37,689 bases of DNA from the NCBI RefSeq assembly GCF_005930475.1, contig NZ_SJEW01000048.1, positions 1-37,689 on the forward strand. The letters are read 5' to 3'. Every line of letters begins with the position of its first letter. The stretch's first letter is position 1. The translations under genes were made by a program, and so were the position numbers. Under the pieces are notes generated by a model. That model ran no database searches, was not told the origin of the DNA, and saw only the letters and a list, made by a program, of their open reading frames with translations. The stretch is from Modestobacter altitudinis. Lineage in GTDB: Bacteria; Actinomycetota; Actinomycetes; Mycobacteriales; Geodermatophilaceae. Positions 1 through 37,689 of this stretch are shown piece by piece.

Positions 1-16
1 GCGCGACAGGGCTCAG

Positions 17-22
17 TACGCT
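17..22 (+). promoter_or_regulatory. -10 element of argS, leaderless type
   Basis: TACGCT fits the actinobacterial -10 consensus TANNNT and ends 6 bases before the GTG of argS, so transcription would begin at or next to the start codon and give a leaderless mRNA. No convincing Shine-Dalgarno precedes that GTG. The -35 region lies outside the window. The same layout recurs before several other genes here. Confidence 0.5.
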
Positions 23-28
23 GGATCG

Positions 29-1690
29 GTGACACCCGAGCAGCTCAGCGACGTCGTCCGGTCCGCACTCGCGGCGGCCGTGGAGCGCGGCGTGCTCGCG
101 GTCGACGTCCCCACCGAGGTCGTCATCGACCGGCCGAAGAACCCCGAGCACGGCGACTACGCGACCAACGTGGCGCTTCGGCTGGCCAAGGCGGCGGGTC
201 GGCCGCCGCGCGAGGTGGCCGAGGTGCTGGCCGCCGAGCTGCGCGCCGTGGACGGCATCGCCGGTGTCGACGTCGCCGGACCGGGGTTCCTCAACATCAC
301 CCTGGCCAAGGACGCGCTGGGCGCGATCGCCGTCCGCGCGGTCACCGCCGGCGAGGCCTACGGGCGCACCGACACCCTCGCCGGCCAGCGGCTCAACCTC
401 GAGTTCGTCTCGGCGAACCCGACCGGACCGGTGCACATCGGCGGCACCCGCTGGGCCGCCGTCGGTGACGCGCTGGGCCGGCTGCTGACCGCCAGCGGCG
501 CCGAGGTGTCCCGGGAGTACTACTTCAACGACGCCGGCGCCCAGATCGACCGGTTCGCCCGGAGCCTGATGGCGGCGGCGCAGGGGCAGCCCGTGCCCGA
601 GGACGGCTACGCCGGGGACTACATCGGCGACATCGCGGCCGAGGTGGTCGCCGCCGAGCCGGGGGTGCTGGAGCTGCCCGCCGAGGAACAGCAGGAGCGG
701 TTCCGGGTGCGCGGCGTCGAGCTGATGTTCGCCGAGATCAAGCGCAGCCTCGCCGGGTTCGGTGTCGTCTTCGACACGTACTTCTCCGAGAAGACGCTGC
801 ACGACAGCGGCGCGCTGGAGAAGGCGGTCGCCCGCCTCCGCGAGCAGGGGCACGTCTACGAGGCCGAGGGTGCGGTGTGGCTGCGGACGACGGACTTCGC
901 CGACGACAAGGACCGGGTGCTCGTCAAGCGCGACGGCGAGCCGACCTACTTCGCCGCCGACTGCGCCTACTACCTGGACAAGCGGGAGCGCGGGTTCGAC
1001 AAGGTCGTGATCATGCTCGGCGCCGACCACACCGGGTACGTGGGGCGGTACAAGGCGCTGGTCGCGGCGATGGGCGACGACCCGGGGGTGAACCTGGAGA
1101 TCCTCATCGGCCAGCTGGTGAACCTGGTGCGCAACGGCGAGCCGGTGCGGATGAGCAAGCGGGCCGGCACGGTGGTCAACCTCGAGGACCTGGTCGAGGC
1201 GATCGGTGCCGACGCGGCCCGGTACGCACTGGCCCGGGCCTCGGTCGACCAGCAGATCGACCTGGACCTGGACGCCTGGACGCGGCAGACCAACGACAAC
1301 CCGGTCTTCTACGTCCAGTACGCGCACGCCCGGATCTCCTCGCTGCTGCGCGGCGCGGGGGACCTCGGGCTGGTGCTGGGCGAGGCCGGCGACGTCGACA
1401 CCTCGCTGCTGGCGCTGCAGCGGGAGGGCGACCTCCTGCGGGCGATCGGTGAGTTCCCCCGGGTGGTCGCCTCCGCCGCCGAGCTGCGGGCCCCGCACCG
1501 GGTGGCCCGGTACCTGGAGGAGCTGGCCGGCACCTACCACCGCTTCTACGACTCCTGCCGGGTGCTGCCACGCGGCGACGAGGAGGCGACCCCGCTGACC
1601 ACCGCCCGGCTGTGGCTGTGCGCGGCGACCGCCACCGTCCTGCGCAACGGCCTGGCCGTGCTCGGGGTCTCCGCGCCGGAGCGGATGTGA
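29..1690 (+). CDS. argS: Arginyl-tRNA synthetase
   Basis: Class I aminoacyl-tRNA synthetase that charges tRNA-Arg with arginine using ATP in the cytoplasm. The 553-aa length is normal for the bacterial enzyme. An N-terminal additional domain (about residues 1-110) is followed by the HIGH-type signature, seen as [10 protein letters not shown] near residue 130, and a KMSKS-type motif seen as RMSKRAGT near residue 380. The C-terminal helical anticodon-binding (DALR) domain includes [13 protein letters not shown] and ends in [13 protein letters not shown] at 29 is chosen because the protein is then full length and a TANNNT box lies 6 bases upstream. The stop overlaps the GTG of lysA, so the two are likely co-transcribed, as in many actinobacteria. 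The reading frame stays open to the window edge, so an upstream start cannot be formally excluded. Confidence 0.96.
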
Positions 1691-3180
1691 GGGCGCACCC
1701 GGCCGGGCCGCTGCACGGGAACATCGCGCCGCCGCCCGCCGCCGGTCCCGCCCCGGCCGACCTCGGCGCACTCGACCCGCAGGTCTGGCCACGGTCGGCC
1801 CGCCGGGTCGACGGTGAGCTGCAGCTGGCCGGCCGCCGCGTCACCGACCTGGCCCGCGAGCACGGCACCCCGCTGTTCGTGCTGGACGAGACGGACTTCC
1901 GCAGCCGGGCCGCGGACTTCGCCGACGCCTTCGCCGGCGCCGACGTGCACTACGCCTCCAAGGCGTTCCTCTGCGGTCAGGTCGCGCGCTGGATCGCCGA
2001 CGACGGCCTGCACCTGGACGCCTGCAGCGGCAACGAGCTCGCCGTCGCGCTGGCCGCCGGGTTCCCCGCCGAGCGGATCGCGCTGCACGGCAACAACAAG
2101 TCGCTGGTGGAGCTGCAGCTGGCGGTCGACGCCGGCATCGGCCACCTGGTGCTGGACTCCTTCGACGAGATCGACCGGTTGGTGCCGCTGGCCGAGGCCC
2201 GGGTCGCCGCGGGCGGTCAGCCGGTGCCGGTGCTGATCCGGTCGACGGTCGGCATCGAGGCGCACACCCACGAGTTCATCGCCACCGCCCACGAGGACCA
2301 GAAGTTCGGCTTCTCGCTGGCCACCGGTGACGCGCTGACCGCGGCGGTCCGGGTCATCCGGGAGCCGGCGCTGCGGCTGGCCGGCCTGCACAGCCACATC
2401 GGCTCGCAGATCTTCGACACCGCCGGGTTCGAGGCCGCCGCGCACCGCGTGGTCGGCCTGATGGGCCAGGTCCACCAGGCCACCGGTGAGCTGCTCGGCG
2501 AGCTGAACCTCGGCGGCGGCTTCGGCATCGCCTACCTCGCCGAGGACGACCCGGTCACCCCCGGCGACGTCGCCACGAAGCTGCGCTCGGTGGTCGCCGC
2601 GGAGTGCGCGGCGCTGGGCCTGCCGGTGCCGCGGCTGGCGGTCGAGCCCGGCCGGGCCATCGCCGGGCCCGGCACGGTCACCCTGTACGAGATCGGCACC
2701 ATCAAGCCGGTCCGGCTCGGCGCCGGTGGCACCCCCGGCGCCCCGCTGGTGCGCAACTACGTGTCGGTCGACGGCGGGATGAGCGACAACATCCGCACCG
2801 CCCTCTACGACGCCAGCTACACCTGCGTGCTGGCCAACCGCAGCTCCGACGCCCCGCCGGCGCTCTGCCGGGTGGTGGGCAAGCACTGCGAGAGCGGCGA
2901 CGTGCTGGTCCGCGACCTGTGGCTGCCCTCGGACGTCGTCCCCGGTGACCTGCTCGCGGTGGCCGCCACCGGCGCCTACTGCTGGTCGATGGCGAGCAAC
3001 TACAACTACCTGCTCAAGCCGCCGGTGGTCGCCGTGCGGGACGGGGTCGCCACCGAGATCGTGCGACGGCAGACACTGTCCGACGTGTTCGCCCTCGACG
3101 CCGTCCTCGCCGACGTCCCCGCCCCCTCGCCGGCCATCGACCAGCCGGCGCCCGAGCACGCCGCAGGAGCCACCTCGTGA
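1687..3180 (+). CDS. lysA: Diaminopimelate decarboxylase
   Basis: PLP-dependent fold-III decarboxylase that converts meso-diaminopimelate to L-lysine, the last step of lysine biosynthesis. The product from this start is 497 aa. The PLP lysine lies in VHYASKAF (K about 92). Other family signatures are HIGSQIFD, the phosphate-binding [27 protein letters not shown] and the C-terminal [12 protein letters not shown]. The open frame extends upstream into argS, but GTG 1687 overlaps the argS stop (GTGA) and has GGAG 5 bases upstream, which fits translational coupling. The first 30 or so residues are Pro/Ala-rich and not part of the catalytic fold. Downstream, hom overlaps the lysA stop by 4 bases. 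The family assignment is secure; the exact start is likely but unproven. Confidence 0.95.
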
Positions 3181-4475
3181 GTGATGCGCTGAAGGTCGCC
3201 CTGCTGGGCTGCGGGACGGTGGGGGGTGCGGTGCTGCGGCTGCTGACCGAGCAGTCCGACGACCTCGCCGCCCGGATCGGCCGGCGGGTCGAGGTGGCCG
3301 GGGTCGCCGTCCGCCGTCCCGACCACCACCCCGAGGTGCCCGCCGAGCTGCTCACCACCGACGCGCACGGCCTGGTCACCCGGCCCGACGTCGACCTGGT
3401 GGTCGAGGTGATCGGCGGCATCGAGCCGGCCCGCAGCCTGCTGCTGGCCGCCATCGGCGCCGGCAAGTCGGTGGTCAGCGCCAACAAGGCGCTGCTGGCC
3501 GAGGACGGCGTCGCGCTGCACGCCGCGGCCGGGCAGGCCGGGGTCGACCTGTACTACGAGGCCGCGGTCGCCGGGGCGATCCCGCTGCTGAGGCCGCTGC
3601 GCGAGTCGCTCGCCGGGGACCAGCTGCGCCGCGTCGTCGGCATCGTCAACGGGACGACGAACTACATCCTGTCCCGGATGGCGGAGACCGGCGCCGGCTT
3701 CGGCGAGGCGCTGGCCGAGGCGACCGAGGCCGGCTACGCCGAGGCCGACCCGACCGCGGACGTCGACGGCTTCGACGCCGCCGCCAAGGCCGCGATCCTC
3801 GCCTCGCTGGCCTTCCACACCACGGTCACCGCGGCCGACGTCCACCGCGAGGGCATCTCCGCGGTCTCCGCGATCGACGTGGCGCGGGCCGCGGAGATCG
3901 GCTGCACGGTGAAGCTGCTGGCCATCTGCGAGCGGGTCGCGGGGCCCGACGGCGCGGACGACGGGGTGGCCGTGCGGGTGCACCCGGCGATGATCCCGAC
4001 CACCCACCCGCTGGCCGCGGTCGGTGGCGCGTTCAACGCCGTCTTCGTGGAGGCCGAGGCCGCCGGCGAGCTGATGTTCTACGGCCGCGGGGCCGGCGGG
4101 GAGCCCACCGCCAGCGCCGTCCTCGGCGACCTCGTCGCGGTGGCGCGCAACCGGCTGGCCGGTGCGGCCGGCCCGGGGACGACGGGTTACGCCGGGCTCA
4201 CCGTCCGGCCGATGGCGGACACCCCGACGCGTTACCACGTGAGCCTCGACGTCGCGGACCGGCCGGGCGTGCTGGCGACGGTCGCGCACGAGTTCGCCGC
4301 CCACGGGGTCAGCATCGCCACCGTCCGCCAGGACGGGCACGGCGAGGCCGCCACGCTGGTGATCGTGACCCACCGGGCCCCGGACGCGGCGCTGTCGGCG
4401 ACGGTGACCCGGCTGCGGGAGATGTCGGCCGTCCGGGCGGTGACCAGCGTGCTGCGGGTCGAGGGACTGGCCTGA
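3177..4475 (+). CDS. hom: Homoserine dehydrogenase with ACT domain
   Basis: Reduces aspartate semialdehyde to homoserine with NAD(P)H, the branch point toward threonine and methionine. It is 432 aa, the usual size of the monofunctional enzyme with no fused aspartokinase. A Rossmann motif GCGTVG sits at residues 11-16. The catalytic domain carries YYEAAVAGAIPLLRPL and GIVNGTTNYIL, plus the signature around DPTADVDGFDAAAK. A C-terminal ACT domain (from about residue 350, VSLDVADRPGVLATVAHEF) is the usual site of threonine feedback. GTG 3177 overlaps the lysA stop (GTGA), with AGGAG 7 bases upstream. It forms one transcription unit with argS-lysA, and thrC follows after a 131-base gap that holds its own promoter-like box. 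Confidence 0.96.
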   Translation: MSDALKVALLGCGTVGGAVLRLLTEQSDDLAARIGRRVEVAGVAVRRPDHHPEVPAELLTTDAHGLVTRPDVDLVVEVIGGIEPARSLLLAAIGAGKSVVSANKALLAEDGVALHAAAGQAGVDLYYEAAVAGAIPLLRPLRESLAGDQLRRVVGIVNGTTNYILSRMAETGAGFGEALAEATEAGYAEADPTADVDGFDAAAKAAILASLAFHTTVTAADVHREGISAVSAIDVARAAEIGCTVKLLAICERVAGPDGADDGVAVRVHPAMIPTTHPLAAVGGAFNAVFVEAEAAGELMFYGRGAGGEPTASAVLGDLVAVARNRLAGAAGPGTTGYAGLTVRPMADTPTRYHVSLDVADRPGVLATVAHEFAAHGVSIATVRQDGHGEAATLVIVTHRAPDAALSATVTRLREMSAVRAVTSVLRVEGLA

Positions 4476-4537
4476 CCGACGTCGCCGTCGTGCCGCGCGG
4501 CGGGCACGGAGGTGCGAGGGGCCGAGACGGCCGCCCG

Positions 4538-4543
4538 TAGGAT
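4538..4543 (+). promoter_or_regulatory. Possible -10 element for thrC-thrB
   Basis: TAGGAT fits TANNNT and lies in the 131-base gap between hom and thrC, giving a predicted leader of about 55-60 bases before the thrC ATG. No clear -35 hexamer is visible upstream, so this rests on the single box and its position. It would let thrCB be expressed separately from argS-lysA-hom. Confidence 0.35.
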
Positions 4544-4606
4544 TCCCGTCGCTGTGCCGGGCCGCCCGCCGACCCCGGCCCGACGACCGTGCCGGGAGGG
4601 GCTGTC

Positions 4607-5704
4607 ATGACCGGAGCACACACCCTGCGAGGTGCCGTCTCGCCGTACTGGCCTGGCCTGATCGAGGCCTACCGGGACCGGCTGCCGGTGAGCGACGCGA
4701 CGCCGGTGGTGACGTTGCAGGAGGGCGCCACCCCGCTGGTGCCCGCGCCGGAGGTGTCCCGCCGCACCGGCTGCGACGTGTGGCTGAAGGTCGAGGGCGC
4801 GAACCCGACCGGCTCCTTCAAGGACCGCGGCATGACCATGGCCATCACCAAGGCCGTGGAGGAGGGCGCGCAGGCGGTGATCTGCGCGTCCACCGGCAAC
4901 ACCAGCGCCAGTGCCGCGGCCTACGCCGCCCGCGCCGGGCTGGTCTGCGCCGTGCTGGTGCCGCAGGGGAAGATCGCCACCGGCAAGCTCGCCCAGGCGC
5001 TGGTCCACGGGGCGAAGCTGCTGCAGGTCGAGGGCAACTTCGACGACTGCCTGGCGCTGGCCAGCAAGCTCGCCATCGACTACCCGGTGAGCCTGGTCAA
5101 CAGCGTCAACCAGTACCGCATCGAGGGCCAGAAGACGGCGTCGTTCGAGGTCGTCGACGTCCTCGGGGACGCGCCGGACATCCACTGCCTGCCGGTCGGC
5201 AACGCCGGGAACATCACCGCCTACTGGCAGGGGTACCGGGAGTACTGCGACACGTCGGAGACCCCGGGCCCGGCCACCCGCACGCCGAGGATGTGGGGCT
5301 TCCAGGCCGCGGGCGCCGCGCCGATCGTCTCCGGCCAGGTCGTCCCGCACCCCGAGACGATCGCCACCGCCATCCGGATCGGGAACCCGGCGTCCTGGAC
5401 CAAGGCGCTGGCCGCCCGGGACGACTCCGGCGGCCGGATCGACGCCGTCACCGACCGGGCGATCCTCGCCGCCTACCGGCTGCTCGCCCGCACCGAGGCC
5501 GTGTTCGTCGAGCCGGCGTCGGCGGCATCGGTCGCCGGGCTGCTGCAGGTCGCCGAGGCCGGCGGGCTCGAGCCCGGCCAGCGGGTGGTCTGCACCGTCA
5601 CCGGCAATGGCCTCAAGGACCCGGAGTGGGCGATCTCCGGCGCCCCGGCGCCGGTCACCATCCCGGTGGACTCCGCCGCGGCCGCCGCGCAGCTGGGCCT
5701 CTGA
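4607..5704 (+). CDS. thrC: Threonine synthase
   Basis: PLP-dependent fold-II lyase that converts O-phosphohomoserine to threonine, the last step of threonine synthesis. It is 365 aa from ATG 4607, the short actinobacterial type. The PLP lysine is K72 in PTGSFKDRG, followed by the [18 protein letters not shown] phosphate-pocket region, the glycine-rich [12 protein letters not shown], and a C-terminal [12 protein letters not shown] segment. ATG 4607 is preferred over the in-frame GTG 4589 because GGGAGGG ends 6 bases before it. The stop is followed directly by the thrB start (TGAGTG), so ThrC and ThrB are translated as a coupled pair. This matches the usual actinobacterial hom-thrC-thrB order. 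Confidence 0.96.
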
Positions 5705-6658
5705 GTGGTGCAGGCGGTCCGCATCCGGGTGCCGGCGACCAGTGCCAACCTCGGGCCGGCCTTCGACTGCGCCGGGCTCGCGCTGTCCTGCTGGGACTCC
5801 GTCGACGTCGCGGTGACCGACGGCGGGCTGGACGTCACGGTCACCGGGGCCGGCGCCGGCGAGCTGCCCACCGACGAGCGGCACCTGGTCGTGCGGGCCT
5901 TCCGCGCGGCCAGTGCCGAGCTGGGCTGGACGCCGCCCGGCCTGCGGCTGTCGGCGCGGAACGGGATCCCGCAGGGGCGGGGGATGGGCTCGTCGGCCGC
6001 GGCGGTGACCGCCGGCGTGCTGGCGGCCTGGTCGCTGTGCCCGGACGTCGCGGGCGTGGACGACGCGGCGGTGCTGCGGCTGTGCTCGGAGATCGAGGGT
6101 CACCCCGACAACGTCGCGCCGTGTCTGCTGGGCGGGGCGACCCTGTCCTGGACGACGCCGTCAGGTGCGCGGGCCGAACGGCTCACCGTCGACCCCCGGG
6201 TGGCGCCGGTGCTGTTCGTGCCGAGCGGGACGTTGTCCACCCACGTCGCCCGCGGGCTGCTGCCCGACGCGGTGCCGCACGCCGACGCAGCGCATGCAGC
6301 GGGACGCTCGGCGCTGCTGGTGCACGCGCTGACTCGCGAGCCCGGGCTGCTGTTCGAGGGCACCGAGGACCGGCTGCACCAGGCGCAGCGGGCACCGGCG
6401 ATGCCCGAGAGCGCCGCGCTGCTGGCTGCCCTGCGGGCCGACGGTCACGCCGCCGTCGTCTCCGGGGCCGGGCCGTGCGTGCTCGCGCTGGCCGTCCTCG
6501 GCCACGACGAGCACGCCGGTGACCCGGGCTCCGCCGCCGAGGTCAGGGCGCTGCGGCGCAGCACGCCCGAGGGCTGGGAGTGCCGGGCGCTGCGGGTCGA
6601 CCACACCGGGGCGGTCGTCGCACCGCTGGCGTCCGATCACGATCCTGTATCGTTCTGA
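5705..6658 (+). CDS. thrB: Homoserine kinase
   Basis: GHMP-family kinase that phosphorylates homoserine to O-phosphohomoserine, the substrate of the thrC product just upstream. It is 317 aa. The N-terminal strand VRIRVPATSANLGPAFD is the typical GHMP opening. The ATP-binding loop is seen as PQGRGMGSSAAAV, then EGHPDNVAPCLLGG, and near the C-terminus the third GHMP motif VSGAGPCVLAL. GTG 5705 begins immediately after the thrC stop; a second GTG at 5708 is an alternative that changes one residue. There is no good Shine-Dalgarno, which fits coupling to thrC. The gene is followed by the rho promoter and leader region. Confidence 0.95.
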   Translation: MVQAVRIRVPATSANLGPAFDCAGLALSCWDSVDVAVTDGGLDVTVTGAGAGELPTDERHLVVRAFRAASAELGWTPPGLRLSARNGIPQGRGMGSSAAAVTAGVLAAWSLCPDVAGVDDAAVLRLCSEIEGHPDNVAPCLLGGATLSWTTPSGARAERLTVDPRVAPVLFVPSGTLSTHVARGLLPDAVPHADAAHAAGRSALLVHALTREPGLLFEGTEDRLHQAQRAPAMPESAALLAALRADGHAAVVSGAGPCVLALAVLGHDEHAGDPGSAAEVRALRRSTPEGWECRALRVDHTGAVVAPLASDHDPVSF

Positions 6659-6688
6659 CCGTCCGGAACACACCTGCGAGGGACTGTG

Positions 6689-6718
6689 TTGTGGACGACG
6701 TCGGCCTGTGTCTAGGCT
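6689..6718 (+). promoter_or_regulatory. Candidate rho promoter
   Basis: TTGTGG (6689-6694, compare TTGACA) and TAGGCT (6713-6718, compare TANNNT) are separated by 18 bases in the gap after thrB. This predicts a transcription start near 6725 and an untranslated leader of about 185 bases. Both boxes are seen directly; promoter activity is inferred. Confidence 0.5.
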
Positions 6719-6724
6719 GGCTTC

Positions 6725-6910
6725 CGTAGCCGCCTCCGGGCGAGCCTCACGCGGGGAGTCCGCCGCGATCCGTCGCCGCTGGCCTGCCCCGCATCCACAG
6801 ACCCGCCACTCCCGATCGCCGCGCCGAGTCCTCATCCGGGCTCTCGCCGTCCGGGAGCGGGTCACCTCCTGCGCTGGTAGGCGCAGGTCACCGCAGGGAA
6901 GGACCTGTAC
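6725..6910 (+). promoter_or_regulatory. Long C-rich 5' leader of rho, with hairpin near the start codon
   Basis: There is no gene in this stretch. The middle part (about 6780-6845) is rich in C and poor in G, the composition of Rho-utilisation (rut) sites. Close to the gene a perfect 7-bp hairpin has CCTGCGC at 6868-6874 and GCGCAGG at 6881-6887 with a 6-base loop. It is followed by the AGGGAAGGA Shine-Dalgarno (6895-6903), 7 bases before GTG 6911. Rho autoregulation by attenuation in its own leader is established in E. coli. Applying that here is inference. Confidence 0.4.
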
Positions 6911-7309
6911 GTGAGCGAGACCACCGACCTCATCGACGGCGCGACCACCGCCCCGTCCGACGAGGCAGCTGCCGCCGCCGGGACGGCACCCCGATCCCGC
7001 CGCCGTGGCAGCGGACTGTCCGGGATGCTGCTGCCCGAGCTGCAGCGCCTGGCCGGCGAACTCGGCATCCCGGGCACCGGGAAGATGCGCAAGAGCGACC
7101 TCGTCGCCGCCATCTCCGAGCGGCAGGTGGGCGGGTCCAACGGCTCTGCCGACGCCCCGGCCGCGCCGGCTCCCCGGACGGACGACGCCGCGTCGTCCGC
7201 GCCGCTGGAGGCCCCGGTCTCCGGTGGTGCCAACGGCACCCCGGTGACACCGCCGGCCACCACCGGTCCGGCCACCGACACCCCGGCCGCCGAGCCGGCG
7301 GCCTGCTAG
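6911..7309 (+). CDS. Rho N-terminal (Rho_N) domain, cut off by an in-frame TAG
   Basis: This 132-residue frame encodes the start of transcription termination factor Rho. Residues about 38-72 (LSGMLLPELQRLAGELGI to SDLVAAISERQ) form the SAP-like helical Rho_N domain that precedes the primary RNA-binding domain, and the rest is a Pro/Ala/Thr/Gly-rich linker. It begins at GTG 6911 with a strong Shine-Dalgarno 7 bases upstream. It stops at TAG 7307-7309. The next four codons are open and in the same frame, and GTG 7322 starts the remaining Rho frame, so only one codon (TAG) interrupts a 798-codon frame from 6911 to 9304. It is either the first half of a split rho gene, a nonsense mutation, a readthrough site or a sequencing error. 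The linker-like composition continues smoothly across the stop, which argues that the two parts were one gene. Confidence 0.75.
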   Translation: MSETTDLIDGATTAPSDEAAAAAGTAPRSRRRGSGLSGMLLPELQRLAGELGIPGTGKMRKSDLVAAISERQVGGSNGSADAPAAPAPRTDDAASSAPLEAPVSGGANGTPVTPPATTGPATDTPAAEPAAC

Positions 7310-7321
7310 CCGGCGGCCGCC

Positions 7322-9304
7322 GTGAGCCCCGCTGCCCCGGCCGGGGCCGCGCCGACCGGCCGTCGCCGCCGCGGCGCGAGCCGCCCCGCCGGCGCCCCCA
7401 CCGCCGACGCCGTGGTCGAGACCCCGAGCACCGACGCGTCCGCTGGTGCTGCTGAGCCGGCCGCCGAGACCCCGGCCGAGACCCCGGCCGAGACCCCGAC
7501 CCAGACGTCGGACCCGGCCGAGGGGCGGCCGGAGGGTGAGCGCCCGCAGCGCAGCCGGAACCGGGATCGCGCCGAGCGGGCGCCCCGCGAGACCGCCGAG
7601 CGTCCCGCCCGGGACGGCGCCGAGCGGGCGCCCCGCGAGACGGCCGAGCGTCCTGCACAGGACGCCGCCGAGCGGGCTCCCCGCGACGCTGCCGAGCGCG
7701 AGGAGCGCCCCCGCGACGGGAACCGGGCCGAGCGGGACGGCGAGGAGCGCAGCGGCCGCAACCGCGGCGACGGTGACTCCGCCGGGAACCGCGGCGGCCG
7801 CAACCGCAGCGACGGTGCCCGCGACGGCAACCGCAACGACGGTGTCCGCGATGGCAACCGCAGCGACGGTGCCCGCGATGGCAACCGCAGCGACGGTGCC
7901 CGCGATGGCAACCGCGGCGACGGTGTCCGCGACGGCAACCGCAACGACGGCAACCGCAGCGACGGTGCTCGCGACGGCAACCGCAACGACGCTGTCCGCA
8001 ACGAGCCCCGTCCCGACGCGCGCACCGACGAGGACGACGACGACTTCGAGGGTGGCGGCCGCGGTCGCCGGGGTCGCCGCTACCGGGACCGCAACCGCCG
8101 TGGCGGCAACGCCCCCGCCGGTCGCGAGCGCTTCGAGCAGGGCGAGCCGACCGTCAGCGAGGACGACGTCCTGCTGCCGGTGGCCGGGATCCTGGACGTG
8201 CTGGACAGCTACGCCTTCGTCCGCACGTCGGGGTACCTGACCGGCCCGAACGACGTCTACGTGTCGCTGTCCCAGGTGCGCCGGTACGGCCTGCGCCGCG
8301 GCGACGCCATCACCGGCGCCGTCCGCCAGCCCCGTGAGGGCGAGCGCAAGGACAAGTACAACGCCCTGGTCCGGCTGGACTCGGTCAACGGCCTCGACCC
8401 CGAGCAGGCCCGCAACCGGCCCGAGTTCACCAAGCTCACGCCGCTCTACCCGCAGGAGCGCCTGCGGCTGGAGACCGAGTCGCACCTGATGACAACCCGG
8501 ATCATGGACCTGGTCATGCCCATCGGGAAGGGTCAGCGGGCGCTGATCGTCAGCCCGCCCAAGGCGGGCAAGACGATGGTGCTGCAGTCGATCGCCAACG
8601 CGATCTCGACGAACAACCCCGAGGTCCACCTCATGGTCGTGCTCGTCGACGAGCGCCCCGAGGAGGTCACCGACATGCAGCGGTCGGTGAAGGGCGAGGT
8701 CATCGCCTCGACCTTCGACCGGCCGCCGGCCGACCACACCACGGTCGCCGAGCTGTCGATCGAGCGGGCCAAGCGCCTGGTCGAGATGGGCCACGACGTC
8801 GTCGTCCTGCTGGACTCGATCACCCGGCTGGGCCGCGCCTACAACCTGGCGGCCCCCGCCAGCGGGCGCATCCTCTCCGGTGGTGTCGACTCCACGGCGC
8901 TGTACCCGCCCAAGCGCTTCCTCGGCGCCGCCCGCAACATCGAGAACGGCGGCTCGCTGACGATCATCGCCTCGGCGCTGGTCGAGACCGGGTCGACGAT
9001 GGACACGGTCATCTTCGAGGAGTTCAAGGGCACCGGTAACGCGGAGCTCAAGCTGGACCGGCGGCTGGCCGACAAGCGGGTCTTCCCCGCCGTCGACGTG
9101 AACGCCTCCAGCACCCGCAAGGAGGAGATCCTCCTCTCACCCGACGAGCTGGCCATCGTGATCAAGCTCCGCCGGGTGCTGTCGGCGCTGGAGCCCCAGC
9201 AGGCGCTGGAGCTGCTGCTCGACCGGATGCGGAAGACCCGCAACAACATCGAGTTCCTCATGCAGGTGCAGAAGACGACGCTGGGCGTGGGCGACAAGGA
9301 GTGA
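7322..9304 (+). CDS. rho: Transcription termination factor Rho (RNA-binding and ATPase domains)
   Basis: Hexameric RNA helicase that ends transcription by tracking along C-rich nascent RNA. From GTG 7322 the product is 660 aa. Residues 1-270 are a low-complexity, highly charged region (Ala/Pro/Thr, then [12 protein letters not shown] and SDGARDGNR repeats), an Arg/Asp/Asn-rich insert known from actinobacterial Rho such as that of Micrococcus luteus. The OSP-like RNA-binding domain follows ([21 protein letters not shown], then [19 protein letters not shown]). The ATPase core has Walker A SPPKAGKT (K about 417), Walker [18 protein letters not shown] and [20 protein letters not shown] (Q/R-loop region), and ends near residue 660. 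All catalytic parts lie after the TAG at 7307, so this shorter form could work without Rho_N. No Shine-Dalgarno precedes GTG 7322, so translation would depend on re-initiation 12 bases after the upstream stop, or on readthrough. Confidence 0.93.
7571..7720 (+). repeat. 48-bp in-frame repeats in rho ([12 protein letters not shown] unit)
   Basis: About three imperfect copies of a 16-codon unit ([16 protein letters not shown]) run in tandem in the disordered N-terminal part of Rho. They alternate Arg and Glu/Asp. Length variation between strains by slippage would be expected. Confidence 0.7.
7808..8001 (+). repeat. 27-bp in-frame repeats in rho (SDGARDGNR unit)
   Basis: Seven to eight tandem copies of a 9-codon unit, SDGARDGNR with variants NDGVRDGNR and GDGVRDGNR and one short copy NDGNR. 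Some copies are nearly identical at the DNA level, which suggests recent slippage. The peptide is rich in Arg, Gly, Asn and Asp, as in RNA-binding disordered regions. Confidence 0.85.
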
Positions 9305-9432
9305 CCCGGCCGGTCGCGCCGGTCTCCCGTCTGGGAGACTGGTCGACCGAGCCTCCGCTGCCGGGTCACGCCCCAGCTCCCGGCGGCGTCCGAACCGAGC
9401 AGGTCCCGAGACCAGAGAGAGGGTGTACCGGC
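9305..9432 (+). promoter_or_regulatory. Structured leader between rho and rpmE
   Basis: This 128-base gap holds two hairpins. The first is perfect: GTCTCCC (9322-9328), a 4-base loop and GGGAGAC (9333-9339); it could end the rho transcript, though it has no T-run. The second pairs GCTGCCGGG (9357-9365) with CCCGGCGGC (9379-9387), with one G-T wobble. Ribosomal protein leader motifs upstream of rpmE (L31) are known in several bacterial groups including Actinobacteria, where L31 is thought to regulate its own synthesis. Whether this leader matches a known family needs a covariance search. Confidence 0.4.
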
Positions 9433-9663
9433 ATGAAGGCCGACATCCACCCGGACTACCACGTCACCACCGTGACGTGTGGTTGCGGCAACACGTTCAC
9501 CACCAAGAGCACGGCGCCCGGCGGCACGATGACCGTCGAGACCTGCTCGGCCTGCCACCCGTTCTACACGGGCAAGCAGCGCATCCTGGACACCGGTGGC
9601 CGCGTCGCCCGCTTCGAGAAGCGGTTCGGCAAGCGCAACGCCGGCGCTCCGGCCGACAAGTAG
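9433..9663 (+). CDS. rpmE: 50S ribosomal protein L31, zinc-binding type
   Basis: Ribosomal protein L31, which sits at the central protuberance of the large subunit and bridges to the small one. It is 76 aa from ATG 9433, with GAGAGGG upstream. Four ligands typical of the zinc-binding (C+) form are present: C16 and C18 (TCGCGNTF) and C38 and C41 (CSACHPF). The sequence [10 protein letters not shown] and the end [14 protein letters not shown] are diagnostic. An open frame extends upstream to 9301 but contains no L31-like sequence. The C+ form is usually the zinc-replete paralogue, and the zinc-independent copy, if any, is not in this window. The order rho-rpmE-prfA is common in actinobacteria. 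Confidence 0.95.
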
Positions 9664-9694
9664 CACCTCCGACGGCGTCCGCCCGCACCCCCGC

Positions 9695-9742
9695 GCGTAC
9701 TCGTGCGCGCGAAACCACGCGTACTCGTGCGCGCGAAACCAC
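9695..9742 (+). repeat. Perfect 24-bp tandem duplication between rpmE and prfA
   Basis: The unit beginning GCGTACTCGTGCGCGCG occupies 9695-9718 and is repeated without a mismatch at 9719-9742. In the first copy GCGCG (9693-9697) can pair with CGCGC (9706-9710), so each unit carries a short hairpin. The second copy ends just before the prfA Shine-Dalgarno (9745-9750). Confidence 0.85.
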
Positions 9743-9756
9743 CTGGAGGGATGCCC

Positions 9757-10833
9757 GTGAGCAGTGCCGAGACCGGCAGCGACCGGCTCGCCGGCCTGCT
9801 CGCCGAGCACCGCGAGCTGGAGGCCGAGCTGGCCGACCCGGCGGTGCACGCCGACGCCGCCCGCGCCCGCCGGCTGGGGCGGCGCTACGCCGCGCTCGCC
9901 CCGGTGGTGGAGACCGTCCGCGCGCTGGACGCCGCCCGCGACGACCTGGGCGCCGCCCGCGAGTTCGCCGCCGAGGACGCCTCGTTCGCCCGTGAGGCCG
10001 AGCAGCTGGAGGCCACGGTCACCGACCTGACCGCCCGGCTGACCGAGCTGCTGCTGCCCAAGGACCCCGACGACGACAAGGACGTCATCCTCGAGATCAA
10101 GGCGGGGGAGGGCGGCGCGGAGTCCGCGCTGTTCGCCGGGGACCTGCTGCGGATGTACCTGCGCTACGCCGAGCGGCGGGGGTGGTCGACCGAGGTGCTG
10201 GACGCCGTCGACGCCGAGCTGGGCGGGTACAAGGACGTCGCGGTGGCCATCAAGTCACGCACCGACGAGGGCATCTTCGCCCGGCTGAAGTTCGAGGCCG
10301 GGGTGCACCGGGTGCAGCGGGTGCCGGTCACCGAGTCGCAGGGCCGGATCCACACCTCCGCAGCCGGGGTGCTGGTGCTGCCCGAGGCCGAGGAGGTCGA
10401 CGTCACCGTCGACCCCAACGACCTGCGCATCGACGTCTTCCGCTCGTCGGGGCCGGGCGGGCAGAGCGTGAACACCACCGACTCCGCCGTCCGGATCACC
10501 CACCTGCCCACCGGCATCGTGGTCAGCTCGCAGAACGAGAAGAGCCAGCTGCAGAACCGCGAGTCCGCGCTGCGGGTGCTCCGGTCGCGGCTGCTGGCCG
10601 CCGCCCGCGAGGAGGCCGCCGCGACCGCGTCGGACCAGCGGCGCAGCCAGGTGCGCACGGTCGACCGCAGCGAGCGGGTGCGCACCTACAACTTCCCGGA
10701 GAACCGGATCTCCGACCATCGGGTCGGCTTCAAGGCGCACAACCTGGACGCCGTGCTCGACGGCGACCTGGACCCGGTGCTCGACGCGCTGACCGCCGCG
10801 CACACCACCGAGCTGCTGGCAGCCGGGTCCTGA
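9757..10833 (+). CDS. prfA: Peptide chain release factor 1
   Basis: Class I release factor that reads UAA and UAG and triggers peptide release. It is 358 aa. The codon-recognition tripeptide is PVT at residues 190-192 ([15 protein letters not shown]), the RF1 type rather than the SPF of RF2. The catalytic GGQ is at 234-236 in [13 protein letters not shown] 9757 is chosen because GGAGGG (9745-9750) lies 6 bases upstream; ATG 9751, in frame, would touch the Shine-Dalgarno and is unlikely. prmC, whose product methylates the GGQ glutamine, begins at its 3' end. RF1 decodes the same UAG codon that interrupts rho two genes upstream. Confidence 0.96.
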
Positions 10834-11684
10834 ACGCGCGCACGCTGCTCGCCGACGCGGCCCGCCGGCTGGCCGACGCCGGCGTCGAGTCCCCGCGGGT
10901 GGACGCCGAACTGCTGCTCGCGCACGTGCTCGCGGTGCCGCGCGGCCGGCTGCTCACCCTGGACGAGGTGCCCGCCGACGTGGCCGGCCGGTTCGCTGCG
11001 CTGCTGGACCAGCGGGCCTCGCGGGTGCCGCTGCAGCACCTCACCGGCACCGCTGCGTTCCGGCACCTCGAGCTCGCCGTCGGCCCCGGCGTCTTCGTGC
11101 CCCGCCCGGAGACGGAGCAGATCGCCGGCTGGGTGCTCGAGCGGATCGCCGGGCTCAGCGCGCCGACCGTCGTCGACCTGGGCACCGGCTCCGGCGCCAT
11201 TGCCCTGGCGGTCGCCTCCGAGCACCCCGGTGCCCGGGTGGTCGCGGTCGAGCGGGACGCCGCGGCGATCGAGTGGACCCGGGTCAACGCCGGCACCCGG
11301 GCCGCGGCCGGCGACACCCCGGTGCAGGTGCTCGCCGGGGACATGACCGACCCGGGCCTGCTGCGCGAGCTGGACGGCTCGGTCGACGTCGTCGTCTCCA
11401 ACCCGCCCTACGTCCCCGACGACGCCCGGCTGCCCCGCGAGGTGGCCGACCACGACCCGCCGCTGGCGCTGTGGGGTGGCCCGGACGGCCTGGACGTCGT
11501 CCGTGGGCTGCTCGTCACCGCCGCCCGGCTGGTGCGCCCGGGCGGCTGGCTGGGCATCGAGCACGCCGACCAGCAGGGAGGTGCGCTGCCGGCCCTGGTC
11601 CGCAGCGCCGGCGGCTGGACCGACGTCGCCGACAACGCCGACCTCGCCGGCCGACCGCGGTACACGACGGCCCGGCGGGCCTGA
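10830..11684 (+). CDS. prmC: Release factor glutamine N5-methyltransferase
   Basis: SAM-dependent methyltransferase (PrmC/HemK) that methylates the glutamine of the GGQ motif in release factors. An N-terminal helical domain ([18 protein letters not shown], then [15 protein letters not shown]) is followed by the substrate-recognition FVPRPETE, the SAM motif [16 protein letters not shown] and the catalytic VVSNPPYVP. The family N-terminus begins right at the prfA stop, but that frame has no ATG, GTG or TTG there. Reading back in this frame from 10830 to at least 10743 shows none. The best candidate is CTG 10830, which overlaps the prfA TGA (CTGA), giving 284 aa by coupled translation. The next canonical start, GTG 10899, would delete 23 conserved-looking residues. 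Confidence 0.9.
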
Positions 11685-11717
11685 GCCGGTCCGCCGAGCC
11701 GGGGCGGGGGAGGGCAG

Positions 11718-12377
11718 GTGACAGACTCACGCCCCGTGGCCGACGTCTTCGACTGCAGCGACCCCGACCAGCGCGAGGCCGGCCTCACCGCCGCGGCCAC
11801 GGCGCTGTCCCGCGGCGAGCTGGTCCTCCTGCCCACCGACACCGTCTACGGGGTCGCCGCCGACGCGTTCACCCCCGCGGCGGTCACCAAGCTGCTGGCG
11901 GCGAAGAACCGCGGCCGCAGCATGCCGGTGCCGGTGCTCATCGGCGAGGCCACGACGCTGGCCGGGCTGGTGGCGGTGGTCCCGCCGGTCGCCCACGAGC
12001 TCGCCGAGGCGTTCTGGCCCGGCGGGCTGACCCTGGTGGTCGAGCACGCACCGTCGCTGGCCTGGGACCTGGGGGAGGCGGAGGGCACGGTCGCCGTCCG
12101 GCTGCCCGACGACGAGGTCGCCCGGGACCTGCTGCGCCGCACCGGACCGCTCGCCGTCTCCAGCGCCAACCGCTCCGGCCGGCCGGCCGCCACCTCGGCC
12201 GCCGAGGCGCAGTACCAGCTGGGCGACCACGCCGCCGTCGTCCTGGACGGCGGCTCCCGCACCGGCTCGGCAGCCAGCACCATCGTCGACTGCACCGCGC
12301 CGACCCCGCGGGTGCTCCGCCTGGGCGCGATCGACCTCGACCGCCTCCGCGAGGTCGTCCCCGGCATCACGGACTGA
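11718..12377 (+). CDS. L-threonylcarbamoyladenylate synthase (Sua5/TsaC family)
   Basis: YrdC-fold enzyme that makes threonylcarbamoyl-AMP from threonine, bicarbonate and ATP for t6A modification of tRNAs reading ANN codons. It is 219 aa. Typical features are LPTDTVYGVAADAF near the N-terminus, KLLAAKNRGRSMPVPVL, EAFWPGGLTLVVEH, VAVRLPDDEVARDLL and SSANRSGRPAATSA (the YrdC nucleotide/threonine site). It is the short form with no C-terminal Sua5 domain. GTG 11718 has GGGGGAGGG just upstream; GTG 11736 is a plausible alternative. The gene follows prmC by 33 bases, the common actinobacterial arrangement. Confidence 0.93.
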   Translation: MTDSRPVADVFDCSDPDQREAGLTAAATALSRGELVLLPTDTVYGVAADAFTPAAVTKLLAAKNRGRSMPVPVLIGEATTLAGLVAVVPPVAHELAEAFWPGGLTLVVEHAPSLAWDLGEAEGTVAVRLPDDEVARDLLRRTGPLAVSSANRSGRPAATSAAEAQYQLGDHAAVVLDGGSRTGSAASTIVDCTAPTPRVLRLGAIDLDRLREVVPGITD

Positions 12378-12632
12378 GGCGGGCAGCACCGCCGGGAGCC
12401 CGGGGACGGGACGGACCCGCGGTGCGGAGCGCCGCTGTGCGGGGCCGGCGCGGGCCCGGAGGGTCCCAGCCGGCAACGCACGAAACAGCTCAGCGTGAGC
12501 CAGGGAACGGCACGTGGCCGCGGTGCGATCCGGAGGATCGCCATGTCACCGCGATACCGTGGTGCGACAGCCGCGCACCCGTCCAGTCCCGGCGCGCGGG
12601 TACCCGCACCGAGCTGCAGGAGTGCACCTCCG
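12378..12632 (+). promoter_or_regulatory. Hairpin-rich leader upstream of glyA with an alternative start
   Basis: No other gene is visible in these 255 bases. Two perfect hairpins are present: GCTCA/TGAGC (12488-12492 with 12496-12500) and GCGATCC/GGATCGC (12525-12531 with 12535-12541, loop GGA). The second stem buries a GGAGG at 12532-12536 that lies 6 bases before ATG 12543, which is in frame with glyA. That ATG would add a 30-residue, non-conserved Pro/Arg/Ala-rich extension. I do not recognise a glycine, ZTP or tetrahydrofolate riboswitch here. Confidence 0.4.
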
Positions 12633-13940
12633 ATGAGCACCCCCGCCACCACCCCGTACTGGGGACCCGACTTCGACGCCCTCGCGGCGTTCGACCCGGA
12701 GATCTCCGGCGTCGTCGTGGACGAGCTCGACCGGCTCCGCAACGGCCTGCAGCTCATCGCCAGCGAGAACTTCACCAGCCCGGCGGTGCTCGCCGCGCTG
12801 GGCAGCACGCTGTCGAACAAGTACGCCGAGGGTTACCCCGGCCGCCGGTACTACGGCGGCTGCGAGGTCGTCGACCGCGCGGAGGAGCTGGGGATCGCCC
12901 GGGCCAAGGAGCTCTTCGGCGCCGAGCACGCCAACCTGCAGCCGCACTCGGGGGCCAGCGCCAACCTGGCCGCCTACGGCGCCTTCCTGCAGCCTGGCGA
13001 CACCCTGCTGGGCATGGCGCTGCCGCACGGCGGGCACCTGACGCACGGCACCAAGGTCTCCTTCTCCGGCAAGTGGTTCAACGCCGTGCAGTACGGGGTC
13101 GACCCGCAGACCGAGCACATCGACTACGACCAGGTCCGCGACCTGGCCCGCGAGCACCGCCCGAAGCTGATCATCGCCGGCGGCTCGGCGATCCCGCGGC
13201 TGATCGACTTCGCCGCGTTCCGGGAGATCGCCGACGAGGTCGGTGCCGTCTTCATGGTCGACGCGGCGCACTTCATCGGCCTGGTCGCCGGGAAGGCGAT
13301 CCCCTCGCCGGTGCCCTACGCCGACGTCGTCACCTTCACCACGCACAAGGTGCTGCGCGGCCCCCGCGGCGGCGCGATCGTCTGCAAGGCCGAGCACGCC
13401 AAGGCCATCGACAAGTCCGCGTTCCCGATGATGCAGGGCGGACCGCTCATGCACGCCATCGCGGCCAAGGCGGTGAACCTCAAGGAGTGCCTCGCGCCTG
13501 CGTACCAGGTCTACGCCCGGCAGGTCGTCACCAATGCCCAGGCGCTCACCGAGGGCCTCGCCGCGGAGGGGCTGCGCCCGGTCGCCGGCGGCACGGACAC
13601 CCACCTGGCGCTGCTGGACCTGCGCGAGGTCACCGACACCGCCGGTGAGCCGGTCACCGGCAAGGTGGCCGAGGCCCGCTGCGACGCCGCCGGCATCGTG
13701 CTGAACAAGAACGCGATCCCGTTCGACCCGCAGCCGGCGTCGGTCGCCTCCGGCATCCGGGTCGGCAGCCCGTCGGTCACGACGCAGGGGATGGTCGAGA
13801 GCGACATGAAGACGATCGCCTCGCTGATCGGCACCGCGATCCGGGACGCCGAGGGCGCCCGCACCGCGGAGGTCGCCGCGGGTGTCCGCGAGCTGGTGAC
13901 CGCCCATCCGGCGTACCCCGAGCCCACCCGGACCGTCTGA
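12633..13940 (+). CDS. glyA: Serine hydroxymethyltransferase
   Basis: PLP enzyme that interconverts serine and glycine while loading methylene-tetrahydrofolate, the main source of one-carbon units. It is 435 aa from ATG 12633. Signatures are LIASENFTS near the N-terminus, [49 protein letters not shown], and the PLP lysine in [21 protein letters not shown] lies about 10 bases upstream of the ATG. In-frame starts at 12495 and 12543 exist but would add residues not found in the family. The next gene begins 4 bases after the stop. Confidence 0.96.
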
Positions 13941-13944
13941 CCCC

Positions 13945-15237
13945 ATGCGCGAGTACGCCGTCGTCCTCCTCGCTGCGGCGCTGGTCACCTTCCTGGCCAC
14001 GCCGGTCGTCCGGGTGGCGGCGGTCCGGTTCCGGGTGATGGCCGAGGTCCGCGACCGGGACGTGCACGTCATCCCCACGCCCCGCGGCGGGGGGGTGGCG
14101 ATGTACCTCGGGGTCGCAGCCGGGGTGCTGGTCGCCTCCCAGCTCCCCTCGCTGCAGCGCAGCTTCGAGTTCAGCACCCAGACCATCGCCGTCCTGGTCG
14201 CGGGCGGGCTGATCTGCCTGCTCGGGGTGCTCGACGACCGGTTCGGCCTGGACGCGCTCACCAAGCTGACCGGTCAGATCGCCGCAGCCGGGGTGATGGT
14301 GCTGCTCGGCGTCCAGCTGGCGTTCCTGTTCCTGCCGGTCGCCGACATCGGCACCCTGTCGCTGGGGCCGGACGTCGGCGTGCCGGCGACGATCCTGCTC
14401 ACCGTGTTCACCGTGAACGCGCTGAACTTCATCGACGGCCTGGACGGCCTGGCCGCGGGGGTCTCCGCGATCGCCGCGCTGGCCTTCTTCGCCTACAGCT
14501 ACCACCTGGGGCTGGTCGGCTACGACGACGTCGCGAGCGCTCCCGCGCTGATCACCGCCGTGCTCGCCGGTGCCTGTCTGGGCTTCCTGCCGCACAACTT
14601 CAGCCCGGCCCGGATCTTCATGGGCGACTCCGGCTCGATGCTGGTGGGGCTCATGCTGTCGGCGGCCGCGGTCTCGGCGACCGGCCAGACGGACTCCCAG
14701 ACGCTCGGGTCGGCGGCCAACCTGCTGCCGCTGACCCTGCCGCTGCTGGTGCCGTTCGCCGTCCTCTTCATCCCGTTCATCGACCTCGTCATGGCCGTGA
14801 TCCGGCGGACCCGACGGGGTCAGTCTCCGTTCAGCCCGGACAAGCTGCACCTGCACCACCGGCTGCTGTCGATCGGGCACTCGCACCGCCGGGCAGTGCT
14901 GATCATGTACTTCTGGGCCGCCCTGCTCAGCTTCGGCGCCGTCGCCCTGTCCATCACCGGGGGGACCGTCGAGGTGCTCGTCATCATCGGCGCCCTGCTG
15001 GTGGTCGGGGTCGTGGTCGTGCTGAGCCCGCGGGCCCGCCGCGCGGCGATCGCCGCCCGGGAGGCCGAACTGGCTGCCCTCAAGGAGCGCAGCCGCGCCG
15101 CGCACCCGGCCAGCCGGACGTCCCGCGGCCCGGCGTCGCCACCCGCGGCACCGGACGCATCGGCCGGCCCCGGACCGCTGCCCGGTCCGGTCGCAGGTCC
15201 GGTCGTCACGAGCCGGACGGCGGGGGTGCGGCGATGA
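13945..15237 (+). CDS. Undecaprenyl-phosphate sugar-1-phosphate transferase (WecA/TagO family)
   Basis: Polytopic MraY/WecA-family enzyme that moves an N-acetylhexosamine-1-phosphate from its UDP-sugar to undecaprenyl phosphate, starting synthesis of a wall polymer. In mycobacteria the relative is WecA, which starts the arabinogalactan linker. It is 430 aa with about 11 membrane segments. Catalytic motifs are seen as LLGVLDDRFGLDALTKL, NALNFIDGLDGLAAG, FSPARIFMGDSGSM and the cytosolic HLHHRLLSIGHSHRR, the HxHH-type loop of the WecA group. The last 60 residues are a disordered Ala/Pro/Arg tail. It starts 4 bases after glyA, as in other actinobacteria where this gene sits between glyA and the atp genes. 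The sugar substrate cannot be told from sequence. Confidence 0.9.
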   Translation: MREYAVVLLAAALVTFLATPVVRVAAVRFRVMAEVRDRDVHVIPTPRGGGVAMYLGVAAGVLVASQLPSLQRSFEFSTQTIAVLVAGGLICLLGVLDDRFGLDALTKLTGQIAAAGVMVLLGVQLAFLFLPVADIGTLSLGPDVGVPATILLTVFTVNALNFIDGLDGLAAGVSAIAALAFFAYSYHLGLVGYDDVASAPALITAVLAGACLGFLPHNFSPARIFMGDSGSMLVGLMLSAAAVSATGQTDSQTLGSAANLLPLTLPLLVPFAVLFIPFIDLVMAVIRRTRRGQSPFSPDKLHLHHRLLSIGHSHRRAVLIMYFWAALLSFGAVALSITGGTVEVLVIIGALLVVGVVVVLSPRARRAAIAAREAELAALKERSRAAHPASRTSRGPASPPAAPDASAGPGPLPGPVAGPVVTSRTAGVRR

Positions 15238-15755
15238 GCAGCGCTGCCCCGGCAGCCGCCGGCGGCCCGGTGTGGGACCTCGCCTTCCTCCGGGCGGGAC
15301 TGCTGGCCACCCTGCCGGTGGCCGCGGTCGGCGCCCTCGTGGTCGGCGTCGTGCTGGGCTGGGCCGCCGCCGTCAGCGTGCTGGTCGGCGCAGCCGTGGT
15401 GACGGGCTTCTTCTGCGTCTCCGGGGCGGTGATCGCCTGGGCCGGCCGGGTGGGTGACGCGTTCACCCTGCCGGCTGCGCTGGGCACCTTCGTCCTCAAG
15501 GTGGCCGTGATCGCCGCGGTCTTCCAGTCCCTGCCGACCGACGGCTGGCTCGACCTCGCGGTGCTCGCCTGGACGGTCATCGCCGGTGCGCTCCTCTGGA
15601 GCGTCGTCCAGGGGCGCTGGGTTTGGACCCGCCAGCTCTATTACGTCACGCCACCTGCACCGCCCGCAGCAGCCGCGGAGGAACGCACAGCGACCGCTCA
15701 GCCACCGGCGACCGGTCCTGCGGCGGACCCGGAAACCCGCACGACACGCGGCTGA
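15234..15755 (+). CDS. Small AtpI-like membrane protein upstream of atp operon
   Basis: A 173-aa protein with four predicted membrane helices (about residues 22-45, 48-68, 78-98 and 108-125) and a disordered Pro/Ala/Thr tail. ATG 15234 overlaps the stop of the upstream transferase (ATGA). Position directly before the ATP synthase genes, size and topology match the AtpI-type membrane proteins (ATP synthase I) that assist Fo assembly or ion supply. Sequence motifs alone are too weak to prove it. Its stop is followed at once by the promoter-like box of the atp operon. Confidence 0.7.
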   Translation: MSSAAPAAAGGPVWDLAFLRAGLLATLPVAAVGALVVGVVLGWAAAVSVLVGAAVVTGFFCVSGAVIAWAGRVGDAFTLPAALGTFVLKVAVIAAVFQSLPTDGWLDLAVLAWTVIAGALLWSVVQGRWVWTRQLYYVTPPAPPAAAAEERTATAQPPATGPAADPETRTTRG

Positions 15756-15761
15756 TAGGGT
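15756..15761 (+). promoter_or_regulatory. -10 element at the head of the ATP synthase operon
   Basis: TAGGGT begins right after the preceding stop codon and ends 8 bases before ATG 15770, the spacing expected for a leaderless transcript. A GGAAAC 19 bases upstream (15731-15736) is a weak -35 candidate. No good Shine-Dalgarno precedes the ATG, which supports leaderless initiation. Confidence 0.5.
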
Positions 15762-15769
15762 CCGATCCG

Positions 15770-16099
15770 ATGGCCGAGGACAGTCCCGCACATGGGGGCA
15801 CCCGACCGCGACCCGAGAAGCCAGACGCACGCCAGCCCAGTGGGGCTGATGTCGGCTGGGGGATCACCGGCACGATGCTGTCGGGGATCATCGTCTGGGG
15901 TGGCGCAGGGTTGGCGCTCGACCGCTGGCTGGGCACGCAGTTCATCGCCCTGATCGGCGTCCTCCTCGGCCTCGGTGTCGCGATCTACCTCATCATCGTG
16001 AAGTACGCCCCACCCGTGCCGCCGACCGGCACGGGAGCACGACGAACCCCCAGGGGTGGCCGACCGAGTCAACCCAGGACGCAGAAGGGACAACGGTGA
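15770..16099 (+). CDS. AtpZ/AtpI family protein
   Basis: A 109-aa protein with two membrane helices (about residues 30-50 and 58-78, GWGITGTMLSGIIVWGG then FIALIGVLLGLGVAIYLII) between hydrophilic ends. This is the small AtpZ/AtpI (ATPase_gene1) family encoded first in many atp operons and thought to help c-ring assembly or magnesium supply. GLALDRWLGT is the typical short loop between the helices. ATG 15770 is chosen over earlier in-frame codons because of the TAGGGT box upstream and because the earlier residues lie inside the previous gene. Its stop overlaps the GTG of atpB. Confidence 0.85.
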   Translation: MAEDSPAHGGTRPRPEKPDARQPSGADVGWGITGTMLSGIIVWGGAGLALDRWLGTQFIALIGVLLGLGVAIYLIIVKYAPPVPPTGTGARRTPRGGRPSQPRTQKGQR

Positions 16100-16923
16100 C
16101 CTCCAGCGCCCTCGCGCTCGTCAACGTCCTCGCCGCCGAGGGCGGCGATGGCAGCGGCTTCGAGTCGCCGACCATCGAGGAGTTCTACCCCGAGTCGCTC
16201 GTGTCGTTCTCGGTGTTCGGCATCGACTTCGAGTTCACCCGCATCACGTTCATCCTGATCATCGCGACAGCGCTGATCCTGGCTCTGCTGGTGGCCGCCA
16301 TGCGCCGGCCGGGGATCGTGCCGGGCAAGATGCAGTGGCTGGCCGAGAGCGGTTACTCGGTGGTCCGGGACGGCATCGCGCGGGACGTCATCGGCCCCAA
16401 GGGCCTGCCGTTCGCACCGTTCCTCGGGTCGCTCTTCTTCTTCATCCTCGCGAACAACGCGATGAGCATCGTGCCGTTCCTGCAGATCTCGCCGATGAGC
16501 CGGTTCGCGTTCCCGCTGGTGCTCGCCGTGTTCGTCTGGATCCTCTACAACTACGTCGGCATCCGTGAGCAGGGCGCCGGCCGGTACTTCAAGGACGCTG
16601 CCGTCCCGCCGGGCGTTCCCGCGGCGGCGCTGATCCTGGTGACCCCGATCGAGCTGCTGCAGGTGTTCATCATCCGGCCGTTCACGCTGGCCGTCCGGCT
16701 CTTCGCCAACATGTTCGCCGGCCACATGCTGCTCGTCGTCTTCTCCCTCGGTGCGGTCTACCTGATCCAGGTCGGCAACTTCTCGGCTGTCTTCGCCCCG
16801 CTCTCGCTGCTGATGGCGATCGTGATGACCTTCTTCGAGCTGCTGGTCATCGTGCTGCAGGCCTACGTCTTCACCGTGCTGACGGCCACCTACCTCAACG
16901 GTTCGGTCGAGCCCGCTCACTGA
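16096..16923 (+). CDS. atpB: ATP synthase subunit a
   Basis: Membrane stator subunit that forms the two proton half-channels against the c-ring. It is 275 aa with five to six membrane helices. The essential arginine is in RPFTLAVRLFANMFAGH, and the last helix carries ELLVIVLQAYVFTVLTATYL. GTG 16096 overlaps the stop of the preceding gene (GTGA), with AGAAGGGA upstream. The first 35 residues are a soluble segment ending PESLVSF that precedes the first membrane helix. It is followed by a 101-base gap holding a hairpin before atpE. Confidence 0.95.
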   Translation: MTSSALALVNVLAAEGGDGSGFESPTIEEFYPESLVSFSVFGIDFEFTRITFILIIATALILALLVAAMRRPGIVPGKMQWLAESGYSVVRDGIARDVIGPKGLPFAPFLGSLFFFILANNAMSIVPFLQISPMSRFAFPLVLAVFVWILYNYVGIREQGAGRYFKDAAVPPGVPAAALILVTPIELLQVFIIRPFTLAVRLFANMFAGHMLLVVFSLGAVYLIQVGNFSAVFAPLSLLMAIVMTFFELLVIVLQAYVFTVLTATYLNGSVEPAH

Positions 16924-16979
16924 TCCACCGCGCCACCGCACGAACCCTTGATCTGCACCACCCGCAGGACCCCGCCAGC

Positions 16980-16999
16980 CGCCCGGAACTGTCCGGGCG
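16980..16999 (+). other. Intercistronic hairpin before atpE
   Basis: CGCCCGGA and TCCGGGCG form a perfect 8-bp stem with a 4-base loop, followed 8 bases later by a full AGGAGGAA Shine-Dalgarno (17008-17015). It could be an RNA processing or stability element that raises translation of atpE, whose product is needed in many copies. There is no T-run, so it is unlikely to be a terminator. Confidence 0.5.
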
Positions 17000-17024
17000 A
17001 CCGACACAGGAGGAACACCCCGAA

Positions 17025-17252
17025 ATGGACGTTCTGGCAGAACTGACCGGCAGCATCGGCTCCGTCGGTTACGGCCTCGCCGCGATCGGCCCCGGCATCG
17101 GTGTCGGTGTGGTGTGGGCGGCCTACATCCAGGCCACCGCCCGCCAGCCCGAGTCCGCCGGTCTGACCCGTACCTACGCCTTCCTCGGTGCCGCCCTGTC
17201 CGAGGCGCTCGCGCTCATCGGCCTGGTCGTCCCCTTCATCTTCGGGCAGTGA
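17025..17252 (+). CDS. atpE: ATP synthase subunit c
   Basis: Proteolipid subunit whose ring turns with proton flow. It is 75 aa: two membrane helices joined by the conserved polar loop ARQPE (residues 39-43). The proton-binding carboxylate is E60 in ALSEALALIGLV, in the second helix. There is no sodium-type Gln/Ser-Thr ligand set that I can recognise, so proton coupling is expected. AGGAGGAA 9 bases upstream of ATG 17025 is the strongest ribosome binding site in the operon. A hairpin precedes it. Confidence 0.96.
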   Translation: MDVLAELTGSIGSVGYGLAAIGPGIGVGVVWAAYIQATARQPESAGLTRTYAFLGAALSEALALIGLVVPFIFGQ

Positions 17253-17299
17253 CGTCCCCTCTCCGGGCCGTTCTCAGCTGACGTAGGGACGTGCAGAAC

Positions 17300-17884
17300 A
17301 TGAACATCCTGGCCGCAGAGGAGCACAACCCGCTGATCCCGCCGGTCGGCGAGATCATCGTGGGCATCATCGCCTTCGCGATCCTCTACTTCGTGCTGGC
17401 CAAGTTCGTCTTCCCGCAGATGGAGAAGACGTTCGTGGCCCGGCGTGAGGCGATCGAGGGCGGCATCGAGCGTGCCGAGGCCATGCAGGCCGAGGCGAAG
17501 GCGGCGCTCGAGCAGTACCGCGCCCAGCTCGCCGAGGCGCGCACGGAGGCGGCGCAGATCCGCGACGCCGCCCGCGCCGAGGGGCAGCAGATCATCGAGG
17601 AGCTCCGCGCGCAGGCGCAGGAGGAGTCGGCCCGCATCGTCGCCCGCGGCGAGGAGCAGCTCGCTGCTTCCCGCCAGCAGGTGGTCACCGAGCTGCGCGG
17701 TCAGATCGGCACCCTCGCGGTCGACCTGGCCGGCCGGGTGGTCGGCGAGTCCCTGGCCGATGACGCCCGCCGCAGTGGGACCGTGGACCGGTTCCTCGAC
17801 GACCTCGACGGCATGACCGCGGCCAGCAGCAGCAGCGACGGCCGTGGGGGCAGCTCGGTGTACGTCCCGCAGGACGCCCGCTGA
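17300..17884 (+). CDS. atpF: ATP synthase subunit b
   Basis: Peripheral stalk subunit: one N-terminal membrane helix (about residues 18-38, [20 protein letters not shown]) and a long charged coiled coil ([20 protein letters not shown] and on). It is 194 aa from ATG 17300. GTG 17291 is in frame, but the AGGG box sits only 2 bases before it and 11 before the ATG, so the ATG is preferred. The C-terminal 25 residues ([11 protein letters not shown]) look disordered. Its stop overlaps the atpH start (TGATG). It is a separate b subunit, not the mycobacterial b-delta fusion. Confidence 0.93.
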
Positions 17885-18714
17885 TGCACGCTTCCAGCCG
17901 GGCGGCGATGGAGCAGTCGCGGCAGGCACTGCTGGCGCAGACCGGTGGCGCCCGCAGCCGCGCCCGCGGCGAGGCGCTGCTGACGCTGGCCGACGAGCTG
18001 TTCGCCGTGGCGCACCTGCTCGACGGTCAGCTCTCCCTGCGCCGGGCCCTGTCCGATGCGTCGATGCGGCCCGACGACCGCGCCGGACTGACCCAGCGCC
18101 TGTTCGGCGGCAAGGTCGGCGACGCCACGCTCGACGTCCTGCAGACCGTGGCCCGGCAGCGTTGGTCGCGCCCGCTGGACCTGGTCGAGGCGACCGAGAC
18201 GCTGGCCACCGAGGCGGCGCTCGACGCCGCCGACGCACGAGGTGAGCTGGCCGACGTCGAGGACGAGCTGTTCCGGTTCAGCCGGATCGTGGCCGGCGAC
18301 GACGACCTGGCCCGGATCCTCGGCAACCGGTCGGCACCCCGTGAGGGCAAGACCGCGCTGCTGGACCGGCTGCTGTCGGGCAAGGCCAGCCCGGTCACCG
18401 AGCGGCTCGTGCGGAACGCACTGACCAGTTCGCACGTCCACAGTGCGGAGAACGAGATCGAGCGGTTGTCCACCGCGGCGGCCCGACGGCGCGGCCAGTC
18501 GGTCGCGCACGTGGTCAGCGCGGTGCCGCTGTCGAGCAGCCAGGAGCAGCGGCTGGTCGGCGTGCTCGAGCGCATCTACGGGAGGACCATGGGCCTGCAG
18601 GTCCAGGTCGACCCCGAGGTGCTCGGGGGTCTCGTCATCCGGGTCGACGACGAGGTCATCGACGGCTCCATCGCCCACCGACTCGAGGCCGCCGGCCGGC
18701 GGCTGGCCGGCTGA
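17884..18714 (+). CDS. atpH: ATP synthase subunit delta
   Basis: Delta (OSCP) subunit that joins the peripheral stalk to the top of F1. It is 276 aa, longer than the approximately 177 aa of E. coli but normal for non-mycobacterial actinobacteria such as Streptomyces. The C-terminal part carries the recognisable OSCP segment [20 protein letters not shown] and [20 protein letters not shown]. The N-terminal additional stretch is helical and Ala/Arg-rich. ATG 17884 shares its A with the atpF stop, a sign of translational coupling. Confidence 0.94.
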
Positions 18715-18775
18715 CCCCGGCCGCACCGACCGACCGACTCACCACAGCCACACCAGCAGAAGAGGACGCGAAGCC

Positions 18776-20413
<1,638 letters not shown>

Positions 20414-20415
20414 CC

Positions 20416-21387
20416 ATGGCCGGTTCCCTCCGCGCGTTGCGGCGCCGGATCCGCTCCACCCAGTCGACGAAGAAGATCTTCTCGGCCCAGGAGCTGATCG
20501 CCGGTGCCCGCATCGTCCGCGCCCAGAACCGGGTGGAGGCCTCGAAGCCCTACGCCAGGGAGATCACCCGGGTGCTGTCCGCGCTCGCCGGCTCGGCGAG
20601 CCTGGACCACCCGCTGCTCACCGAGCGGACCGATGCCCGCCGGGTGGCGGTCCTGGTGATCACCTCTGACCGCGGGTTCGCGGGCTCCTACAACGTCAAC
20701 GTCCTGCGCCGCACCGAGGAGCTCCTCGGGCTGCTGCGCAACGAGGGCAAGGAGCCGGTGCTCTACGTCGTCGGCCGCAAGGGGGAGACCTACTACCGGT
20801 TCCGCGACCGCGAGTTCGCGGAGTCCTGGACCGGCTTCTCCGAGCAGCCGAACTACTCCGATGCACAGGAGGTCGGCCGCGCGCTCATCGACGCCTTCAC
20901 CGCCGGTGAGGACGACGACGAGGGCGGCGCGGGTGCCGACGGCATCCTCGGCGTGGACGAGCTGCACATCGTGTTCACCGAGTTCCGCTCGTTGCTCTCG
21001 CAGGTCCCCGTGGCCAACCGGATGGCTCCGTTGGTCGTCGAGGAGGTCGAGGAGTTCAGCGACGAGCAGCGCGCGGCCCAGGACGGGTCGGGGCGCAGCA
21101 GCGAGGTCCCGACCTCCTACGAGTTCGAGCCGTCGGCCGAGGCGCTGCTGGACGCGCTGCTGCCGAAGTACGTCACCACCCGCATCTACGCGGCGATGCT
21201 CGAGGCAGCCGCCTCGGAGTCGGCCTCGCGGCGGCGGGCGATGAAGTCGGCGTCGGACAACGCCGAGGAGCTGGCGAAGAACCTCGCACGGCAGGCCAAC
21301 CAGGCCCGGCAGGCGGAGATCACCCAGGAGATCAGCGAGATCGTCGGCGGCGCCGACGCGCTGGTGTCCGCAGGCAGCGACGACTGA
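20416..21387 (+). CDS. atpG: ATP synthase subunit gamma
   Basis: Central rotor shaft of F1, 323 aa. The N-terminal helix begins [20 protein letters not shown], the core has [16 protein letters not shown], and the C-terminal helix carries [17 protein letters not shown]. Two insertions compared with E. coli are visible: an acidic loop at residues about 163-178 ([14 protein letters not shown]) and a second polar insert near residue 220 ([10 protein letters not shown]). The first sits where mycobacterial gamma has its extra loop (about residues 165-178), which has been tied to low ATP hydrolysis. A long gap with a hairpin separates it from atpD. Confidence 0.95.
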
Positions 21388-21413
21388 GACGCGGCACGCA
21401 CCACTGAGCACGG

Positions 21414-21446
21414 CCCCGCTCGCGGCAGCAACGACCGCGGGCGGGG
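21414..21446 (+). other. Intercistronic hairpin between atpG and atpD
   Basis: A 12-bp stem (21414-21425 with 21435-21446, one G-T wobble) encloses a 9-base loop in the 108-base gap. There is no T-run. It may mark an mRNA processing or protection site inside the operon. Confidence 0.45.
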
Positions 21447-21453
21447 ACACTGA

Positions 21454-22941
<1,488 letters not shown>

Positions 22942-22957
22942 CGAAGCACCCCTTCGT

Positions 22958-22996
22958 CCGGCCGGGCACCCCTCACGGGGTGCCCGGCCGGTTTCG
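22958..22996 (+). terminator. Strong intrinsic terminator after atpD
   Basis: A perfect 15-bp stem pairs 22958-22972 with 22977-22991 around a 4-base TCAC loop and is followed by TTTCGT. It starts 16 bases after the atpD stop. This is the clearest terminator in the window, and it lies inside what is normally one operon. Confidence 0.85.
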
Positions 22997-23178
22997 TCTC
23001 CGGACCCGGGGCGGGCCGGTCGACGGCTCTGGAGCGTGGGGGCTCGGGCACGGGCCGTCCTGAACCGCCATCCCTTCGGGTGGTGGTGAGCCGCGGGGTG
23101 TCCACACCGGCCGCGGAGCGACCGATCATGCTCGTAGTGCGTCCGAGCAGCGGACGCCCCGTCCAGGAGCAAGGGCGC

Positions 23179-23418
23179 GTGCACAGAACAAGGACCTCCC
23201 TGCCCCCCGCCACTCGCGAGCCCGCGGCGGGGCCCTGCAGCGAGGCCGAGGACCCACCGCGCCCGGACGCCGCACTCGAGTGGAGCTGGCCGCCCTACGC
23301 GCCGGTCGAGGCCGACGACGAGCCGTTCGACACCCAGGAGTGGGCGCCGTCCTCGGTGGTCTCGCACCCACGGCTCCGGGTGGGGCGCTGGACGTTGCTG
23401 TACCGCCGCTCCGCCTGA
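23179..23418 (+). CDS. Small orphan protein between atpD and atpC
   Basis: A 79-aa frame from GTG 23179 (AGGAG 9 bases upstream), or 96 aa from ATG 23128. I do not recognise a family. The part from about residue 7 on has the strong G/C third positions of real genes here. The C-terminal half is rich in Trp, Pro and acid residues (LEWSWPPYAPVEADDEPFD, then TQEWAPSSVVSHPRLRVGRW and TLLYRRSA). No signal peptide or membrane helix is seen. The first codons (AGA, ACA, AGG) are unlike their neighbours, so the true start is uncertain. It lies between the atpD terminator and the atpC promoter, and from position alone could be an accessory or regulator of the ATP synthase. It might also be an unrelated insertion. 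Confidence 0.5.
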   Translation: MHRTRTSLPPATREPAAGPCSEAEDPPRPDAALEWSWPPYAPVEADDEPFDTQEWAPSSVVSHPRLRVGRWTLLYRRSA

Positions 23419-23453
23419 CGGAGCACCCCGCTGCCGCACGGCACGGCCGGGCT

Positions 23454-23477
23454 GCGGGGCGGCGTGTCCCGCCCCGC
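23454..23477 (+). other. Hairpin next to the atpC promoter
   Basis: GCGGGGCGG (23454-23462) and CCGCCCCGC (23469-23477) form a perfect 9-bp stem with a 6-base loop, 36 bases after the small orphan gene. It ends 3 bases before the TAGAGT box of atpC. It may be a terminator lacking a T-run or an operator-like inverted repeat. Confidence 0.45.
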
Positions 23478-23480
23478 CGC

Positions 23481-23486
23481 TAGAGT
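23481..23486 (+). promoter_or_regulatory. Candidate -10 element for atpC
   Basis: TAGAGT fits TANNNT and would start transcription near 23493, with a leader of about 80 bases before GTG 23573. No clear -35 box is seen because the hairpin occupies that region. It makes separate transcription of atpC plausible. Confidence 0.4.
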
Positions 23487-23572
23487 GGGCACTGATCCGT
23501 CGCCGAGTCCGTCCGGGCCGGCGACCCCGCACTGCCGGCCTGACCGCCGGCCGGTGGAACCCGAGGAGTGTC

Positions 23573-23962
23573 GTGGCGACCCTGCAGGTCGAGCTCGTGG
23601 CCGTGGAGAAGATGATCTGGTCCGGAGAGGCCAGCATGGTCATCGCCCGCACGACCGAGGGCGAGCTCGGTGTGCTGCCCGGTCACGCCCCGCTGCTCGG
23701 GGAGCTCGCGCCCGGCGGTGTCGTGCGGATCCGCCCCGAGTCCGGCGAGGACCTCGTCGTCGCGGCGCACGGCGGCTTCCTCTCCGTCACCGAGCGGGGC
23801 GTCTCGATCCTCGCCGAGACCGCGGAGATCTCCACCGACATCGACGTGGAGCGCGCTCGCGAGGCGCTGCGCCGTGCCGAGCAGGACGGCGACGACCCCG
23901 ACGCCGTCGCCGCCGCCCGCCGCGCGCAGTCCCGGCTCCGCGCCGCCGGCCAGGACGCCTGA
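23573..23962 (+). CDS. atpC: ATP synthase subunit epsilon
   Basis: Small F1 subunit that joins gamma to the c-ring and can brake ATP hydrolysis. It is 129 aa. The N-terminal beta-sandwich carries GELGVLPGHAPLLGEL, GGVVRI and AHGGFLSVTERGVSILAE. A C-terminal helical hairpin (AREALRRAEQDGDDPDAVAAARR) is present, though short. GTG 23573 has GAGGAG 4 bases upstream. The gene is separated from atpD by about 630 bases, with a terminator, an orphan frame and its own promoter-like box. It sits 36 bases before the DUF2550 gene, as in other actinobacteria. Confidence 0.94.
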   Translation: MATLQVELVAVEKMIWSGEASMVIARTTEGELGVLPGHAPLLGELAPGGVVRIRPESGEDLVVAAHGGFLSVTERGVSILAETAEISTDIDVERAREALRRAEQDGDDPDAVAAARRAQSRLRAAGQDA

Positions 23963-23998
23963 GCCCCGCACCTCGCTCCCGCCGACAGCAACCTCCCG

Positions 23999-24403
23999 GT
24001 GACCACCGCTCTCCTGGTCCTCGTCGGGTTGTTGCTCGTCGCCCTGGTGGCCGCGTTCCTGCTGCGCCGGCGGTTCCTGCTCTCCGGTCTGGGCGCGGTC
24101 ACCATGTGGTTGCGGCCCCCGGGGGCAGCGCGGTGGGCCGTCGGCGTCGCCTGGTACTCCGGTGAGACCCTGCTCTGGTACCGGGCGCTGTCGCTGTCGG
24201 TCCGGCCGAACCGGCGGCTGTGCCGCTCGCAGTTCCAGATCGACGCCCGCCGCCGCCCCACGGGTGAGGACCTCTCCCTGCCCGCCGACAGCGTGATCCT
24301 CACCTGCCGCACCGGCGCCGGCCCGCAGGAGCTGGCGATGGACTCCTCGACCGTGACCGGCTTCCTCTCCTGGATCGAGTCGGCCCCGCCCGTCGACCGT
24401 TGA
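23999..24403 (+). CDS. DUF2550 membrane-anchored protein
   Basis: A 134-aa protein with one N-terminal membrane helix (about residues 5-22) and a basic segment LRRRFL, followed by a conserved soluble domain: WAVGVAWYSGETLLWYR, SLSVRPNRRLCRSQF, SVILTCRTG, and TVTGFLSWIESAPP. These match the actinobacterial DUF2550 family, usually found right after atpC. Its function is unknown. GTG 23999 has no strong ribosome binding site; coupling to atpC is likely. It converges on the cobalamin adenosyltransferase gene across a hairpin. Confidence 0.85.
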   Translation: MTTALLVLVGLLLVALVAAFLLRRRFLLSGLGAVTMWLRPPGAARWAVGVAWYSGETLLWYRALSLSVRPNRRLCRSQFQIDARRRPTGEDLSLPADSVILTCRTGAGPQELAMDSSTVTGFLSWIESAPPVDR

Positions 24404-24407
24404 AGGA

Positions 24408-24456
24408 CCCTGTCCTCCTCATCCCTCGCACGCTCGGGACGAGCCTCTGGACAGGG
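24408..24456. terminator. Bidirectional hairpin between convergent genes
   Basis: CCCTGTCC (24408-24415) pairs with GGACAGGG (24449-24456), and inside it CTCATCCC (24418-24425) pairs with GGGACGAG (24436-24443) except for one A-C mismatch. That mismatch becomes a G-U wobble on the minus-strand transcript. It fills the 75-base gap between the convergent DUF2550 and cobalamin adenosyltransferase genes. No T-run is present on either side. Confidence 0.6.
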
Positions 24457-24478
24457 CCGTTCCAGGTGTCGGTCGAGA

Positions 24479-25087
24479 TCAGGCCTTGCGGTTCGCGGTG
24501 CGTTGGGCGTGGGCGCCGCTGTGGGCGCCGGGCTCCCAGAGCACGTCACCGTCGGGGTTGGCGGCCCGGGCCAGGATGAAGAGCAGGTCCGACAGCCGGT
24601 TGAGGTAGCGCGCCGTCTCCGGGTTGGTGCGCTCGCCGTCGGCCTCCAGCAGGCTCCACACGCTGCGCTCGGCCCGCCGGGCCACGGTGCGCGCGGTGTG
24701 CAGCAGCGCAGCGAGCGGGGTCCCGCCGGGCAGCACGAACGAGGTGAGCGCGGGCAGCGCGGCGTTCTGCTCGTCGCAGGCGGCCTCGAGGCGCTCGGTG
24801 TAGGCGGCGGTCACCCGCAGCGGCGGGTGCTCCGGCGCCTCCTGCACGGGCGTGGAGAGGTCGGCGCCGACGTCGAACAGGTCGTTCTGCACACTGCGCA
24901 GCAGTTCGGTGACCGCTGCGGACGGAGCGCCCAGTGCGATCGCCACCCCGAGCGCGCTGTTGGCCTCGTCGACGTCGGCGTAGGCCACCAGCCGGGGATC
25001 GGTCTTGGCCACCCGGGACATGTCGCCGAGGTGGGTCTGCCCGGCGTCACCGGTGCGGGTGTAGATGCGGGTGAGCCGGACCGTCAT
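24479..25087 (-). CDS. Cob(I)yrinic acid a,c-diamide adenosyltransferase, PduO type
   Basis: ATP:corrinoid adenosyltransferase that attaches adenosyl to cob(I)alamin to make coenzyme B12. It is 202 aa, the normal PduO-type length. The ATP-binding N-terminus is IYTRTGDAGQTHLGD, followed by RVAKTDPRLVAYADVDEANS. The C-terminal signature TARYLNRLSDLLFILARAAN is present. ATG 25087 is chosen because a TANNNT box ends 6 bases upstream. It is divergent from murA with only 90 bases between the two starts. The open frame continues upstream but that part is the complement of murA. No other B12 gene is in the window. Confidence 0.92.
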   Translation of the reverse strand: MTVRLTRIYTRTGDAGQTHLGDMSRVAKTDPRLVAYADVDEANSALGVAIALGAPSAAVTELLRSVQNDLFDVGADLSTPVQEAPEHPPLRVTAAYTERLEAACDEQNAALPALTSFVLPGGTPLAALLHTARTVARRAERSVWSLLEADGERTNPETARYLNRLSDLLFILARAANPDGDVLWEPGAHSGAHAQRTANRKA

Positions 25088-25093
25088 GGGCCG

Positions 25094-25099
25094 AGCGTA
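25094..25099 (-). promoter_or_regulatory. -10 element of the cobalamin adenosyltransferase gene
   Basis: TACGCT on the minus strand ends 6 bases before ATG 25087, the leaderless layout seen elsewhere in this window. No cobalamin riboswitch is possible in the 90-base gap, and none is seen. Confidence 0.5.
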
Positions 25100-25165
25100 G
25101 GAGAAGGACCCCGCTTCCCCCAACCGCTCGCCGCCTCGCAGTCGGGTCCTCCAGCCGGGCCGCCG

Positions 25166-25171
25166 TAGGGT
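25166..25171 (+). promoter_or_regulatory. -10 element of murA
   Basis: TAGGGT ends 6 bases before GTG 25178, predicting a leaderless murA mRNA. It faces the minus-strand box at 25094-25099 across 66 bases, so the two promoters are divergent and may influence each other. Confidence 0.55.
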
Positions 25172-25177
25172 GGCTGC

Positions 25178-26473
25178 GTGGATTGCTTCGAGGTGACCGG
25201 TGGAACGCCGCTGCGCGGCCGGGTCCGGGTCACCGGCGCGAAGAACAGTGCGTTGAAGCTCATGGCGGCCGCACTGCTGGCCCCCGGGCGGACGACGCTC
25301 GAGGAGGTGCCCGACATCCTCGACGTCTCCATCATGAGCGAGGTGCTGCGCCGGCTCGGGTGCGGCGTCAGCTTCGAGCGCTACGCGCCGACCGCGGGCG
25401 GCAGCCCGAGCGGTGGCGGCCGGGTGCTCATCGACGTGCCCGAGGAGCCGTCGTCGGAGACCGACTACGACCTGGTCCGCCGGATGCGCGCCTCGATCAG
25501 CGTGCTCGGTCCCCTGGTCGCCCGGCTCGGGACGGCGAAGGTGGCGCTGCCCGGCGGTGACGCGATCGGCTCCCGTGGTCTGGACATGCACATCGCCGGT
25601 CTCGAGCGGCTGGGCGCAACGGTCGTCAACGAGCACGGCTTCCTGATCGCCACCGCGCCCAAGCTCGTCGGGACGTCCATCTGGCTGGACTTCCCCTCGG
25701 TCGGGGCGACCGAGAACCTGGTCATGGCCGCCGCGCTGGCCCAGGGGACGACGATCGTGGACAACGCCGCCCGCGAGCCGGAGATCGTCGACCTGTGCCG
25801 GATGCTGGTCGCCATGGGTGCCCTGATCGAGGGCGCCGGCACCTCGACGATCACGGTCGAGGGCGTGCAGGACCTGCGCCCGGTGGAGTACACGACCGTG
25901 CCGGACCGCATCGTGGCCGGCACCTGGGCCATCGGCGCGGTGATGACCCGCGGGGACCTGGTGATCGAGCGCGGCGTCGCCGAGCACCTCACCGTGCCGC
26001 TGGAGAAGCTGGTCAGCGCCGGCGCGACGGTCGAGCCGCAGGCCGACGGCGTGCGGGTGACCATGACCGACCGGCCCCGAGGGGTCGACGTCGTCACCCT
26101 GCCGTTCCCCGGCTTCCCGACCGACCTCCAGCCGATGGCCGTGGCGCTGGCCGCGGTCTCCACCGGCACCGCGCTCATCACCGAGAACGTGTTCGAGGGC
26201 CGGTTCATGTTCGTCAACGAGCTGGTCCGGCTCGGTGCCGACGTGCGCATCGACGGCCACCACGCGGTCGTCCGGGGGCGGGAGCGGCTCTCCAGCGCAC
26301 CGGTGCTCGCGACCGACATCCGGGCCGGGGCCGGGCTGGTGCTGGCCGGGTTGCTCACCGACGGGGTCACCGAGGTGCAGGACGTGCGGCACGTGGACCG
26401 CGGCTACCCGGACTTCATCGAGCAGCTGCGCGGCGTCGGCGTGCAGATCGAGCGGACCGAACGACCCGACTGA
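25178..26473 (+). CDS. murA: UDP-N-acetylglucosamine 1-carboxyvinyltransferase (Asp-type MurA)
   Basis: First committed enzyme of peptidoglycan synthesis; it transfers enolpyruvate from PEP to UDP-GlcNAc in the cytoplasm. It is 431 aa with the two-domain EPSP-synthase fold: [17 protein letters not shown] near the N-terminus (K22/N23 of the PEP site) and [16 protein letters not shown] toward the C-terminus. The active-site loop reads [13 protein letters not shown], so residue 128 is Asp where E. coli has Cys115. Cys-to-Asp MurA enzymes are active and naturally resistant to fosfomycin (established for Mycobacterium tuberculosis). An extra loop at residues 71-82 ([12 protein letters not shown]) is not in E. 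coli. GTG 25178 fits the leaderless promoter box. Confidence 0.95.
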
Positions 26474-26492
26474 GCCGGGCAGCCGGCCCGGC
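26474..26492. terminator. Hairpin between convergent murA and DUF2007-like gene
   Basis: GCCGGGC (26474-26480) and GCCCGGC (26486-26492) form a perfect 7-bp stem with a 5-base loop. It begins right after the murA stop and ends 2 bases from the stop of the minus-strand gene. It could serve both directions. Confidence 0.55.
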
Positions 26493-26494
26493 CG

Positions 26495-26809
26495 TCACTT
26501 CCCGCCGAAGGAGAGCGCCAGCGCCCGGGCCCGGTCCAGGTCCTCGGGGAAGACCAGCACGTCAGCGCGGTGGGCGGCCGGCTCGCGGATGGTCGACCGG
26601 ATGCCGGCATCGGAGAGCACAGCCCGCAGCGCCAGGGCCGACTCCTTGCGGGTCAGCGTGGCCACCGGGGTGAGCAGCTCCTCGCGCTGCCGCGGCGCCG
26701 AGGAGCCCGAGGCGAACGCCCAGCGCAAGAACACCCCGATCAGGGCGATGGCCAGCAGCGCGATGGCGGGCCCCACGAGGAAGTGCAGGCTCCCGGCGTT
26801 GATCGGCAC
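26495..26809 (-). CDS. Membrane-anchored DUF2007-like protein
   Basis: A 104-aa protein. One N-terminal membrane helix (about residues 8-28, FLVGPAIALLAIALIGVFLRW) is followed by a linker and a small alpha/beta domain: TPVATLTRKESALALRAVLSDAGI, then ADVLVFPEDLDRARALAL. This pattern of an ACT-like fold with a DxxxA..L tail resembles DUF2007 (putative signal-transducing) proteins. The assignment is by pattern and not certain. GTG 26809 has AGGAGG about 6 bases upstream, which decides the start over the longer frame. A strong hairpin separates it from the upstream oxidoreductase gene. Confidence 0.75.
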   Translation of the reverse strand: MPINAGSLHFLVGPAIALLAIALIGVFLRWAFASGSSAPRQREELLTPVATLTRKESALALRAVLSDAGIRSTIREPAAHRADVLVFPEDLDRARALALSFGGK

Positions 26810-26866
26810 AGCACACCTCCTCGCGCTCGCAGGGTCGTGCAGCCGAGTGTGCCACCGTCGCTCGAC

Positions 26867-26904
26867 GGAGTCCCAGCGCATCGTCTCCCGAGCGCTGGGA
26901 CTCC
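26867..26904 (-). terminator. Perfect 13-bp hairpin after the oxidoreductase gene
   Basis: 26867-26879 (GGAGTCCCAGCGC) pairs without mismatch with 26892-26904 around a 12-base loop. On the minus strand it begins one base after the stop codon at 26906-26908. It lacks a T-run, which is usual for GC-rich actinobacteria. Confidence 0.7.
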
Positions 26905-26905
26905 A

Positions 26906-27931
26906 CTACAGCTCGACGACGACGCCCTCGGTGGCGCTGCGGCGGGCGGCGTCCAGGACGGTCAGCGAGGCGACCGCGTCCCTGCCCTCGACCGGGAGCG
27001 GACCCTCGCCGCGCACCGCGGTGGCGAACGTCGGGTAGAACGCCGACCACGCGCCGGGCACGGTCGGCTCGGTGCTGCTCTCGTCGCCGCGCTGGACCCG
27101 GCCCCACCGCTCGGGTGGCTCGGCACCCCAGCCGGCGCCCAGGGTGGCCGGCGTCTGACCGGCGATCAGCGCGGCCTCCTGCCCGTCCATCGGCCCGCCG
27201 ACGACGTAGCTGCCGGTGGTGCCGGTGACCCGGAACCGGTCGCCCGGCGCGCCCTCGCTCCAGCTGCCGTAGAGGTGCGAGGTCGCACCGGAGGCGTGGG
27301 TCAGCGCGACGAAGACGTCGTCGTCCAGGCCGCTCTCCCGGACCCGCCACTGCGCGTAGACCCGCGCGACCGGACCGAGCAGCACGAGCGCCTGGTCGAC
27401 GAGGTGGGCGCCGAAGTCCAGCAGGGTGCCACCGCCCGAGGCGCCGGGACCGGGGTCGGGGGTGAACCGCTCGAACCGCGACTCCAGGCGGGTGACGGTG
27501 CCGAGCTCGCCGCGGTCGACGAGCGCGCGGACGGTCAGGAAGTCGGAGTCCCAGCGGCGGTTCTGGTAGGGCGACAGGGCCAGGCCGAGGCGCTCGGCCC
27601 GCTCGACGCTCGACCGGGCCGAGGCGGCGTCCAGCGCGAACGGCTTGTCGCAGACGACGGCCAGGCCCAGGTCGAGGGCCTGGTCGGTGAGCGGCGTGTG
27701 GGTGCCGGCCGGCGTGGAGATCGACACCGCCTCGGCACCGGCCTCGGCCAGCTCGGCCAGCGAGTCGAAGGCGCGGGCGCCGGGGTGCTCCCGGGCGAGC
27801 AGCTCGCGACGCTCCGCCGACGTGGTCACCACCCCGAGGAACGCACACTCCGGCGCCGCGGCGAGCAGGGGGGCGTGGAACCAGCGGCCACCGAAGCCGT
27901 ACCCCACCAGTCCGAACCGAACGGGTTCCAT
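26906..27931 (-). CDS. Gfo/Idh/MocA family oxidoreductase
   Basis: NAD(P)-dependent dehydrogenase of the glucose-fructose oxidoreductase/inositol dehydrogenase family, 341 aa. The Rossmann start is VRFGLVGYGFGGRWFHAPLL. The family EKP-type motif is seen as CDKPFALDA, in which Asp replaces the usual Glu. AEAVSISTPAGTHTPLTDQALDLG is typical of the nucleotide domain, and the C-terminal domain includes GGTLLDFGAHLVDQAL with the family histidine. Substrate cannot be predicted. ATG 27931 has GGGAG 7 bases upstream; the longer frame adds residues with no homology pattern. It lies 59 bases downstream of the GAF-EAL gene on the same strand and is followed by a strong hairpin. Confidence 0.9.
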   Translation of the reverse strand: MEPVRFGLVGYGFGGRWFHAPLLAAAPECAFLGVVTTSAERRELLAREHPGARAFDSLAELAEAGAEAVSISTPAGTHTPLTDQALDLGLAVVCDKPFALDAASARSSVERAERLGLALSPYQNRRWDSDFLTVRALVDRGELGTVTRLESRFERFTPDPGPGASGGGTLLDFGAHLVDQALVLLGPVARVYAQWRVRESGLDDDVFVALTHASGATSHLYGSWSEGAPGDRFRVTGTTGSYVVGGPMDGQEAALIAGQTPATLGAGWGAEPPERWGRVQRGDESSTEPTVPGAWSAFYPTFATAVRGEGPLPVEGRDAVASLTVLDAARRSATEGVVVEL

Positions 27932-27990
27932 GCCGTTGCTCCCTGCCTCGACGACGCCGTGCCACCGATCATGTCGGTCCGCCCGACGGG

Positions 27991-29172
27991 TCACAGCAGC
28001 GGGGCGGGCCGCCCGTAGAGGTGCCCCTGGGCGAACTCCACGCCCAGCTCGCGCAGCGTGGCCGCCTCGGCGGCCTCCTCGACCCCCTCGGCCACCAGCC
28101 GGGCGCCGGTGGCCGCGGCGAAGCCCACCATGGCCGCCACCAGCGCCCGCCGGGCCAGGTCGGTGTGCACACCGGCGACGAGGGCGATGTCCAGCTTGAT
28201 GACGTCGGGCTGGAGCCGCAGCACGTGCCGCAGGCTGGCGTACCCGGCACCGGCGTCGTCGACGGCCAGCAGGACGCCCGCCGCCCGGAGGACCCCGAGG
28301 ACGGCCACCAGGGCGTCGTAGTCCTCGACCGGGCTGTGCTCGGTCACCTCGACCCCGAGGTCGAGGTGCCGGTGGGCGAGCAGCAGCTCGGTCACCGACG
28401 GGCGGAGCAGGGCCTGCGGGGAGAGGTTGACGCCCAGCGGACGACCGGCCGGGAGGCGGGGCGCCACCGCCAGCGCCGCCCGGGCGGCCAGCTCCTCCAG
28501 CTCACCCCCGAGCCCGGCGAGCGCCGCGTCGCTGAACAGCTCGGCGGGCCCGCCCGCCACGTCGGGGAACCGGGCGAGCGCCTCGTAGGCGACGGTCGCG
28601 CCGGTGGCCAGTTCGACGACCGGCTGGACGTGGGTGACCACCGCGCCCTCGGCCAGCACCGCGCGCACCCGCTCGCCGGGGTCGGCGGGGGGCGGGGGTG
28701 CCGGTTCCGCGAGCCGGTCGCTGATCAGGTCGGCGAGCAGCTCCAGCGTCCGGGAGGCCGCGCCGTCCAGCTGGGCGCCGTCGTCCCGGCTGAGGCAGCA
28801 GAGCATCCCGATCGGCCGGCCGTCCGGTGCCCGGACCGGCGCGCCCACGTAGGACCCGATGCCGAGCTCAGCGGTGACCGGCAGGTCGCGGGTGCGGGGG
28901 TTGCGGCGGGCGGCGGTGACCACCGGCGGCAGCTGGCCGCTGAGCACCCGGACGCAGTAGGAGCCCTCCAGCGAGGGCTCCATGCCCTCGCGCACGTGCA
29001 TGGCGTCGAGCTCGCCGCTCGCCGCCCGGATCCGCTGGGTGCCCTCGGCGAACGTCGACATCCAGGCCACCTCCATGCCCAGCCTGGTGCGGGCCGAGTC
29101 GAGGACGCGGTGCAGCCAGGTCGGGGAGAGGGTGATGGACGGCGGAGCGGAGGACGGCGGGATCCCGTTCAC
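27991..29172 (-). CDS. GAF-EAL cyclic-di-GMP phosphodiesterase
   Basis: A 393-aa cytoplasmic protein. Residues about 15-160 form a GAF sensor domain (VLDSARTRLGMEVAWMSTF, GSYVGAPVRAPDGRPIGMLC). Residues about 175-390 form an EAL domain. All catalytic motifs are visible: YEALARF, GVNLSP, VEVTEH, VDDAGAGYASLRH (the usual DDFG has Ala for Phe), IKLD, EGVEE and FAQGHLYGRP. It should therefore hydrolyse c-di-GMP. There is no GGDEF domain and no membrane segment. The GAF ligand is unknown. GTG 29172 has no ribosome binding site, but a GACAAT box lies 6 bases upstream. It is followed by the oxidoreductase gene on the same strand. Confidence 0.92.
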   Translation of the reverse strand: MNGIPPSSAPPSITLSPTWLHRVLDSARTRLGMEVAWMSTFAEGTQRIRAASGELDAMHVREGMEPSLEGSYCVRVLSGQLPPVVTAARRNPRTRDLPVTAELGIGSYVGAPVRAPDGRPIGMLCCLSRDDGAQLDGAASRTLELLADLISDRLAEPAPPPPADPGERVRAVLAEGAVVTHVQPVVELATGATVAYEALARFPDVAGGPAELFSDAALAGLGGELEELAARAALAVAPRLPAGRPLGVNLSPQALLRPSVTELLLAHRHLDLGVEVTEHSPVEDYDALVAVLGVLRAAGVLLAVDDAGAGYASLRHVLRLQPDVIKLDIALVAGVHTDLARRALVAAMVGFAAATGARLVAEGVEEAAEAATLRELGVEFAQGHLYGRPAPLL

Positions 29173-29178
29173 GCCGGG

Positions 29179-29184
29179 ATTGTC
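29179..29184 (-). promoter_or_regulatory. Possible leaderless -10 element for the GAF-EAL gene
   Basis: GACAAT on the minus strand keeps the conserved A and T of TANNNT and ends 6 bases before GTG 29172. The first base deviates, so this is weaker than the boxes at 25166 or 17. Confidence 0.3.
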
Positions 29185-29238
29185 GCCCAGCCGGGGCCGC
29201 AGCGGAACGTCTGCGACCAGATGTCGCCGCGGCGGCCC

Positions 29239-29985
29239 TCAGCTCCCGGTGGACCACCGCTGCGGCGGACCGAAGCGGACCGCCACGCCGTCCGAGAAGA
29301 GCACGCTGTCCGGCGCCCCGGTGACCGAGGGCAGGCCGGCCGCGGCCAGCAGCGACTCGTCGAGGGTGAGCAGCTCGGCGCGGTGCAGCGGCCACTCCGC
29401 GTGCTCGTTGGGCCAGTAGACCGGGCCTCGTCGGCCGGGGCGGTGCAGTCCCCAGCGGGCGGTCAGGAACGTCCCGAGGGGGTCGCCCGGGGGCAGCTGC
29501 TCGCCGACCCGCACGTCGATCCGGCTGTGCGCGCCGCGGGGCCCGGGCCAGCGCCGGGTGGAGGTGTAGCCGAGCCGGTCGCCGTCCCGGGTGACCCGCA
29601 TGCCGGCCCACGTGTAGGGCAGCCGCGCGACCCAGCGGGCGGCGAGCACCGGCAGCAGCCGGGAGGCCTCCAGCGACCGGAAGACGACGCCCCGCCGGCC
29701 CTGCTCGTCGACGGAGTACAGCCGCACGTTCGTCTCCGGGAACGACCCGAGCCAGGGCAGACCGGGGGCTCCGAAGAAGCCGATCCGCCGCATCCGGAAG
29801 GGGATCAGGCCGACGTGGGTGACACCGTCGAGGAGGTCGGGTGTGGTGCCCGGTGGGAGCAGGGGTGCCACCACCGCGGGGTCCACGGCCCAGTGGAGGA
29901 AGGTCAGGTCCCGCCACTGCTGGGTGAAGACGGTGCGCCCCACCGGCCGCGGGGCGGTCGCGGTCAGGGGCTCGGGAGCGGTCAC
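29239..29985 (-). CDS. DUF2071 family protein (YqjF-like)
   Basis: A 248-aa soluble protein. The opening QQWRDLTFLHWAVDPAVVAPLLPPGTTPDLLDG and the stretch GLIPFRMRRIGFFGAP, then SFPETNVRLY, are characteristic of DUF2071 (acetoacetate-decarboxylase-like fold). The later segment LGTFLTARWGLH and EHAEWPLHRAEL also fit. Enzymatic function is unknown. GTG 29985 is chosen because family similarity begins there; a CACACT box lies 6 bases upstream. It is divergent from the enoyl-CoA hydratase gene, with 62 bases between starts. Confidence 0.88.
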   Translation of the reverse strand: MTAPEPLTATAPRPVGRTVFTQQWRDLTFLHWAVDPAVVAPLLPPGTTPDLLDGVTHVGLIPFRMRRIGFFGAPGLPWLGSFPETNVRLYSVDEQGRRGVVFRSLEASRLLPVLAARWVARLPYTWAGMRVTRDGDRLGYTSTRRWPGPRGAHSRIDVRVGEQLPPGDPLGTFLTARWGLHRPGRRGPVYWPNEHAEWPLHRAELLTLDESLLAAAGLPSVTGAPDSVLFSDGVAVRFGPPQRWSTGS

Positions 29986-29991
29986 CTGACC

Positions 29992-29997
29992 AGTGTG
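29992..29997 (-). promoter_or_regulatory. Possible leaderless -10 element for the DUF2071 gene
   Basis: CACACT on the minus strand resembles TANNNT with one change and ends 6 bases before GTG 29985. Low-confidence call made because the spacing repeats that seen before other genes. Confidence 0.3.
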
Positions 29998-30047
29998 GCT
30001 CCCGCCCGGGCGTTGCCCGCCGGGCGGCGACGTGGTGGGGTCGCGGC

Positions 30048-30821
30048 ATGACCAGCGACGGCGCACCGCGGACCGAGCGGGACGGCGACACTCTCCGCCT
30101 CACCATGACGAGGGGACCCAAGCGCAACGCGCTGTCCCGGGAGCACCTGACCCAGCTGCTGGCTGCCGTCACCGCGGCCGGGGAGAGCGACGCCACCGGG
30201 ATCGTGCTGGCGGGGGAGGGCCCGGTGTTCAGCGCGGGGCACGACTTCGCCGACGTGGCCGGCCGGCCGGTCACCGAGGTGCGCAGCCTGCTGGCGCTGT
30301 GCACCGAGCTGATGGAGACGCTCCAGTCGGTGCCGCAGGTGGTGGTCGCCCGGGTGCACGCGCTGGCGACGGCGGCGGGATGCCAGCTGGTGGCCTCCTG
30401 CGACCTCGCCGTGGCCGCCGAGTCGGCCGGCTTCGCCGCGCCCGGCGGCAAGGGCGGCTGGTTCTGCCACACCCCGATGGTCGCCATCGCCCGCAACGTC
30501 GGCCGCAAGCGGGCGATGGAGCTGGCGCTCACCGGTGACGTCATCGACGCCCGGACGGCGCTGGACTGGGGCCTGGTGAACCGGGTCGTCCCCGACGACG
30601 AGCTGGACGACGCCGTCGCGGACCTGATGGCCCGGGCGACCCGGGGCTCGCGGGCGAGCAAGGCGTGGGGCAAGACGACGATGTACGCGCAGCTCGACCG
30701 CCCCGAGCGCGACGCCTACGGGGTGGCGGTGGAGGTGATGGCCTCGGCCAGCCAGCTGCCGGGCGCGGTCGAGGGCATGACGTCGTTCCTGGAGAAGCGC
30801 CGGCCGGTCTGGACCGACTGA
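30048..30821 (+). CDS. Enoyl-CoA hydratase/isomerase family protein (ECHDC3-like)
   Basis: Crotonase-fold protein of 257 aa. [14 protein letters not shown] and [15 protein letters not shown] form the first half of the CoA/oxyanion site, and [21 protein letters not shown] the second. The stretch [33 protein letters not shown] matches the ECHDC3-type subgroup more than classical enoyl-CoA hydratase. The usual catalytic glutamates of the rat enzyme are not obvious: the segment reads AAGCQL where Glu144 is expected. Hydratase activity is therefore uncertain. ATG 30048 gives the family length. Confidence 0.88.
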
Positions 30822-30877
30822 CGGAGGACCCCGTCGGCGCAGCCCGACGCGCCGGTGGCCACCGCGGTCCCACCCGG

Positions 30878-30883
30878 TAGCGT
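30878..30883 (+). promoter_or_regulatory. -10 element of nucS
   Basis: TAGCGT ends 8 bases before GTG 30892, predicting a leaderless nucS mRNA. A 6-bp hairpin (CGTCGG/CCGACG, 30832-30849) upstream may end the preceding transcript. Confidence 0.45.
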
Positions 30884-30891
30884 CGCCGTCC

Positions 30892-31563
30892 GTGCGTCTG
30901 GTCATCGCCCGCTGCTCCGTGGACTACATCGGACGGCTCACCGCTCATCTCCCGCTCGCCACCCGGCTGCTGCTGGTCAAGGCCGACGGCTCGGTGTCCG
31001 TCCACGCCGACGACCGTGCCTACAAGCCGTTGAACTGGATGAGCCCGCCGTGCTCCCTGAAGGAGGAGCTGGTGGACGGCGCCGGCACCTGGACGGTGAC
31101 CAACAAGGCCGGCGAGCAGCTCGTCATCACCATCGAGTCGGTGGAGCACGACCACCGGCACGACCTGGGCGTCGACCCCGGTCTGCAGAAGGACGGCGTG
31201 GAGGCCGAGCTGCAGCGCCTGCTGGCGCTGCACGTGGAGACCTTCGGCGAGGGCTGGTCGCTGGTGCGCCGGGAGTTCCCGACCGCGATCGGCCCGGTCG
31301 ACCTGCTCTGCCGGGACGCCGCCGGCGCATGCGTTGCCGTGGAGATCAAGCGCCGCGGGGAGATCGACGGCGTCGAGCAACTGACCCGGTACCTGGAGCT
31401 GCTCAACCGCGACCCGCTGCTGTCGCCGGTCAAGGGCGTGTTCGCCGCGCAGGAGATCAAGCCGCAGGCCCGGGTGCTCGCCGCCGACCGGGGCATCGAG
31501 TGCGTGACCGTCGACTACGCCGTCCTCAAGGGCACCGACGACCCCTCGGCCCGCCTCTTCTGA
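30892..31563 (+). CDS. nucS: Mismatch-specific endonuclease NucS (EndoMS)
   Basis: Endonuclease that cuts both strands at mismatches and carries out non-canonical mismatch repair in actinobacteria that lack MutS/MutL. It is 223 aa, the normal length. The N-terminal DNA-binding domain opens [19 protein letters not shown] and includes [16 protein letters not shown]. The C-terminal RecB-like nuclease carries GPVDLLCRD and the catalytic [20 protein letters not shown] (E151, K153). The last residues, SARLF, resemble a beta-clamp-binding tail. GTG 30892 fits the leaderless box. A hairpin follows 1 base after the stop. Confidence 0.95.
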
Positions 31564-31564
31564 C

Positions 31565-31589
31565 GCAGGGCGCTCCTGCGCCGCCCTGC
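31565..31589 (+). terminator. Hairpin after nucS
   Basis: GCAGGGCG (31565-31572) and CGCCCTGC (31582-31589) form a perfect 8-bp stem with a 9-base loop immediately after the nucS stop. There is no T-run. Confidence 0.55.
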
Positions 31590-31628
31590 AGCGGGGCCGG
31601 GGTCAGCGGGGGATGGGAGACTGCGCGC

Positions 31629-33332
31629 GTGGCCAGAGAACTGAGCGAGGTCGGCGTCGTGGGGCTGGGCACCATGGGTGCCGGCATCGCCGAGGTGCTC
31701 GCCCGGGCCGGGTTGTCCGTGACGGCCGTCGACGTCAGCGACGACGCGGTGGAGCGCGGCCGGGGCCACCTCGAGCGGTCCACCGGCAAGGCGGTGGCCC
31801 GCGGCAGGCTGGCGGCCGCCGAGCGCGACGAGGTCCTCGCCCGCATCCGCTTCTCCACCGACATGGCGGACCTCGCGGTCGCCGAGCTCGTGGTCGAGGC
31901 GATCCCGGAGCGGATGGAGCTCAAGGCCCGGGTGCTCACGGCGCTGGACGCCATCTGCCCGCCAGACACCATCCTGGCCACCAACACCTCGAGCCTGTCG
32001 GTCACCGAGCTGTCGGTCACCACCGGCCGCCCCGGCAAGGTCATCGGGATGCACTTCTTCAACCCGGCGCCGGTGATGAAGCTGGTCGAGATCGTCCGCA
32101 CGGTGGTCACCGAGCCCTCCGTGGTGGACGACGTCGAGGCGCTCGCCGCCCGGCTGGGCAAGGTCGGCGTCACCATCGGCGACAAGGCCGGTTTCATCGC
32201 CAACGCGCTGCTGTTCGGCTACCTCAACCACGCCGCGTCGATGGTCGAGGACCGCTACGCCAGCCGCGAGGACGTCGACGCGGCGATGCAGCTGGGCTGC
32301 GGCCTGCCGATGGGCCCGCTCGCGCTGCTGGACCTGATCGGCATCGACACCGCCCACCAGATCCTCGTGACGATGCACCAGGAGTCGGGCAACCGGCTGC
32401 ACGCCCCCAGCCCGGTGATCAGGCAGCTGATGACCGCGGGGCTGCTCGGCCGCAAGTCCGGCCGCGGCTTCTACACCTACGCCGGCCGCGACTCCGCCGA
32501 GGTCGTGCCCGACGCGCAGACCCCCGCCGCCGGTGACGTCACCGCGGGCGCCCGTCCCGTCCAGCGGGTCGTCGTCGTCGGCGCGACGGCCGAGGCGGCC
32601 GACGCACTGCTCGCGGGGCTCCCGGACGGCGGTCGCGACGTCCCGGTGCTGCTGGCCCAGCGGGTGCCGGAGGGCGGGCGCGGGGTGCGCTGGACCGGGG
32701 AGGTCGACGAGCTGGCCGACGCCGAGCTGGTGCTGGTGGCCGGGGCCGAGGAGCCGGAGCTGGCGCGCGACGTCTTCGCCGCGGTGGGGGAGGCGACCGG
32801 CGCCGGCGCGGTGCTGGCGACGACGTCGGCCACGCCCCCGGTCGTGATCTGCGCGGCGGCCAGCGGTCGGCCCGCCGACGTGATCGGACTGCACCAGGCC
32901 GGCCGGACCAGCACGGCCACCCTGGTCGAGGTCGTGTCCTCGGTGTCGACGCGACCTGATGCCGCAGCGACCGGGCACGCGTTCTGCGCAGCCCTCGGGG
33001 TGCCGACCGTCAGCAGTCCCGACCGGGCCGGCCACGTCGTCGACGCGCTGCTGTTCCCCTACCTCAACGACGCAGTGCGGATGCTCGAGGCGCACTACGC
33101 GACCGCGGACGACATCGACGCGGCGATGGAGCTCGGCTGCGGCTACCCGATGGGCCCCTTCGCGCTGCTCGACGCGGTCGGCCTGGACGTCGCGCTGGCC
33201 GTCGAGCGGGAGCTCTACGCCGAGTCCCGGGAGCCCGGGCTGGCCCCGGCGCCGCTGCTCGGCCAGCTGGTCACCGCCGGCCGCCTCGGCCGCACGGCCG
33301 GTCGCGGGTTCCGCGACCACCCGAGCCGGTAG
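31629..33332 (+). CDS. 3-hydroxyacyl-CoA dehydrogenase with duplicated C-terminal domain
   Basis: NAD-dependent enzyme that oxidises 3-hydroxyacyl-CoA (for example 3-hydroxybutyryl-CoA), in fatty acid or phenylacetate breakdown. It is 567 aa, about twice the usual 285. The first half is a complete enzyme: GLGTMG at 12-17, catalytic H142 in GMHFFNPAPVMKL, NTSSLSVTEL, and a C-domain with LGCGLPMGPLALLDLIGID. The second half starts near residue 310 with a degenerate Rossmann region lacking GxGxxG. It ends in a good second C-domain (about 470-567, LGCGYPMGPFALLDAVGLD). This layout is known from actinobacterial relatives. GTG 31629 has GGGAG 9 bases upstream. Confidence 0.92.
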   Translation: MARELSEVGVVGLGTMGAGIAEVLARAGLSVTAVDVSDDAVERGRGHLERSTGKAVARGRLAAAERDEVLARIRFSTDMADLAVAELVVEAIPERMELKARVLTALDAICPPDTILATNTSSLSVTELSVTTGRPGKVIGMHFFNPAPVMKLVEIVRTVVTEPSVVDDVEALAARLGKVGVTIGDKAGFIANALLFGYLNHAASMVEDRYASREDVDAAMQLGCGLPMGPLALLDLIGIDTAHQILVTMHQESGNRLHAPSPVIRQLMTAGLLGRKSGRGFYTYAGRDSAEVVPDAQTPAAGDVTAGARPVQRVVVVGATAEAADALLAGLPDGGRDVPVLLAQRVPEGGRGVRWTGEVDELADAELVLVAGAEEPELARDVFAAVGEATGAGAVLATTSATPPVVICAAASGRPADVIGLHQAGRTSTATLVEVVSSVSTRPDAAATGHAFCAALGVPTVSSPDRAGHVVDALLFPYLNDAVRMLEAHYATADDIDAAMELGCGYPMGPFALLDAVGLDVALAVERELYAESREPGLAPAPLLGQLVTAGRLGRTAGRGFRDHPSR

Positions 33333-33335
33333 GTC

Positions 33336-33641
33336 GTGGGGCGCCGAGGCGGCTCCCGCCGGGGCCGGACCGGTCCGCCGCCGGCCCGGCGGGCGGCCCA
33401 GCCGGTCGAGGAGGCCGCGGACGGCGACTGGGTGGTGCGCCCGCTCACTGGCGCGGCCACCGACAAGACCTACCGGTGCCCGGGCTGCGACCAGGAGATC
33501 CGGCCCGGGACGCCGCACGTGGTGACCTGGCCGGCCTACACCCGGGACTCCGACCTCGACCCCTGGGACACCGAGTCGGCCACCGACTGGCGACGGCACT
33601 GGCACACCGCCTGCTGGCGCGCCCGCGGCACACGTCACTGA
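33336..33641 (+). CDS. Small Cys/His-motif protein, function unknown
   Basis: A 101-aa protein that starts 3 bases after the dehydrogenase stop. A basic disordered N-terminus ([11 protein letters not shown]) is followed by a compact domain with YRCPGCDQEIRPGTPHVV and HWHTACWRARG, a C-x2-C plus H-x3-C pattern that could bind zinc like an HNH/treble-clef fold. Similar small actinobacterial proteins are often labelled ATP/GTP-binding without proof, and no P-loop is present here. Its last 7 bases overlap the end of the convergent sortase gene. Confidence 0.7.
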   Translation: MGRRGGSRRGRTGPPPARRAAQPVEEAADGDWVVRPLTGAATDKTYRCPGCDQEIRPGTPHVVTWPAYTRDSDLDPWDTESATDWRRHWHTACWRARGTRH

Positions 33642-34285
33642 AGGCGGGCGTACACCACCACGTTGTCGGTGTAGCTGCGGCGGGAGCGGTCGAACGCGCC
33701 TCCGCAGGTGATCAGCCGGAGCTCCGGGCCGGCCGTGGGGCCGTAGACCTCGGCGGTGGCGAAGTCGGTCTTGGGATAGGCGGCCACCCGGGTCACGCGG
33801 AAGGTGTGCGCCTGCCCGTCGCCGTCGGTGACCACCACCCGGTCCCCGGGCGCGAGGTCCTCGAGCCGGGAGAACACCGCCGGGCCGCTGCGGTCGTCGA
33901 CGTGCCCGGCCAGCACCGCCGGGCCGACCTCGCCGGGGACCGGGCCGGCGGTGAACCAGCCGGCCTGCGAGTAGTCAGCGGGCGGGACCAGCGCTCCGGT
34001 CGCGTCGACACCGATGCCGGTCAGCGCGCTGTCGACCCCGATCGCCGGGATCGTCACCCGCACCGGTGCGGCCACCGTCCGCGCCGCCGGTGCGGCGACC
34101 ACGACCGGTGCCGGCGGGTCGGTGCCGACCGGTGCCCGGGCGCTGGACGACGGTGCCCCGGGGGCTGACAGCGCCAGGGCCACGGCCGTCACCGCGACCA
34201 CGACGAGGGACCAGCGGAGCCCGGTGAGCGACCGACGGGACCGCCGGTGGTGCCGGCCGGCGGTGCGGCCGGGCAGCGGGCGCAC
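33635..34285 (-). CDS. Class F sortase
   Basis: Membrane-anchored transpeptidase, 216 aa. A basic start (RHHRRSRR) leads into a membrane helix (about residues 24-41), then a Pro/Ala-rich linker and the sortase barrel. The catalytic triad is H128 in VLAGHVDD, C194 in LRLITCGG, and an Arg at 200-203 in FDRSRRSYTDNVVVYA. VRVTIPAIGVDSALTGIGVD and LVPPADYSQAGWF are typical of class F. GTG 34285 lies 11 bases after the stop of the DUF4397 gene, with no clear ribosome binding site, so it is probably coupled. The neighbouring DUF4397 protein is its likely substrate. Confidence 0.93.
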   Translation of the reverse strand: MRPLPGRTAGRHHRRSRRSLTGLRWSLVVVAVTAVALALSAPGAPSSSARAPVGTDPPAPVVVAAPAARTVAAPVRVTIPAIGVDSALTGIGVDATGALVPPADYSQAGWFTAGPVPGEVGPAVLAGHVDDRSGPAVFSRLEDLAPGDRVVVTDGDGQAHTFRVTRVAAYPKTDFATAEVYGPTAGPELRLITCGGAFDRSRRSYTDNVVVYARLQ

Positions 34286-34296
34286 CCGGGGGCCGA

Positions 34297-35166
34297 TCAG
34301 GAGGCGGCGTGCCGCGCCGGGCGCCCCCGGCGAGGCAGCCGCACCCGGGACGTCAGCAGCAGCGCCAGCACGGCCAGCGCGGCGACCGCGAGCCGGCCCG
34401 CGGGCAGTCCGGCGTCCGTCGCCGTCCCGCCGGCACCGGCCTCCACCCCACCGACCGGGACGACGCCCGGGCTGGCCGCGTCCAGCGCGGCGGTGACGGT
34501 CAGCCCGCCGCCGCTGCGGTCGAGGACGACGACCGTGTAGACCGAGCCCGCGTCCAGCGTGACCGGCAGGTCGGTCGGCGCGGCGGAGCTGGGGGTGACG
34601 GTCAGGGTGCCGGCGCCGCCGGGCACGTCGACGTAGTCGGTGTTGCGGGCGAACTCGAGCCCCTGGGCCAGGGTGCTGGTGCCGTCCAGGGCCAGCTCCA
34701 GGGGCGAGCCGGTCGCCGCGGCGTTGATCACCCGGGCCCGGGACCGGCCCGACGGCGGGAGCGTCAGGTCATCGGTGAGCACGGCGAAGCCCAGGTCGGC
34801 GAACAGGCCGACGCCGGCGATCGTGATCGCCTGGCCGGCGGCGACCGTCACGGTCGTGGCCAGCGCCGGTGGGGTGTCCGCCGCGGCGCCGGCCTTGCGG
34901 GCGCTCACCGTGTAGGTCCCGGCCGGCACGGCCTGGTACGGGGAGACGTCGCCGTAGCTCACCGCAGGCAGGACCACGCCGACGTCGGGGTCGGACACCG
35001 AGTCGATGTAGGCGTCCACCGACGGGGTGTCCGGGGACAGGTGCATCATCCGCAGCAGCCCGGTGTCGCTCGAGGCGGCGGGCGCCGCCGCCGCGGCCGG
35101 CAGCCCGAGCGCGCACAGCCCCGCCACGAGCAGGGCGAGCAGCGGCCCTCGGGTCGGCCGGGACAT
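34297..35166 (-). CDS. Secreted DUF4397 protein with sortase-substrate-like C-terminus
   Basis: A 289-aa exported protein. A signal peptide (GPLLALLVAGLCALGLPAAA) is cut near residue 30. The DUF4397 domain follows: LLRMMHLSPDTPSVDAYIDS, VSYGDVSPYQAVPAGTYTV, ADLGFAVLTDDLTLPPSGRS, RARVINAAATGSPLELALDG. The C-terminus has a hydrophobic helix ([15 protein letters not shown]) and a basic tail ([13 protein letters not shown]). That is the layout of a cell-wall sorting signal, but the motif in front reads AGLPAGR and not LPxTG. ATG 35166 has GAGGAG just upstream. An earlier ATG at 35244 overlaps the stop of the upstream gene (ATGA) and would add 26 residues before the signal peptide. Confidence 0.88.
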   Translation of the reverse strand: MSRPTRGPLLALLVAGLCALGLPAAAAAPAASSDTGLLRMMHLSPDTPSVDAYIDSVSDPDVGVVLPAVSYGDVSPYQAVPAGTYTVSARKAGAAADTPPALATTVTVAAGQAITIAGVGLFADLGFAVLTDDLTLPPSGRSRARVINAAATGSPLELALDGTSTLAQGLEFARNTDYVDVPGGAGTLTVTPSSAAPTDLPVTLDAGSVYTVVVLDRSGGGLTVTAALDAASPGVVPVGGVEAGAGGTATDAGLPAGRLAVAALAVLALLLTSRVRLPRRGRPARHAAS

Positions 35167-35240
35167 GAGGCTCCTCGCGGGTCGCTGCTTCACAGTGCGG
35201 GTGTACTCGATCACGGGCTGTACCGCATCCCCAGCGTCGC

Positions 35241-37124
35241 TCATCGACCGCCGGGCGGCGTCACGAGCGCGTCGGGGTCGGCCGCCCGGGTGTAGCCGAT
35301 CAGCAGGCCACCGTCGACGTCGGCGACCCGGTCGGGCAGGAACGGCTCCTGCTGCGCGTCCAGCCAGCGGCGCAGCCGCGTGCCGGCGGCCGGGTCGTCG
35401 GCCAGCGGGCGTCCGCCGACCGAGCCGAGCACGACCCGGCGGAGCGCGGCGTCGGCGGGTTCGCCGGGCACCGCCGGCAGGTCCACCAGCTCGAGACCGT
35501 CCTGGGCGCCGATCGAGGCGAGCAGCGTGAGCAGCCGTGGGTCGACCTGCCCGGCGGCCATCCGGTCGGCGTCGGCGGTCGGCACCGCGACGGTCGGGTT
35601 GGCCAGCAGGGCGGCGGCCAGGTCCCGGCGGGCGGTGAGCTGCTGGGGGGTCGGCGGCACCACCTGCGGGTCGACCACCGCGAGGTCGCCGAACCGGGCG
35701 ACGACCGGGCCACCCGCGTCCGACGCTCCCTGCCGCACCTGCAGCACCTGGCCCTCCGCCCCGGTCGACGCGGTCCCCGGGGCGTCGCCGCTGGCGCGGA
35801 CCCGGGCCGGGTCGGCGCCGGCGTGCACCAGCTCGGCCGCCAGCCGGGGCGAGGTGCGCAGGACGGCGCCGTCCGGCAGCTGCTCCGCCGACCAGCCGAC
35901 GAGGTCCCGGGTGGCCGCGGCACCGAAGTCGTCGGACCGCGTCCTGGCCAGGTCCGCCGCGGCGGCCGTCCCGGCGCCCAGCAGCAGCACCCCGGCGACG
36001 ACGCCGACCGCCAGCAGCGCCCGCGGTCGTCCCCGCAGCGCGGGGGCGGAGACGGCCTCCGCGCTTGCCGCGGCGAGCGCGCCGAGGAGCAGGGCGCCCA
36101 GCGGCAGGCAGAGCAGCAGCGCCGGCAGCCGGCCGGACGGCGGGGCCACGGCCAGCAGCGCGGTGGCCACCAGGGCCGCACCGGCGGCCCGGGACCTCGG
36201 CAGCCGCCAGACGGCCGCCAGGCCCACCGCGACGAGGACGGCGGTGACCACGACCAACCGGGTCGGCGTCCCACCCCAACGCTGCGGGTCCGCGACCTGC
36301 GGGTCCCACCGCTGCACCAGCACCCGCAGCAGGCCGAGCAGCACGACGCCGGCCAGCGCCGCGCGGATCCGCCGACCCGGGGTGCGGGCGGCGAGGACCA
36401 TCGCGGCGGTCCCGCCCGCGGTCAGCAGCAGCAGGGCGTCCGGGGCCAGCAGCACCGCCAGCACCGCGGCGAGGACGGTGAGCACGGGCAGGACGGCGGG
36501 TGGTCGCCGGCTCGTCGACGCCCAGCCGGCGACCCAGCCGGCGAGCACGAGCCAGCCGACGGCGAAGGCCGCGGGGGTGGCCGTCGCGTGCAGGGAGGCG
36601 AACACCGGCAGCGCCCCGAGGGCGAGGACGCCGACGGCGCACGCCCCGTGGGGGACGTCGAGCCGGTGGGCGGTGCGCCAGAGCAGCACCGCCGCGCCGA
36701 GCAGGAGCACCAGCAGCAGCTCGCGCTCGGCACCGACGAGGGTGGCGTGGCGCTGGAAGGCACGGGTCACCGTGGCGTAGACCGCGGTGTGCAGGGCACC
36801 GAGGCCCGCGGGGGAGAGCGCGTCCGGTCCGCTCACCCCGCGGAGCAGGGCCGCGGCCGGCCCGGCGAGCGCGCCGTCCTCGGGCAGCGTGCTGCCGCGC
36901 AGGCCCCGGGCGGCGACCAGCCCGACCACGACCAGGGCGGCCAGCGGCCAGAGCACCCCGCTGCGGTCGCTGCCGTTGCGGGTGGGGACCGTCGCCGCGG
37001 CCCGGTGCCGCCCCGGGACGGTCGGCGGGCCGGAGACCGCCGCGGGGGACCGGTCGTCGGGAGCTGCGGCGTGCGCGCCGTGGGTCGCCGTCGGCGGTGT
37101 CCGGAGCGCCGGGGACTCGGACAC
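35241..37124 (-). CDS. Polytopic membrane protein, GT-C glycosyltransferase-like
   Basis: A 627-aa protein with about 10-12 membrane helices between residues 50 and 400, and a soluble C-terminal domain of about 210 residues (from RTRSDDFGAAATRDLVGWSA). An acidic pair (LPEDGALAG) lies in the first external loop after the first helix, where GT-C enzymes keep their catalytic acid. The helix ELLLVLLLGAAVLLWRTAHR and the loop after it also resemble that superfamily. No closer family is recognised, and the donor and acceptor are unknown. GTG 37124 with GGGAGGAG about 8 bases upstream is the chosen start. The frame upstream of it is low-complexity Arg/Pro and likely non-coding. Its stop touches the DUF4397 gene. 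Confidence 0.7.
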   Translation of the reverse strand: MSESPALRTPPTATHGAHAAAPDDRSPAAVSGPPTVPGRHRAAATVPTRNGSDRSGVLWPLAALVVVGLVAARGLRGSTLPEDGALAGPAAALLRGVSGPDALSPAGLGALHTAVYATVTRAFQRHATLVGAERELLLVLLLGAAVLLWRTAHRLDVPHGACAVGVLALGALPVFASLHATATPAAFAVGWLVLAGWVAGWASTSRRPPAVLPVLTVLAAVLAVLLAPDALLLLTAGGTAAMVLAARTPGRRIRAALAGVVLLGLLRVLVQRWDPQVADPQRWGGTPTRLVVVTAVLVAVGLAAVWRLPRSRAAGAALVATALLAVAPPSGRLPALLLCLPLGALLLGALAAASAEAVSAPALRGRPRALLAVGVVAGVLLLGAGTAAAADLARTRSDDFGAAATRDLVGWSAEQLPDGAVLRTSPRLAAELVHAGADPARVRASGDAPGTASTGAEGQVLQVRQGASDAGGPVVARFGDLAVVDPQVVPPTPQQLTARRDLAAALLANPTVAVPTADADRMAAGQVDPRLLTLLASIGAQDGLELVDLPAVPGEPADAALRRVVLGSVGGRPLADDPAAGTRLRRWLDAQQEPFLPDRVADVDGGLLIGYTRAADPDALVTPPGGR

Positions 37125-37277
37125 GGTGCTGCTCCTCCCGCGACTCGGCGTCGGCCCTGGCCCGGAGCCGCCGGGGGCGGGCGGTCCCACGCACCGGCAG
37201 GCTCCGCTCCGGGGCCACCCGACTACCGTCAGCGACCGACCCTGGCACGTCCGCCCGGCCACGGCCACCGGGGACGA

Positions 37278-37310
37278 CGACGGCCCCACCCGGAGCGGAG
37301 GGGGCCGTCG
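37278..37310 (-). terminator. Hairpin after the Pro/Gln-rich gene
   Basis: CGACGGCCCC (37278-37287) pairs perfectly over 10 bp with GGGGCCGTCG (37301-37310), with a 13-base loop. It lies about 20 bases after the stop of the minus-strand gene that runs off the window. No T-run is present. The rest of the 205-base gap (37125-37329) shows no gene. Confidence 0.55.
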
Positions 37311-37329
37311 GCGCCGGACGAGGAGCGGG

Positions 37330-37689
37330 TCAGCCCTGGCTCGGGGGCACCTGGCCGCGCTGACCGGCCGGGACCGGCGGGGTGGTCGGCTCCGAAGCCC
37401 GGGTCGCCGGCGCTCGGGTCGGCAGCGGCGGGGTCTGCCGCGGCCCCGGCTGGGGGCGCTGCTGGACCTGGCCGGGCTGGACCGCCGCCTGCTGGGCCGT
37501 CGTAGGGTGCGCCGGGGGAGGCGTCCGCACCTGGCGCGGCGGCTGCACGGCGCCCTGCTCACCGGTCGCCGCGACTGCCTGGGCAGCAGGGCGGGGAGCG
37601 TTCTGCGGAGCCTGCTGGGGCGCGGGCTGGGGCGCGTGGCCGTTCGCCGGGAGCCGGACCGCCTGGGTCTGGGTGACCGAGGGCTGGGG
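37330..37689 (-). CDS. C-terminus of a Pro/Gln-rich protein, partial
   Basis: The last 119 residues of a protein whose start lies beyond the window. The segment is low-complexity: Pro, Gln, Ala and Thr with scattered Arg, including AVRLPANGHAPQPAPQQAP, VQPGQVQQRPQPGPRQTPP and the end GQRGQVPPSQG. No domain is visible. Such tails occur on actinobacterial secreted, membrane or regulatory proteins, so no function can be given. The frame is open through the window edge, and GTG 37548 is only an internal codon. Confidence 0.65.
   Translation of the reverse strand, partial: PQPSVTQTQAVRLPANGHAPQPAPQQAPQNAPRPAAQAVAATGEQGAVQPPRQVRTPPPAHPTTAQQAAVQPGQVQQRPQPGPRQTPPLPTRAPATRASEPTTPPVPAGQRGQVPPSQG

Follow-up and report, generated by a model that had tools for sequence, protein, structure and literature searches.

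The rho gene of Modestobacter altitudinis, as it stands in the assembly, is interrupted by an in-frame amber codon that separates the Rho_N domain from the RNA-binding and ATPase domains. A recent mutation or an error of assembly is the most likely source of this stop, whereas programmed switching between two forms of Rho is improbable. We analyzed a stretch of 37,689 nucleotides (the window), which is contig C104 of a 5.18-Mb assembly in 161 contigs. Translation of the frame agreed exactly with what the initial annotation had read there: the TAG (7307-7309) shares its frame with the GTG start at 6911 and with the Rho core, the frame is identical on both sides of it and ends with TGA at 9302-9304, so there is no frameshift, and 6911-9304 amounts to 798 codons when both stops are counted. 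A second GTG, at 7322, lies 12 nt past the stop. The annotation had left four readings side by side. Two of them, sequencing error and strain-specific nonsense mutation, survive our analysis; the other two, readthrough and re-initiation, are without comparative support.

The division of the gene into a Rho_N piece and an RNA-binding/ATPase piece is borne out by Pfam. The upstream open reading frame (6911-7309, plus strand; from the ORF list, translation and Pfam) encodes 132 amino acids with Rho_N (PF07498) at residues 36-73. The downstream frame (7322-9304, plus strand; from the ORF list, Pfam and alignment) encodes 660 amino acids that comprise a disordered linker, Rho_RNA_bind (PF07497) at residues 287-361, and the ATPase domain (PF00006) at residues 393-597. 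By codon comparison with G002 and G008, the two nearest relatives, the Rho core occupies 8141-9301 of the plus strand. The RNA-binding and ATPase domains that define a Rho are thus both present in the 660-aa piece, which passes the general rho model TIGR00767 with 637.4 bits against a cut-off of 509.45. Rho_N, which usually sits at the N terminus of the same chain, is encoded in the separate 132-aa frame as the sequence stands. A chance juxtaposition of two genes is ruled out because the rho frame of relatives is normally uninterrupted. Nor did we find a second rho in the genome to compensate, the other two matches to the core being only 28% and 26% identical; the weaker one falls in the frame at 21496-22941, which we take to be atpD.

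Comparison with relatives indicates that the stop is not a shared feature of the gene. The core is present in 20 of 23 genus genomes, this one included, and is missing from three. A single open frame runs from the rho start to the core in all 18 of the other readable genus genomes, a count that takes in every other core-bearing genome (19 in total) except G011, in which rho is split between contigs, and that treats L039 and G006, apparently one genome, as one. The closest named Rho cores are likewise from Modestobacter (L039, 97%; L040, 94%). Across the family, the core was matched in 103 of 112 genomes and the rho leader described below in 95 of 112. The start and the core lie on a single contig in 83 of these genomes, and the frame is uninterrupted in 80 of the 83; the exceptions are the window genome, G069 with a frameshift, and G106 with N and garbled sequence. 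Twelve of the 103 core-bearing genomes have no leader match; the two that were read (G028 and G037) are uninterrupted, and the remaining ten, among them G096, which is cut by a contig end, stand outside the count of split genes. Beyond the family, we scanned the forward frames of 80 named-collection loci at E 0.001 with a Rho_N profile to which some of these loci had themselves contributed. Rho_N and the core share one frame in 67 of them, Rho_N is not detectable in 6, and 7 are cut by a contig end; a Rho_N match solely in another frame was seen in none of the 80. An order-wide search gave a rho match in 394 of 396 genomes. Among the matches listed, whose lengths were scanned by eye for frames of up to 610 aa, no recurrent split rho appeared besides the window genome and G069, and the other frames in this range all begin close to the end of a contig; the class of about 628 to 680 aa seen in other families lies above it. 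A literature search of partial coverage returned no published split rho.

The coding sequence on the far side of the stop does not look like that of a decaying gene. The Rho core (8141-9301) differs from that of G002 by 28 synonymous and no nonsynonymous changes and from that of G008 by 29 synonymous and 2 nonsynonymous changes. With G008 and G003 as outgroups, the window has ten private codon changes in the core, and all ten are synonymous. In the first 80 codons of rho, dN/dS is 0.59 against G002 and 0.39 against G008, values that rest on just five or six changes each, and the one change private to the window there is synonymous. Selection on the Rho core is strongly purifying, and there is no clear sign of rho decay. 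It follows that either the stop arose recently, or the core continues to be produced, or the stop does not exist in the strain.

The immediate surroundings of the stop are repetitive. The TAG lies between two copies of a 9-bp direct repeat, CCGGCGGCC, at 7295-7303 and 7310-7318 (both plus strand, from reading the sequence), and both copies belong to an array of period 15 that covers 7284-7322. Translation and alignment resolve the spacer between them (TGCTAG, 7304-7309, plus strand) into a cysteine codon and the stop. In alignments by eye, TGC TAG forms part of 15 nt, or five codons, that are missing from G002 and G008, and the five extra codons sit between a GAG CCG and a Ser-Pro-Ala-Ala segment common to all three sequences. 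Read by eye as well, three of the six positions in the spacer do not match a clean repeat unit. It also includes one of only three CTAG tetranucleotides in the 37.7-kb window (at 6712, 7306, and 23480). GATC occurs 204 times in the whole window, which suggests that CTAG is strongly avoided in it. A donor elsewhere for the inserted sequence was considered and rejected: the exact 14-mer GGCCTGCTAGCCGG is present once in the genome, and CTAG is found only those three times in the window. The linker as a whole has a G+C content of 0.80, and in the genus rows that were parsed its length varies by whole codons, from 274 to 361; in-frame insertion in this linker is therefore an ordinary event.

We consider a real mutation to be the likeliest origin of the stop, with about an even chance of being correct; an assembly or base-calling error is nearly as likely. 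If the base calls are correct, an insertion of about five codons, private to this lineage and carrying the TAG, would have entered the fast-evolving Pro/Ala linker in frame. Translation from GTG 6911 would then end at the TAG and yield a 132-aa Rho_N peptide, and the Rho core would probably be made at some level, perhaps weakly, by re-initiation at GTG 7322, so that the cell would have to manage mostly with a Rho that lacks the N-terminal helix bundle. What argues for a mutation is that the frame is open in the 18 other readable genus genomes, that the core is constrained, that no second rho was found, that rho is the sole clear mid-gene interruption in comparison with G003, and that in-frame insertions are ordinary in this linker. 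That Rho lacking Rho_N is natural and that rho is dispensable in Streptomyces lividans point the same way. The mutation is made less secure by a stretch that is hard to assemble and a species represented by one genome, by a Shine-Dalgarno match at GTG 7322 that falls within background, and by the requirement of Mycobacterium tuberculosis for Rho. In being confined to a single genome, as a private change that leaves the remaining protein intact and constrained, the interruption resembles strain-specific nonsense mutations and interrupted genes of draft assemblies alike. It is unlike a plain point nonsense change in that an in-frame length variant carries the stop, placed in the spacer that separates two direct repeats.

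If the error is local to the repetitive linker of 80% G+C, the rho of this strain would be ordinary and uninterrupted, and we hold this possibility to fall only a little short of even. It comes so close because breaks between the rho start and the core are found in eight other assemblies of the family: leader and core lie on different contigs in 8 of the 91 family genomes in which both were matched (G011, G051, G052, G055, G075, G082, G088, and G103), and in all seven of the eight that were read, the core contig begins inside the linker. The N and garbled sequence of G106 are in the linker as well. So is the frameshift of G069, a single-contig assembly, at about 2400-2460 of L192 (G069:C1:2266200-2270700), between Rho_N and the core and at nearly the same place as the stop in the window; it may be an error or real. 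Both flanks of the stop still look functional, and the combination of a TGCTAG that mismatches the repeat with a rare CTAG would fit faulty base calls no less than a complex mutation. Against an error, the contig is unbroken at the stop, the extra nucleotides make up complete codons, and the remainder of the assembly shows little of the kind. We compared about 300 kb (C84 and C106) and the rho region with G003. From that relative, 185 open reading frames, chosen by base composition and including some shadow frames, gave ortholog-like matches, and 11 were flagged. Ten of the flags lie outside rho and reflect near-end stops or frame changes or poorly conserved frames, except for one candidate at about 85.9-87.6 kb of C106 that may or may not be interrupted, which leaves rho as the only clear case. 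A flag is not specific, because the reverse comparison of the genome's own frames with G003 also flagged 9 of 175, five of which were inspected. Alignment of 15 other window frames to G002 and G008 showed no stop in the matched stretch of the relatives. Assembly quality thus looks good in general, with the rho linker as a weak spot. If the stop is real, the strain would be a natural test of an actinobacterial Rho whose helix bundle has been cut from its motor; if it is an artifact, it is a warning that assemblies often break in the G+C-rich, repetitive rho linker. Reads should therefore be consulted before any apparent truncation of rho in this family is accepted.

The geometry of the site also invites the idea that one mRNA gives two regulated forms of Rho, with and without Rho_N, by re-initiation or by regulated readthrough at the TAG, as the initial annotation had proposed. 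We regard this as highly improbable. GTG 7322 is close behind the stop and has GGCGG 5 nt upstream, Rho without Rho_N is a natural architecture, and NCBIfam holds a model for a short form of Rho to which the 660-aa piece aligns from the RNA-binding domain onward. The conservation that such a switch leads one to expect is not seen: the stop occurs in none of the 18 other readable genus genomes, and GTG 7322 is opposite GCG in G008 and GAG in G002, so the comparison with relatives proposed in the annotation went against two programmed forms. The predicted Shine-Dalgarno energy of GTG 7322 is -5.0 kcal/mol. The rho start reaches -6.8, and the background of the linker has a mean of -3.8 and a standard deviation of 2.0, so that GTG 7322 is a mediocre match inside that background; the sole other in-frame start in 7310-8141, at 7412, scores +0.4. 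A start shared within the linker was likewise rejected as a candidate. Each of the 16 genus relatives parsed has at least one in-frame start there at scattered positions, and an in-frame start in the linker is therefore nothing special (G006 and G009 were outside these 16, and the column alignment of linker starts covered G002 and G008). According to one study (PMC10666635), hardly any re-initiation is left in E. coli and Haloferax volcanii once the gap reaches about 20 nt, although gaps near +10 do occur in a few E. coli genes. By analogy, a 12-nt gap would be reachable by re-initiation but unfavorable.

Readthrough fares no better. No tRNA with a CUA anticodon, which would decode amber, is among the 47 tRNA matches in a genome estimated to be 99.49% complete, and we rejected readthrough by a suppressor tRNA; one tRNA-Leu does have the anticodon UAG, but this pairs with CUA rather than with the stop. 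A structured RNA around the stop was another rejected candidate, the fold of the region being unremarkable (z-score, -0.58). Rfam gave three matches in 6400-9500, all far under their gathering scores and none over the stop or the leader. The annotation had further speculated that the level of RF1 couples to the form of Rho through prfA, two genes downstream. Rho is indeed followed by L31, prfA, and prmC, and UAG is rare in the window, where 21 of the 22 listed frames end in TGA and one in TAG. The coupling loses force because the prfA neighborhood is the same in G002 and G008, where rho is free of stops and prfA follows it on the same contig with at least 97% identity. The RF1 of the window itself carries the PVT and GGQ motifs. 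We find this coupling scarcely credible, and beyond geometry there is little in favor of either it or the two-form idea. A different way for two forms to arise would be that the TAG between the 9-bp repeats is an unstable contingency element, with full-length and Rho_N-less Rho coexisting in the population, which we judge very unlikely. In that case a bundle-less Rho might choose its RNAs differently, and the frameshift of G069 would mean that Rho_N had been separated from the motor twice, independently, in the family.

Whichever origin the stop has, a Rho without Rho_N is plausibly functional. A truncated Rho could be viable because such proteins occur naturally in some Micrococcales: L081, L087, and L089 (Rhodoluna) and L097 and L099 (other Micrococcales) encode Rho without Rho_N and with a charged, low-complexity stretch at the start. 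For these five of the six Rho_N-less loci (L104 being the sixth), Pfam reported no Rho_N even at a threshold of E 1, and the profile scan detected none in any forward frame. Like the 660-aa piece, these proteins and the NCBIfam short form consist of a linker, an RNA-binding domain, and an ATPase domain. No Rho_N piece was detected in the Micrococcales loci, whereas the window retains one as a separate upstream frame, and the 660-aa piece stays below the cut-off of the short-form model (NF041509; 599.8 against 628 bits) and passes the general model instead. The Rho proteins of M. tuberculosis and Micrococcus luteus share with the window the order of Rho_N, a long Arg-, Asp-, Asn-, and Gly-rich insert, an RNA-binding domain, and an ATPase domain, according to passages of PMC4167861, PMC8828861, and PMC4499133. 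In contrast to such long-insert proteins, the frame of the window is broken between Rho_N and the core, a junction that is continuous in the 80 uninterrupted family genes noted above. The N-terminal insert of M. tuberculosis Rho is predicted to be disordered and raises RNA affinity, and its deletion halves the ATPase rate and improves unwinding, as described in parts of PMC8828861 and PMC4499133. The insert-deleted protein fails to complement E. coli rho, but so does the full-length protein (passages of PMC4167861). The same passages, together with those of PMC8828861, PMC4499133, and PMC5379054, describe no removal of the helix bundle alone. Rho is dispensable in S. lividans and required in M. 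tuberculosis (passages of PMC5379054), and a title cited in that paper calls it essential in Micrococcus luteus. Tolerance of the truncation can thus not be assumed, given the requirement in M. tuberculosis.

Two further features of the window deserve mention. The rho gene is preceded by a near-invariant leader (6868-6911) in which a hairpin with arms CCTGCGC/GCGCAGG is followed by a fixed segment with GGGAAGG. This 27-nt segment (6881-6907, plus strand; from pattern matching and genus comparison), with the Shine-Dalgarno-like GGGAAGG of the rho start, occurs once each in the 95 family genomes counted above and directly before the rho start in those that were read, and 6881-6910 is almost unvarying across the genus. 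Rfam has no match covering 6868-6911 at E 1 or better. The leader has the look of an element that controls the translation of rho. Elsewhere in the window, the dN/dS of atpB (16096-16920) is close to 0.6 whether G002 or G008 is the reference, compared with 0.06 to 0.27 for the 14 other non-rho frames, which suggests a patch that may have been replaced or is unusually diverged.
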